Of a stretch of DNA of 64,000 nt, positions 1-64,000 are shown piece after piece. This stretch comes from Hyphococcus sp. (lineage in GTDB: Bacteria; Pseudomonadota; Alphaproteobacteria; Caulobacterales; Parvularculaceae). The notes beneath the pieces were generated by a model. That model searched no databases and was not told where the DNA came from. It saw nothing but the letters and a program-made list of their open reading frames with translations. Made by a program: the position numbers and the translations under genes. The stretch lies in assembly GCA_021776375.1 (NCBI GenBank), contig JAJFGA010000085.1, positions 1 to 64,000 of the forward strand, read 5' to 3'. How positions within the stretch are numbered: position 1 is the stretch's first letter; every line of letters begins with the position of its first letter.

Positions 1-98
1 CTTTCCGCATAACAATGGTCGCAGCCAGCACTGATTTTTGTGCAACCCGTCACCGGATTCCACGTTGCATCGGTCCACTCGATAGTCGTTTTGCTCAT
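1..98 (-). CDS. DUF5131 (phage Gp37/Gp68-like) protein, N-terminal fragment
   Basis: Only the first 32 codons lie in the window; the gene runs off the left edge. The visible N-terminus has the pattern [14 protein letters not shown] followed by CDHCYAE, the cysteine-bearing opening of the DUF5131 (phage Gp37/Gp68) family, whose members resemble radical-SAM proteins. Two ATGs lie in tandem (99-101 and 96-98). The second is chosen because the AAGGTG Shine-Dalgarno (104-109) sits 5 nt from it. A LexA-type box and a consensus -35 lie directly upstream, suggesting DNA-damage control. The exact function of the family is not known to me. Confidence 0.75.
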
Positions 99-110
99 CA
101 TTTCACCTTA

Positions 111-140
111 GAACAAATCATGAACATTGTTCTTTGTCAA
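111..140 (-). promoter_or_regulatory. Predicted SOS promoter with LexA box
   Basis: On the minus strand there is a perfect TTGACA -35 (135-140), a 17-nt spacer and a weak -10 TTTGTT (112-117). Within it lies GTTC-N7-GTTC (111-125), the direct-repeat operator known for LexA in alphaproteobacteria. The operator overlaps the spacer and -10, so bound LexA would block RNA polymerase. A start near 105 would leave a very short leader before the DUF5131 start codon. Confidence 0.7.
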
Positions 141-373
141 CTCACACCAAGGAAATGAATCACGTTTTGGTTGTGGTGGATAGAGCATTGCCTTCATCAA
201 CTTCGCTGGTCCGGGATATGTTGCAGCGGGTTGGACATTGCCGATAGCGATCCCGTGCTAGCGGCGCGTCACCCCGACCGCGAAGGTGGTCTACTCATAT
301 ACTGCGCGCCTTCGCGCGCGGGTGCCGCGCAGCACACGGGATGACGATGAACGAGTTCTGTTCGTGGCGGCCA

Positions 374-498
374 GAGCCCCCTCCGTCCCTTCGGGACACC
401 TCCCCCGTAAACGGGGGAGGGATTAGGTTGCGCTTGAGGCAGGGCTCCTTCTTCCCCCGTTTACGGGGGAAGTGGCCGCGTGCGGTCGAAGGGGGCTC
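374..498. repeat. Composite palindromic repeat
   Basis: Two perfect 10-bp stems with 2-nt loops (399-420 and 451-472) both present a CCCCCGT/ACGGGGG core. They are enclosed by outer complementary arms starting GAGCCCC (374 onward) and ending GGGGGCTC (491-498), so the whole unit can fold into a cruciform-like structure. It resembles small REP/BIME-type intergenic elements of GC-rich bacteria; family identity is not established. Confidence 0.6.
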
Positions 499-788
499 TT
501 GAGCCCAAAAGAAAATGGCGCAAATCCAAACAACCACAACACGAATCGAATCTCCAAAAATACAACCCTGAGAGGGTAATCGGCCATCAAACCTATATTT
601 GGTGAAAAGTTATCCTCATGGATTCCGACGGTCTTATGCTTCCAACCCGTCGAACTATCGGAGAGGCGTTGCCACAATCGTTCTTCTTAGATCCAGAAAT
701 TGCAGCCAAGGGAGCAGGCAAAATGCAGCGAATAAAAACATCCCGGCGACAGGCGCCAGCGGGTAAAAATGTTGGACCAGATTCCGCT

Positions 789-814
789 GCAAGCCCCGTG
801 GTTACGGGGCTTGC
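789..814. repeat. Perfect 11-bp hairpin
   Basis: GCAAGCCCCGT (789-799) and its exact complement (804-814) flank a 4-nt loop. No T-run follows on either strand, so it is not an obvious intrinsic terminator. Its CCCCGT/ACGGGG core resembles the stems of the composite palindrome at 374-498. Confidence 0.45.
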
Positions 815-894
815 ATATAGCGCGAAGGCGGTCGAGTACATCGTTTGTGCACCGCCCGCGCGGCCCACGATGATCATCAACAAACTCCGGGCGC

Positions 895-941
895 AAAAAA
901 AACGACCCGACCCGGCACGCCATCTTGCCGGATCAGATCGT
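895..941 (-). terminator. Rho-independent terminator of the 999-1400 gene
   Basis: Read on the minus strand, a 16-bp stem (926-941 with 902-917; three G-U pairs) with an 8-nt loop is followed by eight T residues (895-902). It lies about 58 nt beyond the stop codon of the minus-strand gene at 999-1400 and is the clearest terminator in the left part of the window. Confidence 0.85.
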
Positions 942-957
942 TTCCGGGCGAGGCTAT

Positions 958-981
958 GCAACGCGAATAGCAGCGCGTTGC
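958..981. repeat. 8-bp hairpin in 3' leader of the 999-1400 gene
   Basis: GCAACGCG and CGCGTTGC enclose an 8-nt loop. It lies between the stop of the minus-strand gene and its terminator, so the mRNA would end in two consecutive stem-loops. Possibly an RNA-stabilising structure. Confidence 0.4.
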
Positions 982-998
982 ACATCCCGCTTGTCGTT

Positions 999-1400
999 TC
1001 AGCCTTTTTTGATCATCCGCGTGAACTTGCCAGAGACGCCTTCTTTGCGGGAGATCTCCGCCCAACAGGCGCCAAACCGGCTGTTGGCGTTTATGGCGCG
1101 CGCGAGGCTGTCGGCTGCGCTGGTCGCAGCGCCTTCGTCGCCAGCGGAAACCGCGTCGACAAGGGTGCGATAGCGATCGACAAGCACATCAATACGGCGC
1201 TCGCCTTCCTGGCCATAGGCGCCGCATTGAGAAATACGGTTGCCGACGACGCGCCGCCATTTGTCGTCAGCGTCCTGGAAGGCGGCGGTGTTTACGGTAT
1301 CGGCAAGGGCGCCATATTCGAAAGCAGAAGCGGAGGTCGCCGCTAAAGTGGTTGTTGCGGCGAATGCGGCAGCGAATGCGAGGGCGGATTTTATCATCAT
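999..1400 (-). CDS. Small exported protein of unknown function
   Basis: 133 aa. The N-terminus is a typical Sec signal peptide: a lysine after the start, then a long Ala-rich core, ending around the ASA-F junction near residue 27. The mature part is about 106 residues and helical-looking, with two cysteines (in ISQCGAY and GACWAE) that could form a disulfide in the periplasm. I do not recognise a family. Tandem ATGs start the gene, with AAGGA a few bases upstream. It is monocistronic, with its own terminator at 895-941. Confidence 0.75.
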   Translation of the reverse strand: MMIKSALAFAAAFAATTTLAATSASAFEYGALADTVNTAAFQDADDKWRRVVGNRISQCGAYGQEGERRIDVLVDRYRTLVDAVSAGDEGAATSAADSLARAINANSRFGACWAEISRKEGVSGKFTRMIKKG

Positions 1401-1704
1401 GGGGTCCTTTTCTAAGGGTTACATACACGACCCCCGTCCTCGCAATCTTCTATTTGCCAGGCTGTCGGTATACTGAGTGTCTACAGATAAAGCGTATCAC
1501 TCCGCCGGCGTGCTCTCAATCGCGATGCGATGTATCGATTGTGAGATGCGGCAAACCGCAAAGGGCGCGAATTTTGTCGCGAAGGCGCCAACCGTCCATC
1601 GCAACAACAAATCCTGCCGCCAGCCCATGGAGAGCCAGCTGGCGACAGGGCGGTTTTTTCGGAAATCTGAGCGCCGAAAAGATTACGCAGCCGCCTTGCG
1701 CAGT
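1401..1704. other. Intergenic region between two minus-strand genes
   Basis: This should hold the promoter of the 133-aa exported protein and the 3' end of the Hcp-like transcript. A 7-bp hairpin (1656-1662 with 1674-1680) lies shortly after the Hcp-like stop but has no clear T-tract on the minus strand. The short palindrome GCCAGCTGGC lies near 1634. No gene seen. Confidence 0.5.
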
Positions 1705-2283
1705 CTACTCGCCTTTTTCAACCTTGAATTCGGTTTCGACATTGCCCTTTTTCCCGCGCGCCGGCTGGTTGCAATCCGAGCCGGCCTTGCCGGTGGCGAG
1801 GTTTTTCCAGTCCTTGCACTTATAGGTGATGTTGAGCGTGTGGGTCGCGCCGACGCGTCCGGTCGCACGCAGGCGGCGATATTCAACGTCGTGCAATGTC
1901 CAGCTCTTAGCCACGCGTCCGCGCGCCGTTTCGTGATAAGTCATGCGATCCTTGTGGCGCAACCGCTCGGCGACGCGCCCGGTCGTCGAGCGCGCAGATG
2001 TTGCGGCGCGCGCGCTTTGCACCGCTGGCAACAACAGGCCGACCAAAACGGCCTGTTTGTTTTCCTTGATGGTGAGCTGCGCACTCTGGCGTCCCGCCGC
2101 GGCGCCGGAACCCGGCTGATGGCTGCCCCAATCGATGCTGAGGACGTCTATCCAATCTTTATGTTTATCGTCGGCGGCATCGGTCGATTCCCCTTTAATG
2201 TCGCCAAATTTCAGATATCCCGCAGCTTGGGCGCTGCCCGCCGTGAACGTGATCGCGATGATCAATGCAACCGATTTGCGCAT
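1705..2283 (-). CDS. Exported Hcp-like (T6SS tube fold) protein
   Basis: 192 aa. After an N-terminal signal peptide (MRKSVALIIAITFTAGSAQA) comes YLKFGDIKGESTDA, then DKHKDWIDVLSIDWG. This is the opening of Hcp1-family proteins, which form hexameric rings of type VI secretion tubes. Later parts carry NITYKCKDW and a basic C-terminus. The start at 2283 is chosen over an upstream in-frame ATG because GGGAG precedes it and the signal peptide begins there. Classical Hcp is not Sec-exported and no other T6SS gene is nearby, so this is probably a stand-alone Hcp-fold periplasmic or secreted protein. Confidence 0.8.
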   Translation of the reverse strand: MRKSVALIIAITFTAGSAQAAGYLKFGDIKGESTDAADDKHKDWIDVLSIDWGSHQPGSGAAAGRQSAQLTIKENKQAVLVGLLLPAVQSARAATSARSTTGRVAERLRHKDRMTYHETARGRVAKSWTLHDVEYRRLRATGRVGATHTLNITYKCKDWKNLATGKAGSDCNQPARGKKGNVETEFKVEKGE

Positions 2284-2466
2284 AGTGGTCTCCCTTTTTG
2301 CCCGCATAGACGTCAGCACCATAGCGCTTGCCAGCGCGCGCTTGCGAGGATTTTCCGACAGCCAGTGGGAGAACACGGCTTGTTCATTGATTATGTTGAA
2401 GGATTGTGCGGTTGCGTTAGGGGGATTTGCGAAACTGTGAGGCGTGCGGCCACGAGCAAGCAGGGG

Positions 2467-2556
2467 CTATTGGCGGCGGATCGTGAAGAAGCCCACCACG
2501 CCGAGCGCCGAGTTGACGGCGATAAAACTGATCAAAGCGATTTCTATAACGCCCAT
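2467..2556 (-). CDS. 29-aa single-pass membrane peptide
   Basis: ATG at 2554-2556 with an excellent Shine-Dalgarno (AAGGAG, 7-nt spacing) opens a 29-codon frame. It encodes a hydrophobic helix (IEIALISFIAVNSALGVVGFF) followed by a short basic tail (TIRRQ), an architecture common among bacterial small membrane proteins. A GC-rich hairpin (2573-2597) lies just upstream in the leader. It sits between the 131-aa membrane protein and the Hcp-like gene on the same strand. Function unknown; called from the RBS and the composition. Confidence 0.6.
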   Translation of the reverse strand: MGVIEIALISFIAVNSALGVVGFFTIRRQ

Positions 2557-2572
2557 GGTCCGTCTCCTTAGC

Positions 2573-2597
2573 GGCGGCGTGGACAAGCCTCGCCGCC
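2573..2597 (-). promoter_or_regulatory. Leader hairpin before the 29-aa peptide
   Basis: GGCGGCG and CGCCGCC (7 bp, 11-nt loop) lie immediately upstream of the AAGGAG ribosome site of the 29-aa membrane peptide. It could protect the 5' end or modulate translation. It could also be the terminator stem of the preceding 131-aa gene, but no T-run follows. Confidence 0.35.
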
Positions 2598-2713
2598 AAT
2601 CAAGGAGGATTTAGGGCTGAATTACGAAATTCCAATGGTCCGATCGGTCACGCGCGTTCACGAACAGATGAGATAGTCTGGCGGCTTACGTTTCGGCGCT
2701 GGCCAATCCCGGC

Positions 2714-3109
2714 CTATTTCGAGCCCGGGCTCATGGCCTTCAGGGTGACCCGCCCGAAATCGGCGACCATGATGATTAATCCAATGGCCACGCCGCGATG
2801 GATCTGACCGGTAAATCGGTGTTCGTTCCAGGCATAATACGCGACCGCAGCGAGGATAACAATTCGTATCAGGAGTGTTGCTGAAAAGTTGACTGCCTTG
2901 GTGGCGATCCGCCGCTTGTGTGCTTCCGGCGTCTCGTCGAGCATGTTGGTTTTGCGAATGCGCGAAAGGTCCGGCGCAAGTGAAACCGGTCTTGCCGGAG
3001 GCGCCTCCACGGGTTCCGCAGTTTCAACAACGCCGCCGCCACCGCCCGCAACCGCCGCCAATCTATCCAGACTGATCTGCGCCACCGGCTTTTTATCACC
3101 GAATCCCAT
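2714..3109 (-). CDS. Small membrane protein, unknown function
   Basis: 131 aa. The cytoplasmic-looking N-terminal half is low in complexity, with a Gly run near residues 22-26 and Pro/Ala/Val-rich sequence. The C-terminal half has two hydrophobic segments (about 77-95 and 105-120) separated by a short basic loop, suggesting a two-pass inner-membrane protein. GAGG lies 6 nt before the ATG. No recognised family. The kinase gene upstream on the same strand ends 120 bp away, so co-transcription is possible. Confidence 0.6.
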   Translation of the reverse strand: MGFGDKKPVAQISLDRLAAVAGGGGGVVETAEPVEAPPARPVSLAPDLSRIRKTNMLDETPEAHKRRIATKAVNFSATLLIRIVILAAVAYYAWNEHRFTGQIHRGVAIGLIIMVADFGRVTLKAMSPGSK

Positions 3110-3229
3110 CGCACGCCTCGCCCATTTTTGCCCACGTTAAATCAAGACAAGATGTTTTTAGATTGGATGAAGGAGATGGTTCAAATTTTAACGACGCCCT
3201 GGCCGTAACGGCATACACAGGTGTACCGG

Positions 3230-4384
3230 CTATGCGGCGTTTTCTGCACGTTTGGCGGCCGGTGAACACAGCCGATCCGCAGGCAACACGATGACCGCGC
3301 GGGTGCCAAGACCAACCGTGGAAATCACCTTTAGCTGTGCGCCATGCGCGCGCGCGATAGCCCCGGCGAGCGGCAGGCCGAGGCCCAATCCCTGCTCGGA
3401 GCGTTTGAGCGACATATCCGACTGCGCAAAAGGCGCCAAAGCCTGCTTCAAGCGGCCAGGGGCCATTCCCGGCCCCTCATCCTTTACCAGGAGCGCAAGG
3501 TCGCCGCTTTTGGTAAGGGCTGCGCCGATAATAATTTTCGCGCCGCGCGGGGAGAATTTCGCGGCGTTTTCAATCAGCTTGGAAAGCGCCCGCGCCAGTA
3601 GTCGCTGATCACAGTTGATGGCGAGATCAACATCTTGGACCGTCTCAATGACATCCGTTTGCGTGGTCGCGATGACACTGGCAGAGATTGTTCTTGCTGC
3701 GGCAATGACATCTCCAACCGTCGCCTCCGCTTCAGCAATCGCGATCGGCCCAGAGCCAGCGTCGGAAGCTAGCAGCATGTCTGAAATTGTATTGAGGAGG
3801 CGCCTTCCTCCATCAATTATGTAATCTGCATACTCTTTATGGAGAGGGTCATTTTGCTGTGCGAAGCGCTCACCCAGAAGCTGACCAAAGCCGATAATGG
3901 CGTTGAGCGGTGTTCTGAGCTCATGGCTCATAACCGACATCAGCCCATCTTTAAATTTGGCGCCGGCCTCCGCCTGATCGCGCGCCTGACGCAAGGCGCG
4001 CTGATCATTACTTGCCCGCAGCACAAATTTTACCGCCTGATTGAACAGCGTCCAGTTAATCGGCTTTGCCAGGAACGACGTTGCACCAGCGCCAAAAGCA
4101 CGGTCCACCGCGTCCGCATGGTCGCTTGCAGTGATAACAATAACCGGGGTCTGAGCGATGGCCCGGTCGGCGCGAATAGTCTGGGTTAACTCAAATCCGT
4201 CCATGACCGGCATTTCAAGATCGGAAATCACCAGATCGGCCCCGTCGCGTTTAAGGATGGTAAGCGCAGCCGCGCCATTTTCCGCCATACTTACTTGGTA
4301 GTTTGCCGCGTTGAGCTTTTCATACGCAAGTTCGCGCATGATAGGATCGTCATCAACCAGCAAAACCTTCGGCGCTGAGGACAC
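3230..4384 (-). CDS. Response regulator-histidine kinase hybrid (REC-HisKA-HATPase)
   Basis: 384 aa, soluble. An N-terminal receiver domain (about 5-122) has the acidic pocket DDD at 11-13, phospho-acceptor D55 in ISDLEMP and the conserved lysine in AKPIN (K107). A HisKA domain follows with H154 in MSHELRTPLN, then a HATPase domain with NAAKFSP (N box), DEGPGMA (G1) and GLGLGLPLA (G2). No membrane segment or sensor domain is present, so input probably arrives through phosphorylation of the receiver by another kinase. The divergent hybrid kinase at 4567 begins 182 bp away and is a natural partner. Confidence 0.9.
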   Translation of the reverse strand: MSSAPKVLLVDDDPIMRELAYEKLNAANYQVSMAENGAAALTILKRDGADLVISDLEMPVMDGFELTQTIRADRAIAQTPVIVITASDHADAVDRAFGAGATSFLAKPINWTLFNQAVKFVLRASNDQRALRQARDQAEAGAKFKDGLMSVMSHELRTPLNAIIGFGQLLGERFAQQNDPLHKEYADYIIDGGRRLLNTISDMLLASDAGSGPIAIAEAEATVGDVIAAARTISASVIATTQTDVIETVQDVDLAINCDQRLLARALSKLIENAAKFSPRGAKIIIGAALTKSGDLALLVKDEGPGMAPGRLKQALAPFAQSDMSLKRSEQGLGLGLPLAGAIARAHGAQLKVISTVGLGTRAVIVLPADRLCSPAAKRAENAA

Positions 4385-4566
4385 AAGTTAGCCCCTTTTC
4401 ATAGGCAGAGACCACGGCGCCCGGCCTGCGACACCGCTAAATTAAGCAAAAGTTCCTTAAAAAGTGATTGCTGTCGTCAACGGGAAATCAATTAGCAAGC
4501 AATTTAAGCAATACTTTACCGCAGACAAAAATATTCCCGGCCCCACAGTCGGGGCAAGGGGCATAG

Positions 4567-7305
4567 GTGAAAAAGCGTATCAATTCGCTGCGCAGCCGGC
4601 TGACCATGCTGGTTATCGTCGCCATATTTGGAACGGTTGCGATCGTTACCTTGTCATCGGTCATGCGCGAGGTCACGCATTATGGCGGCGGCGAGCATGC
4701 CGAGCTTGATGCGACCGCGAATATTCTTGCTATGACGGTTTCAGGGCCTATGGCGGCTGGTGACCGCCCGGGGACCCTGGGCGCCCTCAATGCGATCATC
4801 GATATTGAGACAGTTAAATGTGTCCGTATAGAAAATATGAGCGGCGATGTTGTTATTGAGCGCCGCACCGAAATACCGCCCGCAAGCGATGGCGCAACGA
4901 AGACGCAGCTTGATAAGTTCATGAGTTTGCTTGCCTCAAAGGCTGTGATCGCAACCGCGCCTGTGATGCATGGCGACGAGAAGATTGGCGTGCTTACCAT
5001 TCATGCTGCAACATCTGGGCTGTATCACAGATTTGGCGCTCTGTTTTACGATGCGCTGGTGGCGGGCATATTTGCTGGCGGCATCGGGTTGTTGATCGCC
5101 CTTAAAATGCAGCGGTCGATTACCGACCCTATTCTCGCGCTCGCAGAGGTGATGGGAGAGGTTCGTAAAACCGGTGACTTTTCGATGCGTGCGCCCCCCA
5201 GCGAAAACAATGATGAACCCGGACAGTTGATTGAAGCATTTAACGATATGCTGGACCAGCTCCAGCAACACGACGCTGAACTTCAGGCCCATCAGCGCAA
5301 CCTGAAGAAAATTGTTCACCGCAGAACCCGCGAGTTACAAACTGCTAAAGAGGTTGCCGAGGCGGCCAGTGTCGCCAAGTCTGAATTTCTGGCGACCATG
5401 AGCCATGAAATCCGCACACCAATGAATGGCATGATGGTGATGGCGGAGCTGTTGAGCAAAACCCAGCTGCCGCCGCGTCAAAAACGCTATGCTGACGTTA
5501 TCTCGAAATCCGGCCAAAGCCTCTTGGCGATCATCAATGACATTCTTGATCTTTCCAAAATCGAGGCCGGAAAACTTGAGCTGGAGGAAATTCCGCTGCG
5601 GCCGGTTGAGATTATTGATGATGTGGTCGCGCTTTTCTGGGAGCGTGCATCGAGCAAGGGCATTGATCTTTCTGCCTATGTTGCGCCCTCGACGCCGGAA
5701 TTAATCAAGGGCGATCCGGTCCGGATCAGCCAAATCCTTTCCAACCTGGTCAATAATGCGCTGAAATTTACCGAAACGGGCCATGTGGTTGTTTCCGCCA
5801 AACGCCTGCCAAGCGACAGCGGCGAATGTGTTATCGAATTTTCAGTCTCCGATAGCGGCGTCGGCATTGCCAAGGATAAGCAAAAGGCGATCTTTGAAGC
5901 CTTCTCGCAGGCCGATCAGACGACGACGCGCAAGTTTGGCGGCACGGGTCTTGGGCTTGCAATCAGCCGCCGGCTGGTCGAAGCGATGAACGGTTCGATT
6001 GGCGTTGCCAGCCGGCAAAATAAGGGTTCGCGTTTCCACTTCCGTTTTCCCGCGGAGATCTTGGCGGCGCCGGTCAGGCCGCGCCGCGCTGAGGACAGTA
6101 AATGCGCGATCATCGCCATAGACGGCACTGCGACCCCGACGGTGTTGTCGCGTTATCTGGATGAGGCGCGCATTTCGGCGCAGGTCATCGACCGCGATAG
6201 CCCGATCAGCGCGCATATTGCCTGTGCGGATGTGATATTTGCAGACCCAGCATTCCTCGATGCATTCCAAAAAGCGATCAAGGGCGATCCTAACCAATGG
6301 GCGCCAGCGCGCATTTGCGTCAGTGAGCTTGGTGACGCCGCGCCGGACCGGTTGCTGGCGAGCGGCGTTGCGGAGGACCTCTTGATCGCGCCTCTGTCGC
6401 GCCGGGAGGTCATGGATCAGATCAATCGCATTTTAGACAACACGTTACGCGGCAAAGCCGCCCTCAGCTATGCGGAAGAAACGTCTGAGATCGCCGCTAT
6501 CTTCAACCGTGAACGCATCCTTGCAGCCGACGACAGCGCGGTGAACCGGGAAGTGGTCAAGGAAGCGCTGACCCGCCTCAACCTGGTCCCGACCCTCGTC
6601 GCTGATGGTCGCGAAGCGGTTACGGCGGCGCAGGAAACGGCTTTTGATATGGTTTTGATGGACTGTTCGATGCCCGAAATGGACGGTTTTGAGGCCACAA
6701 GGGCGATCAGAAAACTTGAGGCGCAAACGGGTCGCACGCCAACGCCAATTATCGCCCTCACCGCTGATGTCGCGGGCGCGGGCGGCGGCTGGCGTGAAGC
6801 CGGCATGACCGACTATCTAACCAAACCCTTCACCATCGAAGCGTTGTCCGATCTCATTCAAAATCATTTTGATCCGCTATCGGATGGTGCAGGGCGGCCA
6901 CGTTCGTCGGACACGGCGGAGACCCGCGATGAACGCCGCGATGGCCCGTTTGATCGCGCTGTGCTGGGCCAGTTGGCGTCCATGCAGTCGCACGGCTCCA
7001 ATTTACCCGAGCGTGCGCTTAAACTGTTTCAGACCCATTCGCGCGAGGCTATGGTGCGTCTCAATAATAGTACGCAAACAGATCGTTCCGGGATTGCAAA
7101 GGCAGCCCATGCGCTTAAATCCATGAGCGTGAATGTCGGCGCCGTCAGGTTGGCGCAGGCTTGCGCAGCTATCGAAGAAAATGCCCTTGCAGGGGCGTCG
7201 CGAAATGAATTAGCAACCCTTGTCAATATTGCCGGCCAACGGTTTCGTGAAGCACAGTCGCACCTGCCTAAGATGATCGATTATTACGCGCAAAACGCGG
7301 CCTGA
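4567..7305 (+). CDS. Membrane hybrid histidine kinase (HAMP-HisKA-HATPase-REC-Hpt)
   Basis: 912 aa from a GTG start preceded by AAGGGG. Two transmembrane helices (about 13-32 and 162-180) bracket a roughly 130-residue periplasmic domain, followed by HAMP and a coiled coil to about residue 265. HisKA contains H280 ([11 protein letters not shown]). HATPase motifs NNALKFT and [12 protein letters not shown] follow. A degenerate receiver-like segment precedes a canonical receiver with D699 ([11 protein letters not shown]), and a C-terminal Hpt domain carries H848 (AAHALKSMS). This is a BarA/ArcB-type phosphorelay. The ligand is unknown. Confidence 0.92.
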
Positions 7306-7331
7306 CCGACATCTGGCGCCCAGAATTTACA

Positions 7332-7991
7332 TTAGTGAATGCGGATCGACAGGCGCGCGCAGCCAATAATTGGTGTGGTCTCATCAGCGAAGATGGTGTC
7401 GTATCGGTCTTCGCTCGAGGCTGGTTCAAGCCGTGACGGTCCCTCGCGCCAGCGGCGCAAAATAGGATTGCCGGCAACGGATGCAAGGCAAAAGACGCCG
7501 TCATTGGGTCCGTGATCTGTGTAATCGATCACCACTAGCGTGCCGATCGGAAAGACCAGATTAACCGCATCGTCTTCCATAAATATGCCGAACATTTTTG
7601 GCGAGCCGGCGGTGACCGGAATATAATCTTCGGCCATGGTGTGCGGGTCTGCGGTCATATCAATTGCAAACAAGGCCGCCGAGCGAAAACTAATCACTGG
7701 CACATGTTGCACTGGCCGACGCAGATAAGCTGCGGCTGCATGCTTATCGCTTTCTCCGACAGAGCGGTCGCCAGCGGCGAGCCAGTCCAGCGGGGATTCC
7801 AGCGCCGCAGCGAGCTTTGCCAGCATCAGCCGACGCGGGTCATGCAATCCACTCTCCCAGTTGGCGATCGCCGGCTGGCTGACGCCCAGCCGCCGCGCAA
7901 GATCTGACTGACTTAAGCCGCGCGATTTTCTCGCCTGCCGGACCCGCTCGCCAATCGATCGGGCCCGTTCAATCTGTTCTGAGTCACTCAT
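7332..7991 (-). CDS. XRE-family regulator with S24/LexA-like C-terminal domain
   Basis: 219 aa. Residues about 10-66 form a helix-turn-helix of the lambda-repressor type (GLSQSDLARRLGVSQPAIANWE). The C-terminal half resembles the S24 (LexA/CI) fold, with GIFMEDDAVNLVFPIGTLVVID. Where self-cleaving members have a G-D-S-M motif, this protein has M-E-D-D, so the nucleophilic serine seems absent. It is therefore more likely a ligand- or dimerisation-controlled repressor than an autoprotease. A palindrome at 8004-8022, 12 bp upstream of its start codon, is a candidate autoregulatory operator. Confidence 0.85.
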   Translation of the reverse strand: MSDSEQIERARSIGERVRQARKSRGLSQSDLARRLGVSQPAIANWESGLHDPRRLMLAKLAAALESPLDWLAAGDRSVGESDKHAAAAYLRRPVQHVPVISFRSAALFAIDMTADPHTMAEDYIPVTAGSPKMFGIFMEDDAVNLVFPIGTLVVIDYTDHGPNDGVFCLASVAGNPILRRWREGPSRLEPASSEDRYDTIFADETTPIIGCARLSIRIH

Positions 7992-8003
7992 ATGCGTCCT
8001 CGA

Positions 8004-8022
8004 ATATAAGTTTAGCTTATAT
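8004..8022. promoter_or_regulatory. Inverted-repeat operator candidate for the XRE regulator
   Basis: ATATAAG-N5-CTTATAT is a perfect 7-bp inverted repeat 12 bp before the start of the XRE regulator. On the minus strand it contains TATAAG and TTATAT, which can serve as -10 elements, so binding would directly occlude the promoter. The divergent 66-aa gene begins 174 bp away and may be controlled too. Confidence 0.55.
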
Positions 8023-8195
8023 CATTTTTGAGTTTTGCGCGATAAAATTCTCAAATTCGCCCCACCGGGTTAAAGGCTATAGGAATTTCGGTAAACTAAG
8101 CGGTATAAAAAAATTTCGCAACGGTCTTGAAAAAATCAGATTTCCTTATATTCTTCACTCAGTAGCAGTAGTCCAATAAAACATCGGGGTCGTCT

Positions 8196-8396
8196 ATGGC
8201 TGACCAGTGTGATCGTGACGGCGCGAGCCGTCTTGCCACGAGAATCCAGGATTTCTGGCGCAAGCGTGGTTTTGATGTTGCCGTTGAAATGTCGGATGAG
8301 GGGTTCGTCTCCACCATGCGCTCAGCGCGCACGGATGTCCGCAGCGACATGATCAACGGAATGCCAACCCGTAACGCCAGCGCGGAAGCCGGCTAG
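8196..8396 (+). CDS. Conserved small protein, 66 aa
   Basis: Short soluble protein with two parts. A helical N-terminus (ASRLATRIQDFWRKRGFDVAVEM) resembles small alphaproteobacterial proteins containing RI-x3-W-x3-G-F/Y-D-V. The C-terminus VRSDMINGMP is a motif I recall from uncharacterised alphaproteobacterial proteins. No function is known to me. The stop codon overlaps the end of gph, which is read from the other strand, by 4 bp. Its promoter should lie in the AT-rich stretch 8095-8165. Confidence 0.65.
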   Translation: MADQCDRDGASRLATRIQDFWRKRGFDVAVEMSDEGFVSTMRSARTDVRSDMINGMPTRNASAEAG

Positions 8397-9070
8397 CGCG
8401 CCAGCAATTTTTCAATCATCGCCTCAGCCTCGACATAGGCCGTAAACGCCGCCGCCGCCTGATCACGCAATGTCAGCGGCCCATAGCCGAACTCAGCAAT
8501 CAGACACGGCAATCCGGCAGCACCCGCCGCCTTGATATCGGTGTCGCTGTCGCCAATAAAAACAGATCGCCCGGCGCCTGTCCGCTCAATGCATAAAAAT
8601 ACCGGCGCAGGGTCAGGCTTGGCCGCTTCGCACGTATCCGCGCCGACAATCGTATCGAACAGGCCGCCAATGCCGAGCGTGTCGATCAGAAGGTGCGACA
8701 TCGCCTCACGTTTGTTGGTGCAGATTGCGATCCCGGCGCCGCGGCGGCGAAATCCCTCAATCATCTCGATGACGCCGTCAAATGGCCGTGAATGGACGGC
8801 GATATTTGCGGCATAATGATCGAGGAAGTGTTTCAGGCCCTGTTCAAGCTCGCTATCGCTGGCCGCCCGTCCGGCGCCAGCCTCTATGCCGCGCATCAAC
8901 ATCGCGCGCGCGCCATGGCCGACAAGGTGACGGACATCGCTATGCGCCACCGATGGCAGACCCGCCTCGCCAAGAGCATGGTTCATCGACGCAGCAAGGT
9001 CGTCCGCGGTGTCAATCAGCGTGCCGTCAAGGTCGAATATGACCGCCGCACCCTTTAAATCCTGCCTCAT
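8393..9070 (-). CDS. gph: Phosphoglycolate phosphatase (HAD superfamily)
   Basis: 225 aa, the usual length. HAD motif I is FDLDGTLIDT near residues 12-21, with the nucleophile and acid-base aspartates. Motif II is CTNKRE, the conserved lysine is in AAKPDP, and motif IV is FIGDSDTDIKAA. The sequence and the cap domain between motifs I and II fit Gph, which removes phosphate from 2-phosphoglycolate formed during repair of oxidised DNA ends or by oxygenase side reactions. Other HAD phosphatases are hard to exclude by sequence alone. It is divergent from glmU with 94 bp between the starts. Confidence 0.85.
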   Translation of the reverse strand: MRQDLKGAAVIFDLDGTLIDTADDLAASMNHALGEAGLPSVAHSDVRHLVGHGARAMLMRGIEAGAGRAASDSELEQGLKHFLDHYAANIAVHSRPFDGVIEMIEGFRRRGAGIAICTNKREAMSHLLIDTLGIGGLFDTIVGADTCEAAKPDPAPVFLCIERTGAGRSVFIGDSDTDIKAAGAAGLPCLIAEFGYGPLTLRDQAAAAFTAYVEAEAMIEKLLAR

Positions 9071-9164
9071 TGGCGTTTCCTATCGCGCTTGCGACCCAGC
9101 GAATCGCTGCAAGGCTCGCATAGGCTGTTTCTCATAAGTTATGATACAGCGTGCAAAGGAATAA

Positions 9165-10523
9165 ATGAGTCCAGGAATGACTGATATTAACATCGCCACT
9201 GTTGTCCTCGCCGCAGGCCACGGCAAACGCATGAAATCCGCCAAGCCCAAGGTGCTGCATGAAATTGGCGGCAAACCGATGATTGCGCATGTGATAGATG
9301 CGGCAAAGACCCTGGCCCCCGCTAAAATCGCCGTCATTATCGGCGACCACGCGCCTGAGGTCGGCGACTTTGTGCAATCTATGGACCCGTATATCGCGGT
9401 CGCCGTCCAGTCGCCGCCCCAAGGCACCGCCCACGCCGTGGAACAGGCGCTGCCGGCTCTGAAGGGCTTTGACGGCGCGGTGCTGATCTTGAACGGCGAT
9501 ACGCCTTTGGTCAGAGAGGAAACCCTGCAAGCGCTTGTCGGCGAAATCAAAAACGGCGCCGCTGTCGCTGTGCTTGGCTTTCGCCCCGACGACCCGGCGT
9601 TTTATGGTCGCTTAAAGCTTAATGAACAAGGCGCGCTGGAGGCTATCGTCGAGACCCGCGATGCAACCGAGGAAGAGCGGAAGATCGACCTTTGCAATGG
9701 TGGCGTCATGGCGATTGAGGCGGCCTTTCTTCATGCCCGGCTAAAAGATATCGACAACAATAACGCCAAGAATGAATATTATCTGACAGACATTGTCGGG
9801 CTTGCGCGCGCGGATCGTCGCAAATGCGCCATGTTTGAAGTTGACCCGGACGAAATCCTCGGCGCCGACAGCCGCGCAGATCTGGCCGAAGCAGAAATGA
9901 TTTTTCAAGACCGGGCCCGCGCTGAAGCGCTGGAAGGCGGCGCCACGCTGCATGATCCTTCTACGGTTTATTTTTCCCATGACACGCAAATCGGCCAGGA
10001 TGTGGTTATCGGACCGAGCGTTGTTTTCGGACCGGGTGTTATCATCGGGAATAATGTTGAAATTAAAGCTTTCTCCCATCTGGAAGGCGCCCGCGTCGCC
10101 GCTGGCGCGACGGTCGGCCCATTTGCGCGGCTGCGCCCGGGCGCTAACCTTTTAGAGAGCGCGAAGGTCGGTAATTTTGTTGAGATCAAGAACGCCGATA
10201 TCGGCAAGGGCGCAAAAGTCAGCCATCTGACTTATATTGGCGATGCGGAAATTGGCGCCGGCGCCAATATCGGGGCGGGAACTATCACTTGCAACTATGA
10301 CGGCTTCAGCAAACATAAAACCACTATCGGCGCCGGCGCGTTCATTGGGTCGAATTCGTCCCTGGTCGCGCCGTTGACGATTGGCGCCAGCGCCTATGTC
10401 GGTTCGGGCTCGGTGATCACCAAAGACGTCGATGATGACGACCTTGCGGTCGCGCGCGGGCGCCAGAAGGCTGTCAAAGGTTGGGCGACGCGGTTTCGAA
10501 AAACCAATCAAGGCGAGCGTTAG
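9165..10523 (+). CDS. glmU: Bifunctional GlcNAc-1-P uridylyltransferase / GlcN-1-P acetyltransferase
   Basis: 452 aa, full length. The N-terminal nucleotidyltransferase domain (to about 230) has LAAGHGKRMKSAKPKVLHEI, the sugar-nucleotide pyrophosphorylase signature. The C-terminal half is a left-handed beta-helix of hexapeptide repeats (for example IGQDVVIGPSVVFGPGVIIG), which acetylates glucosamine-1-phosphate. It makes UDP-GlcNAc for peptidoglycan and lipopolysaccharide. ATG with AAAGGA upstream. rpiA follows 9 bp downstream, so the two probably form one transcript. Confidence 0.97.
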   Translation: MSPGMTDINIATVVLAAGHGKRMKSAKPKVLHEIGGKPMIAHVIDAAKTLAPAKIAVIIGDHAPEVGDFVQSMDPYIAVAVQSPPQGTAHAVEQALPALKGFDGAVLILNGDTPLVREETLQALVGEIKNGAAVAVLGFRPDDPAFYGRLKLNEQGALEAIVETRDATEEERKIDLCNGGVMAIEAAFLHARLKDIDNNNAKNEYYLTDIVGLARADRRKCAMFEVDPDEILGADSRADLAEAEMIFQDRARAEALEGGATLHDPSTVYFSHDTQIGQDVVIGPSVVFGPGVIIGNNVEIKAFSHLEGARVAAGATVGPFARLRPGANLLESAKVGNFVEIKNADIGKGAKVSHLTYIGDAEIGAGANIGAGTITCNYDGFSKHKTTIGAGAFIGSNSSLVAPLTIGASAYVGSGSVITKDVDDDDLAVARGRQKAVKGWATRFRKTNQGER

Positions 10524-10532
10524 GGAGCGGTC

Positions 10533-11228
10533 ATGGACAGGCAAGCGGGTAAAAAACGCGCCGGCGAGGAAGCTGCAAAATATGTCGAGCGCGGCATGAC
10601 CCTCGGTCTCGGCACCGGCTCCACGGCGCGCTGTTTCGTTGATGCATTGGCGGGTAAAGCCGCGGACGGCTGGGGGCTGCGCGGCGTGCCAACCTCGGAA
10701 GAAACCCGCCGTCAGGCAGAAGCGATTGGCATCGAGATTATTATCCCGGACGAGACCACAGTCATCGACCTTGCCGTTGATGGAACTGACGAAGCCGATC
10801 CGCAGCGGAACCTTATCAAGGGCGGCGGTGCGGCGCTGTTGCGCGAGAAAATCGTCGCCAATGCCGCCCGGCGCTTTATTGTCATCGCCGATAAGTCAAA
10901 ACGCGTCGCGGCGCTGGGCGCTTTTGCCCTACCTATCGAGATTGAGCCCTTTGGTTGGGCGCTGACCGTGCGCAATATTCGCGCAGTGCTCGCCAGCGCC
11001 GGGTTTGACGGCGTGGGGGTGGAATTGCGCGCTCGCGAGGGCGAGGTGGTTAAATCCGACGGCGGCCATCTGATCATCGACTGTGCGCTGGGCCGGATTG
11101 ATAATCCGGCAAATCTCGACCGGGCGCTGAAAGCCATTCCCGGCGTGATCGAGACCGGGCTTTTTTGCGGTATGGCCGATATGATCATTTATGCAGACGA
11201 GACCGGCGTTAGCATCGACCAGGCCTGA
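10533..11228 (+). CDS. rpiA: Ribose-5-phosphate isomerase A
   Basis: 231 aa, standard RpiA length. Signatures are LGLGTGSTARCFVDAL (phosphate-binding loop), VDGTDEADP (the catalytic-site aspartate/glutamate stretch), KGGGAALLREKI and KSDGGHLIIDC. It interconverts ribose-5-phosphate and ribulose-5-phosphate in the non-oxidative pentose phosphate pathway. It lies 9 bp after glmU. Ribose freed by nucleoside breakdown elsewhere in the window could enter here after phosphorylation, but that link is inference. Confidence 0.96.
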   Translation: MDRQAGKKRAGEEAAKYVERGMTLGLGTGSTARCFVDALAGKAADGWGLRGVPTSEETRRQAEAIGIEIIIPDETTVIDLAVDGTDEADPQRNLIKGGGAALLREKIVANAARRFIVIADKSKRVAALGAFALPIEIEPFGWALTVRNIRAVLASAGFDGVGVELRAREGEVVKSDGGHLIIDCALGRIDNPANLDRALKAIPGVIETGLFCGMADMIIYADETGVSIDQA

Positions 11229-11325
11229 GGCTTCATTTCACGATGGCGTGCTTTGCACTTTATCACCGCCCTACGATAGCCTATTTACCGCAATCCAATC
11301 CCTTCCAGCTCGCAACATGGGACCT

Positions 11326-11841
11326 ATGACAAAAACTCGATTTGAAAAACTACGGGACGCGATCAAAGTCTATGGCGCGGCGGCGTTTGAGAATCTTATG
11401 CGCTGCAAGGGCTTAGGCGAGGCGATAGTCTCCGGGTTTCCCGACTATATTGGCTGCTCAAAAGGCTGCGTTAAAGCCGTGCCATCGGTGGGCGAGTTCG
11501 ATCCGCGCAAGGATTATGGCGACGCTGCATTCAGCTATAGTCAGCGCGAGGTCATTGTTCTGGAACCCATCAGCTTCGCTATTGCGCTGACGATTGAAAA
11601 TTCTGAAGATTCCGGCGCCCTGTGGCTACGCACATCAATTGCCGTCGAGGTCACTGGCGACAGTTTTGATATCTTTGTCGCCGACCGACCGATGATCCGT
11701 GTCCCCCTTGATTATAAGGGAAAGCTTAAGCCTGTTTTTGAGGCGATCTATAAGGAATTTATGCGCATCTTCAAAGTTGAGGTGCTGGAATTTAATGACA
11801 AACGATTTGAAACCGGTATTGGGTTTCTTCCAAAGAAATAA
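11326..11841 (+). CDS. Hypothetical soluble protein upstream of gor
   Basis: 171 aa from the ATG at 11326; another ATG three codons earlier is equally possible. There is no signal peptide or membrane helix. The sequence mixes charged and aromatic residues with segments such as FSYSQREVIVLEPISFAIALTIEN and PVFEAIYKEFMRIFKVEVLEF, consistent with a compact alpha/beta cytoplasmic protein. I do not recognise a family. It ends 9 bp before gor and is probably co-transcribed with it. Confidence 0.6.
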   Translation: MTKTRFEKLRDAIKVYGAAAFENLMRCKGLGEAIVSGFPDYIGCSKGCVKAVPSVGEFDPRKDYGDAAFSYSQREVIVLEPISFAIALTIENSEDSGALWLRTSIAVEVTGDSFDIFVADRPMIRVPLDYKGKLKPVFEAIYKEFMRIFKVEVLEFNDKRFETGIGFLPKK

Positions 11842-11850
11842 GAGATTGAA

Positions 11851-13224
11851 ATGACGAAATTTGACTATGACCTGTTCACTATCGGCGCCGGCTCGGGCGG
11901 CGTGCGCGCATCACGTTTAGCCGCTACTTATGGCGCGCGCGTTGGCGTCGCCGAAGAATATCGTGTCGGCGGCACATGCGTTGTGCGCGGTTGCGTGCCC
12001 AAAAAATTCCTGGTCTACGCCAGCGAATACGGACACGGATTTCATGAGGCGAAGGCCTATGGCTGGACGGCGGACAACGTGTCGTTCAACTGGACCCGGC
12101 TGATTGAGAACAAAGACGCCGAGATCGACCGTCTCAACGGCATCTATATTCGCAACCTCAAAAACGCTGGCGCGGAAATATTTCAGTCGCGCGCAACTTT
12201 AAAAGACGCCCACACCGTCCACATTGAAGCGGAAGGGCGCGACGTCACCGCCGAGAAAATCCTGATCGCCGCCGGCGGGGCGCCATTTGTTGACCAATCA
12301 GTTCCCGGCCATGAGCTCGGCATCACATCAAACGAAGCTTTTCACCTCGACAAGCTGCCAAGCCATGTCGTCGTCACTGGCGGCGGGTATATCGCCATTG
12401 AATTTGCCTGCATATTCCGCGGCCTCGGTTGTGAAGTGTGTTTGGTCTATCGCGGCGAAGATATTTTGCGCCATTTCGATACTGATATCTCGGTTCAGGT
12501 CCACACTGAAATGAAGCGCCAGGGCATTCGGGTCATCACGCAGAGCCGGTTTGAAAAGATCGAAAAGCTGGACGGTGAGACGAAGCGCGTTCATTTGTCA
12601 AATGGAACTCATGTCGACGCTGATATGGTTTTTTGGGCGGTCGGGCGCACGCCTTCGACCAACGGTCTGGGCCTCGAAGCGGCCGGCGTTGAGGTCGACA
12701 AGCAAGGCGCGGTGATTGTCGATGATTATTCAAAGTCATCCGTAGACAACATATATGCTGTCGGCGACATCACCAATCGCGAGAACCTGACGCCGGTGGC
12801 GATCCGCGAAGGCGCGGCGTTTGCGCAAACGGTGTTCAATAATAACCCGACAGTAATGGATTATACATTCATACCGAAAGCGGTTTTCTCGCAACCGCCG
12901 GTCGGAACGGTTGGCTATGCTGAACACGAGGCGCGCAAAAAGTTTAACAATGTCGACATTTACAAAGCCAACTTCCGGGCGATGAAGCACACGCTGACCG
13001 GTTCAGAGGAGCGGGTTTTGATGAAGCTGGTGGTCGATGGCGACACCGACCGCGTCCTCGGCTGTCATATTGTCGGCGCGGAGGCGGCGGAGATGATCCA
13101 GTGCCTCGCCATCGCCGTCAAAGCCGGTATCACCAAAGCTCAGTTTGATGAAACTGTCGCGCTCCACCCGACCATTGCCGAGGAGCTGGTGACGATGCAC
13201 GAAAAGTTCAAACCGAACATTTAG
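11851..13224 (+). CDS. gor: Glutathione-disulfide reductase
   Basis: 457 aa. N-terminal FAD motif GAGSGG (12-17) and redox-active pair C43/C48 in GGTCVVRGCVPKK, the glutathione-reductase variant of the flavoprotein disulfide reductase family. A second Rossmann motif VTGGGYIAIEFA binds NADPH. VGDITNRENLTPVA is the second FAD contact. The C-terminal HPTIAEE carries the catalytic His-Glu pair. It keeps glutathione reduced in the cytoplasm. It probably shares a transcript with the preceding 171-aa gene. Confidence 0.95.
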   Translation: MTKFDYDLFTIGAGSGGVRASRLAATYGARVGVAEEYRVGGTCVVRGCVPKKFLVYASEYGHGFHEAKAYGWTADNVSFNWTRLIENKDAEIDRLNGIYIRNLKNAGAEIFQSRATLKDAHTVHIEAEGRDVTAEKILIAAGGAPFVDQSVPGHELGITSNEAFHLDKLPSHVVVTGGGYIAIEFACIFRGLGCEVCLVYRGEDILRHFDTDISVQVHTEMKRQGIRVITQSRFEKIEKLDGETKRVHLSNGTHVDADMVFWAVGRTPSTNGLGLEAAGVEVDKQGAVIVDDYSKSSVDNIYAVGDITNRENLTPVAIREGAAFAQTVFNNNPTVMDYTFIPKAVFSQPPVGTVGYAEHEARKKFNNVDIYKANFRAMKHTLTGSEERVLMKLVVDGDTDRVLGCHIVGAEAAEMIQCLAIAVKAGITKAQFDETVALHPTIAEELVTMHEKFKPNI

Positions 13225-13510
13225 CCGCGCGGGCGAATGTAACGCCGCACGCAACATTTCTCGCCCCAGGGTTGAATTCTGGCGCTAGTTTCATGTCATA
13301 GGCGCGCCCTATAAGGCCTCCAGCGCCTGGTAGGCCAATAATCGGGCTTTGCCGCCAAATCTCATCCTCACGCTTTTGGGCGGCCCTATTGTTCCAGCCT
13401 ATCTAGTTGATGTGGCCTGTTTCAGGCTGGCGCCAAGAAATATTGCGCTGCACAAGGGCCTCGGATAGACCGGGCGCAACGCGAAAACACTGACGAAAGG
13501 AACAACGGGC
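13225..13510. other. gor-aceB intergenic region with inverted repeats
   Basis: 286 bp containing two imperfect palindromes: an interrupted hairpin (GGCCT-CAG with CTG-AGGCC, 13315-13336) and CCAGCCT/AGGCTGG (13394-13400 with 13424-13430). These could be operators for aceB, since malate synthase is usually regulated by acetate or glyoxylate metabolism. No gene or clear terminator seen. Confidence 0.4.
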
Positions 13511-15106
13511 ATGGAGACGACAATCAGCGGGCTGGACTTTATCGGCGAGGTGACCTCGACCGACCGGGATATCCTGACGCCGGAAGCCTGCGCGTTCCTC
13601 GCCGGGCTGGCAGAGCAGTTCGCCGCGCGCCGCGACGCCCTTTTGGAGGCGCGCGTTGTATGGCAGGCGAAGATCGACGCCGGCGCGCTTCCCGATTTTC
13701 GCATCGATTCAAAATCTGTGCGCGACGGCGACTGGTGTGTCGGCGCATTACCGGCGGACCTTATTGATCGGCGGGTGGAAATCACCGGCCCGGTGACGCG
13801 TAAAATGATCATCAACGCGCTTAACGCCGACGTGAAAGTCTTCATGGCCGACTTTGAGGACGCGCTGTCGCCGACCTGGCGCAATGTCATCGAGGGTCAG
13901 ACGAATATGCGCGATGCGGTGGGCCGCGAGATCAGCTTTGAAGACCCGAACTCCGGCAAGCAATATACGCTGGACGACAATCCGGCAGTGTTGATCGCAC
14001 GCGTGCGCGGCCTGCATCTTGATGAGAAGAACGTCCTCAAAGACGGCAAACCGATCCCCGGCTGCCTGATGGATTTTGCACTCTATCTTTTTCACAATCA
14101 CGCGCGCCTGAGCGAGAATAGCACTGGCCCATATTTCTATGTGCCGAAGCTGGAGCATTATGAAGAAGCGCGGTGGTGGAATGAGGTGTTCGTTGCGGCG
14201 CAGGAAAAACTGGGGATCGCGGTCGGGACCATCAAAGCGACCTGCCTGATAGAGACGCTGCCGGCGGTGTTCGAGATGGACGAAATCCTTTTTGAGTTAA
14301 AGGACCACGCAGCCGCGCTCAATTGCGGACGCTGGGATTATATTTTCAGCTATATCAAAACGCTGAAAAACCACCCCGACAGAATGCTGCCGGACCGCCA
14401 GGCGGTGGGCATGGACAAGCCGTTTCTCGACGCTTATTCGCGGCTATTGATTAAAACCTGCCATCGCCGAGGGGCGCTCGCCATGGGCGGTATGTCGGCG
14501 TTTCTGCCGGCCAAAACGCCGGGCGAGGACGCCGCCAACAAGGAAAAAGTTCGCGCAGACAAACAGCGTGAGGCCAATAATGGTCATGACGGCTCGTGGA
14601 TCGCCCATCCGGCGCTTTCTGACGTCGTCAACACGGTTTATTCAGACGCCTTCAAGCCCGGAAAAACCAACCAGCTAGACGTCATCCGCGAAGGCGACGC
14701 GCCGGTTACCGCCGCTGACCTGGTGGAGACCCCGCAAGGCCCGTTCACCGATGCCGGTCTGCGCAGCAATATCCGCATCGCGCTCCAATATATCGAGGCC
14801 TGGCTTGGCGGCCTCGGCGCCGTGGCGATTTACGGTCTGATGGAAGACGCGGCAACGGCGGAAATCTCGCGCGCGAGCATTTGGCAGTGGATCAAAAACG
14901 GCGCGAAGCTCGATAATGGCGAGACCATGACCGCCGATTATTATCGCACAGTCAAAGCGCAAGAGATGGATGTCGTCAAAGCCGAGTTGGGCGAGGCGCG
15001 TTGGCGTGAGGGCCGCTTCTCGGACGCCGCCGATCTCCTCGACAAGCTTTGCCTGTCGGACGGTTTCGATACGTTTTTAACGCTGGAAGCCTATGACCGG
15101 CTTTAG
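13511..15106 (+). CDS. aceB: Malate synthase A
   Basis: 531 aa, the size of the A isoform (the G isoform is about 720). The family signature appears as KDHAAALNCGRWDYIFSYIK, with RGLHLDEKNV and FMADFEDALSPTW as further conserved blocks. It condenses glyoxylate with acetyl-CoA to malate in the glyoxylate cycle. Isocitrate lyase is not in the window. Glyoxylate from the purine pathway at 48-59 kb is a plausible additional substrate source. GAAAGGA precedes the ATG. A hairpin at 15131-15157 follows the stop. Confidence 0.95.
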   Translation: METTISGLDFIGEVTSTDRDILTPEACAFLAGLAEQFAARRDALLEARVVWQAKIDAGALPDFRIDSKSVRDGDWCVGALPADLIDRRVEITGPVTRKMIINALNADVKVFMADFEDALSPTWRNVIEGQTNMRDAVGREISFEDPNSGKQYTLDDNPAVLIARVRGLHLDEKNVLKDGKPIPGCLMDFALYLFHNHARLSENSTGPYFYVPKLEHYEEARWWNEVFVAAQEKLGIAVGTIKATCLIETLPAVFEMDEILFELKDHAAALNCGRWDYIFSYIKTLKNHPDRMLPDRQAVGMDKPFLDAYSRLLIKTCHRRGALAMGGMSAFLPAKTPGEDAANKEKVRADKQREANNGHDGSWIAHPALSDVVNTVYSDAFKPGKTNQLDVIREGDAPVTAADLVETPQGPFTDAGLRSNIRIALQYIEAWLGGLGAVAIYGLMEDAATAEISRASIWQWIKNGAKLDNGETMTADYYRTVKAQEMDVVKAELGEARWREGRFSDAADLLDKLCLSDGFDTFLTLEAYDRL

Positions 15107-15130
15107 ATTCTTTGTTGCGCGCCAGATTTT

Positions 15131-15157
15131 GCGAAAAACCGGTTTCCACTTTTTCGC
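15131..15157. repeat. Intergenic hairpin between aceB and the IalB gene
   Basis: GCGAAAAA and TTTTTCGC (8 bp) enclose an 11-nt loop containing CCGGTTTCCAC. It sits between two convergent genes and could act as a bidirectional terminator because the stem itself ends in A/T runs. The AAACCGGTTTCCACTTTT pattern resembles a dispersed intergenic repeat of alphaproteobacteria, as I remember it. Confidence 0.5.
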
Positions 15158-15179
15158 CCGGCGCTTTAGCCAATCCGCC

Positions 15180-15689
15180 TTAGCGACATTCGCGCGCGAC
15201 GCGGTCAAGAGCGGCGGAAATGCCGCGCAGCGACATCACATAATTGGTCGCGGTGCCGCGCTGGGAGACGGCGCTGACCCGCATATCCGCGCCGCGGCGC
15301 ATCGCCCGCACCAGCCGGCTTTCCTCGTCAGAGGATTCAATGAACGCCTCGTTTTCGGACGCATACATTTTCCATTTGTCCGAGCCGACCCGCAATGTCG
15401 GTTCCGGCTTGGTGTTGAGCGCATAGCCGGTCATCAGGCTCGGCTGCGCGGTTGCAGCGCCGGATTTCCAGCTCGCCACAAGAAAGAAGACATCGCCGTG
15501 ATTGACCGATTTGGGCGATTTGTCTTTGGCCTCGGTTGCGGCAAAGCAGATTTTGTCGCCGCCGGCGTCGCGCACGAAGACGCTCCAGTCCTTATAGGTC
15601 GCCACCGCCTTGGGCTCGGCGGCCAGCGCGCTGAACGCGGCAATGCTAGTGATAGCGGCAAGGACGGTGAGAATAATCGGACGAGCCAT
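15180..15689 (-). CDS. Invasion-associated locus B (IalB) family protein
   Basis: 169 aa with an N-terminal signal peptide (hydrophobic to about residue 23, ending ALA-AEP), so periplasmic. The mature part has YKDWSVFV, KICFAATEAKDK, VFFLVASWKSG and a terminal Cys near the end, the layout of IalB proteins. These are widespread in alphaproteobacteria and were first described in Bartonella, where they relate to erythrocyte invasion; the role in free-living species is unclear. GAAGGAG precedes the ATG. A tandem 15-bp repeat lies in its leader or promoter. Confidence 0.85.
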   Translation of the reverse strand: MARPIILTVLAAITSIAAFSALAAEPKAVATYKDWSVFVRDAGGDKICFAATEAKDKSPKSVNHGDVFFLVASWKSGAATAQPSLMTGYALNTKPEPTLRVGSDKWKMYASENEAFIESSDEESRLVRAMRRGADMRVSAVSQRGTATNYVMSLRGISAALDRVARECR

Positions 15690-15709
15690 GGCTGCGGGTC
15701 TCCTTCAGG

Positions 15710-15742
15710 CAAACAGATACAGGTGGGCAAACACATACAGGT
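15710..15742. repeat. Tandem direct repeat upstream of the IalB gene
   Basis: CAAACAGATACAGGT (15710-15724) and CAAACACATACAGGT (15728-15742) match at 14 of 15 positions with an 18-bp period. They begin 20 bp upstream of the IalB start codon, in the region divergent to acnA. This could be a paired binding site for a regulator, or a small local duplication. Confidence 0.6.
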
Positions 15743-15892
15743 CTTTGCGCCCCATACCATAGTTCTGAATATGTCGCGACTTTTGTCGAGTCTCTTGTCA
15801 AAATTTGGGCAAAAGCGTGAATTGCGCGTGCCCGCCGCAGGCGCCATAAACGGCGCTGAAATTCCTGATATTTTTCCAACCGGAGGCGCTAA

Positions 15893-18568
15893 ATGATACC
15901 CGGACGCGATTCGCTGAAAACCAAAAAAACCCTCACCGCAGCCGGCAAAGACTATGCCTATTATAGCCTCGCCGAGGCGAGCGCCCAAATTGGCGATATT
16001 TCGCGCCTGCCGTTTTCGCTCAAGGTCCTGCTCGAAAACCTGCTGAGATTTGAAGACGATCGCTCAGTCACGGTCGATGACATCAAAGCTTTCGCCGAAT
16101 GGGCGAAGGCCGGCAAGTCGACCCGCGAAATCGCCTACCGCCCGGCCCGGGTGTTGATGCAGGATTTCACCGGCGTTCCCGCGGTCGTCGATCTCGCGGC
16201 GATGCGCGATGCGATGAAGTCCCTCGGCGAAGACCCGGAAAAGATCAATCCCCTGGCGCCGGTCGATCTCGTGATCGATCACTCGGTGATGGTCGATTAT
16301 TTCGGCGGGCCGGATGCGTTCAAGAAAAACGTCGAGCGCGAATATGAACGCAATGGCGAACGCTACAAATTTCTGAAATGGGGCCAGGGCGCGTTCGATA
16401 ATTTCCGCGTCGTCCCGCCAGGCACCGGCATCTGCCACCAGGTCAATCTGGAATATCTCGCGCAGGCTGTCTGGACCGCCGACCACAAAGGCGAGACTTA
16501 CGCCTATCCCGACACGCTTGTGGGCACGGACAGTCACACCACGATGGTCAATGGGTTATCCGTCCTCGGATGGGGCGTCGGCGGCATTGAAGCGGAAGCG
16601 GCGATGCTCGGCCAGCCGATTTCCATGCTGATCCCGGAAGTCATCGGCTTTAAGCTGACGGAACGCCTTCCCGAAGGCGCGACCGCAACCGACCTTGTGC
16701 TGACGATTGTCGAGATGCTGCGCAAGAAAGGCGTTGTCGGCAAGTTTGTAGAATTTTATGGCGCCGGCCTCGATCACCTGTCGCTCGAAGACCAGGCGAC
16801 CATCGCCAATATGGCGCCGGAATATGGTGCGACCTGCGGCTTCTTCCCCGTAGATGACGAAACTCTGCGCTATTTGAAAGCAACCGGCCGATCAGAAGAC
16901 CGCATCGCGCTTGTCGAAGCCTACGCCAAAGAACAAGGCATGTGGCGCGAGAAGGGAACGCCCGACCCGGTCTTCACCGACACGCTGGAACTCGATCTTT
17001 CCAGTGTCGTTCCGTCCCTCGCCGGACCAAAACGCCCGCAGGATCGCGTGCTTCTTTCCGAGGCGCCGCAAGGCTTCGCCGCCGCGCTCGACAAGGAATA
17101 TGGCAAGGCGGCGGAAGCCGGAAAACGCGTACCCGTCAAAGGCGAAGATTTCGATCTCGGCCATGGTGATATTGCGGTCGCCGCGATTACGTCATGCACA
17201 AATACATCAAACCCATCGGTTTTGATCGCCGCGGGCCTCGTTGCGCGCAATGCCCACGCGAAAGGCCTCACCGTCAAACCTTGGGTCAAGACATCGCTGG
17301 CGCCGGGAAGCCAGGTCGTGACCGATTATCTCGACGCGGCCGGTCTCACCGACGATCTCGATGCGCTCGGGTTTAACCTCGTTGGTTATGGCTGCACAAC
17401 ATGCATCGGCAATACCGGGCCGCTGCCCGAGCCGATTTCGAACGCCGTCAATCAAAATGATCTTGCCGTCGCCTCTGTCCTTTCCGGCAACAGAAACTTT
17501 GAGGGCAGGATATCGGCCGATGTGCGCGCAAACTATCTCGCCTCGCCGCCGCTTGTGGTCGCCTATGCGATTGCGGGCTCAATGAACGTCAATCTGACCA
17601 CGGACGCGCTCGGCAAGGACGCCGACGGGAACGACGTGTTCCTGAAAGACATCTGGCCGTCCAATCAGGAAATCGCCGAAGTCGTACGCGAGCATGTAAC
17701 CGCGAAAATGTTCGCAACGCGCTATGCTGACGTTTTCAAAGGCGACGACAAATGGCGCGCGATCGATGTCAGCGATGACGAGACCTATCAATGGCCGTCT
17801 TCGACATATGTGGCCAAGCCGCCCTTCTTTGAGGGCATGAAGAAAGAGCCGGAAGCGGTGAAGCCGATTGATGGTGCGCGCGTTTTGGCGATGTTCGGCG
17901 AATCGATCACCACGGACCACATCTCGCCCGCCGGCGCCATTAAAGAAGACGGGCCCGCCGGGGAATATCTCAAAGCCCATCAGGTGCCGGTTCATGAATT
18001 CAACTCTTTCGGCTCTCGGCGCGGCAATCACGATGTGATGATGCGCGGCACTTTCGCCAATATCCGCATCAAGAACCAGATGCTGCCGGGCACGGAAGGC
18101 GGCGTTACGAAATATGTGCCGACCGGCGAAGAAATGCCGATCTATGACGCGGCGATGAAATATAAAGAAGCGGGCACGCCGCTCGTGGTCGTCGCCGGCG
18201 AACAATACGGCACCGGCTCGTCGCGGGACTGGGCGGCGAAAGGCACGATCCTCCTCGGCGTGCGTGCGGTCATCGCGAAAAGCTTCGAACGCATTCACCG
18301 CTCGAACCTCATTGGCATGGGCGTTCTTCCCTTACAATTTACAGGCGGCGAGGGATGGGACGCGCTCAGCATGACCGGCGATGAAGAAGTTACCATTCAA
18401 GACATCGAAGACATCAGCCCGCGCCAGACCATCAAAGCGTCAATTAAATTCGCCAATGGCGAGACGAAAGAGATCGACGTTCTCGTGCGCATCGACACCG
18501 CCGACGAGCTCGATTATTTCCGCCATGGTGGAATTCTGCATTACGTCATCAGAAAACTAGCGGCGTAA
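15893..18568 (+). CDS. acnA: Aconitate hydratase A
   Basis: 891 aa, typical for AcnA/IRP-type aconitases. 4Fe-4S ligands are visible in [13 protein letters not shown] and [24 protein letters not shown] and the C-terminal swivel segment with [14 protein letters not shown] are diagnostic. It interconverts citrate and isocitrate in the TCA and glyoxylate cycles. GGAGG lies directly upstream of the ATG. It is transcribed divergently from the IalB gene across a 203-bp region. Confidence 0.97.
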
Positions 18569-18685
18569 TCTTGAAGTCAAAAGGAAGTAAACAACAAATA
18601 CAACCACAGATTGTTCTGTAATTTATTTACTATCTTTGATTTGTAGATTGAAACTATTAATTGAGTAATCTCAACACCTCTTTAC

Positions 18686-19504
18686 TTGCGAGCTGGGGCG
18701 TTCGAGATTTTTCGTCTGATAAATATTTTCATCTGGTGCATCGTGTTTGCCGCCAGTAGCGCAGCTTCTGCTTCGCCCTGGGCGCGTGCTAACAATGAGC
18801 TGATCATCATAAGCCGTGCTGACTACTTCAAAGCCGATCTCGGCCCCGTCAACACCATCAACGGAATTGTCGACAGTCATTTTGAACGGCTTATATCAAA
18901 CACTTATGTCGAATACGGATTAACCGACACTATAACCCTCGGCGGCAAGGCGCTTTACGGTACGAGCTGGTTGACCCGCGGCGGTGCAACGGAGACAGCG
19001 TCAGGGTTTTCTGAGGTCGAAGCCTATGTTCAGCATCAGGTGTTTCGATCCCCCATTCATGCCGGCGCGGTCCGCCTAGCTGTTGCAAGGCCTGCAAATT
19101 TCGCATCCGGCGCCCGCCCGGAACTGCAAAGCAACGGCATCGATATGGATGTCTCCGCACTATACGGACGAAATATTATAAATACGCCGGTGAAGGTTTT
19201 TACTGCAACGGAGGTCGGGTATAGGAAAAGGATTAGCGATTCTGCCGATCATATCCGAGTAGACGCTACAATTGGCTTGGAGCCGAGTGAAAACTTTCTG
19301 TTTCTATTCGATTTTTTCTCAACAATCTCAATGCAAAACGAAAGCGTAGGCGGCGCCGATTTCGACATTGTGAAAATCCAACCCTCGCTGCTCTGGCGTA
19401 TAAGGCCGATGTGGGCGTTTCAGGTTGGGATGACCGAAGAAATTTCGGGTCGAAACATTTCAACCGGCCGCACCTATTTTTTCGGCCTGTGGTCGCGCTT
19501 TTAG
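18686..19504 (+). CDS. Outer-membrane beta-barrel-like protein
   Basis: 272 aa. A hydrophobic N-terminus (LINIFIWCIVFAASSAASAS) looks like a signal peptide. The rest alternates short beta strands such as TYVEYGLTDTITLGGKALYG, VKVFTATEVGYRKRI and FQVGMTEEISGRN, and ends in the aromatic FFGLWSRF, a typical C-terminal barrel strand. The TTG start at 18686 is the only upstream candidate and lacks a good Shine-Dalgarno, so the start is uncertain. Its stop is directly followed by the ATG of the glycosyltransferase, suggesting a translationally coupled pair for glycan export or anchoring. Confidence 0.65.
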   Translation: MRAGAFEIFRLINIFIWCIVFAASSAASASPWARANNELIIISRADYFKADLGPVNTINGIVDSHFERLISNTYVEYGLTDTITLGGKALYGTSWLTRGGATETASGFSEVEAYVQHQVFRSPIHAGAVRLAVARPANFASGARPELQSNGIDMDVSALYGRNIINTPVKVFTATEVGYRKRISDSADHIRVDATIGLEPSENFLFLFDFFSTISMQNESVGGADFDIVKIQPSLLWRIRPMWAFQVGMTEEISGRNISTGRTYFFGLWSRF

Positions 19505-21223
19505 ATGTTCGATGGTGCGCCGAAATTTGATACGAAAAAACAACCGGGTACAGAGGTTCCACCTCCCGATGTCGATCTGCAAAGATTTTCCGACCTTCGC
19601 CGCTATGTGAAGTCAGGTAAAATTCCGTGGCGGAAAATCTCTTCCTGGAAGCGTGAAAATCTGTGCAACCAGGATATCGTGACCCGCGAAGAGGTGGGTT
19701 ATCGCAACGGCATACCATTCCCGCTACGCGCGCATCGCTTTGCGCCGAGGAAAGTCTTTCAGGACAATCTTCGTGAACGCTTCGCTGACGAAATTGCCAC
19801 CGCATCGGTTCGCGACCTGCGAGATCAGCACCCCGACAGATCCGCCGCCGGGGTTTTGAATTTAGCGCAGAAAGTTCTCTTTGTTATATCAGGACTATTG
19901 GCTGTCATTGCATTTATCAACTATCCGATGACGACCATTATTACAGCCAACGCTGCCGTCACAGCTTATTTTCTGCTTGCCATCGCCTACAGAATTGCCC
20001 TTGTTTTTACGCCCACAGCGCCCTTTAAAACAAAGGGCCAAACCCTCGCCATCGACGATGATCGGCTTCCAACGATCACGATATTACTGCCGCTTTACCA
20101 CGATGCCGATGCTATCGTTACGCTCAGTCAGGCGATTGACCGGCTGCAATACCAAACTGAAAAGAAGGATGTAAAACTTCTTGTTGAAGAAGACGACCAT
20201 GCAACCATCAACGAGGCGCGCCGTCTTGGGTTGGATGAGCGCTATGAATTAATAACCGTTGCCGACATCGGCCCACGCACCAAGCCCAAGGCGTGCAACT
20301 ACGGCATGCACCTCGCACGTGGCGAGCTGATCGTGATCTTCGATGCCGAAGATCAACCCGAGCCCGACCAATTGCTCAAAGCGGCAAGCGCTTTTGAGTG
20401 TGGCGACCACCAACTTGCCTGCGTTCAAGCGCGGTTAAATTACTATAACGCAAATGAAAACTGGCTGACGCGGCTGTTTACGCTGGAATATTCTTTGTGG
20501 TTTGACTGGTTGCTGCCAGCACTGCAAGCGCAGGGCGCGCCTATTCCGCTTGGCGGCACGTCCAATTATTTTAAGACTGATACGCTGGTAAAAATTGGCG
20601 GATGGGACCCGTTTAACGTTACCGAGGACGCCGATCTTGGTTTGCGATTGTCAAAGCTCGGCTACCGCGTCGAGATTTTGGATTCAACTACCTATGAAGA
20701 GGCAAACTGCCGGACCGGAAACTGGATCCGCCAGCGTTCGCGTTGGATGAAGGGTTATCTGCAGACCTGGCTTGTCCATATGCGCCGTCCCGGAGATATC
20801 GTCGCAACCACGGGGTGGTCTGGTCTGTTGTCCATTCAGTTGTTCACCGCGGGAAATGTCTTCAGTGCACTTATCAACCCGGTCTTGTGGGCGGTGTTCA
20901 TTGGCTGGTTGTTGACGGCCTCGCCACTGATCTCCGAAGCGTTTCCCGGACCGCTGTTATGGTTCAATATTTTCGCTCTGGTATTCGGCAACCTATTCTT
21001 TATTTTTCTCGCCGTCATCGCACCCTTAAAACGCGGCTGGGGGCATTTATGCGTCTTCGGATTGACCGCCCCGGTCTACTGGCTCCTGGCGTCCATCGCC
21101 GCCTATAAGGCGCTTTGGCAAATCATATTCAAGCCGCACTATTGGGAAAAAACCGATCACCTCATCAGCGCTGTCGCCATTCAAAAACGCAAAGATGCGC
21201 TGCGGGACAGAAGCAAAAAATAA
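19505..21223 (+). CDS. Cellulose-synthase-like membrane glycosyltransferase (GT2)
   Basis: 572 aa. Two N-terminal membrane helices (about 122-140 and 147-168) precede the GT2 catalytic domain: EEDD (228-231), DAED (280-283), TED (373-375, catalytic base) and QRSRW (410-414, the processive-synthase QxxRW motif). At least three further membrane helices follow. A cytosolic N-terminal extension of about 115 residues is unusual. This makes it a processive polysaccharide synthase using a nucleotide sugar; product unknown. No bcsB or PilZ partner is nearby. The ATG directly abuts the stop of the barrel-like gene. Confidence 0.85.
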   Translation: MFDGAPKFDTKKQPGTEVPPPDVDLQRFSDLRRYVKSGKIPWRKISSWKRENLCNQDIVTREEVGYRNGIPFPLRAHRFAPRKVFQDNLRERFADEIATASVRDLRDQHPDRSAAGVLNLAQKVLFVISGLLAVIAFINYPMTTIITANAAVTAYFLLAIAYRIALVFTPTAPFKTKGQTLAIDDDRLPTITILLPLYHDADAIVTLSQAIDRLQYQTEKKDVKLLVEEDDHATINEARRLGLDERYELITVADIGPRTKPKACNYGMHLARGELIVIFDAEDQPEPDQLLKAASAFECGDHQLACVQARLNYYNANENWLTRLFTLEYSLWFDWLLPALQAQGAPIPLGGTSNYFKTDTLVKIGGWDPFNVTEDADLGLRLSKLGYRVEILDSTTYEEANCRTGNWIRQRSRWMKGYLQTWLVHMRRPGDIVATTGWSGLLSIQLFTAGNVFSALINPVLWAVFIGWLLTASPLISEAFPGPLLWFNIFALVFGNLFFIFLAVIAPLKRGWGHLCVFGLTAPVYWLLASIAAYKALWQIIFKPHYWEKTDHLISAVAIQKRKDALRDRSKK

Positions 21224-21279
21224 GGCTGGCCTACGCGCCGATTGACATTATATCGTATCTGTCAATCGAGATGAGAGAT

Positions 21280-22131
21280 ATGAGCGCACTGGCTGGCCAT
21301 CCCTATCGAAAAATGAACGGGCTCGGAAACGTGTTCGTTATTCTTGATCTGCGCCAGTCTGGCGCCGGTTTGGATGAGGAAAGCGCACGCCTGATCGCCG
21401 ACCCGAAATCCGGCCCCGGTTGCGATCAAGTCATTTCGCTGGAAAACCGCCGCGGCGTTGAAGGCGTCTTTATGGGCGTATGGAACGCCGACGGCTCTGA
21501 GGTGGGCGCATGCGGGAATGCAGCGCGATGCGTTAGTTCGCTGTTGATGGAGGAAACCGGCGCTAACGAAGCGTCGTTTTCGACGCTCGCCGGCGCTTTA
21601 ACTGCATCAAAAGTTGGCAATAACCGTATCGCCGTTGATATGGGTGAGCCGAAATTTCACTGGCGGGATATTCCGCTTTCTGAACAAATGGACGACACAA
21701 GATTTATCGATATTAAACTTGGCCCCATCGACAATCCGGTTTTGTGGGGCCCGTCAGCGGTCAATGTCGGCAACCCGCATTGCATCTTTTTTGTTGAAGA
21801 CGCAGAAGCCCAAGCGCTCGACCGGTTTGGACCGCTGATTGAAAACCACCCGCTGTTTCCCGAACGCGCCAATGTTTCCGTAGCGGAAGTGCGCAGCAAG
21901 CACCTCATCCGCCTGCGCGTCTGGGAGCGTGGCGTTGGTATTACCAAAGCCTGCGGCACCGCCGCCTGTGCGGTGGCCGTTGCCGCAAACCGCCGGCGTC
22001 TCACCGAACGCAAATCAACACTAATCCTTGATGGCGGCGAGCTGGCGATTGAATGGCGTGAAGATAACCACATCATAATGACTGGACCGATATCGGACGA
22101 TGGCGAGGGTGTTCTTGCGGACACTATATAA
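21280..22131 (+). CDS. dapF: Diaminopimelate epimerase
   Basis: 283 aa from the ATG at 21280; an in-frame ATG three codons earlier is also possible. The two catalytic cysteines are C78 in GACGNAARC and C225 in TKACGTAACA. YRKMNGLGNVFVILD at the N-terminus and VNVGNPHCIFFV are further family blocks. The first block reads GLGNVF where most members have GNDF. It converts LL- to meso-diaminopimelate for lysine and peptidoglycan. tdk begins 2 bp after the stop, so the two are likely co-translated. Confidence 0.95.
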   Translation: MSALAGHPYRKMNGLGNVFVILDLRQSGAGLDEESARLIADPKSGPGCDQVISLENRRGVEGVFMGVWNADGSEVGACGNAARCVSSLLMEETGANEASFSTLAGALTASKVGNNRIAVDMGEPKFHWRDIPLSEQMDDTRFIDIKLGPIDNPVLWGPSAVNVGNPHCIFFVEDAEAQALDRFGPLIENHPLFPERANVSVAEVRSKHLIRLRVWERGVGITKACGTAACAVAVAANRRRLTERKSTLILDGGELAIEWREDNHIIMTGPISDDGEGVLADTI

Positions 22132-22133
22132 TC

Positions 22134-22712
22134 ATGGCGAAACTTTATTTTAATTACGCTGCAATGAATGCAGGAAAATCGACATCGCTCTTGCAGGCGA
22201 GTTTCAATTATCGTGAACGCGGCATGCACACATTCGAGTTCACGGCGGAATTGGACGACCGCGACGAAAATGGTTCGATTTCGTCACGCATTGGCTTGAA
22301 GAAAGACGCTTATTGCTTTTCAAAGACTACCGATCTGCATGCGGTTGTCGCTGAGCATCATGCGAGTTGCAAAATAGATTGCGTTTTTCTCGACGAGGCG
22401 CAATTTTTGAACAACACCCAAGTTATGCAGCTCGCTTGCGTTGTTGATAAGCTCAACATCCCGGTCATCTGCTACGGCTTGCGAACCGACTTTCAGAGCG
22501 AATTGTTTGAGGGGAGCGCGCGGCTTCTGGCTATTGCCGATGAAATCCGCGAGCTAAAAACGATTTGTCACTGCGGCGGCAAAGCCATAATGAATTTACG
22601 TATTGACGCGCAGGGAACAGCGGTCACGCGTGGTGAAACAGTAGAGATTGGCGGCAATGATCGCTACACCGCGCTTTGCCGAAAACATTATTTCGAAGCC
22701 TTCGATGCCTGA
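22134..22712 (+). CDS. tdk: Thymidine kinase
   Basis: 192 aa, type II (bacterial) thymidine kinase. Walker A MNAGKST (11-17), Walker B FLDEAQF, and a zinc site formed by CHCGG plus the late CRKH pair. The lasso segment contains RGETVEIGGNDRYTALC. It phosphorylates thymidine for salvage. The 2-bp spacing to dapF suggests one operon. It converges with ppc; a weak 6-bp hairpin (TAGGGC/GCCCTA) lies in the 26-bp gap. Confidence 0.95.
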   Translation: MAKLYFNYAAMNAGKSTSLLQASFNYRERGMHTFEFTAELDDRDENGSISSRIGLKKDAYCFSKTTDLHAVVAEHHASCKIDCVFLDEAQFLNNTQVMQLACVVDKLNIPVICYGLRTDFQSELFEGSARLLAIADEIRELKTICHCGGKAIMNLRIDAQGTAVTRGETVEIGGNDRYTALCRKHYFEAFDA

Positions 22713-22738
22713 TATAGGGCTGTTGAAGGGGGTGCGCC

Positions 22739-25546
22739 CTAACCAAAAGCACCATAGTGGTTCGATATTGCATGACTGATTGCAACCATCGCAGCCTTAA
22801 TGTCTTCGACCGGCTCAATGATATTGGCGTGAATTTCCGGATAGGCGCCGCCATGGATATCGTCATCGTCAACTGTTTCTTGAAGCCCCGACATTAAGTT
22901 TTTAGCTGGGCTTTCTTTCGGGAATATCTCCCGCAGCAACAAAGTGACATCGTCCAACCTTAAATGCAGCGCCAAATCGATAAGATCATGCTTGCCGACG
23001 TCATGACGGCGCGAGAAAGCGGGCGCGCGCGCTACGATTGAGACGGCGCGCGCCATCAGGGATTGTCGCAATGCGTGCAATAGGCCGAGGTCGACATCGA
23101 TGCCGTCCGCTTGCGCCTGATCGTCGTCAACCGCCAGAGCGTCGCTCAGGGCGTCGGTGGTGCGCAGGTCATGCGCAAGGTAATTCGCCAACCGGTCAAT
23201 AGAACCGGCGGTATCTTGCTGCACCAATAGCTGCAAAACGCTCTCATAGATTTCAGCGTCATTGGTTTTTCTGGCAGCGCCGGCAAGCGATGACCAGTAA
23301 GATGAAGAATAGATACCCGCATAGGCGCGCAAAATCGTAATGCTTGTCAGCGCCCGCGCCGTGAATGCCACATGCATAAGCTCGTGCATTCGCGGCGAGG
23401 CGCGCACATGATCGATGAACCTATCAACCTCGCGACCGCTCGCCACGCCGACACCGCCAGATACATTTGATGGTATCGCAAGCTGCTGTAAAATTGCATT
23501 ATGCGGAATGGCGCGCATGGAGCGTATCTCCGGCGGTCCGGCGCCCTGGCGCGGCCGCTTTGCTTCGCGAGAACCGGTTTTATAGAGCAGGTGTTGTGGA
23601 AACCCGAATAAGAGGTCGCGATAATCTTCGCGCTCGTAAAGCGCCTCCTGCCAGGCTTTCAGGCCACGGTAAAAGTCCCATGAGAAATTAATATCGTCAT
23701 AGAACCGGTCGGAAAAATCCGGAACCGGTGTTTCGCTGGCCTGTTCCCAAAGCATGCGTATGGTGGTCGCGGAAATCTTTGGGTTTTGAAAGTGCAAATA
23801 CCCTTCGCCCCCCTGGAAGCTGCATTCGCAATTGAGAAAGACGCCCTCTTTTTGGAACCGGCTTTTGACCCATGGCGTCGTAAGATGGTTCATCCGCTCA
23901 CGAAAACTGCCGGGATGGGCGCCGCGTCCCATCGATTCCCCATGCGTATTAAAAATCAACGCCTCAACATCAGGCAACCGCGCCTTGCCTAGCGCTTTGG
24001 CGAACAGAACCTGCAACCTCTCAATGGCAAGTGAGGCTGAGCACTGGCCAATAAACCGCCCGCTGTCGGAAAAACCAATCTGAATGGTCATCCGGCCGCG
24101 CTTCTTCACATAGTCAATATACTCCGGGTCGACCAACAACCGTTCAATAAACCGGCCGCCACGTTCCATTGCTTGCGGCGTTTCAAAAAGTGGTGAAACA
24201 TCAAGCTTGTGATCAACGCCGTAAAGTCTGGCGAGATAGATCGCGCCCATGACCGTCGCCGGGGCGTCACATTCGGCGATTAAAAAACGGATCGGCGTGT
24301 CGGCGTCTATATGCTTTAATATCTGCGCACAAAGCATGAGTTGACGGCGCGCCGTCATTTGCTCGAGGAAGACCGAGCCAAAATTAATGTTGCGAAGTTC
24401 GGTGGTTTGCGCTTTGCGCGAAGCTATATCGAGGGCCGAACGGTCAAAAAAATCTGTGTCCGGATTTAGACCAAGATCTGCTTTTAGTGCGGAGCGCACC
24501 TGTGCGGCGTTTACGCGAAGATGAATGCGCGCAACACCTAACCCGCAGGCTTCCATTTCTGCCCGTAGCAAACACAGCGCCAGCGCTTTTTCTTCACTGG
24601 TCTCACTGAGGATAATTCCCGAAATTTCCTCAATGATCGGGGTGAGGCTGTTTAGCCTGTGGGCTTTTTGTTCAGTTAAAAAATTAGCCGCTGCGACAAC
24701 TATTTCAGCATCGTTAAGGTCGCCAGCAAATCGTTCCGCCTGCTGGCGCGTTAAGGCGCCGGCGCCGGCCAGTCGATCGTGGACTTTTTTTAGGCGCGCA
24801 TCATTACCATTGGCTAAAATCTCCTGCAGCGCCAACGCATACCGGTTCAACTGCTCGGCTTTTTCTTCGAGCCGAATTCTAACCGATTGCCCCCAGTGAA
24901 TGTCGGTTCTGCCGTCAAGGTCATAGCCGACCCAGGTCGCGAGACTGACGGGGTTTGGCGTCAAAGACGCCCAGCTATCGGGAAACTTTGCCCGGGCGCA
25001 TTTGAGAATATCTTTGTTAAGATCGCGGACCGCATCTTGCGCCCGTGCGATTGCGCGGCGAACATGGTCGTGTTCATATTGCAACGTGATCCCACTAAGA
25101 CGGGTCGCAATTGCGCTTTCAGCCTGAGTGCGCCATCTCCGCAATTTTTCCGGCGACGCATCGCTGGGATATTGCGCGATCAAGTCCGACTTTTCTTCGC
25201 TCAAAGCAAATGTTGGGTGCGCGGTGAATACGGCGCCGACGCAGGTTTGCTCCACGCGTTGACGAAAGGCGTTGAAGTCAAGCTTGTCTAAAGCCTTTAG
25301 GCTATGACCGAGCCCGCTTCTTTGCGGGTCGTGGCGGCTGTGAAATTCTTTTGCGCGCGCCTCAAAAGCGTCCAACTCAATCTCACAAATGATGCGATGG
25401 ATGTCTGCTGTTGAAATCTTCCCGTTTTCGAGGTCGAGGAAAGTTTCAGACGCGAATTTCTGCACCGGATTGACCAAAGGATCGTCGGAGCCAGCTTGTC
25501 TGATGGCCTTAAAACGCCCCCGGAAAGTATCAGCGGTAGAGTCCAC
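22739..25546 (-). CDS. ppc: Phosphoenolpyruvate carboxylase, divergent form
   Basis: 935 aa, normal PEPC length. The catalytic histidine region is FTAHPTF (H110) where classical enzymes read TAHPTE. The second signature reads HGESMGRGAHPGS instead of the usual glycine-rich GRGGGP loop, and FQGGEG and SNVSGG follow. Conservation is clear but these deviations place it in a divergent subgroup. The expected reaction is PEP plus bicarbonate to oxaloacetate, replenishing the TCA cycle. It starts at GTG with AGGA 10 nt upstream; no in-frame ATG fits better. It is monocistronic and convergent with tdk. Confidence 0.85.
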   Translation of the reverse strand: MDSTADTFRGRFKAIRQAGSDDPLVNPVQKFASETFLDLENGKISTADIHRIICEIELDAFEARAKEFHSRHDPQRSGLGHSLKALDKLDFNAFRQRVEQTCVGAVFTAHPTFALSEEKSDLIAQYPSDASPEKLRRWRTQAESAIATRLSGITLQYEHDHVRRAIARAQDAVRDLNKDILKCARAKFPDSWASLTPNPVSLATWVGYDLDGRTDIHWGQSVRIRLEEKAEQLNRYALALQEILANGNDARLKKVHDRLAGAGALTRQQAERFAGDLNDAEIVVAAANFLTEQKAHRLNSLTPIIEEISGIILSETSEEKALALCLLRAEMEACGLGVARIHLRVNAAQVRSALKADLGLNPDTDFFDRSALDIASRKAQTTELRNINFGSVFLEQMTARRQLMLCAQILKHIDADTPIRFLIAECDAPATVMGAIYLARLYGVDHKLDVSPLFETPQAMERGGRFIERLLVDPEYIDYVKKRGRMTIQIGFSDSGRFIGQCSASLAIERLQVLFAKALGKARLPDVEALIFNTHGESMGRGAHPGSFRERMNHLTTPWVKSRFQKEGVFLNCECSFQGGEGYLHFQNPKISATTIRMLWEQASETPVPDFSDRFYDDINFSWDFYRGLKAWQEALYEREDYRDLLFGFPQHLLYKTGSREAKRPRQGAGPPEIRSMRAIPHNAILQQLAIPSNVSGGVGVASGREVDRFIDHVRASPRMHELMHVAFTARALTSITILRAYAGIYSSSYWSSLAGAARKTNDAEIYESVLQLLVQQDTAGSIDRLANYLAHDLRTTDALSDALAVDDDQAQADGIDVDLGLLHALRQSLMARAVSIVARAPAFSRRHDVGKHDLIDLALHLRLDDVTLLLREIFPKESPAKNLMSGLQETVDDDDIHGGAYPEIHANIIEPVEDIKAAMVAISHAISNHYGAFG

Positions 25547-25754
25547 GAATTCATCATCCTGTGTTGCGTCGGCGCTCTTGTACTAACATGCCGGGCTCAT
25601 TCAACCAGCTTCTTTCAAAATAAGCGGCGTCAGATCGATAATCTGTCGCGGCAAAGCGCTAGACCAACTATTGATGGCGCGCAGAGGGGCTACCGCAGGC
25701 TGGCGAAGATTAAGTCTCCAAAGCGTGTGGCTAGTCAAAAAGAAGGCTCAAATG

Positions 25755-25783
25755 TTGCGGACCCCTGAGCGAAGCGCTATAGC
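25755..25783 (+). promoter_or_regulatory. Promoter of tRNA-Ser
   Basis: TTGCGG (25755-25760), a 17-nt spacer and TATAGC (25778-25783) form a good sigma-70 promoter. Transcription would begin about 4-5 nt before the mature tRNA. The -10 lies in a GCGCTATAGCGC palindrome. Confidence 0.65.
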
Positions 25784-25793
25784 GCAGCTCCTC

Positions 25794-25883
25794 GGAGAGG
25801 TGCCGGAGTGGTCGATCGGGGCGGTCTCGAAAACCGTTGAGCGCGCAAGCGTTCCGAGGGTTCGAATCCCTCTCTCTCCGCCA
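25794..25883 (+). tRNA. tRNA-Ser (anticodon CGA)
   Basis: 90 nt including an encoded CCA. Acceptor stem GGAGAGG pairs with TCTCTCC (one G-U). The anticodon loop CTCGAAA carries CGA, reading UCG. There is a long variable arm typical of class II serine tRNAs, and a T arm GAGGGTTCGAATCCCTC. A TTTT run follows the CCA within 2 nt and may help termination. Confidence 0.97.
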
Positions 25884-26200
25884 CTTTTGTCTCGTGGTGA
25901 TGCTCTTCGCGCCGGCCTCCGATGGGGCGGTCCGTCTGACCGATGCTCGGCTGCACATTTGAGAAATAACGTTCATACATTTTCTCTGGCCCACCACCAT
26001 TATGTTTTGACGTTGGAATCCGCCAAAATCTCAAACGGTATACGGATCGGTTGGGCAATCAGCCTGCCACAAAGTCTGCCTGCGACAAAAATGTATTGGT
26101 GGTGTAAGGCACATCAAAATTTGATACACACCAACAAGAATGTTGACGAAATGAGCAAATAAGCCTGCTTGTTTCACATGCAGGCAAGGGAAACCGGCTT
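25884..26200. other. tRNA-ccoN intergenic region
   Basis: 317 bp without a gene. Long open frames crossing it are antisense or read-through of the tRNA. It holds the FNR/FixK-like box (26121-26134) and, just before ccoN, a 6-bp hairpin (GCCTGC 26163-26168 with GCAGGC 26180-26185). Confidence 0.6.
26121..26134 (+). promoter_or_regulatory. FNR/FixK-type box of the cbb3 operon
   Basis: TTGATACACACCAA matches the TTGAT-N4-ATCAA consensus at 9 of 10 positions. Its centre is 73 bp before the ccoN start. For a class II promoter, transcription would start near 26169. This is the expected control of a low-oxygen oxidase. A perfect palindrome ATCAAAATTTGAT (26113-26125) overlaps its left half. Confidence 0.7.
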
Positions 26201-27883
26201 ATGAGCCAACACATGATCGAGCAAAATGAGGGCAGCAGCGAGATCGCGGTGATCGGCGCGCTTTTAGGCGTTGGCGCGCTTTGGGCGCTGACCACAGCCG
26301 CCCGCACTGTTGATCCATTGATGCAGGCCCACGCCTTCATATTTCTAGCCGCCTTTGTACTGGGTGGCATTGCGCTTGGCGCGCATGTGTATTCGGGGGC
26401 GGACGCAGATCGGCGCGGCTATCAGTTCGGCGTCGTCAAGGCTGGCGTCATAGCGACAATGTTCTGGGGGATTGTGGGCTTTCTGGTCGGGGTTCTTATT
26501 GCATCGCAACTGGCTTTTCCGAACTTGCTATATTTTGACACTCTTCCGTGGACGAATTTCGGCCGATTACGTCCATTGCACACATCCGCAGTGATTTTCG
26601 CGTTTGGCGGCAATGCGCTGATGGCGACTTCATTTTACGTAGTTCAGCGCACCTGCCGCACGCGTCTGGCGGGTGGAATGTGGCCGTGGTTTGTGTTTTG
26701 GGGGTATCAGCTCTTCATTGTGATTGCCGCGACCGGCTATTTGATGGGCGTCACACAGTCAAAGGAATACGCCGAGCCAGAGTGGTACACTGATATTTGG
26801 CTAACCATCGTCTGGGTCAGCTATTTGTTGGTCTTTCTAGGCACGATTTGGAAACGCAAAGAGCCGCATATTTATGTGGCAAACTGGTTTTATCTCGCTT
26901 TTATTATCACAGTTGCGATGCTCCACATCGTCAACAATCTCGCCGTACCGGTCTCGCTAACAGATACGAAAAGCTACTCGCTGTTCTCTGGCGTACAGGA
27001 CGCGCTGACGCAATGGTGGTACGGCCATAACGCCGTTGGCTTCTTTCTCACTGCCGGGTTCCTCGGGATTATGTATTATTTTATCCCCAAACGGGCCGAG
27101 CGGCCGGTCTATTCATACAGGTTGTCAATCGTTCATTTCTGGTCGCTGATCTTCATCTATATCTGGGCAGGCCCGCATCATCTCCATTACACAGCCTTGC
27201 CCGAATGGGCGCAGACGCTCGGCATGACCTTCTCTATTATGTTGTGGATGCCGTCTTGGGGCGGGATGATCAATGGGCTGATGACGCTGTCAGGCGCCTG
27301 GGACAAGCTGCGCACTGATCCGGTCTTGCGGATGATGGTAGTCTCGGTCGCGTTTTATGGCATGTCGACTTTCGAAGGCCCGCTAATGGCGATCCGTTCC
27401 GTCAACTCTCTTTCTCACTATACGGATTGGACCATCGGTCATGTCCATTCCGGGGCGCTAGGTTGGGTCGGCTATATTTCCTTCGGCGCCATCTATTGTC
27501 TTGTGCCATGGTTATGGAACCGACGCGGGCTATATTCCAAAGCGCTGGTTGAGTGGCATTTTTGGGTTTCGACCCTTGGCATTCTGTTATATATCACGTC
27601 AATGTGGGTGTCGGGCGTCATGCAAGGCTTGATGTGGCGCGCCTATAACAGCTTCGGTTTCCTGGAATACTCATTCGTCGAAACCGTCGAAGCGATGCAC
27701 CCCTATTACATGATCCGCGCGCTAGGTGGGGCCATGTTCCTCATGGGTGCGCTGATTATGGCTTATAATCTCTGGCGCACGGCGCGCGGTGATATCCGTG
27801 AAAAAGAACTGACGTCACAGGGTGCGGGCCAGGATGCGGGGATGGCCAGCGGCGTCACTGCGCCAGCGCAAATGGGGGTTTAG
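26201..27883 (+). CDS. ccoN: cbb3-type cytochrome c oxidase subunit I
   Basis: 560 aa, polytopic inner-membrane protein. Haem and CuB histidines are recognisable in [40 protein letters not shown] and [14 protein letters not shown]. It is the catalytic subunit that reduces oxygen at high affinity while pumping protons. AAGGGA lies 9 nt before the ATG. It is the first gene of ccoNOQP-GHIS, with an FNR-like box upstream. An N-terminal extension of about 30 residues precedes the first helix. Confidence 0.96.
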
Positions 27884-27885
27884 TC

Positions 27886-28614
27886 ATGTTGGATAAACAC
27901 GCAATCTTTGAAAAACATGGCTGGCTCTTGAGTATCGCTATTCTCGTCACCGTCTCCATTGGCGGCATCATTGAGATTGCGCCGCTGTTTTATCTCGAAA
28001 GCACCATAGAAAAGGTAGAGGGCATGCGCCCTTATTCACCGCTCGAGCTGGCGGGACGCAATGTCTATGTGCGCGAGGGATGTTATCTTTGTCACAGTCA
28101 GCAGATACGTCCGTTGCGAGACGAGGTTGAGCGCTATGGCCATTACTCATTGGCGGCCGAGAGCATGTATGATCACCCCTTTCAATGGGGGTCAAAACGA
28201 ACCGGGCCGGACCTTGCGCGGGTCGGCGGCAAATATTCCGACGCCTGGCACCTCCAGCATTTGATCGATCCGCGTAGCGTTGTTCCTGAATCCGTCATGC
28301 CGCCATATGGTTTCTTGGAAAGAAACACCATTGACCTTGATCGTCTGGCGCTGGATCTGAAAGCCAATCGGGCGGTTGGCGTGCCGTATACAGACGAGAT
28401 GATTGAAAAGGCGGCAAGTGACGCCAGCACACAGACAGACCCCTTTTCAGCGGACTATGACGCGTTCTTGGCGCGCTATCCAAAAGCGCAAATTCGCGAT
28501 TTCGACGGGAATGAGGGCGCCATCACAGAAATGGATGCGTTGATCGCATATTTGCAGGTGCTGGGTACAATGGTTGATTTTGAGAAATATCAACCAGAAG
28601 AAAATTACAGGTAA
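27886..28614 (+). CDS. ccoO: cbb3 oxidase monohaem subunit II
   Basis: 242 aa. An N-terminal membrane anchor (about 13-35) is followed by a periplasmic monohaem cytochrome c domain with CYLCH (C66, C69, H70). The conserved SQQIRP follows directly and MPPYGFL contains the axial methionine. It passes electrons from CcoP to CcoN. It starts 2 bp after ccoN, indicating coupled translation. Confidence 0.96.
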
Positions 28615-28620
28615 GCGATA

Positions 28621-28773
28621 ATGTATGAAACCCTTTCGCAAATCGCTCAAACTTACGGGCTTGTTCTGTTTGTCATCGCTTTCGCGCTGGTGCTGGTTTA
28701 TGCATTGAACCCGCGTAACAAAAAGTCGTTCGACGAGGCCAAGCGTATTCCGCTCGAAGAAGAGGAAATCTGA
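28621..28773 (+). CDS. ccoQ: cbb3 oxidase small subunit CcoQ
   Basis: 50 aa, too short for many gene callers. One membrane helix (about 12-28, GLVLFVIAFALVLVYAL) is followed by NPRNKKSFDEAKRIPL, the usual CcoQ tail. CcoQ helps keep the cbb3 complex assembled and stable. It lies between ccoO (6 bp upstream) and ccoP, whose ATG begins 1 bp after the ccoQ stop. Confidence 0.92.
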   Translation: MYETLSQIAQTYGLVLFVIAFALVLVYALNPRNKKSFDEAKRIPLEEEEI

Positions 28774-28774
28774 C

Positions 28775-29644
28775 ATGGCGGAAAATGAGATTGACGAACA
28801 TTCGGGTATCGAGACAACCGGTCATTCCTGGGATGGCATCAAGGAGCTGAACAATCCACTGCCGCGCTGGTGGGTGATCACTTGGTATATCTGTATTGTC
28901 TTCTCGATCATCTATATGATCTTAATGCCGGCATGGCCGGGCATCCATAGTTACACCAAGGGCCTGCGCAATCATTCAGAGCGCGCCAATGTAGCCGCCG
29001 CCATGGCCGATCTTGAGGCTGGCCGTAATGTAACTTTGAAAAAATTATTGGTGGTCAGGTCGGTTGGCGACATCGAACAAGATCCTGATTTGTTGCAACT
29101 TTCGATGGCTGCCGGCGCGTCGTTGTTCGGCGATAATTGCGCCACCTGCCATGGGTCGGGTGGTCAGGGTTTTAGCGGCTATCCGAATTTGATCGATGAT
29201 GACTGGCTTTGGGGCGGTACATTTGCAGCTATTCAGCAAACGCTGCAACACGGCGTGCGCGCCGACGATCCCGAGGCGCGGATAGGTGTGATGCTGGCTT
29301 ATGGACGTGACGGAATGTTGCCGCGCGAGCAGGTCTCGGATCTGGTTGAGTATGTGACCAGCCTGTCTGGCGGTGAGGCGGACGCGCAAGCAATCGCCAG
29401 AGCTACACCAGTTTTTGCGCAAACATGCGCGTCCTGTCACGGCGCTGATGGCAAGGGCAATCAGACTCTAGGCGCCCCGAACTTAACTGACGGGATTTGG
29501 CTTTATGGCGGCGAGCGCCAAAATATCCACGAAACCCTTCAAAATGGCCGCGGCGGCGTCATGCCGGCTTGGACAACGCGGCTCTCTGATGAGCAAATTG
29601 TCGCGCTGGCCGTCTATGTTCATTCCCTTGGCGGTGGTGAATAA
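28775..29644 (+). CDS. ccoP: cbb3 oxidase dihaem subunit III
   Basis: 289 aa. The N-terminal cytoplasmic stretch includes the conserved GHSWDGIKELNNPLPRWW. One membrane helix (about 38-55) follows, then two cytochrome c domains with CATCH (C122) and CASCH (C218). It receives electrons from the bc1 complex or soluble cytochromes. A gap of 69 bp separates it from ccoG, the largest in the operon, so the assembly genes may have some independent expression. Confidence 0.96.
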   Translation: MAENEIDEHSGIETTGHSWDGIKELNNPLPRWWVITWYICIVFSIIYMILMPAWPGIHSYTKGLRNHSERANVAAAMADLEAGRNVTLKKLLVVRSVGDIEQDPDLLQLSMAAGASLFGDNCATCHGSGGQGFSGYPNLIDDDWLWGGTFAAIQQTLQHGVRADDPEARIGVMLAYGRDGMLPREQVSDLVEYVTSLSGGEADAQAIARATPVFAQTCASCHGADGKGNQTLGAPNLTDGIWLYGGERQNIHETLQNGRGGVMPAWTTRLSDEQIVALAVYVHSLGGGE

Positions 29645-29713
29645 AATAACAAAATCCACCGCTCGCGTGAAAGATGAAACGTCCCAGGCGGTACTGGTGT
29701 ATGAACGGGACTG

Positions 29714-31225
29714 ATGAGCCAAACGCACACATTGATTGAGGACGGAAAACCTGTGGTTGCCCGAGAGGCGGCGGTGGGCGTTGAACGCGTCGATGTCGAG
29801 GCCGTGAACAGCGCCCCCAAGCGCGAGCTCTATAAAGCGCGCGAGCCGATTTATCCAAAACTCGTGCATGGCAAGTTCCGCACGCTGAAATGGGGCGTAT
29901 TATTTGCGACCCTTGGTGTCTATTATGCGCTGCCCTGGCTGCGCTGGGCGCGCGGACCTGGTGAGCCGGATCAGGCGGTGCTGGTGGATTTTCCCGGTCA
30001 GCGATTTTATTTCTTTTTTATAGAGATATGGCCCGATGAACTTTATTATGTCACGGGTCTGTTGATCCTTGGCGCTCTGGCGTTGTTTTTAGCGACGGCG
30101 CTGTTTGGGCGGGTGTGGTGTGGATACACTTGCCCGCAAACGGTGTGGACGGATCTTTATATCGTCGTCGAGCGATTGGTTGAAGGCGATCGAAACAAGC
30201 GCATGCGTCTGGCTTCTGCGCCGTGGAGTCTAAACAAAATCAGCAAAAAGTTCGCCAAGCATTCGCTTTGGTTATTGATCGCCATGGCGACCGGTGGCGC
30301 TTGGGTGTTTTATTTCCATGATGCGCCGACCATCCTGCCCCAACTCTTGCTCGGGCGCGCGCCGATGTCGGCTTACCTGTTCATGGGAATATTGACGTTT
30401 ACAACCTATATTTTCGCGGGCTCCATGCGTGAGCAGGTTTGCACCTTTATGTGCCCGTGGCCGCGCATTCAAGCTGCGCTTACCGATGAGGAAACGCTGC
30501 AGGTCACCTATCGCGAAGATCGCGGCGAACCGCGCGGGGCGCACAAAAAAGGCGAGAGCTGGGAAGGGCGCGGCGATTGCATTTCGTGCCGGGCTTGCGT
30601 CGCCGCCTGTCCTATGGGCATCGATATCCGCGACGGCGCGCAGCTTGAATGCATTAACTGTGCGCTATGCATCGACGCTTGCGATGATATTATGAAAAAA
30701 GTTGATCGCCCGACAGGGTTGATTGCTTATGACACCGATAAAAACAGGGAATTGCGCGCCGCTGGAAAGAAAGAGGCTTTCAACCTTATCCGCCCCCGCA
30801 CCATATTATATGCATTCGTGCTCGGGCTTGTTGCCGTAATGATGGCATATGGTCTTTCGAAACGGGCAACCATTGAGCTCAACGTCTTGCGTGATCGCAC
30901 GCCGCCATTTGTTCAGCTCTCCAGCGGATCGATACGCAATGCTTACACCGTAAAGATCCTCAACAAGGCGAATGAAACACGAGACCTGGTGTTGAAAGTT
31001 GATGCGCCAGATGGAGCGCAGATCAGTGCGATTGGCGAGACGGTGGAGGACGGGAAAATTCAGATCAACACTGAGAGCGACTCCGTTCATTCCGTCCGTC
31101 TTTTCGTGACGCTTCCCCAAATCTCAATCACAAAACCATCGGTCCCGGTGACCATCTCCATCCTTGATCCGCAAAGCGGGGAAGAGGCGGCCAATCCCAC
31201 AGTATTTTTGTCGGAGGGAAAATGA
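29714..31225 (+). CDS. ccoG: CcoG/FixG iron-sulfur assembly protein
   Basis: 503 aa. Four to five membrane helices surround a cytosolic loop with two ferredoxin-type 4Fe-4S motifs: CISCRACVAACP from C289 and CINCALCIDAC from C313. CGYTCPQTVW and CTFMCPWPR are further cysteine motifs. The C-terminal third is a periplasmic immunoglobulin-like domain. In studied bacteria CcoG reduces Cu(II) to Cu(I) for the CuB site of cbb3 oxidase. The stop overlaps the ccoH start by 4 bp. Confidence 0.94.
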   Translation: MSQTHTLIEDGKPVVAREAAVGVERVDVEAVNSAPKRELYKAREPIYPKLVHGKFRTLKWGVLFATLGVYYALPWLRWARGPGEPDQAVLVDFPGQRFYFFFIEIWPDELYYVTGLLILGALALFLATALFGRVWCGYTCPQTVWTDLYIVVERLVEGDRNKRMRLASAPWSLNKISKKFAKHSLWLLIAMATGGAWVFYFHDAPTILPQLLLGRAPMSAYLFMGILTFTTYIFAGSMREQVCTFMCPWPRIQAALTDEETLQVTYREDRGEPRGAHKKGESWEGRGDCISCRACVAACPMGIDIRDGAQLECINCALCIDACDDIMKKVDRPTGLIAYDTDKNRELRAAGKKEAFNLIRPRTILYAFVLGLVAVMMAYGLSKRATIELNVLRDRTPPFVQLSSGSIRNAYTVKILNKANETRDLVLKVDAPDGAQISAIGETVEDGKIQINTESDSVHSVRLFVTLPQISITKPSVPVTISILDPQSGEEAANPTVFLSEGK

Positions 31226-31713
31226 GCACGCGTACTTTCCGTTTGAAAGGGTGGCATGTGCTGGCGATGTTGCTCAGCTTTTTCGCGCTCGTCGCGGGCG
31301 TCAATGCGATTTTTGTAACCCTCGCGGTGCGTTCATTTCCGGGCGAGGAGGAGAAAAAACCCTACCTTCAAGGCCTTCACTATAATGACAGCCTGTCGCA
31401 ACGGCGCGCACAAGAAGCACTCGGCTGGTCTGCTGAAATCGCAAGCGCTCGTCTGCAAGGTGACGTAGCGATTATTGAATTGGTATATCGAAGCGCTGAC
31501 GACGCGCCAATATATGCGCTTGAGGTCAGAGGACAGATAGGTCGCCCTGCGAGCCGGGCTAATGATCAGGCGCTGGTTTTTACATCGACAAGCGATGGCG
31601 CATACCGCGCAGAAATTGAAGGCCTGGCGCCTGGCGCATGGAAACTGACAGCGCATGCGCAAAATACGCGCGGCGAGGCGTTTGATCTGGATACAAAACT
31701 GGTGCTCGAATGA
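31222..31713 (+). CDS. ccoH: CcoH/FixH cbb3 assembly protein
   Basis: 163 aa. One N-terminal membrane helix (about 12-34) is followed by a periplasmic beta-rich domain with LHYNDSLSQRRAQEALGW, the conserved YN block of FixH. CcoH is a small single-pass protein needed for cbb3 assembly and stability. It overlaps ccoG and ccoI by 4 bp each, so the three are translationally coupled. Confidence 0.92.
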   Translation: MSTRTFRLKGWHVLAMLLSFFALVAGVNAIFVTLAVRSFPGEEEKKPYLQGLHYNDSLSQRRAQEALGWSAEIASARLQGDVAIIELVYRSADDAPIYALEVRGQIGRPASRANDQALVFTSTSDGAYRAEIEGLAPGAWKLTAHAQNTRGEAFDLDTKLVLE

Positions 31714-33965
31714 CGCTAGCAACGGCAGATGCGGGAGTCGCCGAACAGGAGCGCGGCTGCCCGAGCGGACTTGAACCGCCGGCTGATGGATCACTGATCG
31801 ATCCGGCGCCGTTCGTGCGCCGCATCAATGGTGTTGCGCGTCTCGACATGGCCGTTTTCGGCGCCAAATGCGCCGGTTGCATCCGCAAAATTGAAGGCGG
31901 CATGAATGCGCTGCCGGCGATGCAATCTGCACGACTTAATCTATCGACTGGGAAATTATCCCTGATTTGGCGCGACGGCGGGTTTGCCCCCAGAGAAATC
32001 GTTGAACGTCTCGATGCGCTTGGCTACCGCGCGGCTCCGTTTGATCCCGAAAAGGTCGAGCAAGAAAACGACGCCGATGGACGACGATTGTTGCGCGCCC
32101 TTGCTGTTGCCGGTTTTGCAACCGCCAATGTTATGTTGTTGTCTATTGCGGTCTGGGCGGGAAGTGACGGTGAGATGGGGCCGGGCGCGCGTGGGCTAAT
32201 GCATTGGGTCTCCGGTCTGATCGCCATTCCAGCGGCGCTATATGCGGGCCGGCCGTTCTTTTCTTCCGCCATCCGCGCACTGAAAGGCGGCCACGCCAAT
32301 ATGGATGTGCCGATTTCGCTGGCGGTTATTTTAGCGCTTTCAATCAGCCTGTTGGAAGCGATGCAGGGCGGTGAGCACGCCTATTTCGATGCGGCTGTGA
32401 TGTTGCTGTTTTTCCTCCTCATCGGGCGTTATCTCGACCACCGATTACGGCTTCGCGCCAGAGCTGCAGCACGTGATTTGCTAGCGCTGCAATCGGCGAC
32501 CGCAAGCCGCCTCAGCAAGGATGGAACATTGACGGCGGTTGCGGCGCGCGAGATAGCGCCGGGCGATCTTTTAGTGCTGGCGCCAGGCGATCGCGCGCCG
32601 GTGGACGGTATTGTTGAAGAAGGTGCGTCAGATGTAGATCTGTCGTTGGTGACTGGCGAGAGTGCGCCGGTTCATCTGATGAAAGATGGTGTTCTTCACT
32701 CGGGCGTTCTCAATATTTCCTCGCGCCTCGTGATGCGTGCAACCAAAACTAGGGACGACTCACTGATTGCCGACCTCACACGCCTCATCGAAGCGGGCGA
32801 GCAATCGAAAAGCAAATATATTCGCCTCGCCGACAAGGCTGCATCACTCTACGTGCCTGTGGTGCATACGCTGGCGCTGACCACGTTTCTCGGATGGTTT
32901 TTCTTGATGGATGCGGGGCTTCGCGTTTCGATGATGAACGCTGTAGCCGTACTCATCATCACCTGTCCATGCGCCCTTGGGCTTGCCGCGCCAGCGGTGC
33001 AGGTTGTTGCGACAGGCCGGTTATTCAAGTCCGGCGTGCTGGTGAAATCAGGTGATGCGCTGGAGCGTCTTGCGGAAGTTGACGCTGTTGTTTTCGATAA
33101 AACCGGCACGCTGACATTCGGCAAGCTGCGGGTTGCGAACGCGGATGAAATCTCAAAAGATGTACTTATGGGTGCTGCTGCACTAGCACGCATCAGTCGC
33201 CATCCATTGTCACGTGCAATTGTCGCTGAGACGGGGCCGGGACGGGCCGCGCCGGATGCGGTGGAACATCCCGGATTTGGTATTGAAGGAACGGTCGATG
33301 GTGCGCACGCTCGTTTAGGCCGCGGCGATTGGGTTGGCGTAAATGCCGCCGGTGGCGGTGCAACGGAAGGCTGGTATATGTGCGGAGACGATGCTCCTGT
33401 GCGGTTTCTTTTTGAAGATCGTCTGCGCGATGATGCTGCCACAACGATTCGAAAGCTGAGGGATCACGGGCTTGAAGTTGAAATGCTGTCCGGTGATCGT
33501 CAGGCGCCGGCGAGCGCCGTTGCCGAGATGCTCGGCGTTTCAACCTGGAGGGCCGAATTGACGCCACAAGACAAGATCAAACGGCTTGAGAGCCTGAAAG
33601 CATCAGGGAATAAAGTCGCCATGGTTGGCGATGGCCTAAACGATGCGCCCTCGCTCGCTGGCGCGCATGCTTCGCTATCACCAGGGACGGCCGCTGACGC
33701 CAGTCAGGCGGCGGCGGATTTCGTCTATCAAGGCGAAGGGATCAGCCCGATAATTGAAGCTATTGATGTCTCACGCAAGGCGCGGCGCCGAATTTTAGAA
33801 AACTTTGCCTTTGCGGCGGTGTACAATCTATGCGCTATCCCGCTCGCCGTGTTCGGGTTTGTAACGCCGTTACTCGCAGCGGCGGCGATGTCGGGGTCGT
33901 CGATTGTCGTAACGCTGAACGCCTTGCGCCTTGCTGGCGCACATAAACGGAAAATGGCCTCATGA
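31710..33965 (+). CDS. ccoI: Copper-translocating P1B-type ATPase CcoI/FixI
   Basis: 751 aa. An N-terminal heavy-metal-associated domain with C54-A-G-C57 is followed by eight predicted membrane helices. The transport motif is C419-P-C421, the phosphorylated aspartate is D463 in DKTGTLTFG, the actuator motif is VTGES, and the hinge is GDGLNDAPSLA. It exports Cu(I) for insertion into cbb3 oxidase and is not a general copper-resistance pump. It overlaps ccoH and ccoS by 4 bp each. Confidence 0.95.
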   Translation: MTLATADAGVAEQERGCPSGLEPPADGSLIDPAPFVRRINGVARLDMAVFGAKCAGCIRKIEGGMNALPAMQSARLNLSTGKLSLIWRDGGFAPREIVERLDALGYRAAPFDPEKVEQENDADGRRLLRALAVAGFATANVMLLSIAVWAGSDGEMGPGARGLMHWVSGLIAIPAALYAGRPFFSSAIRALKGGHANMDVPISLAVILALSISLLEAMQGGEHAYFDAAVMLLFFLLIGRYLDHRLRLRARAAARDLLALQSATASRLSKDGTLTAVAAREIAPGDLLVLAPGDRAPVDGIVEEGASDVDLSLVTGESAPVHLMKDGVLHSGVLNISSRLVMRATKTRDDSLIADLTRLIEAGEQSKSKYIRLADKAASLYVPVVHTLALTTFLGWFFLMDAGLRVSMMNAVAVLIITCPCALGLAAPAVQVVATGRLFKSGVLVKSGDALERLAEVDAVVFDKTGTLTFGKLRVANADEISKDVLMGAAALARISRHPLSRAIVAETGPGRAAPDAVEHPGFGIEGTVDGAHARLGRGDWVGVNAAGGGATEGWYMCGDDAPVRFLFEDRLRDDAATTIRKLRDHGLEVEMLSGDRQAPASAVAEMLGVSTWRAELTPQDKIKRLESLKASGNKVAMVGDGLNDAPSLAGAHASLSPGTAADASQAAADFVYQGEGISPIIEAIDVSRKARRRILENFAFAAVYNLCAIPLAVFGFVTPLLAAAAMSGSSIVVTLNALRLAGAHKRKMAS

Positions 33966-34123
33966 CGGTACTTTTTTACCTGATACCTATTGCCCTTTTT
34001 CTGGGCGGATTAGGGTTGGCGGCTTTCATGTGGGCGCTCAAAGCTGGGCAATTCGATGACCCGGACGGAGCCGCCGAGCGCATTCTTCTGGATGATGATC
34101 TGGAAGAAAGTGGGTCTGACTAG
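33962..34123 (+). CDS. ccoS: cbb3 oxidase maturation protein CcoS
   Basis: 53 aa. An N-terminal helix (YLIPIALFLGGLGLAAFMWALK) is followed by GQFDDPDGAAERILLDDD, the standard CcoS pattern. CcoS is needed for haem and copper incorporation into CcoN. The ATGA overlap with the ccoI stop shows coupling. Its 3' end overlaps the convergent DUF2189 gene by 4 bp. It closes the cbb3 operon. Confidence 0.93.
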   Translation: MTVLFYLIPIALFLGGLGLAAFMWALKAGQFDDPDGAAERILLDDDLEESGSD

Positions 34124-34878
34124 GCTGTAGTTATAGTGTCGCGATAAGCGTGCCAGCTGGCATGCCCGAGAAGCGGGAAAGCAATAGCCAGGCCGACAAA
34201 GAAAGTTGCAATCCCTGCTGCTGTAATGATCCCAATCAGCCAGGCCCATAGCAACATTGGCGCAGGGTTCTCCCGAACCGCTCTAATTCCCTTATGGATG
34301 GCGGTGAAAGCATCGGTATCTTCGCTCATGAGCGTGGGGATCGAGAACACCGTCAAAATGTAGATGCAAAACGCGATAGCGCCGCCAATCAACGAGCCAA
34401 CCGCCAACATCGCAATACCCGCGCGGCTCGATAGTGCTACGCTTAAGAAGTCGCCAATGGGTTGATAGTTTGCTGATGCAAATAACGCATAGAGAACGAG
34501 TGCAATCAGCATCCAGACTAATGCGGCGAACATCAAGAAAAATCCAACTAAGGCAATCTGCGTTGGTGATTTTGTTTTGACAAAGACAATCTCACCCAGA
34601 TTGAGCGGCTCGCCAGCATCCAGCCGACGGCTTATTTCATAGAGTCCAACCGCGACTAATGGGCCTATCAGTGCAAATACGCCAAACACCACCGGGATGA
34701 AGGCCGATAAACCAGATCTCCAGAGGGCGATGATGATTAATAAACCGCCCCCAACCACCAGCGTGCCATAGCCGATTGAATACACTGGCGCGCGCCAAAG
34801 GTCGCGCCAGCCGGCGGCCAGCCATCGCCATGGCGCATCATTAGTCAGTCGTATTTGTGGTTGGGATGAAGTTGCCAT
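34120..34878 (-). CDS. DUF2189 integral membrane protein
   Basis: 252 aa with about six hydrophobic helices. The N-terminal WRWLAAGWRDLWRAPVYSIGYG and the YEISRRLDAGEPL loop match the DUF2189 family, often seen near cbb3 oxidase genes in proteobacteria; its function is unknown. It is convergent with ccoS, with a 4-bp overlap of the ends, so no room exists for a terminator between them. Confidence 0.8.
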   Translation of the reverse strand: MATSSQPQIRLTNDAPWRWLAAGWRDLWRAPVYSIGYGTLVVGGGLLIIIALWRSGLSAFIPVVFGVFALIGPLVAVGLYEISRRLDAGEPLNLGEIVFVKTKSPTQIALVGFFLMFAALVWMLIALVLYALFASANYQPIGDFLSVALSSRAGIAMLAVGSLIGGAIAFCIYILTVFSIPTLMSEDTDAFTAIHKGIRAVRENPAPMLLWAWLIGIITAAGIATFFVGLAIAFPLLGHASWHAYRDTITTA

Positions 34879-35125
34879 AGCTGACTCTTAGCACTTTATG
34901 CCCACCTGTTTCTACCGAGTTTTGCAAGAATTCTCTGTAAATTCTCGTATAACTTGTGGGAGAGGGAGACCAGTTCGGCTGAGATTGGTTCTGCCGCAGC
35001 CTAGCCTGCGCGAAATCTACGGGTCCTTCCGGTGATTGCTGTGTATTTCTAGCGAGCGGGTTTTATTTTTTGCGGGATCAGCTATCACGGTTTTGCTGCG
35101 GCGACGCGCGGCTGGAGCGGTTAGC

Positions 35126-36091
35126 ATGCGTATAGGAACAAGATCAAGCGCGATGGCGCTAGCGCAGACGCGAGGCATTGCGTCGCAATTGAGAGAGGCG
35201 CGCTCCGGTCTGGACGCTGAAATTGTGCGCTTTGCGCCGCGTGGCGATCGCGACCAGGTGTCGAAGCTTGCGCGTCATGGCGGCAAAGGCGGGGCGTTTG
35301 TCGGGGAGATTCGTGACGCGTTGCGCGACGGCTTGCTCGATGCGGCGATGCACTCTTTGAAGGATATGCCCGGCGACGAAGAAGCGCCCGGTTTGGTGAT
35401 CGCCGCTTACCTTAAGCGTGAGCCATTCGAGGACGCTCTGGTTTTGCGCGAGGACCACGATCTGGATGGTTTTATCCGCGCAGAAGCGGCAGGCATGAAA
35501 ATCGGCACCAACTCTGTGCGGCGTGCTGCTTACCTTCGCCGACTCTATCCGCAGGCGGAAATCATTCACTACCGGGGTGCGGCCGATACTCGCATTCGAA
35601 AGCTTGACGAACGCGTCATGCAAAAGCTGCCCGATGGCGGGGAGGTTGGCCCGGCCGATGCGTTGGTGGTGGCTAAATGTGGGCTGGAGCGGGTTGGTTT
35701 TGCTGACCGCATCGCCCGTGTGTTTTCAGCCGATGAAATGCTTTGTGCCGTCGGGCAGGGCATAGTCGCCGTTGAATGCCGCCGCGACGACTGGAAAACG
35801 CGTGAACAGCTTGCGCTGATCGACGATGCGGACGCACGCTGCGTTGCCTGGGCGGAGCGAGAATTGCTCTGGGTGCTGAACGGGCATTGCAATACTCCAA
35901 TCGCCGGGCTTGCTGAAATTAGCGGTGACCGGCTGACGCTGCGTGCGGCGGTGATGAGTGAGGATGGCCAGGAAATTATTGAGTATCAGGGCAAAAGCGC
36001 AGCGGACCGTCCGCGCGAACTTGGCCGCGCCGCCGGGCTGGACTTATTGGGTAGGGGCGCCGGAAAAATTATTGAGGCATCACGAGTCTAG
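35126..36091 (+). CDS. hemC: Porphobilinogen deaminase (hydroxymethylbilane synthase)
   Basis: 321 aa. MRIGTRSSAMALAQT opens the protein. The cofactor region HSLKDMP, the arginine-rich GTNSVRR and GQGIVAVE are all present. The dipyrromethane cofactor cysteine is C255 in LNGHCNTPIAG, where many homologues have NGGC. It polymerises four porphobilinogens to hydroxymethylbilane for haem. The start at 35126 is chosen for its GGAG and for matching the family N-terminus; an upstream extension is unlikely. It lies near the haem-rich cbb3 operon. Confidence 0.94.
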   Translation: MRIGTRSSAMALAQTRGIASQLREARSGLDAEIVRFAPRGDRDQVSKLARHGGKGGAFVGEIRDALRDGLLDAAMHSLKDMPGDEEAPGLVIAAYLKREPFEDALVLREDHDLDGFIRAEAAGMKIGTNSVRRAAYLRRLYPQAEIIHYRGAADTRIRKLDERVMQKLPDGGEVGPADALVVAKCGLERVGFADRIARVFSADEMLCAVGQGIVAVECRRDDWKTREQLALIDDADARCVAWAERELLWVLNGHCNTPIAGLAEISGDRLTLRAAVMSEDGQEIIEYQGKSAADRPRELGRAAGLDLLGRGAGKIIEASRV

Positions 36092-36118
36092 TATACGCGT
36101 GGGCTCTAAGCGGTGACC

Positions 36119-37006
36119 TCAATGCGTCGTGAGCTTGCCGCGGCCCTCATTGAGTATTGCATTGCCCCTGAGCTCTGGTGTTGCCGGCGTGGTATTTCGG
36201 AGCAACACGCCGTTTGGGTGGCGGTTGATGATGTGATTATTGACGATCACCAATCCTGTCGCTTTGCCACCGCGGCTAAGATCGAAATTTATTATCGTTG
36301 CATTATCCCCATCGGCGGTCTGTATGATGGTGTTGTCGCGGATGGTTACGTCGCCACCCTTTGAGACATCGATGGCGTAGCTTGAACGTCCGTCAGCGTC
36401 ATCAAGGACGGATAGCCGAATGTCTGTTCGCTCAGTCAGAGACTTTATGTGATGACCAATCCGGGTGCCGGAAAATTTGCTTGCGAAAACATTGAGCGCG
36501 GCGCCGCTCGAAACATAGATACCGTGAGAATAGCCGTCGCCATAGCCGTTATCGACGAAACTCGAACCGTGAATGGCGATGTGTCCGGTTGCGGCTCCGG
36601 TAGCGAGAATGCCGTTTTCATTATCTTCAAAGAGGCTGCCGATGACAGTTAGGTGCTCTCCGTCATGGCGGATTCCAGCGCCATTGTGGTCGGCGGATCG
36701 GGCGCCCTTGAAAGTGATGTTTTCAACGCGCAGGGAAACGCCGGGCATTGAATTGAGGAGGCCTTTTTCAACCAGTGCTGACGAGAATATAACAACCTCG
36801 CCCGTACCGATTAGTGTCAGGTTGCGCCGGATTTTTATTTCGCCGATGTCGTAACGCCCTGCGGCGATAGTCACGATTTCGCCGTCGCGCGCGCTTGCAA
36901 TCGCGCGTTTGATGTCTTCTTCATTGACGACGGCAGTGTTGGCCGATGATGGGGACGGCGCGCAGGCGGTCATCGCGAAAGCAAGGAAAATTAAAATCCG
37001 TATCAT
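36119..37006 (-). CDS. Right-handed beta-helix lipoprotein
   Basis: 295 aa. A lipoprotein-like signal (MIRILIFLAFAMTAC, C15) suggests membrane anchoring, although the lipobox is not perfect at -3. The body has repeated IxIxxN coils (VENITFKGARS, LTVIGSLFEDNENGI, IAIHGSSFVDNGYG, VTIRDNTIIQT, LVIVNNHIINR) typical of parallel beta-helices of the NosD/pectate-lyase type. Such folds often bind or cleave polysaccharides. No catalytic residues can be assigned. It is convergent with hemC, with 27 bp between the stops. Confidence 0.8.
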   Translation of the reverse strand: MIRILIFLAFAMTACAPSPSSANTAVVNEEDIKRAIASARDGEIVTIAAGRYDIGEIKIRRNLTLIGTGEVVIFSSALVEKGLLNSMPGVSLRVENITFKGARSADHNGAGIRHDGEHLTVIGSLFEDNENGILATGAATGHIAIHGSSFVDNGYGDGYSHGIYVSSGAALNVFASKFSGTRIGHHIKSLTERTDIRLSVLDDADGRSSYAIDVSKGGDVTIRDNTIIQTADGDNATIINFDLSRGGKATGLVIVNNHIINRHPNGVLLRNTTPATPELRGNAILNEGRGKLTTH

Positions 37007-37048
37007 CGGTCGAGTATAGCGCTCGATATTTTTTATTTTCCTAACGTT

Positions 37049-37726
37049 TTACCCGGCGCCAGGCGTCTTGGCGGCTGCCTGTGTTAAGGCCTCGGCTAGG
37101 CGCACCGGGGGCATAGCGCCGGAAAAGCCCGTGCGCTCATTGACAATATAGGTCGGCACTCCGGTAACGCCCGCCTGGCGAAAAGCCGCCGCTTCAGCGA
37201 GGACTTCATTGGCGCTTTTCGGATTAGTGAAGTCAGCTTTGGCATTATCTGGGTCGAGCCCTGCGGCCTCGGCAATCGCGATCAGTATTTCCTCATCGCC
37301 GATATCGGCGCCCTCATCCCAGAATGCGGCATAGAGTTTTTCCGCAAGGCGTTCCTGCGCACCATCGAAATGTGCAAGGCGGATAAGCTGGTGGGCTTTC
37401 CGTGTGTTGGGCAGATGTTTGGGAATCTGCGGGTCGAATTTGAAACCGGCGCCAGCGGCGGCGGCCTTCAGCGACAATACCATTTGTTCGCGTTGCGCGT
37501 TGTCGGGAAATTTTTTCACGTAATACGCCTCACGGTCAATACCTTCCATAGGCGTGTCAGGGTTGAGCTGATAGGCGCGAATGCGCGGCAGAACTTGAAA
37601 ATCATCGCTAATCCGGTCGCGCGCGCGCTGGAATGCTTTCAGGCCGACATAGCACCAGGGGCAAACCGGATCGGACACAATATCCACCAGAATGCGCGCG
37701 CGGGTTTTCGTTTCTGTAGAGCTCAC
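37049..37726 (-). CDS. DsbA-family oxidoreductase (FrnE-like)
   Basis: 225 aa, without a signal peptide, so cytoplasmic. The thioredoxin-fold active site is C22-P-W-C25 in DPVCPWCYVG. GVTGVPTYIVNERTGFSGAMPP is the cis-proline/C-terminal block of the FrnE/DSBA-like subfamily, which includes 2-hydroxychromene-2-carboxylate isomerase relatives. A disulfide-related redox role is likely; the substrate is unknown. The start codon overlaps the end of the upstream crotonase gene by 4 bp, so the two are co-expressed. Confidence 0.88.
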   Translation of the reverse strand: MSSTETKTRARILVDIVSDPVCPWCYVGLKAFQRARDRISDDFQVLPRIRAYQLNPDTPMEGIDREAYYVKKFPDNAQREQMVLSLKAAAAGAGFKFDPQIPKHLPNTRKAHQLIRLAHFDGAQERLAEKLYAAFWDEGADIGDEEILIAIAEAAGLDPDNAKADFTNPKSANEVLAEAAAFRQAGVTGVPTYIVNERTGFSGAMPPVRLAEALTQAAAKTPGAG

Positions 37727-38484
37727 CGTCCAAATCCTTTTAAGCGATCATGCGTGTCAGTGATCTCCGGATATTCGCGCGCAACTTCTTCGTCCAGCGC
37801 GTCTTCAAGCGGTCTGTTTTCTTCGTGGAGACGATATAGATCTTTATACGCACATACGGCGCCACGACTTTTAGAGGCGATGGCCTCAGCGCAGGCTTGC
37901 GTCTCGCGGTCGAGCTGATCTTTGTCGGCGAAAGCCGCGTTCGCTAGCCCCCAGCGTGCTGCGTCCTCGCCAGTGAATGTGGTGGCGGTGAAGGAAAGCT
38001 CGCGCGCGCGGCGCACACCAACAGCACGGGCGAGGTTCTGGCTCATCCCCCAGCTCGGACGAAGGCCCCATTCGGCATGGGTGTCGCCGAATTTCGTGCC
38101 CGCCGACGTCAGGATAAAATCGCAGTGCAACGCAAGCTCAAGGGCGCCGGTGAAGCAAAAACCATGTACCTTGGCGATCACCGGGAGCGGTGCGAGGCGG
38201 AGCCGGTCCGCCGCTGCAAACGCGGTATCGCCGAAAATATTATCGACCTTGCCAGCCTCGAACGTCGCTGATTGCAAGAGCTTTAAATCAACGCCTGCGG
38301 AAAAAGCGCGGCCCGCGCCCTCAAGCACGATGCAGCTGCAGGCCTTGTCTGCGCTCGCTGCGTCTACCGCCGCGATCAACTCCTTAAGTAGCGCCGGGGT
38401 AAAGGCGTTGAGCGCGTCCGGTCGGTCAAGCATGATTGTGGTAACGCCATTGGCGCTTTCGGTCTTGATATATTGGTATGACAT
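37723..38484 (-). CDS. Enoyl-CoA hydratase/isomerase (crotonase) family protein
   Basis: 253 aa, typical length. GRAFSAGVDLK provides one oxyanion-hole element and HGFCFTGALELALHCD the other, with a glutamate near the classical first catalytic position. The region of the second catalytic glutamate reads GLRPSWGMSQNL, which differs from true hydratases, so the reaction (hydratase, isomerase or thioester hydrolase) is open. The ATG at 38484 has AAGGAG 9 nt upstream; an in-frame extension further upstream is not supported. Operon with the FrnE-like gene. Confidence 0.85.
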   Translation of the reverse strand: MSYQYIKTESANGVTTIMLDRPDALNAFTPALLKELIAAVDAASADKACSCIVLEGAGRAFSAGVDLKLLQSATFEAGKVDNIFGDTAFAAADRLRLAPLPVIAKVHGFCFTGALELALHCDFILTSAGTKFGDTHAEWGLRPSWGMSQNLARAVGVRRARELSFTATTFTGEDAARWGLANAAFADKDQLDRETQACAEAIASKSRGAVCAYKDLYRLHEENRPLEDALDEEVAREYPEITDTHDRLKGFGR

Positions 38485-38578
38485 CGGTGTATGCTCCTTG
38501 AGGTCATTATAGGCGTATCTGGCGGCAAGGCGAAGTGAGGTTTGCAGCCCGCGCACAAATGTTACGAAGGAAATTCCG

Positions 38579-39121
38579 ATGAAATCGAGATTGATCGCAG
38601 TTATTGTCGGCTTATCACTCACCACGCCGCAGGTCCTCGCGGAGCGCCCAGCTTTTGAACCGGGGCCGGTGATTGACAATTTCGGCCCAGCCATTGCTGT
38701 TGAGACAGATTTTGCCATCCCCGACGACGCTCGGTTCCAAGTCAGCTACGATGTCAGCGCTAAGGCCAAGGAAGGCGAATTAAACCGAACGTTGGTCGCC
38801 GCCGCGCGGTTTATGAACATGCATGCACGCGCAGGCATACCGGTAGAAAATTTAAATCTCGCTGTCGTCGTTCATGGCGGCGCCACGAAAGATGTGACGA
38901 ACGCCGGCTATTACAGCGAGGCCGTCGGCGGCGAGAACGCCAATGCGGCGCTGATCGCGGCACTGATCGACGCCGATGTTGAGATCATCGTTTGCGGCCA
39001 AAGCGCGGCTTTTAATGGTATTGCCAATGATGATCTTCTGCCTAGCGTAAAAATGGCGCTATCGGCAATGACGGCGCATGCAGTTTTACAAGGCAAGGGT
39101 TATACGCTCAATCCTTTTTAG
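38579..39121 (+). CDS. Exported DsrE-family protein
   Basis: 180 aa. A signal peptide (about 1-21, ending VLA-ERP) suggests a periplasmic location. The mature part has LNLAVVVHGGATKDVT and VEIIVCGQSAAFNGI, the beta-alpha pattern and single conserved cysteine of DsrE/DsrF-like (YchN) proteins. These are often connected to sulfur transfer; the role of exported versions is unknown. AAGGA lies 7 nt before the ATG. It is divergent from the crotonase gene. Confidence 0.8.
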   Translation: MKSRLIAVIVGLSLTTPQVLAERPAFEPGPVIDNFGPAIAVETDFAIPDDARFQVSYDVSAKAKEGELNRTLVAAARFMNMHARAGIPVENLNLAVVVHGGATKDVTNAGYYSEAVGGENANAALIAALIDADVEIIVCGQSAAFNGIANDDLLPSVKMALSAMTAHAVLQGKGYTLNPF

Positions 39122-39166
39122 GATGATGCTTCCTCGCCGACTGCCTCAGCCGTTCTCGGCGTCACT

Positions 39167-40249
39167 CTAAAACCCAACCACCCAGGCACTATCTGCCCGG
39201 GTCTTGGCGTCGAGAACGTCGCGATAGGCGCGCTCGACGGCCTCTGGCCCGTTTTCCTTCTTGACCTTCAGCCAGTCCCGGCTTTTCAATGCCGCCTCGC
39301 GCCAGAACGCCGATGCGCGTTTTTCAAACTCGCCGGGGCCCCAGTCTTGCGTGCGTTTCTGGATATGGCCGGGGGCGAAAAACATGGCGCTCCGTTCCCG
39401 GATGAAATCGGGGCCCATCTCATTGGCGTCGAAATGCGTCAGGCCTACATTCGACGTATATGTCATATTGTCGCCGAGATGCTTGTGCAGACGGCCCAAG
39501 ACATCGCCATTGCCGGACATGTCGATAATAACGGCGGCCCGGCCGGCATCGACTTGTTCGAGCTCGTCATAGGTAAGGACGCTATCATATAGCGCGAGCG
39601 CCTCGACCGCTTGCCTGTTGCGCGGGCTCGTGAGGCCGATGAGCAATGGCGGCGCTTCATCGGCCTTGATCGCATAGGCCGTGCCGATTGCGGTTTTGCT
39701 CGATGCGCTTGGGATGATCACTTGCGCGGCGCCGAACCAGTCATTGTCCTTCAGGAAGTCATAAAGGCAAAAGGACGTCGCATAGAGCGGGAACAGCACC
39801 ATCCGGTCGTCGTCCATCTTGCCGTCATAGCCGGGCTCGTTGTTCACGCGCTGGTAGTTATTATAGACCGGCGGCAGGCTGGCGCGGTGGGGCGCTGCGT
39901 CGGCGAGCCGTTCTTCCTTGATCTTACCGGGCGTCATGACGAGATGGTTGGCCATCGGCCAATAGCCATAAAGCCGCTCGCCCGGCTGAATGTCCGGATG
40001 GCGCGACTCGACAATGTCAGCAAAGCCCCAGACCGGAATAACGCCCCAGCCTTCATCCTCGACAGGAAAAAACTTCCAATAGCCAATGCGCTCGCCAACG
40101 ACGCCATAGGTGATGTTATTCGCGGTAAAGGCGAAACGATCGACCTTGGCGAGAACGTCCCCGTCCTGAAGCGGCGGCGCCGTTCTTTTCTGGAAACGAG
40201 TCTCGCCGAGATTGCCCTTGCGGACTTGAAATTCGGAAATTGTGGTCAT
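39167..40249 (-). CDS. DUF2855 family protein
   Basis: 360 aa. NNITYGVVGERIGYWKFFPVEDEGWGVIPVWGFADIVES is a family-defining region; it resembles the N-terminal part of quinone oxidoreductase-type MDR proteins. VIIPSASSKTAIGTAYAIK looks like a degraded Rossmann segment. DUF2855 is probably MDR-derived and may be an oxidoreductase; no substrate is known. The start at 40249 is chosen because the conserved MTTISEFQVRK begins there; 22 extra upstream codons look unrelated. Confidence 0.85.
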   Translation of the reverse strand: MTTISEFQVRKGNLGETRFQKRTAPPLQDGDVLAKVDRFAFTANNITYGVVGERIGYWKFFPVEDEGWGVIPVWGFADIVESRHPDIQPGERLYGYWPMANHLVMTPGKIKEERLADAAPHRASLPPVYNNYQRVNNEPGYDGKMDDDRMVLFPLYATSFCLYDFLKDNDWFGAAQVIIPSASSKTAIGTAYAIKADEAPPLLIGLTSPRNRQAVEALALYDSVLTYDELEQVDAGRAAVIIDMSGNGDVLGRLHKHLGDNMTYTSNVGLTHFDANEMGPDFIRERSAMFFAPGHIQKRTQDWGPGEFEKRASAFWREAALKSRDWLKVKKENGPEAVERAYRDVLDAKTRADSAWVVGF

Positions 40250-40347
40250 GTGCGCGGCCTTTGTTCTGTCAAAGAAGGGCGGCTTCAAGCTACGGCGCGC
40301 CGGAGGCGCGCGCAATGCGTGGGCGCTCTGGCGCCGGCAGCATGTGC

Positions 40348-40914
40348 CTAAGTTTCGATCACAACTTCTCTCGCGCCGGAAAACTCCGCGACGTCCAGTT
40401 CCAGGCGGTGCGACGAGACGGGTTGCGCGCGACCGAGCGATGTGATCATCACCGTCTCTCCGGTGTCGCGAAACCCGATTTTTGTGAGCACCCGCCCGGA
40501 GACAGGGTTGTCGATGAAATATCCCGCCGTGACACTTGCCGCGCTCATCTCGCCAATGGCGAATTGGACCATCGCGTCCGCGATTTCGCTGGCGACGCCG
40601 TCGCCGCGATAATCAGCGCCAACCCAATAGCCGATCTCCCAGCTATGCTCGCCGGTCTGAAGTGTGCCGGCGCAGGCGATGATTTCTCTGTCGCGGCAGA
40701 CCGCGAAGGCATGCTCGTCACCTTTGATTCTTGCTGTAATTAGCTGATCGACGAAGATCTCTGCATCCTCGTGCGTGTAGGGATGGGGAATGCGCGCCGT
40801 ATGGCGGGCTATTTCCAGATCGTTGCACAGGACTGCAAATCGCGGTGCGTCAGCCTTTTCTATCGGGCGCAAGAGAAAGCGTTTGGTTCTAATGACGGGC
40901 ATATCCGCTCTCAT
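40348..40914 (-). CDS. GNAT-family N-acetyltransferase (RimJ/RimL-like)
   Basis: 188 aa. RTKRFLLRPIEKADAPRFAVLCND is the usual opening of RimJ/RimL-type acetyltransferases. EIGYWVGADYRGDGVASEI contains the acetyl-CoA-binding R-G-x-G-x-A loop, and NPVSGRVLTKIGF is the C-terminal block. It transfers acetyl groups to an amine, perhaps a protein N-terminus or small molecule. A second ATG four codons in (40902) is an alternative start. Confidence 0.87.
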   Translation of the reverse strand: MRADMPVIRTKRFLLRPIEKADAPRFAVLCNDLEIARHTARIPHPYTHEDAEIFVDQLITARIKGDEHAFAVCRDREIIACAGTLQTGEHSWEIGYWVGADYRGDGVASEIADAMVQFAIGEMSAASVTAGYFIDNPVSGRVLTKIGFRDTGETVMITSLGRAQPVSSHRLELDVAEFSGAREVVIET

Positions 40915-40953
40915 CTTATTTCGGTTTTACGCATTTCTCAAAGAGACCCGCCC

Positions 40954-40985
40954 AAAAGAAAAGGGAGAGCGTTGCGCCCTCCCTT
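40954..40985 (-). terminator. Terminator of the rplU-rpmA operon
   Basis: On the minus strand a 10-bp stem (40976-40985 with 40961-40970, one G-U pair) with a 5-nt loop is followed by TTCTTTT. It lies about 50 nt after the rpmA stop and is a strong intrinsic terminator. It also separates the operon from the GNAT gene. Confidence 0.85.
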
Positions 40986-41033
40986 ATGATCGTATCAGAA
41001 GTTCAGCGCTTTATGCGCCATTAAGCGTTGCGC

Positions 41034-41294
41034 TTATTCTGTTTCCGGAAGAATGGAAACGAAATTGCGGCCATTGCGCTTGGTCGCGAATTTGACCCGC
41101 CCGATTACGGTTGCAAACAGCGTGTGGTCTTTGCCGATACCGACATGGGCGCCGGGATGAAATTTTGTGCCGCGCTGGCGTACGATAATATTGCCGGGAA
41201 TAACGAGCTCGCCGCCATATTTTTTAACGCCCAGTCGCCGGCCTGCGGAATCGCGGCCGTTGCGAGACGAGCCGCCTGCTTTTTTGTGAGCCAT
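41034..41294 (-). CDS. rpmA: 50S ribosomal protein L27
   Basis: 86 aa. The N-terminus [20 protein letters not shown] is the standard L27 tail that reaches the peptidyl-transferase centre, with no leader to be cleaved. [22 protein letters not shown] follows. It starts 3 bp after the stop of rplU, the conserved bacterial order. A terminator follows the gene. Confidence 0.98.
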
Positions 41295-41297
41295 CTC

Positions 41298-41957
41298 TTA
41301 CTCCTTCTCGCCCTTGGCGAGTTCCTTGGCCTGATCTACCCAACCTTCGCGTTCGATCCGGCCCTTGAACGACAATTTCTCGTCGAATTCCTCAACGTCT
41401 TTTTTCTTCCAAGCAGCGATTTGAGCAAAGGACGTCACGCCGCCATCAATGAGTTTTTGTGCAAGCACGGGACCAACGCCGGAAAGTTTTGTCAGATCGT
41501 CCGCACTGGCCGCTGCTTTCTTAGGTGGGGCCTTTTCTGCCGCCGCTTTTGCGGGGGCCGCCTTTTTGGGTTCGGCCGTCTTGGCGTCGGCTTTGGGCGA
41601 TGTTGCTTTCGCGGTTTTTTTCGTCGCGGGTTTTGGCTTGGCGCCGTCTGTCAGGATTTCGGTGACCCGCAGTACGGTTAGAAGCTGACGGTGACCCTTC
41701 TTGCGCCGGTAATTCTGCCGGCGGCGCTTTTTGAAGATAATGACCTTGCGGTCGCGGGTCTGTTCAAGGATTTCCGCTGCGATTGAGGCGCCGGAAATGT
41801 TCGGAGCACCAAGCGTAACGTCGCCGCCGTCGCCGATCATCAAAACATCGGCCAGTGTAACCGTGTCGCCCGCCTCGCCGGCGAGGCGCTCCACGCGCAC
41901 AATATCATCTTTGGAAACGCGGTATTGTTTACCGCCAGTCTTCACGACTGCGTACAT
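41298..41957 (-). CDS. rplU: 50S ribosomal protein L21 with C-terminal HHH extension
   Basis: 219 aa, about twice the usual 103. Residues 1-104 are L21 ([14 protein letters not shown] and [17 protein letters not shown]). Then comes an Ala/Lys/Pro-rich linker (about 105-155), followed by a helix-hairpin-helix-like domain ([20 protein letters not shown]) ending in [17 protein letters not shown]. Similar tails are known to me from other alphaproteobacterial L21 proteins; their job is unknown, perhaps RNA binding. GAGG lies 6 nt before the ATG at 41957, which is preferred over an ATG four codons upstream. Confidence 0.95.
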
Positions 41958-41970
41958 AATCGACCTCAAC

Positions 41971-41988
41971 AGGCGCTATTGCGCGCCT
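41971..41988 (-). promoter_or_regulatory. Leader hairpin before rplU
   Basis: AGGCGC and GCGCCT (6 bp, 6-nt loop) lie a few bases upstream of the rplU ribosome-binding site, within the predicted leader. Ribosomal protein operons are often autoregulated through such structures; whether this one is functional is inference. Confidence 0.4.
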
Positions 41989-42041
41989 CAACGTCCTTTT
42001 TGGCCCCGGCTTCATGCGTCCGGTTTTTTATAGGAGACGGG

Positions 42042-42070
42042 TCTCTAGCCCGCTAAGAACGGAGCGTCAA
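42042..42070 (-). promoter_or_regulatory. Promoter of rplU-rpmA
   Basis: Minus-strand TTGACG (42065-42070), 17-nt spacer, TAGAGA (42042-42047). The start would fall near 42035, giving a leader of about 78 nt with the hairpin at 41971-41988. A second possible -10, TATAAA, lies at 42026-42031. Confidence 0.55.
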
Positions 42071-42322
42071 GCGGCCGGACAGGGATTTCGGCCCATCTAG
42101 CCATCAGTTGCGCGGGTTCCCTCAATTTTAGCAAGAATCCGCCTAAAAAGGGAAAGGCGGGAGGTGAGGGACCGGCCAGATGGTCAATGGGCGAAGGTGC
42201 TGCGCTACCGCTAACAATTGCCGCTAGTATTGCCAATCCAGATAGATATATTCAGCGCCCGCTTGTGGACCCGCCTACACCACGACTTGTGGGCGTTAGC
42301 TGAATAATGATACCGATAAGCA

Positions 42323-43249
42323 ATGGCTCAAATGGCAAAGACGGTAGTAATGATCGCGCCTAAACCAGACCAGGCGCCGCGCGTCGATCAGGTTGGCGTT
42401 GATGAGCGCGTGGCGCGCTTTCGTTCGCGCAGCATAAAAAAGGCCTCAAAAGTTGAAGCGCTCAACCTGGTTTTGAGCCAGATTGATCTGACCACCCTTG
42501 AGGGACAGGACACGCCCGGCAAAGTCCGCCAGCTGTGTCAGAAGGCGATGCGCCTCCACGACAGTTTGCCGGACATCCCGCATGTGGCGGCGGTGTGTGT
42601 TTATCCGATGATGGTGGCAGAAGCGAAAAAGGCGCTTGGCGCTAGTGGCATTAAAGTCGCCTCTGTGGCGACATCGTTTCCGAGCGGCATGGCGCCAAGT
42701 GAAGTGAAGCTGGAGGAAATCAAACTTGCTGTTGGGCTTGGCGCCGATGAGATCGATATGGTCATCTCGCGTGGGAAATTCCTGGAGGGAAAATACCAGG
42801 AAGTGTTCGATGAAATTGTCGCCTGCAAAGAAGCCTGCGGCGATGCGCATCTCAAGGTGATTTTGGAAACTGGCGAATTGGGCACGCTGGACCGCGTGCG
42901 TTACGCGAGCCTATTGGCGATGCAGGCCGGCGCCGATTTTATCAAGACTTCAACCGGTAAGATTCAGCCGGCGGCGACCATGCCAGTGACGCTGGTGATG
43001 CTGCAGGCGATCCGTGATTATTATTACGATACCGGCCGGATGGTGGGCATGAAGCCCGCCGGCGGCATATCGAAGGCGAAGCTCGCAATCCATTATCTTG
43101 TCATGCTGCGCGAAACCCTCGGTGAGGCGTGGATGTCGCCGGACTGGTTTCGGTTTGGCGCCAGCAGCCTGGCGAACGATGTTCTGATGCAGTTGCAAAA
43201 ACAACAAACAGGCATCTATCAGTCCGAAGACTATTTCTCGAAGGATTAG
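42323..43249 (+). CDS. deoC: Deoxyribose-phosphate aldolase
   Basis: 308 aa, longer than the E. coli enzyme (259) and similar to eukaryote-type DERA. The Schiff-base lysine is in DFIKTSTGK, VCVYPMMV and VATSFPSG are conserved, and KPAGGISK carries the second lysine. It splits 2-deoxyribose-5-phosphate into glyceraldehyde-3-phosphate and acetaldehyde. The first ATG has a weak ribosome site; a second ATG is three codons in. The aldehyde dehydrogenase genes follow at 5 bp, presumably to oxidise the acetaldehyde. Confidence 0.94.
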   Translation: MAQMAKTVVMIAPKPDQAPRVDQVGVDERVARFRSRSIKKASKVEALNLVLSQIDLTTLEGQDTPGKVRQLCQKAMRLHDSLPDIPHVAAVCVYPMMVAEAKKALGASGIKVASVATSFPSGMAPSEVKLEEIKLAVGLGADEIDMVISRGKFLEGKYQEVFDEIVACKEACGDAHLKVILETGELGTLDRVRYASLLAMQAGADFIKTSTGKIQPAATMPVTLVMLQAIRDYYYDTGRMVGMKPAGGISKAKLAIHYLVMLRETLGEAWMSPDWFRFGASSLANDVLMQLQKQQTGIYQSEDYFSKD

Positions 43250-43254
43250 ACCCG

Positions 43255-44730
43255 ATGAACAAGGCAGCCGCGCCGCACACGTTAAATTTCGACACCGGAT
43301 GGGCCTATTCTCCGGCACCGGAGAGCACCGATCACGTTCATATTGAAGACCAGTACAAGTTATTTATCGGTGGCAAATTTGTGGCGCCGAAATCGGGTAA
43401 ATATTTTGACACCATTAACCCCGCTAATGAGAAAGTCTTGGCGCGGGTGGCGCAAGCCGGCGCCGCTGATGTGGACCGGGCCGTAACAGCCGCACGCGAC
43501 GCCTATGACACTGACTGGTCGAAGATGAAGCCCGCTGAGCGCGGCAAATATATTTATCGTATCGCCAGAATTATTCAGGAGCGCGCCCGCGAGTTTGCGG
43601 TGATTGAATCCATGGATGGCGGCAAGCCTATCCGGGAAGCCCGTGATGTTGATATTCCTCTCGCAGCGGCGCATTTTTTCTATTATGCTGGGTGGGCGGA
43701 TAAATTAGATTATGCATTCCCATGCCGAACGCCGCAATCGCTTGGCGTCGCCGGCCAGATTATTCCATGGAATTTCCCGTTGCTTATGGCGGCGTGGAAG
43801 ATTGCACCGGCTTTGGCGTGCGGCAATACGGTGGTTTTAAAACCGGCGGAAACAACGCCGCTTACCGCCTTAAAGCTTGCGGAGGTGATTGAGGCGGCGG
43901 ACTTGCCCCCGGGCGTCGTTAATATCCTGACCGGCGACGGTTCAACCGGTGCGGCAATCGTCAATCATGAGGATGTCAATAAGATTGCATTTACTGGGTC
44001 GACAAATGTCGGCCGCATCATTCAACGTGCGCTGGCCGGAACGGATAAAAGATACACGCTGGAATTGGGCGGCAAAGCCGCCAACATCATTTTTGCCGAC
44101 GCCGCCATCGATCAAGCCGTTGAGGGCGTAGTCAATGCGATATTTTTCAACCAAGGCCATGTCTGTTGCGCCGGTTCGCGGTTGCTGGTTCAGGAGTCCG
44201 TTGCCGACGAAGTTATCGCCAAGCTGAAAGAGCGTATGCAGACATTAATCGTCGGCGATCCGCTCGACAAGAACACCGATATCGGCGCGATCAACTCAGC
44301 GGAGCAATTAGAACGCATCAACGCCTATCTCGATCTCGGACTGGAAGAAGGTGCGGAGATGTTTCAATGCGGCGGCAAAAATCCTGACAAGGGCTATTGG
44401 TGCCAGCCGACTTTGTTCACTAATGTTGCACAGTCGCACCGGATTGTTCGTGAAGAGATATTCGGCCCAGTCCTCGCGATACAAACTTTCCGCACTCTTG
44501 ATGAGGCGGTGGCCAAGGCTAACAACACGCAATACGGATTGTCGGGCGGTATATGGACAGACAAGGGCGCAAAAATCTTCAGCGTTGGCGCCAAAATGCG
44601 CGCCGGCGTCATTTGGGCCAACACTTTCAATAAATTCGACCCGACATCGCCCTTTGGCGGCTATAAAGAAAGCGGCGTCGGCAGGGAAGGCGGAATGCAT
44701 GGCCTTTCCGCTTACCTCGACCTGCACTAA
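43255..44730 (+). CDS. Aldehyde dehydrogenase, catalytic half of an ALDH16-type pair
   Basis: 491 aa. It has a full ALDH fold: IPWNFPLLMAAWK, NAD motif FTGSTNVGR, catalytic base E270 in LELGGK, nucleophile C304 in GHVCCAGS and EIFGPVL. It probably oxidises acetaldehyde from DeoC. The adjacent downstream gene encodes a non-catalytic ALDH-like domain. Together they add up to about 808 residues, close to the roughly 802 of ALDH16 proteins, where the two halves are fused. The ATG at 43255 lies 5 bp after deoC, so translation is likely coupled. Confidence 0.92.
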   Translation: MNKAAAPHTLNFDTGWAYSPAPESTDHVHIEDQYKLFIGGKFVAPKSGKYFDTINPANEKVLARVAQAGAADVDRAVTAARDAYDTDWSKMKPAERGKYIYRIARIIQERAREFAVIESMDGGKPIREARDVDIPLAAAHFFYYAGWADKLDYAFPCRTPQSLGVAGQIIPWNFPLLMAAWKIAPALACGNTVVLKPAETTPLTALKLAEVIEAADLPPGVVNILTGDGSTGAAIVNHEDVNKIAFTGSTNVGRIIQRALAGTDKRYTLELGGKAANIIFADAAIDQAVEGVVNAIFFNQGHVCCAGSRLLVQESVADEVIAKLKERMQTLIVGDPLDKNTDIGAINSAEQLERINAYLDLGLEEGAEMFQCGGKNPDKGYWCQPTLFTNVAQSHRIVREEIFGPVLAIQTFRTLDEAVAKANNTQYGLSGGIWTDKGAKIFSVGAKMRAGVIWANTFNKFDPTSPFGGYKESGVGREGGMHGLSAYLDLH

Positions 44731-44747
44731 TTTTGAGGCGACCGAGC

Positions 44748-45701
44748 ATGGATAAGACTGTAAAAGCCGAAGGGCGAAGTATCGATAGCGCAGCGCCTCG
44801 TGAGACGCAGAGCGCGGCCAAATCCGCAAGCCGCGGACGCGCAAAACCGCCTGCCACAACCCGGCTTGGTGTTGCAAAGACCTATAAGCTTTACATCAAC
44901 GGAAAGTTTCCTCGCACCGAATCCGGCCGGTATTTTACCGTGGTGGATTCTAAGGGAAACATCGCCGCCAATATGTGTCGCGCCAGCCGCAAGGATTTTC
45001 GCGAAGCCGTGTTAGCCGCGCGCTCCGCGTTTAGCGGGTGGGCGGACGCCAGCGCTTATTTGCGCGGTCAGATTTTATACCGGGTGGCGGAAATGCTTGA
45101 GGCGCGGGCCGAGCAATTTGTTACCGAGCTTAAGCTCATGGGGGTGGACAAGCGCACTGCGTCGCGCGAAGTGACCGCGGCGATTGATTGCCTGGTTTAT
45201 TACGCTGGTTGGACGGATAAATATCAGCAGGTATTCAGCGCCGTGAACCCGGTCGCGTCCTCGCATTTTAACTTTTCAATTTTAGAACCAGTGGGCGTGG
45301 TGAGTGTTCTCACAGGCCAGAACAGCGCACTTTTAGGGTTTGTTGAGGCTATCGCGCCGGTTATCGCCGGTGGAAACACGGCCATTGCTCTGGCACCTGA
45401 ACAAAATCCGTTATGTGCGATCAGTTTTGCTGAAGTCCTACATTCTTCCGACGTGCCGGCCGGCGTCATCAATATTCTTTCCGGCTACAGAAAGGAGCTT
45501 GCCGAGCAATTTTCCTCGCATATGGATATCAACGCGATCATTGCCAACAGCAATGATGCAAGTGAAATCAAAATTATTCAGGAACAGGCTGCCAATAATA
45601 TTAAGCGCGTCATCATCCGCACAAAACCGATTGCACCCGACCCCTATCAAATCATCGACGTGCAGGAAACCAAAACTACCTGGCATCCGATAGGCGGTTA
45701 G
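44748..45701 (+). CDS. Non-catalytic ALDH-like protein (ALDH16 C-terminal half)
   Basis: 317 aa. A basic, Ala/Ser-rich leader (about 1-40) precedes YKLYINGKFPRTESGRYFTVVD, the start of an ALDH domain. The cofactor-domain region continues (ILEPVGVVSVLTGQN, VIAGGNTAIALAPE, VPAGVINILSG) but the catalytic glutamate, the nucleophilic cysteine and the whole catalytic domain are missing. It cannot be an active dehydrogenase alone. It probably forms a complex with the preceding enzyme, as the C-terminal half does in fused ALDH16. GAGG precedes the ATG, 17 bp after the previous stop. Confidence 0.85.
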   Translation: MDKTVKAEGRSIDSAAPRETQSAAKSASRGRAKPPATTRLGVAKTYKLYINGKFPRTESGRYFTVVDSKGNIAANMCRASRKDFREAVLAARSAFSGWADASAYLRGQILYRVAEMLEARAEQFVTELKLMGVDKRTASREVTAAIDCLVYYAGWTDKYQQVFSAVNPVASSHFNFSILEPVGVVSVLTGQNSALLGFVEAIAPVIAGGNTAIALAPEQNPLCAISFAEVLHSSDVPAGVINILSGYRKELAEQFSSHMDINAIIANSNDASEIKIIQEQAANNIKRVIIRTKPIAPDPYQIIDVQETKTTWHPIGG

Positions 45702-46657
45702 ACCGCTTCAACTTGCCTAAGCGTCGGCATCGCCGGCGCCGTGCCGGGTTTTGTGGTGGAGAGACCGGCGACTTTATTTGCATATTCGATGGCGGTTCGG
45801 AATTCACCGGGGAAGCGCACCAGCCCGGCGGCCAATCCACCATTGAATGCGTCGCCTGCACCGGTTGTATCGACGACATCAACGCTGGTTGCGTCGATAC
45901 GATAATAAGGGCCGTCGGCAGAGTTGCGGGTGTTGTCGGAGCCTTCGTCAAACGAAACGAAGCAACCCTTATCCCCCAAAGTCAAAACCACGGTCGCCAC
46001 GCCAGATTGCCTGCAAAACTGATGGATGCTGGCGTCGTCCTGTAGCCAAAAATCATTCGGGATGTTGTGGTTCAAAACCGTGTTCATCAAAAACACAAAC
46101 TCAGTTTCGTTCGGCACCAGAATATCTGCGCGTTGCACCAGCTCAAGCGTCAAGCCGTCATTTATAGGCGCGGGGTTGAGTATTGTTGTTACGCCCGCTT
46201 CGCGCGCAGTCTTCATTGCCGCTTCGGTTGCCGAAATATTATTTTCAACCTGGCAGACAAGATATTTCGCCTGGGAAATTTGAGCCGCGAACGCGCCTAT
46301 ATGATCGGATGACAAATGGTTATTGGCACCCAGCGCAACGACGATAAGGTTTTGCCCGTCTGCATTGACAACAATTGATGCAGCGCCCGTGGGGTGGTTG
46401 GCGCAAATCTGCAGCTCGGCGCAAAGTCCTTCCGTAGCGATAAACTCACGCACGCCTTTAGCAAAAATATCATCGCCAACCGCGCCGATAAAGAGCGTTT
46501 TAACGCCAAGCCGGTTGCAGGCGACGGCCTGGTTAAAACCTTTACCGCCGGGACCTGTGCGAAAGGCGCCAATGCGCGTTTCGCCAGGCGACGGAAAAAT
46601 TTCCGTGTTAAAAGCCAGGTCCTGAACATAGCTGCCGACAACGACGACGTCGAACAT
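45698..46657 (-). CDS. PfkB-family sugar kinase (ribokinase-like)
   Basis: 319 aa. The N-terminal RTGPGGKGFNQAVACNRLG is the first PfkB signature. DTTGAGDAFNGGLAAGL near the C-terminus contains the catalytic aspartate and anion hole. Ribokinase is the closest recognisable type. Context (deoC converging with a 4-bp overlap of the ends, a nucleoside deoxyribosyltransferase-like gene 35 bp upstream) suggests phosphorylation of ribose or deoxyribose released from nucleosides, feeding DeoC. Substrate specificity cannot be read from the sequence. Confidence 0.87.
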   Translation of the reverse strand: MFDVVVVGSYVQDLAFNTEIFPSPGETRIGAFRTGPGGKGFNQAVACNRLGVKTLFIGAVGDDIFAKGVREFIATEGLCAELQICANHPTGAASIVVNADGQNLIVVALGANNHLSSDHIGAFAAQISQAKYLVCQVENNISATEAAMKTAREAGVTTILNPAPINDGLTLELVQRADILVPNETEFVFLMNTVLNHNIPNDFWLQDDASIHQFCRQSGVATVVLTLGDKGCFVSFDEGSDNTRNSADGPYYRIDATSVDVVDTTGAGDAFNGGLAAGLVRFPGEFRTAIEYANKVAGLSTTKPGTAPAMPTLRQVEAV

Positions 46658-46692
46658 GTGTTTATCTCCCAGAAAAGTCGTGGAACCTCGGA

Positions 46693-47346
46693 TTACTCAA
46701 ACAGTCCTTTGCGTTTCTTTTTCTCGATAATATCCGCAACCCAATTTTCGTTGCCGATAAATTCCTCAAGCCCGGCGCCCGGAAACCGGAGCGCCCACTG
46801 GTAAAGATTTTCAATAAGCTTCGGATCGGTTGCCAGCGATGGCGTTTCGCGCGCTGCCGCAAACCCTTCGATGACGCGGGCCGCCAGTTTTGTGTATAGC
46901 GTGTCTATCGTATCCAGAACTGGGCGGTTGTCGCTGCGCGCCTTTTGATACCACTCCATGCCGTTCAGAGAAATGACCTCGTTGCGAGGATAAAACGAGC
47001 ACATCAGATTCCAACTATCGCCACCCGGATCTTGGTCTCCGGCGCTGCGGAAATCCGACCGCAAGACGACGGTTGGGATATCAAGCTGCTTTGCAACGAT
47101 GAACTCGACGACCGTGCCAGAATCAAGGTCAGGGCCGTCGAAATTGAACAAGCCGAGATCAGCTTCCATGACCATCTTCAGGTCCTGGTTGCGGATGTGC
47201 TCTTTGCGGTTGCTGCTCTGTTCGAGGTCTTGCGGTAAAATGCATGTGTACCGGCCGGAAGATTCCCGCTCAATATAAGAGGCCAGCAATGCATTGCCGA
47301 TCAGGTCCTTATGATCGAACAGATCGCCGGCGAAATAAATGCTCAT
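46693..47346 (-). CDS. Nucleoside 2-deoxyribosyltransferase-like protein
   Basis: 217 aa. IYFAGDLFDHKDLIGNALLA opens the Rossmann-like NDT fold. NFDGPDLDSGTVVEFIVAKQL matches the D-x3-D-S-G-T-x2-E motif in which the glutamate is the nucleophile. The C-terminal half is longer than in lactobacillar enzymes. It should cleave N-glycosidic bonds of (deoxy)nucleosides, either transferring the sugar or hydrolysing it. Start at 47346 chosen because the fold begins there; ATG at 47358 is possible. It precedes the PfkB kinase by 35 bp on the same strand. Confidence 0.78.
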   Translation of the reverse strand: MSIYFAGDLFDHKDLIGNALLASYIERESSGRYTCILPQDLEQSSNRKEHIRNQDLKMVMEADLGLFNFDGPDLDSGTVVEFIVAKQLDIPTVVLRSDFRSAGDQDPGGDSWNLMCSFYPRNEVISLNGMEWYQKARSDNRPVLDTIDTLYTKLAARVIEGFAAARETPSLATDPKLIENLYQWALRFPGAGLEEFIGNENWVADIIEKKKRKGLFE

Positions 47347-47546
47347 AGCATCGCTCATGTCACACAAATCCCTGCTGCAAATGGGCAAAACTAGACCGGA
47401 ATGCATAGAAGATGCAATCTTTGCACGCGCCATGAGCGGTTTAGGCCCAAAACTCAATATATCCATCTTTGATGGTTCGATATTACGCAAGAAAATTTGT
47501 TTTGGCGAGGGATCGGTCTAATGGGTCAGGTGGAGCCATGCGATGA

Positions 47547-48260
47547 GTGCTATATTCTGCTGTGACTGATTTCGATATACCCTTTTCAGATACAAGTTGG
47601 CGCGGCGCGTTAAAGAGCGAATTTGAACGACCTGATTATCAGCGGATAGTTTCGTTTTTGCGCAGTGAGACCGAAAGAGGCGCGATCATCTATCCGCCGC
47701 AAAACTTAATCTTTAACGCGTTTAACCTAACGCCGTTTTCAAAGGTAAAAGTTGTTATCCTCGGTCAGGATCCATATCACGGGCTAGGCCAGGCAATGGG
47801 GCTTTCATTTTCTGTGCCTGCAGGCGTGAAGCTGCCGCCGTCTTTAAAAAATATTTTTGCAGAAATTCAACACGACCTCGGCGGTGATTTACGAACACTG
47901 GGCGCCCTCGACGATTGGGCAGCGCAAGGCGTGTTGCTCTTGAATACAGTTCTAACAGTCGAAAACGGCCTTGCCGCATCACACGCAAAAAAAGGATGGG
48001 AGGCGTTTACGGATGGCGCTATCCGGCAATTGAGCGCGCAACGGCGCGGCGTCGTCTATATGCTGTGGGGCAGTCATGCACAGAAAAAAATAGATATCAT
48101 CAACCAACGCGACAATATGGTTCTTACTGCGCCCCATCCCTCGCCATTGGCCGCCTATCGTGGCTTTATTGGATGCAAGCATTTTTCGAAGGCCAACCAA
48201 TATCTGCAAGAAAGCGGCGTCGCGCCGATTTTCTGGGCTGGTCGGCCTGCCGTTCAATAA
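47547..48260 (+). CDS. ung: Uracil-DNA glycosylase (family 1)
   Basis: 237 aa. GQDPYHGLGQAMGLSFSV contains the catalytic aspartate and water-activating motif. LLLNTVLTVENG and HPSPLAAYRGFIGCKHF complete the family 1 signature. It removes uracil from DNA. A GTG at 47547 begins the frame with GGAG 11 nt upstream; another GTG at 47562 is possible, and no ATG is in frame nearby. It is divergent from the deoxyribosyltransferase-like gene; the link to nucleotide catabolism may be fortuitous. Confidence 0.94.
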   Translation: MLYSAVTDFDIPFSDTSWRGALKSEFERPDYQRIVSFLRSETERGAIIYPPQNLIFNAFNLTPFSKVKVVILGQDPYHGLGQAMGLSFSVPAGVKLPPSLKNIFAEIQHDLGGDLRTLGALDDWAAQGVLLLNTVLTVENGLAASHAKKGWEAFTDGAIRQLSAQRRGVVYMLWGSHAQKKIDIINQRDNMVLTAPHPSPLAAYRGFIGCKHFSKANQYLQESGVAPIFWAGRPAVQ

Positions 48261-48503
48261 TATTTTTTGCTAAAAGGCTGAGAACGTATCTGTTGCACCA
48301 TAAGCTATGGAGGCGTATGACAGTTGACCGGCAATCAGCTTGTTGAAGATTATTAACCGATATCGAGTTTATGGCGATAAATTTTGTCTTCATTCGTTGA
48401 GTGACGGAGCAAAAGCAACTGGAACGAAAGCCTCTTGAGTGCGCGCGTTGCTCGCCGCGATATTTCTCGATAAGGCATTTCTCAGAATAGGGCGGTAATA
48501 TCT

Positions 48504-48875
48504 TTGGGAAAGCTAACCACACACATTCTCGATGTCAGCGCCGGCAAGCCAGCGGCGCGGGTATGTATCGATCTCTATAAAGTCAAAAAGGGCGGGTCTG
48601 AAGCGGAAGAAACAGCTAATAAATTGCGCTCTCTCACAACCAATAGTGACGGACGATGCGATGAACCATTATTGAGTGATGCCGATTTTGTCGCTGGCCA
48701 GTATGCGATGGAATTTCATATCGGCGACTATTTTGACGCCCTTGGGCTCAGCCTGCCAGCGCCAAAATTTATCGATATTGTTGTGATCAGGTTTGGTATT
48801 GCAGACGGCGATGCGAATTATCATGTCCCGCTTCTAGTTTCACCCTATGGCTATTCAACCTATCGTGGCAGTTAA
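48504..48875 (+). CDS. hiuH: 5-hydroxyisourate hydrolase (transthyretin-like)
   Basis: 123 aa. LTTHILDVSAGKPAARVCIDLY is the standard opening, with catalytic His and Arg. The C-terminal YHVPLLVSPYGYSTYRGS ends in the YRGS tetrapeptide that distinguishes the hydrolase from transthyretin. It opens the ring of 5-hydroxyisourate, the product of urate oxidation, giving OHCU. The start is TTG, with AGGG about 10 nt before. It is the first gene of the purine-degradation run and lies 3 bp before xdhA. Confidence 0.93.
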   Translation: MGKLTTHILDVSAGKPAARVCIDLYKVKKGGSEAEETANKLRSLTTNSDGRCDEPLLSDADFVAGQYAMEFHIGDYFDALGLSLPAPKFIDIVVIRFGIADGDANYHVPLLVSPYGYSTYRGS

Positions 48876-48878
48876 AAT

Positions 48879-50345
48879 ATGCGCGGCACGATATCGTTTT
48901 ATCTGAATGGCGAGTTGAAGGTGCTTAGCAACGTCGCGCCGACGCAAACGCTTTTGAGATATTTACGTGAAGACAAAAAGCTTTGCGGCACAAAAGAAGG
49001 ATGTGCGGAGGGGGATTGCGGTGCATGTACGGTGAATGTCAGCACACTAACCGCCGATGGCGCCGTTAAGCGTGAGGCGATCAACGCCTGTATCCGGTTC
49101 ATGCCGAGCCTTGATGGGGTCTCGATCACGACCATTGAGGGGATTGCGCTCGATAGCGATGCGCCACATCCCGTTCAGCGGGCTATGATGGATAGTGACG
49201 CCTCGCAATGTGGTTTTTGCACGCCCGGTTTTGTGATGTCGCTTTATACCGCCTATCGCAATCGAACGATGTTGCCGTTAACGGATGCAAATGATGTTCT
49301 GGCGGGAAATCTGTGCCGCTGCACCGGTTACGGCCCGATATTAAAAGCGGCGGAGAAAATCGGACATGTGGCAAAGGCAGCGGATCAGAGCGATGATGAT
49401 CGTGTTGAGCTAGAACAATTGCGTTCGCTTGATCATCAAGTTACGGTTGAAATTGAACAAGGTGATGCGCGGGCGTTTTTGCCGGCAACAAGCGATCAAC
49501 TTGCGGAGATTTATGTAGCCCACTCCGATGCAACACTCATTTCCGGCGCAACCGATGTCGGCTTGTGGGTGACGAAAGCGCGCCGCCGCCTGCCAAAAGT
49601 AATATTTTTAAATCGCGTGCGTGATTTGACGTTGATAAAACGCAATGACCAGGAATTGATCATTGGGGCTGGAGTTACCTATTCGGAAGCGATTGATATT
49701 TTGAAGCAAACCTATCCCGATCTCGGCGAGCTGGTTCGGCGGATCGGTGCGGTTCAGGTGCGCAATGCCGGCACCATCGGTGGCAATATTGCGAACGGCT
49801 CCCCAATTGGGGATATGTCGCCGGCGTTGATCGCGCTGGATGCGCAACTGGTACTTCGCCATGGACCGCAACGACGGACATTGCCGCTGGAAGGTTTCTT
49901 CCTCGCCTATGGTCGTCAGGACCGCAAGCCCGGCGAATTCATTGAGGCTGTGCGCGTGCCTTTGAAGACGGCTGCTGATGAATTGAAGTGCTACAAATTA
50001 TCCAAGCGCTTCGACCAAGACATTTCGGCGCTGTGCGGATGTTTTAATATTAAGGTGTTGGGCGACGCGGTGGTCTCCGCCCGGATAGCTTTTGGCGGCA
50101 TGGCCGCGACGCCGAAAAGAGCACTGAGTGTTGAGGCGGCGCTGATTGGAAAACGCTGGGACCGGCCGACCGTGGAGTTGGCGATGCAAGAATTCGCCAA
50201 GGATTTTGCGCCGATGAGCGACATGCGCGCGAGCACGGACTATCGACTTCGCGCGGCGCAAAATCTTTTGCTGAAATATTATATTGAAACAAGTGTGCCG
50301 TTGGCGCAAACGCGTCTTGTCGGTCATGGGAATGCATTCCTGTGA
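48879..50345 (+). CDS. xdhA: Xanthine dehydrogenase small subunit (2Fe-2S and FAD)
   Basis: 488 aa. The first 2Fe-2S cluster uses CGTKEGCAEGDCGAC (C36, C42, C47, C50). The second uses CGFCTPGF and CRCTGYGP. An FAD-binding domain follows (about 200-370, with GNIANGSPIGDMSPAL) and a CO-dehydrogenase flavoprotein C-terminal domain. It passes electrons from the molybdenum subunit to NAD+. It overlaps xdhB by 4 bp. Confidence 0.96.
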   Translation: MRGTISFYLNGELKVLSNVAPTQTLLRYLREDKKLCGTKEGCAEGDCGACTVNVSTLTADGAVKREAINACIRFMPSLDGVSITTIEGIALDSDAPHPVQRAMMDSDASQCGFCTPGFVMSLYTAYRNRTMLPLTDANDVLAGNLCRCTGYGPILKAAEKIGHVAKAADQSDDDRVELEQLRSLDHQVTVEIEQGDARAFLPATSDQLAEIYVAHSDATLISGATDVGLWVTKARRRLPKVIFLNRVRDLTLIKRNDQELIIGAGVTYSEAIDILKQTYPDLGELVRRIGAVQVRNAGTIGGNIANGSPIGDMSPALIALDAQLVLRHGPQRRTLPLEGFFLAYGRQDRKPGEFIEAVRVPLKTAADELKCYKLSKRFDQDISALCGCFNIKVLGDAVVSARIAFGGMAATPKRALSVEAALIGKRWDRPTVELAMQEFAKDFAPMSDMRASTDYRLRAAQNLLLKYYIETSVPLAQTRLVGHGNAFL

Positions 50346-52711
50346 GCGACGCGCCAAAATCTTCTGGGCAAACGTCAGGTGAAGGCGCGAGCCGCGTTCG
50401 TGGAACCGTCTCGTCACAGGTCATGCATGATAGCGCATTCAAGCATGCATCCGGGCAGGCTGTTTATGTCGATGACATTCCTATGCCAGAGGATTGCCTT
50501 CATGTCTATATCGCCACCAGCAAACACGCCCATGCCAAAATTGGCGCTGTAAATTTTGGTGTGGCGCGGGAAAGCCAAGGTGTAGTTGCAGTTATATCGG
50601 GAGATGACATTCCTGGTACGAATGATATTGGTCCGGTTGTCAGTGATGAACCATTATTTGCCCTTGGGGCCGCGGGCGGCGTTGTAGAATGTGAAGGTCA
50701 GGCGCTTTTTGCTATTGCGGCGACGAGCCTTGGGGCGGCAAGGGCAGCGGCCGGGAAGGTAGAATTTGAGTATAAAGATCTGCCGGCGCTGTTGACTATC
50801 GAAGATGCGATGACGGCAAAATCTTGGCTGGAACCGCCCTATAAAATGACCCGCGGCGATGTTAATGCCGCGATGAAAATCAGCCCTCATAAACTAGAGG
50901 GCCGGATTTACATTGGCGGGCAGGAACATTTTTATCTTGAAGGTCAAGCGGCACTGGTGCTCCCGGGTGAGGATGGCGACGTTACGGTCTACTGCTCATC
51001 GCAGCACCCGACCGAAATTCAACACAAAGTCGCGGGCGTACTCGGCGTTTCTTTTAACGCCGTTACCGTGGAGGTGCGCCGCATGGGCGGTGGTTTTGGC
51101 GGCAAAGAGACCAACGGAAACCTTCCTGCAGCGGCGGCAGCGTTGATTGCAAAACGGACCGGTCGGGCGGCGAAGATCTGTTATGACCGCGACGATGATA
51201 TGGTCATGACCGGAAAGCGGCATGATTTTCGGATAGACTATCAGGTCGGTTTTGATGATGACGGGCGTATCCATTCGATCATTATGGATCAGGCAGCGCG
51301 GTGTGGCTGGTCGCATGATCTGTCGCTGGCGATCTGTGATAGGGCGATGTTTCACGCCGATAATTGTTATTATCTGGCGAATGTCCTGATCAATTCCTAC
51401 CGCTGCAAAACCAATACCGTATCTAATACCGCCTTTCGCGGGTTTGGAGGACCGCAAGGCATGGTTGCAATTGAGCGCGTCATTGATGAAATCGCGTTCA
51501 AGCTCGACAAGGACCCGCTGGAGGTGCGCCGCGTCAACTTTTACGCCGCTGATAAAGACACGGCGAGCGAACGTAATCTGACGCCCTATCATATGAAGGT
51601 TGAAGATTGCGTCATCGGTGAAATTGTCGATGAGCTGGTTGTTTCATCAGGCTATGAAACACGGCGCACGGAAATAGCCGACTGGAACGCGAAGCAACCG
51701 CTGTTGAAACGCGGCATTGCTTTGACCCCGGTAAAGTTCGGAATATCGTTCACAAAAACCTATCTCAATCAGGCGGCAGCGCTTGTCCATGTTTATTCCG
51801 ATGGCTCAGTTCACCTCAATCATGGCGGTACGGAGATGGGGCAAGGGCTTTTTATCAAAGTTGCTCAGGTTGTCGCGGAAGTGTTTCAGATCGATATTGA
51901 CCGGGTAAAAATTACCCCAACCAACACCGGCAAGGCGCCCAATACGTCGGCGACAGCTGCGTCCTCCGGTACAGACTTAAATGGCATGGCGGCGCTTGAT
52001 GCGTGTCAGAAGATTAAAAACCTGCTGGTCGATTTCGCCTCGTCCGAATGGGGCGTCGCTCGGGATAAGATTGAGTTTAGGCTAGGCCGCGTTCAGATAG
52101 GCGGTAATGAGATTGCGTTCGATGAACTGATCGCCAAAGCTTATTTGGCGCGGGTGTCGCTTTCGGCCACCGGGTTTTACGCAACACCGAAGATTGAATG
52201 GGACCGCGCCACAGGAACCGGTAGACCGTTCTTCTATTTTGCATATGGCGCGGCGGTCTCGGAGGTTGTCATCGATCCTCTAACCGGCGAGCACCGCCTG
52301 TTACGTGTAGACATCCTCCATGATGTCGGCAATTCGCTCAATCCGGCGATCGACCTTGGTCAGATTGAGGGCGGGTTTGCGCAAGGCGCCGGGTGGCTGA
52401 CCAGCGAGGAACTGGTATGGGATGAGGCGGGGCGATTAAAAACGCACGCGCCCTCGACTTACAAAATTCCGACCGCTTCTGACCGCGCGCCGGATATGAA
52501 TATTGCGATTTGGAAGCATGGGACAAACCGTGAGGAAACCATCTATCGCTCAAAAGCAGTCGGCGAGCCGCCGTTGATGCTGGGTATTTCGGTTTTGATG
52601 GCGCTGTCTGACGCAGCGGCGAGCGCTACGGGGCGCACGCAATATCCAGCGCTTGACGCGCCAGCGACCCCGGAGCGCTTATTACAGGTCATAACCGGCG
52701 GTTGGGGCTAG
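50342..52711 (+). CDS. xdhB: Xanthine dehydrogenase molybdenum-binding subunit
   Basis: 789 aa. SGQAVYVDDIP starts the aldehyde-oxidase a/b hammerhead domain. GGGFGGKE, NTAFRGFGGPQG, GGTEMGQG and the late VGEPPLMLG are molybdopterin and active-site blocks; the last contains the catalytic glutamate. It oxidises hypoxanthine and xanthine to urate. It overlaps xdhA by 4 bp. The xdhC start lies at or just after its stop. Confidence 0.96.
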   Translation: MSDAPKSSGQTSGEGASRVRGTVSSQVMHDSAFKHASGQAVYVDDIPMPEDCLHVYIATSKHAHAKIGAVNFGVARESQGVVAVISGDDIPGTNDIGPVVSDEPLFALGAAGGVVECEGQALFAIAATSLGAARAAAGKVEFEYKDLPALLTIEDAMTAKSWLEPPYKMTRGDVNAAMKISPHKLEGRIYIGGQEHFYLEGQAALVLPGEDGDVTVYCSSQHPTEIQHKVAGVLGVSFNAVTVEVRRMGGGFGGKETNGNLPAAAAALIAKRTGRAAKICYDRDDDMVMTGKRHDFRIDYQVGFDDDGRIHSIIMDQAARCGWSHDLSLAICDRAMFHADNCYYLANVLINSYRCKTNTVSNTAFRGFGGPQGMVAIERVIDEIAFKLDKDPLEVRRVNFYAADKDTASERNLTPYHMKVEDCVIGEIVDELVVSSGYETRRTEIADWNAKQPLLKRGIALTPVKFGISFTKTYLNQAAALVHVYSDGSVHLNHGGTEMGQGLFIKVAQVVAEVFQIDIDRVKITPTNTGKAPNTSATAASSGTDLNGMAALDACQKIKNLLVDFASSEWGVARDKIEFRLGRVQIGGNEIAFDELIAKAYLARVSLSATGFYATPKIEWDRATGTGRPFFYFAYGAAVSEVVIDPLTGEHRLLRVDILHDVGNSLNPAIDLGQIEGGFAQGAGWLTSEELVWDEAGRLKTHAPSTYKIPTASDRAPDMNIAIWKHGTNREETIYRSKAVGEPPLMLGISVLMALSDAAASATGRTQYPALDAPATPERLLQVITGGWG

Positions 52712-52713
52712 CG

Positions 52714-53739
52714 TTGCTGTTGTCCCTTGGAGAGCTTTGCGAACAGTTTCGCCAAAACGGGCCCGTTGCTCGCGTCACGGTTATCGATGTTGAGGGCTCA
52801 ACGCCGCGTGAAGTCGGCGCCGCGATGACGGTGTCGGCGCAAAAAGTAACGGGAACGGTCGGCGGCGGTGCGCTGGAATATGATGCGATCGCTCACGCCA
52901 GAGGGTTGGTGATGACCGAGATTGAGATCATGTGGTTGCGTGATACAAAAACCTATCCGCTGGGGCCGAGACTTGGACAGTGTTGCGGCGGCCAGGTGCG
53001 GCTGTTGTTTGAACGCTATGGCGCGGACGAGATTGAGATTGTTTCAAGCTTCGCCGATGCACAAAAGGGCTATGTTACAAGACCAATCGTGTCTGGCTCG
53101 GCGTCTCTCCATGCTGTTGATGTAGGCGACATTGGCGCTGCGCCGGATTTTGTGCGGGAGCAATTTCAAAAACTCACAGCCCACTCAAATAACCAGACCT
53201 GTTTGACGAAAGGCGCGCGACAAGACGAGACTTGGTTTTTTGAGCCACTCAGCAAAAAAAGACTACCGATCTATCTCTATGGTGCCGGTCATGTCGGCCG
53301 CGAGGTTGTGCGTGTGTTTGAGGGGCTGGCGGTTGAAATCGTTTGGATCGACACCGACGCTGCGCGGTTTCCAGATCCCATCCCTGTACATGTGAAGCGC
53401 CTGATTTCAGTATCGCCAAATGACGCGGTTGCTTACGCGCCGGACGATGCGTTCCATGTGGTGATGAGCTATTCTCATGCGCTCGATCTTGAGATCTGTC
53501 ATGCGGTTTTGAAGCGAGGGCGGTTTCGATATCTCGGGTTGATTGGGTCGATGACAAAGCGTGCAAGTTTCCTGAAGCGTCTTGGCGAATTAGGCATGAG
53601 CGAGGTCGACATTTCCCGGCTTACCTGCCCGCTTGGCGTCGGCGGGCCCAGCAGCAAGGAGCCGGGCGTGATTGCCATTTCGCTGGCGGCGGAGATTTTG
53701 CAATTGAGTGAGGTGCTCCCAGGTGAATTCGATGGATAG
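52714..53739 (+). CDS. xdhC: Xanthine dehydrogenase accessory protein XdhC
   Basis: 341 aa. An N-terminal XdhC/CoxI domain (VTVIDVEGSTPREVGAAM, GTVGGGALEYDAI, LGQCCGG) is followed by a Rossmann domain (LYGAGHVGREVVRVFEGL). XdhC binds and sulfurates the molybdenum cofactor and inserts it into XdhB. No ATG is in frame at the 5' end. A TTG at 52714 with GGGG 6 nt upstream, just after the xdhB stop, is chosen over a TTG at 52702. Confidence 0.92.
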   Translation: MLLSLGELCEQFRQNGPVARVTVIDVEGSTPREVGAAMTVSAQKVTGTVGGGALEYDAIAHARGLVMTEIEIMWLRDTKTYPLGPRLGQCCGGQVRLLFERYGADEIEIVSSFADAQKGYVTRPIVSGSASLHAVDVGDIGAAPDFVREQFQKLTAHSNNQTCLTKGARQDETWFFEPLSKKRLPIYLYGAGHVGREVVRVFEGLAVEIVWIDTDAARFPDPIPVHVKRLISVSPNDAVAYAPDDAFHVVMSYSHALDLEICHAVLKRGRFRYLGLIGSMTKRASFLKRLGELGMSEVDISRLTCPLGVGGPSSKEPGVIAISLAAEILQLSEVLPGEFDG

Positions 53740-53838
53740 TTGTAGAATTTGCCGCTATAGCGCTGGGAGATTTGACGACGAACCGAGGCAGCGCCATCTG
53801 AACTCTTGGCTGCATCCCGATGAAGGCAGAGTTGACCC

Positions 53839-55161
53839 ATGAAGGAAGACCAAAACCGGTTCATTTTACGCGGTCAGACGCTTGCATTTTCCGGTAACCC
53901 ATTTGAAGTTGGCGCTGACGATGCGGTCGACTACCGCCAGGACGGCGCGGTGGTCGTGGAGGGCGGGCGCATTATCGCCGTCGGTGCCGCTACAGATATT
54001 TTAAAGCAAAATACGGGTGCGCCAGTTACAAATTACAGTGACGCGCTCATCATGGCTGGATTTATTGATTCGCACACACATTACCCGCAACTGGATATCA
54101 TCGGCTCCTGCAGCCAAGGCTTGGTTGACTGGCTGCAAAAACATACCTTTCCATGTGAGGCTCAGTTTAGCGATAAAGCAATCGCAGATAATTCCGCAGA
54201 ATTTTTCCTTGATCAGTGCTTTTTAAATGGCGTCACGACGGCGAGCGTTTATTGCACTGTGCATTCACAATCGGTGATGAGTTTCTTTGAGGCGGCGACA
54301 CGCAGAAATGTTTGTATGGCGGCCGGCAAGGTCTGCATGGACAGCAACAGTTCGCCAGACCTCGCTGACACAGCGCAATCGGCTTATGACCAGTCGAAAG
54401 CATTGATTGAGCGCTGGCATGGCAAGGGCCGCAACCGGTATGCGATTACACCCCGCTTCGCACTGACATCTTCTCCGAACCAGTTAGAGGCGCTTGGCAG
54501 TTTGTGGGGCGAGAATCCGACAGCGTTGATGCAGACCCACCTTTCAGAAACCAAAGATGAGATTGCGCGCGTGCTGGGGCAGTATCCAACCTATGACAGC
54601 TATTACCAGATCTATGAATCGTTTGGCCTCGCAGGCGAAGGGGCGATCTTCGGGCATGGCATTTATCTTTCCGATGATGAACGGCGCGCCATATCGGAAA
54701 GCGGCGCAGCGATTGCGCATTGCCCGACTTCAAATGCGTTTATGGGTTCGGGCATATTTAACCTTGATGTAACCCGCCGCGCGGCGCCGGATGTTTTGAT
54801 TTCGCTTGCGAGTGATGTTGGCGCGGGCGTTTCATTTTCAATGTTTGCAACCATGCGGGCAGCCTATGAAGCAGCACGTTTCCATGGTGTTGTCTTGCAT
54901 CCGGCTGAGGCATTCTGGATGGCGACTTGCGCTGGCGCCAAGGCGATGCGACTTAATGACCGTCTTGGAAATCTTACGCCTGGTATGGACGCTGATCTTG
55001 TGGTGCTGGACTTGAAATCAAATCCGCTGATCGCGCGCCGCGTCGCGCATGCGGAGAATTTCATTGACGTTTTGTTCGCGCAAATCATCATGGCGGACGA
55101 ACGAGCGATCAAGGCGACCTATGTTGCCGGTAATATCGTCCATCAACGCGCGCACACTTAA
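53839..55161 (+). CDS. guaD: Guanine deaminase
   Basis: 440 aa, amidohydrolase superfamily. The zinc motif HTHYPQLD near residue 76, PRFALTSS, QTHLSETKDEI, GHGIYLSDDE, HCPTSN and SDVGAG are typical of GuaD. It converts guanine to xanthine for XdhAB. It begins 99 bp after xdhC, perhaps with its own promoter, and converges with puuD, 19 bp between stops. Confidence 0.95.
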   Translation: MKEDQNRFILRGQTLAFSGNPFEVGADDAVDYRQDGAVVVEGGRIIAVGAATDILKQNTGAPVTNYSDALIMAGFIDSHTHYPQLDIIGSCSQGLVDWLQKHTFPCEAQFSDKAIADNSAEFFLDQCFLNGVTTASVYCTVHSQSVMSFFEAATRRNVCMAAGKVCMDSNSSPDLADTAQSAYDQSKALIERWHGKGRNRYAITPRFALTSSPNQLEALGSLWGENPTALMQTHLSETKDEIARVLGQYPTYDSYYQIYESFGLAGEGAIFGHGIYLSDDERRAISESGAAIAHCPTSNAFMGSGIFNLDVTRRAAPDVLISLASDVGAGVSFSMFATMRAAYEAARFHGVVLHPAEAFWMATCAGAKAMRLNDRLGNLTPGMDADLVVLDLKSNPLIARRVAHAENFIDVLFAQIIMADERAIKATYVAGNIVHQRAHT

Positions 55162-55180
55162 TCTGACTCTGAATCTGGGG

Positions 55181-56401
55181 TCATTGCGCTTTGCTAGCAA
55201 TCCACGCCTCCAACAAGGCGCGTTCTCTGTCCGTCATGTCAGTTAAGTTCCCCGGTGGCATCGCATGACTTAAAACCGCTTGCGCGCGAATTTGTGAGGC
55301 GTATTGCTGGACGAGCTCGAGCGTATCATATTCAACGCCGCCGGGCGCTACAGTGACAAAATCGGTCGGATTGGTGGAGTGGCAAACCGTGCAGCGGGTT
55401 TTGACAATGGCGAACGCTTGTTGGGCAAGCACTGAGGCTTCAACATTCGCTGCCTCTGCAGCCTCGTTTGTGTCTGTTGTTATTGCGGGCGTCGGCCGCC
55501 AGGCAATGAAGACCATTAGAATAAGAAGCAGAACAGATGCTGCGGGCCATTGCCAGCTTAGCGCACGGCCATGCTTGCCACTGTCATGGGCATTAAAATA
55601 ATGCCGGACGACGGCGCCAATCGGCAAGATCAGTGCAACCACGACCCAGTTCATCGGATGCCCGAAGGTCATCGGATAATGGTTTGAGATCATCATGAAC
55701 AACACGGGTAGCGTCAGATAGTTGTTATGGGTTGAGCGTAATTTTGCGATCTTGCCAAATTCTGGGTTGGGCGTTCTGCCGGCTTTTAATTCTGCTACAA
55801 CAATTTTTTGATTGGGAATAATGACGAAGAAAACATTTCCAGTCATAATCGTGCCGATCATTGCGCCAATGTGGAGAAAGACGGCGCGGGGGGAAAAAAC
55901 CTTGTCCAGCCCAAAGGCGGCGGCGACAATGAACACGAACAAAACCGCAAACATCGCGGCTTGGTTATTCTTTAGGGGAGACTTACACAGAATATCGTAG
56001 CCGACCCAGCTTGCGACCAGTACGGCGAGGGAAATACCCACCGCCTGAAGTTTCGACAGCGGAAGGACCGACGGGTCGATAAGATAGATGTCTGCCTGCC
56101 AGTAATACACCACAGACATGAGCGCAAAACCGGTCAGCCAGGTTGCATAGGATTCCCATTGAAACCATTTCAGGTCTTTCGGCATCTCCTCTGGCGCGAC
56201 CATATATTTTTGAACATGATAAAAGCCGCCGCCATGCACCAGCCAGCTTTCGCCTTTGACGCCATCCGGCAGGCCGCTGCGATGACGCAGGCTAAAATCA
56301 AGCGCCATGAAATAAAACGACGCCCCGATCCACCCGATGCCGGCGACAATATGCGCCCAGCGCAGGCCAAGGCTCAGCCAGTCGATGATTTGAAAGTTCA
56401 A
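55181..56401 (-). CDS. puuD: Membrane-bound urate oxidase with cytochrome c domain
   Basis: 406 aa. Eight or so membrane helices form the DUF989 (PuuD) domain, including HIVAGIGWIGASFYFMALD at the N-terminus and HNNYLTLPVLFMMISNHYP. A C-terminal cytochrome c domain has CTVCH (C337, C340, H341) and MPPGNLTDMTD with a likely axial methionine. PuuD hydroxylates urate to 5-hydroxyisourate and passes electrons to the cytochrome rather than making peroxide. It is transcribed against its neighbours, divergent from puuE by 124 bp. Confidence 0.94.
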   Translation of the reverse strand: MNFQIIDWLSLGLRWAHIVAGIGWIGASFYFMALDFSLRHRSGLPDGVKGESWLVHGGGFYHVQKYMVAPEEMPKDLKWFQWESYATWLTGFALMSVVYYWQADIYLIDPSVLPLSKLQAVGISLAVLVASWVGYDILCKSPLKNNQAAMFAVLFVFIVAAAFGLDKVFSPRAVFLHIGAMIGTIMTGNVFFVIIPNQKIVVAELKAGRTPNPEFGKIAKLRSTHNNYLTLPVLFMMISNHYPMTFGHPMNWVVVALILPIGAVVRHYFNAHDSGKHGRALSWQWPAASVLLLILMVFIAWRPTPAITTDTNEAAEAANVEASVLAQQAFAIVKTRCTVCHSTNPTDFVTVAPGGVEYDTLELVQQYASQIRAQAVLSHAMPPGNLTDMTDRERALLEAWIASKAQ

Positions 56402-56525
56402 GATCTCTCTCCGCGAGGCTTATCGGATTTCTCGGCGCGTAATCAAAAAAACTGTATGATGAGCGCAGGGAAATTGAGTATGCTCATGTTTGGGCTGTGT
56501 TCAACTAATTCTTCTTCGGTGCGAG

Positions 56526-57455
56526 ATGTCTGAATTGCGGGATCTTATTGGTTATGAGGACAAGCCGCCGGATGCGAACTGGCCGGGCGGCGCGCGCATC
56601 GCTGTTCAGTTCGTCCTCAACTATGAAGAGGGCGGCGAGCGCTGTATATTGGACGGCGATAGCCAATCGGAATCTTTTTTGTCTGAAATTATCGGCGCGG
56701 CGCCGTTTGAGGGTGCGCGGCACATGTCGATGGAATCGATTTACGAATATGGTTCTCGTGCGGGCGTGTGGCGGGTGCTTGATTTATTTAAGTCGCGAGG
56801 CTTGCCTATCACCATGTTCGCTGTTGCTCTGGCGGCACAAAAAAATCCGGCGGTGATTGAGCGCGCTTTGGCCGATGGTCACGAGGTTGCAAGCCATGGG
56901 CTGCGGTGGATCGATTATAAAGAAATGCCCGAAGAGATGGAGCGCACACATCTGCAAGAGGCAGTTGAAATTTTAACGAAACTCTGCGGCGCGCCTCCGC
57001 TCGGTTGGTACACTGGCAGGACGAGCGAGAATACGCGGCGGCTGGTGGCTGAGCATGGCGGGTTTTTATATGACGCTGATGACTATTCTGACGACTTGCC
57101 GTTTTGGAGCGCGCAAACAAAGTCGCCTCATCTGATTGTGCCCTATAGTTTGGACACAAATGATATGCGCTTTGCGACTCTACAGGGATTTAATACCGGT
57201 GCGGATTTCGAAACCTATCTGAAAGATGCGTTCGATGTGCTTTATCGCGAAGGCGCTGAGGTGGCGAAAATGTTGTCGGTTGGCCTTCATTGTCGGCTGA
57301 TCGGACGCCCGGCGCGGTTCAAAGCGCTTGAAGCTTTTGTTGATTATATTTCGTCATTTGATGATGTCTGGGTATGTCGCCGGATTGATATCGCACGGCA
57401 CTGGCGCGCGCGCCATCCATTTAACAAAATCGCAGAGAGGGGCGCTGATGGATAG
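56526..57455 (+). CDS. puuE: Allantoinase, polysaccharide-deacetylase type
   Basis: 309 aa. The NodB-like fold is marked by FVLNYEEGGE, ADGHEVASHGLRW and LHCRLIGRPAR. PuuE-type allantoinases differ from metal-dependent cyclic amidohydrolases and hydrolyse allantoin to allantoate. The ATG at 56526 is preferred to an in-frame start 12 codons upstream because the conserved N-terminus begins there. It overlaps the OHCU decarboxylase start by 8 bp. Confidence 0.93.
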   Translation: MSELRDLIGYEDKPPDANWPGGARIAVQFVLNYEEGGERCILDGDSQSESFLSEIIGAAPFEGARHMSMESIYEYGSRAGVWRVLDLFKSRGLPITMFAVALAAQKNPAVIERALADGHEVASHGLRWIDYKEMPEEMERTHLQEAVEILTKLCGAPPLGWYTGRTSENTRRLVAEHGGFLYDADDYSDDLPFWSAQTKSPHLIVPYSLDTNDMRFATLQGFNTGADFETYLKDAFDVLYREGAEVAKMLSVGLHCRLIGRPARFKALEAFVDYISSFDDVWVCRRIDIARHWRARHPFNKIAERGADG

Positions 57456-57972
57456 TCACCATGTGATGCGCGGTGCGTCCGAACGGAGTATGCGGGATGG
57501 TTTCGTCACTCGCTTCGGCGGCGTTTATGAGCATTCCCCCTGGGTTGCGGAGGCGATTTTCGACGATGGTAATATTGCCGACGACGCCACCCAATTGGCG
57601 AAAGCGATGGCGGCGGTCGTGGATAGGGCTGCGTATGAACGCCAGCTGGAGCTGCTGCGCGCGCATCCAGACCTAGCCGGCCGTCTCGCACTGCAAGGAG
57701 AATTGACGCAAGCGTCTACTGACGAACAAAAATCCGCCGGGCTTGACCAGTGTACGCGTGAGGAGCTGGAGAGGTTCCAATCTCTCAATAAGGACTATAC
57801 CGATAAATTCGAATTTCCATTTATTTTTGCTGTTTCCGGTAAAAACATTGTGCAAATTCTAGAAAATTTTGAGACGCGATTGGGAAATTCTCCACAGCAG
57901 GAGTTTGCTACGGCGTTAGGTGAGGTGCACAAGATCGCCCGCATACGTCTGGAGAAGCTGGCGAATGAATAG
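57448..57972 (+). CDS. uraD: OHCU decarboxylase
   Basis: 174 aa. FVTRFGGVYEHSPWVAEA, the active-site LLRAHPDLAGRLA, the STDEQKSAGLDQC helix and FPFIFAVSGK are the family blocks. It decarboxylates 2-oxo-4-hydroxy-4-carboxy-5-ureidoimidazoline to S-allantoin. AGAGAGGGG lies before the ATG at 57448, inside the end of puuE. In some genomes it is fused to puuE; here they are separate but overlapping genes. Confidence 0.94.
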   Translation: MDSHHVMRGASERSMRDGFVTRFGGVYEHSPWVAEAIFDDGNIADDATQLAKAMAAVVDRAAYERQLELLRAHPDLAGRLALQGELTQASTDEQKSAGLDQCTREELERFQSLNKDYTDKFEFPFIFAVSGKNIVQILENFETRLGNSPQQEFATALGEVHKIARIRLEKLANE

Positions 57973-57981
57973 GGGCAGAAG

Positions 57982-58989
57982 ATGACTGATAACAAGATCG
58001 ATGAACCTGATTTTGTGCGCCGCTTTCCAAATCTTGCCTCGCCACGTTTTGGCAGCCGAGCAGCGAGCGCATCGGATGAGTTTTTTGGCGTCAAGGAGAG
58101 GTTAATATCTGATGCTCCGCCAATTTTTATTGCGGATAAATATGACGCGCATGGCAAATGGATGGACGGATGGGAAAGCCGCCGCAAGCGCGACGAAGGC
58201 CACGATTGGTGCATTGTTGAGCTCGGTGCATGCGGTATCATTCATGGTGTGGAGGTTGATACCAGATATTTTACTGGAAACTACCCGCCCGGCGCCTCTA
58301 TCGAAGCTTGCGCGCCGAATGCAGATATTGACGACGCGTCAGCATGGAAAACAATATTACCAAGGGTGTCATTAGAGGGCGACAAGCGCCAGTTTTTCGT
58401 CATTAGCGAGGACGGCGTTTGGGGTGCTGTGCGGTTGAACATTTTACCCGATGGCGGTGTTGCGCGGTTGCGACTTTATGGCGAGGTTGTGCCATCATGG
58501 GGTGAAGTTGATGGTGGCGCATTGGTTGAGCTTTCAGCGTTAAGGAATGGCGGGCGCATCGTCGCCTTTAATGATGCTCATTATGGTGATCTTTGGGCGT
58601 TGCTGTCGGAGGGGCGAGGCAAGACCATGGGGGATGGCTGGGAAACCCGCCGTCGGCGTGAGCCTGGAAATGACTGGATCATTATCGCACTGGCCGCGCG
58701 CGGTGTTGTAGAGGCGATTGAAATCGACACCGCCCATTTCAAAGGCAATTTTCCCGATAGCGCCTCTGTCGAAGGTGTCGATCTTTCAGGCGTGAGCGAT
58801 GAGGTGCTGCTCGACGGATCGGCGTCATGGTGTGAGATTTTGCAGCAGCGCAAGCTTCAGGCGGATATGCTGCACGAATTCAGCGGTGCCGATATTTCTT
58901 CGCCTGAACCGATCACTCATGTCAGACTTAATATCTACCCTGATGGTGGCGTCAGCCGTTTTCGGGTCTTTGGGCGGCGCCAACAATGA
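57982..58989 (+). CDS. alc: Allantoicase
   Basis: 335 aa. Two repeated allantoicase modules (about 15-170 and 180-333) are seen in GKWMDGWESRRKR/GDGWETRRRREPGNDW and in VEVDTRYFTGNYPPGASIEA/IEIDTAHFKGNFPDSASVEG. It cleaves allantoate to ureidoglycolate and urea. It starts 9 bp after uraD and overlaps allA by 4 bp, so it belongs to one translational unit. Confidence 0.95.
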   Translation: MTDNKIDEPDFVRRFPNLASPRFGSRAASASDEFFGVKERLISDAPPIFIADKYDAHGKWMDGWESRRKRDEGHDWCIVELGACGIIHGVEVDTRYFTGNYPPGASIEACAPNADIDDASAWKTILPRVSLEGDKRQFFVISEDGVWGAVRLNILPDGGVARLRLYGEVVPSWGEVDGGALVELSALRNGGRIVAFNDAHYGDLWALLSEGRGKTMGDGWETRRRREPGNDWIIIALAARGVVEAIEIDTAHFKGNFPDSASVEGVDLSGVSDEVLLDGSASWCEILQQRKLQADMLHEFSGADISSPEPITHVRLNIYPDGGVSRFRVFGRRQQ

Positions 58990-59495
58990 GCATTGTGGAT
59001 CTGTCGCCTGAGCCGTTGACGAGGGGAAATTTTTCCCGGTTCGGCGATGTTCTTGAAGTTAGCGGCGCGGCGCGCATTGTCATTAATGAAGGAACGACGG
59101 AGCGTTTTCATGCCTTATCGCGGCTGGATGTCACTGACCAACTGGGTGCGGGGATCCTTTCGATCTTCCGAGCGACGGCGCGTCCGAGCCCGATAAAAAT
59201 TGCTATGATGGAGCGCCACCCATTGGGAAGTCAGGCTTTCTTTCCTTTGACCAACAACCGATGGCTTATTGTTGTAAGTGCGGCGGAAACACCGGCGCCG
59301 GATAATTTGATAGCGTTTTGGGCCCGCGGCGATCAGGGCGTTCAATATTCAAAAAATATCTGGCACCATCCATTGTTGATCATTGAGCCGGCGCAAGATT
59401 TTCTGGTTGCCGATCGCGCCGGACCTGGAGATAACCTCGAAGAGATATGGTTTGGTGACGACGCCTACGCCCGGCTGGCTTCGACGCGAGACTAA
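58986..59495 (+). CDS. allA: Ureidoglycolate lyase
   Basis: 169 aa. FSRFGDVLE, MERHPLGSQAFFPL and WHHPLLI match AllA. It releases glyoxylate and urea from ureidoglycolate, the last step visible. Glyoxylate can be used by malate synthase (aceB at 13.5 kb); a urease or urea transporter is not in the window. The ATGA overlap with alc shows co-translation. It is convergent with the 218-aa membrane protein, with 10 bp between stops. Confidence 0.94.
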   Translation: MSIVDLSPEPLTRGNFSRFGDVLEVSGAARIVINEGTTERFHALSRLDVTDQLGAGILSIFRATARPSPIKIAMMERHPLGSQAFFPLTNNRWLIVVSAAETPAPDNLIAFWARGDQGVQYSKNIWHHPLLIIEPAQDFLVADRAGPGDNLEEIWFGDDAYARLASTRD

Positions 59496-59505
59496 TATAC
59501 TGCCC

Positions 59506-60162
59506 CTAGTTGTGCCGCGCTTGCAGCCAGACGCCGCCGCGGGCGCCACCGATCAATGATGGGATGGCGAGGCTGAGCCATAAAAGGCGAAAGGAAAGCG
59601 GGTAATTGTCAGCCGGATTGATCATCGCTAAGAGGGTTGGCGCGAAGACGATGAGACCTGCGGGAGCGAGCCGGTAGGCGATGTTGCTGATAAACGGGAC
59701 TGCCGTGCTAAACGTGAAAAATGCGATAAGCCCGCCGCCAATGGCGACACCGATCATCTGTACTAACAGATAGATTGCGCGGCTATAAAAATAAGACGAT
59801 GCGTTTGTCATGGCGGCGAAAGTTCTGGCGGCGCTTCGCGCGATCCAAATATCCCAATAGTAGATCAGCAAAAAGGCGCCGAGCAGGGCAACAAATGCAA
59901 GGCCAAGTGGCTGTATTTTTAGTGATTGCAACCGTTTTAAGATCAGATGCGGCGCTGACCGCATGATTTGACGCCAGTACCAGCTTTGTGCGTCGCGCGG
60001 CGAATGACGGGAGAGGAGGCGGTATTCCTCCTCTAGATCGCCAATCAACACCGCCTTGTCCGCCGCATCCATGATGAAAGTGAGCAGCGCGCAGGCGACC
60101 CAGGGTGGGCCTAACGGTGCGCTGGCGCTCGCGTTGCTCGCATCCTTAGTGTCTTTGGCCAC
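59506..60162 (-). CDS. Membrane protein with permease-prefix-like N-terminus
   Basis: 218 aa. The N-terminal 70 residues (IGDLEEEYRLLSRHSPRDAQSWYWRQIM) resemble the permease prefix domain usually found in front of MacB/FtsX-type ABC permeases. Here only about four membrane helices follow and the permease core is absent, so it is a stand-alone or truncated version. Its start overlaps the PadR regulator gene by 52 bp, the usual regulator-prefix pairing. Function unknown. Confidence 0.7.
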   Translation of the reverse strand: MAKDTKDASNASASAPLGPPWVACALLTFIMDAADKAVLIGDLEEEYRLLSRHSPRDAQSWYWRQIMRSAPHLILKRLQSLKIQPLGLAFVALLGAFLLIYYWDIWIARSAARTFAAMTNASSYFYSRAIYLLVQMIGVAIGGGLIAFFTFSTAVPFISNIAYRLAPAGLIVFAPTLLAMINPADNYPLSFRLLWLSLAIPSLIGGARGGVWLQARHN

Positions 60163-60476
60163 GGATCCAATCCCTTTAACATGGAGCCAAGTGCGCGGAT
60201 TGACTTTTCAAGTTGCGCTTGACCTTCCGCCTTTATGGCATAATGCCGTTTGGCACGCCCACCGCGTTCGCGCGTCGCCTCGCCTACGCGTGAAGTGACA
60301 TAGCCTTTTTCTTCAAGCCGTGAGAGCGTTGAGTAAAGTGCGCCTATCGATACAGATCGAGCGGCGCGCTCTTCTATTTCTTTCCGGATGGTTACTCCAT
60401 AAGCGTCCGATCCCTGACGAACGAGCGCGGCAAGGACAAGAATTTCAAATTCACCCAGGTTTTTTGTTCTGCCCAT
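60111..60476 (-). CDS. PadR-family transcriptional regulator
   Basis: 121 aa. A winged-helix domain (LGEFEILVLAALVRQGSDAYGVTIRKEIEERAARSVSIGALYSTLSRLEEKGYV) is followed by GGRAKRHYAIKAEGQAQLE, the canonical PadR wing. These repressors respond to small molecules and often control an adjacent membrane protein. The downstream permease-prefix gene overlaps it by 52 bp, so the two are one operon. The AT-rich upstream region likely carries promoter and operator. Confidence 0.9.
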   Translation of the reverse strand: MGRTKNLGEFEILVLAALVRQGSDAYGVTIRKEIEERAARSVSIGALYSTLSRLEEKGYVTSRVGEATRERGGRAKRHYAIKAEGQAQLEKSIRALGSMLKGLDPWPKTLRMRATRAPAHR

Positions 60477-60895
60477 GTTTCTGTCCGCTATATCTACTAC
60501 AAAATAGAATTAAACAAAAAAATGTCAATGACCGAGGGGTGGTTGTGCTGCGCCAGCCACCAATACAGGCCGGCACCAACGCTTCGTATCGAGATGGGGT
60601 CGTATGGTGGGAGGTTTTATGAATATTGGACGCTTCATACGGCAACTGGCGCAAACACTCTCTGGTTGCAATTTCTTTAAGAGTTATCCGTATACATTAA
60701 TGGTTTGCTAAAACACTACAGTGCCGCCCAGTCGTGCAAATGCATCAAAGCCTTAGTTTTTAATTGTTTCAGGCTGATAGATGGAGCGATTCACACATTT
60801 TTCATATCACAGAGACGGTTTAAAGGGTTGGTATTGTTTTTGGTGTACCGATGGTAACCATACAAATTAATTGAGCGTGTCGGGAAGGTAATCCA
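60477..60895. other. Intergenic region between padR and the che operon
   Basis: 419 bp. The left end is AT-rich (60485-60530), fitting a padR promoter. A possible 30-codon gene lies at 60619-60711. A palindrome ATGGT-A-ACCAT (60851-60861) lies about 35 bp before the che operon and may be an operator. No tRNA, terminator or repeat unit seen. Confidence 0.5.
60619..60711 (+). CDS. Possible 30-aa peptide
   Basis: An ATG with a strong GGGAGG five to six bases upstream opens 30 codons (MNIGRFIRQLAQTLSGCNFF at the start), then TAA. It contains two cysteines and is basic at the N-terminus. No similarity is recognised and the frame is short, so it may be chance. It is listed because the ribosome site is much better than expected in non-coding DNA. 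Confidence 0.25.
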   Translation: MNIGRFIRQLAQTLSGCNFFKSYPYTLMVC

Positions 60896-61207
60896 TTGAG
60901 TAGAGAAGACATCAAAAGCGAAGATGGTAGGATTATCCTCACTTCTGTGCTTGACCTGCGCGCTGCCGCTCCGTTGACAGATGAGTTGTTGGCCTTACGC
61001 GGTAACGATCTTGTAATTGATGCCTCCAAAGTTGAACGCATCGGAGCGCCGTGCTTTCAGGTACTGCTGTCTGCGGTAAAAACCTGGGCGGTCGCCGGCC
61101 ATACAATTGCAATATTCGACGAGTCTTCAGCCTTTTCTGAAGCCGCAGCCCATCTTGGGGTTTGCCTTTCGCAACCTGAAACAATCGAGAATGAAACATG
61201 CCATTAA
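60896..61207 (+). CDS. cheS: STAS-domain chemotaxis protein (CheS-like)
   Basis: 103 aa, one STAS domain. LVIDASKVERIGAPCFQVLLSAVKTW is the central strand-helix; the serine phosphorylated in anti-anti-sigma factors is replaced (G-A-P-C). The gene order STAS-cheY-cheA-cheW matches the Sinorhizobium meliloti operon, where CheS binds CheA and speeds CheY1 dephosphorylation. A TTG start with AAGG 7 nt upstream is the best choice. It overlaps cheY by 10 bp. Confidence 0.75.
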   Translation: MSREDIKSEDGRIILTSVLDLRAAAPLTDELLALRGNDLVIDASKVERIGAPCFQVLLSAVKTWAVAGHTIAIFDESSAFSEAAAHLGVCLSQPETIENETCH

Positions 61208-61563
61208 GCGTGCTTGCCGTTGATGATTCGCGGACTATGCGAGAAATGTTGCGCCTCGCCCTCACTGAGGCGGGTTTCGAGGTGTCACTTGCCGACGACG
61301 GCGAGCACGGCCTTGAGGTGCTTGATGGCATGGCGCCAAATGTCATTATTACAGATATCAACATGCCGATAATGGACGGCTTTGGGTTCATTGAGGGCGT
61401 AAGACGTTCAGCTGAACATCGCGTAACGCCAATTCTCGTGTTGACGACGGAATCGGCTCCGGAACTTAAGATGCGGGCAAAGAATGCCGGCGCCACCGGG
61501 TGGATCGTAAAACCATTTGATAAAGATAAGCTGGTCGACGCCATAAAACGCGTTGCCGCATAA
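61198..61563 (+). CDS. cheY: CheY-type chemotaxis response regulator
   Basis: 121 aa, receiver domain only. The acidic pocket is D9/D10, the phospho-acceptor D53 in ITDINMP, the switch threonine lies in VLTTESAP and the conserved lysine is K105 in VKPFD. By position next to cheS and cheA it resembles CheY1 of two-CheY systems, which acts as a phosphate sink rather than the main motor ligand; this is inference. It overlaps the STAS gene by 10 bp. Confidence 0.9.
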   Translation: MPLSVLAVDDSRTMREMLRLALTEAGFEVSLADDGEHGLEVLDGMAPNVIITDINMPIMDGFGFIEGVRRSAEHRVTPILVLTTESAPELKMRAKNAGATGWIVKPFDKDKLVDAIKRVAA

Positions 61564-61582
61564 AAAATCGGGAGTTCTTTCA

Positions 61583-63766
61583 GTGGATTCAATGGCGGAT
61601 ATCAAGCAGACCTTTTTTCAGGAATGCGATGATTTGCTCGGTGAGTTAGAGAGCGGCCTTCTGGATATGGAAGGTGGCGACGGGGATTCTGAAACGGTTG
61701 CCGCTATTTTTCGCGCGGTGCACTCTATCAAAGGCGGCGCCGGGGCCTTCGGGCTCGATAATCTTGTCGCTTTTGCGCATATTTTTGAAACAACGCTTGA
61801 TGAGGTCCGCGCGGATCGGTTGGAGGCAACGCCTGACGTTTTGAGTGTTTTATTGCGCTCATCAGACGTATTGGCCGACTTGGTGCGCGCCGCCCAAAAT
61901 GACGAAGAGTTGGGCGAGGAAGTGACTACGGGGCTCGTCGAAGAGTTATCAGCATTCGTTGGAGAAAAGGCAGGCGCGCCGGACGAAGCGGCGGCAGCGG
62001 GCGGCGAGGATATTTCGTTTGCCCCGCTCGGCACGGCTATCGATCTCGATGACGTATTTGGCGATCTTGATAGTGTCGAGGAGAGCCAAAGATTCATTAT
62101 AAAATTCCGCCCGATGCCAGAACTATACGCAAATGCGAATGAAACCGTTCTGTTGATGCGGAACCTGGCCGCAATGGGCGAGGTTAATGTTGCGTGCGAT
62201 GAATCGCAAATTCCAACGCTCGATGTGCTTGATCCAGAAGGCGCCTACCTTTCCTGGACGATTACCGTTCAGACCAGCAATAGCGAAGCTGAGCTGCTGG
62301 AAATTTTCGAGTTTGTCGAGGATGACTGCACGCTTGAAATCAAGTCTGAAGAGTTACCAGATGACACGATTGAGCCTGAACTGGCTGATGATGAAACTAT
62401 ACCAGCCGAAGAAGAGGCGTCGCACACAGATGTTGAGGGCGGTAAAGACGGTGTCACTTCTGGAGATAATACTGCGGACAAAGACAATGTTGTTTCGCTA
62501 GCCGAGAAAAAGGAGAAACCGACCGCTACTGCGCAGGCGTCAAAGGAAAAGGACACGAGCGATGCAACGATACGGGTCAACCTTGGCCGCATCGACCGTC
62601 TCGTCAATCTGGTCGGCGAGCTGGTGATTAACCAGGCGATGCTAACCCAAGGCGTATTTGACGCCGGGTTAGAGCGCGGCGATTCGGTCGAGGCGGGTCT
62701 TGAAGAGCTAAAACAACTGACGCGTGAAATTCAAGACAGCGTTATGGCGATCCGTGCGCAACCGGTCAAAGCATTGTTTCAGAGGATGTCACGCATTGTC
62801 CGTGAGGCAGCCAGGGCAACGGAAAAATCCGTGCACCTTGTGATGGAAGGCGAGATGACCGAAGTTGACAAGACGGTTGTCGAGCGTCTTGCCGATCCTT
62901 TGACCCACATGATTCGTAATGCGGTCGACCACGGTCTTGAGACGTCAGAAACACGTATTGCCAACGGCAAGCCCGCTGAAGGCACGGTGTCGCTCACAGC
63001 TGCGCATCGTTCCGGCCGTGTTGTGATTGAAGTTTGCGACGACGGCGCGGGAATAAACCGTGAGCGTGTTAGAAGCATCGCTATCGAAAAAGGCCTTATC
63101 AGTGAGGAAGATAAATTATCCGATAGTGATATCGACAATTTACTCTTTATGCCTGGATTTTCAACTGTAAGTAAGGTTTCAAACCTATCCGGTCGCGGTG
63201 TCGGCATGGATGTTGTTAAGCGTGCAATCCAGGCTGTCGGCGGTAAAATATCAATTTCATCGCAACCCGGAAAAGGCTCGACATTCTCCATCAGCCTGCC
63301 GCTGACGCTTGCCATTCTTGACGGCATGGTTGTTGACGTCGCTGAGCAAACTTTAGTTGTTCCCCTCACCGCGATTGTTGAAACACTGAAGCCGATGCCA
63401 TCAGATATCCACGATCTTGGAGCCGGAGCAAAAGTTATATCTATTCGTGGTGAATTCATTCCGATCATAGATGCCGGGATATCAATGGGATACCGAACCG
63501 AACCGACAGACCCTCTGACCGGGGTTGTGCTTTCGGTTGAAACAGAAGATGGCGCACGTGCTGCGGTGATAGTTGATTCCATTCAGGATCAACGACAGGT
63601 CGTCATTAAAAGCCTGGAAGAAAATTATGGCCATGTCGACAGTGTCGCCGCGGCGACTATCCTCGGCGACGGCAGGATAGCGCTCATTCTTGATGTTGAC
63701 TCAATTATCGATCGTGGAGGTAGCGCGGTCTCATTTCATGAAAATAGTCTAGCTGCAACAGGGTAA
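61583..63766 (+). CDS. cheA: Chemotaxis histidine kinase CheA
   Basis: 727 aa. The N-terminal Hpt domain has H47 in [14 protein letters not shown] middle domain (about 165-265, [18 protein letters not shown]) precedes an acidic linker. Dimerisation starts at [17 protein letters not shown], then HATPase motifs [18 protein letters not shown] and GRGVGMDVV, then a C-terminal CheW-like regulatory domain. GTG at 61583 with GGGAG 8 nt before it is chosen; an ATG three codons on is too far from the ribosome site. Confidence 0.95.
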
Positions 63767-63770
63767 GACC

Positions 63771-64000
63771 ATGTCAGATACAGAAGTAAAAAGTAAAGAT
63801 GAAGCGCTGGAGTTGGTCGCTTTTTGTGTGGGCGATCAGGAATATTGCGTGAACATTATGTCCGTGCGGGAAATCCGCGGCTGGACGAAAGAAACGTCTC
63901 TACCATTGACGCCTCCATTCGTGCGCGGCGTGATTAATTTGCGAGGTTCAGTTGTACCAGTTATCGATCTCGCATCTCGCCTTGGCCTTGAACAGACAGA
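63771..64000 (+). CDS. cheW: CheW coupling protein, N-terminal part
   Basis: The first 76 codons are visible; the gene continues past the right edge. [44 protein letters not shown] and RLGL are the standard CheW beta-barrel blocks. It links CheA to chemoreceptors. It starts 4 bp after cheA, so the operon continues beyond the window, probably with cheR, cheB and cheD. Confidence 0.95.

Follow-up and report, generated by a model that had tools for sequence, protein, structure and literature searches.

The locus analysed here raises the question of whether a glycan could be made and exported by the products of only two genes, one for a predicted outer-membrane barrel protein and one for a cellulose-synthase-like GT2, which stand together between housekeeping genes. 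The window, by which we mean the whole stretch of 64,000 nucleotides that was analysed, belongs to a draft genome of Hyphococcus sp. (3.1 Mb, 84% complete), and the genes around the locus are laid out as follows.

15893..18568, + strand, aconitase, the upstream neighbour (context only, for synteny).
18686..19504, + strand, XagA-like barrel gene (272 aa, TTG start, signal peptide, C-terminal Phe).
19505..21223, + strand, XagB-like membrane GT2 gene (572 aa, ATG start, cellulose-synthase-like fold).
about 21277..22131, + strand, dapF, the downstream neighbour (context only, for synteny).
22134-22712, thymidine kinase, beyond dapF.

The coordinates of the open reading frames confirmed that the TAG of the barrel gene directly abuts the ATG of the GT2 gene with zero gap, as had been claimed in a sequence-only reading of the window. 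Likewise, the interval between aconitase and dapF holds the barrel and GT2 genes only, both on the + strand, so that the pair indeed stands alone between housekeeping genes. The N-terminus of the barrel protein is signal-peptide-like and ends ASA/SPWAR, as judged by eye, and the TTG start was placed solely from the reading frame and this signal peptide. No promoter-like site was found upstream of the barrel gene on the + strand.

To model the barrel protein we used a 34-row alignment, consisting of the window sequence and 33 homologues from the fetched loci, Xanthomonas included. The model contains 12 strands (E39-57 to E262-271) and has a mean pLDDT of 88.8 and a pTM of 0.80, with pLDDT values of at least 90 at 214 of the 272 residues. 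The first protein is hence predicted with high confidence to be an outer-membrane barrel, and the non-barrel outcome that the sequence-only reading, in asking for a structure prediction, had named as refuting did not arise. The top structural match was the amyloid exporter FapF (5o65_C, Z 23.3, rmsd 2.5 Å, 230 aligned), and the COG4313 channel 4rl8_A (Z 22.3, rmsd 2.8 Å, 229 aligned) and the oligosaccharide porins KdgM (4fqe, Z 21.4, rmsd 1.7 Å, 169 aligned) and NanC (2wjq, Z 20.8, rmsd 2.0 Å, 185 aligned) also scored highly. The barrel protein was recognised neither by Pfam above cut-off nor by NCBIfam, its sequence matches in the PDB were unconvincing, and a TPR or other helical repeat part was absent both by Pfam and in the structure model. 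The predicted fold indicates a barrel and says nothing of function; a 12-stranded barrel would also suit a porin for small solutes, such as KdgM or NanC, or an exporter of proteins such as FapF.

The second protein matched PF13632 (E 1.3e-24) and PF13641 (E 1.4e-20), and its closest named matches, from Marinicaulis and from metagenome-assembled genomes (MAGs) of Alphaproteobacteria, are 88-95% identical. All 52 alignment rows agree at D280, E282, D283, E374, D375, Q410, R411, R413 and W414, residues that fall into three motifs.

20342..20353, + strand, DxxD sugar-nucleotide motif (D280-A-E-D283), invariant in 52 of 52 rows.
20621..20629, + strand, TED motif (T373-E374-D375), E and D invariant, T nearly invariant.
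20732..20746, + strand, Q-R-S-R-W motif of the QxxRW type, residues 410-414, with Q, R, R and W invariant.

A model of the GT2 built from the same 52 rows (pLDDT 92.9, pTM 0.92) matched E. coli BcsA best (9b8v_E, Z 29.4, rmsd 3.1 Å, 388 aligned), followed by the mannosyltransferase PcManGT (6yv7_B, Z 28.7, 3.8 Å, 335 of 345 PcManGT residues aligned); hyaluronan synthases and Rhodobacter BcsA (4p00_A, Z 25.6) were also among the fold matches. PcManGT is an archaeal mannosyltransferase with a role in N-glycan assembly and represents a minimal cellulose-synthase-like fold. As read by eye from the list of helices, the catalytic domain of the window GT2 is preceded by two membrane helices and followed by about two, interface helices being present in addition, and BcsA has more membrane helices than were counted here. 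Because PcManGT ties with BcsA within one Z unit, we grade chain synthesis by the modelled GT2 as likely and go no further. Thus, of the earlier designation as a processive GT2, the family assignment stands on the Pfam matches and the invariant motifs, but the processivity does not follow from the fold.

The same comparison bears on an alternative that we consider unlikely, namely that the GT2 is a non-processive enzyme that modifies lipids or the envelope, as PcManGT might suggest, with the barrel serving that pathway as a porin or envelope factor instead of exporting a polymer. The nearly complete alignment with PcManGT, the membrane helices fewer than those of BcsA (by the eye-read list and the BcsA topology given above) and the oligosaccharide porins KdgM and NanC among the barrel matches would all agree with it. 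However, the QxxRW motif and the D/ED set of the synthases are invariant in all 52 rows, BcsA scores at least as high as PcManGT, and mutants of the apparent Xanthomonas homologues alter biofilm in an rpfG background: as reported in PMC3609779, deletion of xagA or xagB in X. oryzae pv. oryzicola lowers the raised biofilm of an rpfG mutant. In the same study, deleting either gene singly from the wild type left biofilm, total EPS and virulence unchanged, which speaks against a role in polymer export.

The sequence-only reading had further described the enzyme as a synthase without bcs partners, and our searches for BcsB and PilZ agree with this. BcsB (PF03170, E 0.001) was matched in 0 of 36 family genomes, including the window genome with its 84% completeness, and the same profile and threshold matched 2 of the 24 genomes sampled from the order's other families; PilZ gave no match on the GT2. 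The likeness to BcsA-BcsB-BcsC lies in the catalytic fold (9b8v_E, Z 29.4), whereas PilZ, a BcsB match and a TPR part on the barrel are what sets the window apart by their absence. The GT2 scored 53.3 bits against the BcsA equivalog TIGR03030 (cut-off 699.1) and 44.2 bits against the PNAG synthase PgaC/IcaA equivalog (cut-off 422.3), below the cut-off in both cases. The likeness to PcManGT of Pyrobaculum calidifontis (6yv7) is also one of fold (Z 28.7), the difference being that the latter is an archaeal mannosyltransferase.

Ahead of its first predicted membrane helix (residues 120-139), the GT2 carries the N-terminal extension that the sequence-only reading had pointed out, and which proved to be real.

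19559..19828, + strand, N-terminal extension, residues about 19-108, MshEN C-lobe-like remnant (by profile match and model).

The extension is modelled, within the GT2 model, as three strands with helices; because the rows of the GT2 fold search mostly cover residues 136-564, that search is uninformative on this part. At E up to 1, the window GT2 matched neither the c-di-GMP motif NF053729 nor, at its N-terminus, PF05157, and no PF05157 match was found in the window genome, in which six GGDEF proteins were matched. NF053729 (53 residues) was above cut-off in the homologous loci of Pseudoxanthomonas (L016, residues 22-74) and Xanthomonas maliensis (L017, residues 27-74); PF05157 was matched after it in both and was matched also in a Rhodoplanes MAG (L018), and is present in 7 of the 52 rows of the GT2 alignment. 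A 9-row profile of window residues 19-115 aligned to the second half of MshEN plus the linker from nine homologues with an hhalign probability of 94.9 and a score of 51.2. Removal of the linker left a 30-column match (PD..L...L..Y....PWR) with a score of 28.4 and a probability of 55, and none of 50 column shuffles reached this score (top score 17.4). According to PMC5013675, c-di-GMP is held mainly by the N-lobe of MshEN, and the three strands and helices of the extension agree with the MshEN_C lobe as published there. Taken together, the profile match, the pattern of strands and helices and the binding role of the N-lobe suggest that the sensor half, that is the c-di-GMP-binding first half of MshEN, has probably been lost and a C-lobe-like remnant kept. 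The remnant is itself missing in some members of the genus: L071 and L076 have only 42 and 50 residues, respectively, ahead of the alignment position that corresponds to window residue 125.

Conservation of the pair was assessed in 36 genomes of the family, the window's own and G001-G035, and the GT2 was counted as present when its match was stronger than 1e-20. The GT2 was found in all but G002, G016 and G021, and the barrel profile matched 33 of the 36 genomes (all but G012, G016 and G021). Both genes occur in 32 of 36 genomes and are adjacent in 31 of these 32. As for the exceptions, G016 and G021 lack both genes, G012 has a broken GT2 remnant at two contig ends and no barrel, G002 has kept the barrel between aconitase and dapF and lost the GT2, and G035 has its GT2 unlinked from the barrel, which adjoins a different GT2. 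Fisher's test, a statistic that ignores the relatedness of the genomes, gave p 5.6e-4 with the GT2 of G012 counted as absent and 0.014 with its remnant counted as present. The 31 adjacent pairs include four with an insertion-interrupted GT2, one with the GT2 in two frames (G009) and one with a GT2 fragment at a contig end (G034). The gene dapF lies downstream of the pair in 30 of the 31 adjacent loci, with a gap of up to about 1.2 kb, and in the 31st, that of G034, the contig ends too early. Because the pair is kept in family members whose GT2s are 46-91% identical to the window GT2 over the matched part, the pairing of barrel and GT2 is not due to chance. The failure to co-occur that had been named as refuting the reading therefore did not arise within the family, but the association has its limits: G002 has the barrel alone, and in other families of the order 22 of 22 GT2 loci (34-44% identity) showed no barrel within the approximately 10 kb fetched. 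Relatives of the barrel lie elsewhere in 18 of 24 other-family genomes of the order, albeit several are weak and some reach just 1e-4.

Beyond the family, a phmmer search of the open reading frames of fetched loci with the window barrel alone recovered homologues in Rhodoplanes (L018, 1.1e-12), Pseudoxanthomonas (L016, 1.5e-9) and Chlamydiia (L041, 3.5e-8) and, weakly, in Xanthomonas maliensis (L017, 0.0011) and L057 (0.018). An iterated barrel profile retained these five and added L136, with E-values that are partly circular because those rows enter the profile. The barrel lies directly upstream of the GT2 in Pseudoxanthomonas, Xanthomonas maliensis and the Chlamydiia MAG, shares a cluster with it in the Rhodoplanes MAG and lies directly downstream of it in L057 and L136. 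A BcsB-like gene is in the cluster in L016, L018 and L041 (detected by PF03170 in the first two; that of L041 was assigned by eye and served as a seed). The Xanthomonas maliensis locus is without a BcsB-like gene in the fetched stretch and contains an xagC-like membrane gene and a GH113 gene. In a tree of 88 GT2s, 27 of them barrel-linked, from which second gene copies, the near-copy G019, interrupted or frameshifted genes and the split frames of L018 and L050 were left out, barrel linkage required 4 changes compared with 23.3 in shuffles (0 of 500 as low), a contrast that near-copies help to produce. With midpoint rooting, the window GT2 falls on the same side of a branch as the enzymes of L016 and L017 (SH-aLRT 99, 57 of 88 rows), where actinobacterial, Chlamydiota, Chloroflexota, Planctomycetota and CPR enzymes are found as well. 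The pairing of barrel and GT2 thus already exists in Xanthomonas and Pseudoxanthomonas, in a Chlamydiia MAG and in other Alphaproteobacteria, and the idea that it is unprecedented is not supported: the same two families stand together in Xanthomonas-type loci, and in the published xag and Nfr systems a synthase of this sort is already accompanied by few other genes.

These homologous loci also bear on a second alternative, in which the barrel is an independent outer-membrane protein, such as a small porin or an exporter of proteins like FapF, and is merely co-transcribed with the GT2. In its favour, FapF heads the structural matches (Z 23.3), the barrel occurs on its own in G002, the barrel of G035 stands by another GT2 and stand-alone relatives occur in other families of the order. 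On the other hand, 31 of the 32 family genomes with both genes have them side by side, the two are clustered in differing gene orders in two phyla (Pseudomonadota and Chlamydiota), and both genes are missing or decaying in three genomes, and we therefore rate independence of the barrel as distinctly improbable.

One of the closest known systems is xagABCD, a biofilm polysaccharide operon of Xanthomonas (PMC3609779, PMC3826837 and PMC3542200). The likeness consists in the homologous adjacent pair of barrel and GT2 in X. maliensis L017 (GT2 44% identity), where the xag name, as for L016, is putative and follows from genus and gene order. In the window, a GT2 of the same clade and an adjacent XagA-like barrel were found, and the c-di-GMP-binding MshEN motif was not. 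A multi-membrane-helix gene, a GH113 glycoside hydrolase gene and a c-di-GMP motif at the GT2 N-terminus belong to the X. maliensis locus and not to the window; neither an xagC-like multi-membrane-helix gene nor a GH113 gene adjoins the window pair, and an xagC profile (four divergent rows, no positive control) found no match in 60 genomes, a result that we do not take as evidence of absence. What differs from the xag loci is reduction, with no BcsB match, no xagC or GH113 neighbours and an N-terminal extension that resembles the second half of MshEN only. For iron-oxidising bacteria, PMC4643136 describes a bcsB-xagB-xagC-xagD cluster in which xagA was not found and proposes a role in stalk polysaccharide; by that description, an XagB-like GT2 is common to these clusters and the window, whereas the clusters have a BcsB-like gene and no xagA and the window has a barrel and no BcsB. 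A further comparison is NfrBA-YbcH of E. coli, which likewise combines an inner-membrane GT2 with an outer-membrane pore protein in few genes. According to PMC8669469, NfrB is a GT2 with a C-terminal MshEN that binds c-di-GMP, NfrA has TPR repeats and YbcH is dispensable for infection by phage N4. In contrast, the window barrel is a bare 12-stranded one without TPR and the window GT2 is without the c-di-GMP-binding motif, and neither NfrBA feature (C-terminal MshEN on the GT2, TPR on the barrel) gave a Pfam match in the window proteins. Among the open-licence PMC papers listed, none described an xag-like pair in Parvularculaceae.

Comparison of the GT2 genes also drew attention to one codon position at which a mobile element recurs.

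20465..20472, + strand, CTGACGCG, codons 321-323, uninterrupted in the window; site of an IS1595-family insertion in seven other genomes.

In G007, G010, G011 and G022 of the same genus, and in G198, G063 and G471 of another family, elements that carry the terminus CGGTATTATGGCGCAA split the GT2 gene at one and the same codon. In G007, G010, G011, G022 and G198, where both ends were seen, the 8-base target duplications are CTGACGCG, CTGACACG and CTTACCCG, and the element of G022 has one mismatch at its right end. In G063 and G471 the right flank alone was matched to the GT2, and in G471 a nearby left end has another flank. The transposase of G022 belongs to the IS1595 family (PF12762, E 1.6e-34), and the halves of the split GT2 genes contain no internal stop. 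Exact-terminus searches of 60, 385 and 96 genomes, sets that partly overlap, gave matches in 5, 5 and 13, respectively, and one copy sits within a gene that was identified by eye as comM/yifB-like. We dropped the notion that an IS1595 subfamily targets the GT2 exclusively because the second family carries the 16-base terminus at many other places; since the terminus is common outside the GT2 gene, the site is a hot spot to which the element is not confined. Mapped on the genus tree, the four split GT2 genes imply a minimum of three state changes, either all gains or a mixture of gains and losses, a pattern in which gains and precise losses look alike. A single old insertion behind the split genes is disfavoured, given at least three positions on the tree, branches that are not unusually long, and transposases of G022 and G007 that are 90% identical when their GT2s are outside each other's five nearest.

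A third alternative, that this lineage is shedding its xag parts and the pair itself is on its way out, appears highly improbable: BcsB, the first half of MshEN and xagC were not found, the GT2 is a remnant in G012 and absent in G016 and G021, that of G009 is in two frames, which may be an error of assembly, and IS1595-family elements interrupt it in four genomes of the genus, but both window genes are open, the window GT2 is 88-91% identical to its nearest full-length copies, and among intact copies synonymous divergence far exceeds non-synonymous divergence where estimable, many synonymous values being saturated.

Overall, we think it probable that the pair is a reduced synthase-exporter of the XagA/XagB type, uncoupled from direct control by c-di-GMP. 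Read against the gene anatomy, homology, co-occurrence, predicted folds and missing parts observed here, we infer a course for its substrate, polymerisation (and processivity), translocation, export and regulation in which the XagB-like GT2 would use a sugar nucleotide in the cytoplasm and pass the growing chain through the inner membrane, and the XagA-like 12-stranded barrel would let the chain out through the outer membrane or hold it there. Because the c-di-GMP-binding half of MshEN is lacking, the GT2 would be governed by expression or substrate and not directly by c-di-GMP. The proposal of a minimal system for glycan synthesis and export is strengthened by the predicted barrel, the co-occurrence and the lack of BcsB and PilZ matches, but the idea of an unprecedented pairing is not supported, processivity goes further than the fold allows, and the findings speak neither for nor against anchoring. 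That the GT2 and a bare 12-stranded barrel form a complete synthesis and export system, with no BcsB-like or TPR part and with the sensor half lost, is possible, yet on balance we doubt it. In that reading, the GH113 gene next to the GT2 of Xanthomonas would be a hint of a mannan-like ancestral polymer, and the IS1595-family element that lands repeatedly at one codon of the synthase gene could serve as an on/off switch for the glycan.

The results tie a gene pair conserved in an alphaproteobacterial family to the biofilm loci of the xag type and give the XagA-like protein a predicted 12-strand barrel. They also provide a natural experiment in which one enzyme family occurs with and without BcsB and with and without a c-di-GMP sensor. 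If the two-gene form works, it would represent the minimum set for pushing a glycan through two membranes.

The predicted barrel family is not confined to its usual pairing. In a genome of the window's family (G035), a barrel homologue lies immediately 5' of a different GT2, which shares 27% identity with the window GT2 and is followed by another long ORF (locus L138); here a member of this barrel family is paired in another way. Barrel relatives also stand alone in other families of the order (loci L139-L148), and several of these, as judged by eye, adjoin NAD kinase-like and DUF2336-like genes. The GT2, in turn, is enclosed in stop-to-stop frames of 1,548-1,626 residues at seven loci, mostly from CPR genomes (L028, L034, L035, L038, L040, L044, and L059), with a long C-terminal extension.

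In seven genomes, the GT2 gene is split at the identical codon, homologous to window positions 20465-20472, by IS1595-family elements (loci L091, L092, L093/L087, L094/L088, L057, L102/L136, and L213). Their cargo includes a 144-aa ORF and DUF6471, among others, and the copies differ in the parts seen. Split versus intact state has changed at least three times within the window's genus. The termini of these elements are also present at non-GT2 sites: in G044 (locus L097), an element with the same termini occupies a gene named by eye as comM/yifB-like and is flanked by an 8-base duplication, GAGTTCCC, and at L200, L204, and L210, the flanks at some ends look similar to tRNA gene 3' ends.

Upstream in the window, between malate synthase and aconitase and on the opposite strand, lies one further gene:

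15180-15689, (-), IalB-like gene (PF06776)

By eye, similar ORFs occur in L096, L137, and L150. Downstream of the Xanthomonas maliensis homologue (L017), a GH113 glycoside hydrolase is encoded at L017 positions 7941-8900, and its presence beside that homologue hints at a mannan-like polymer.
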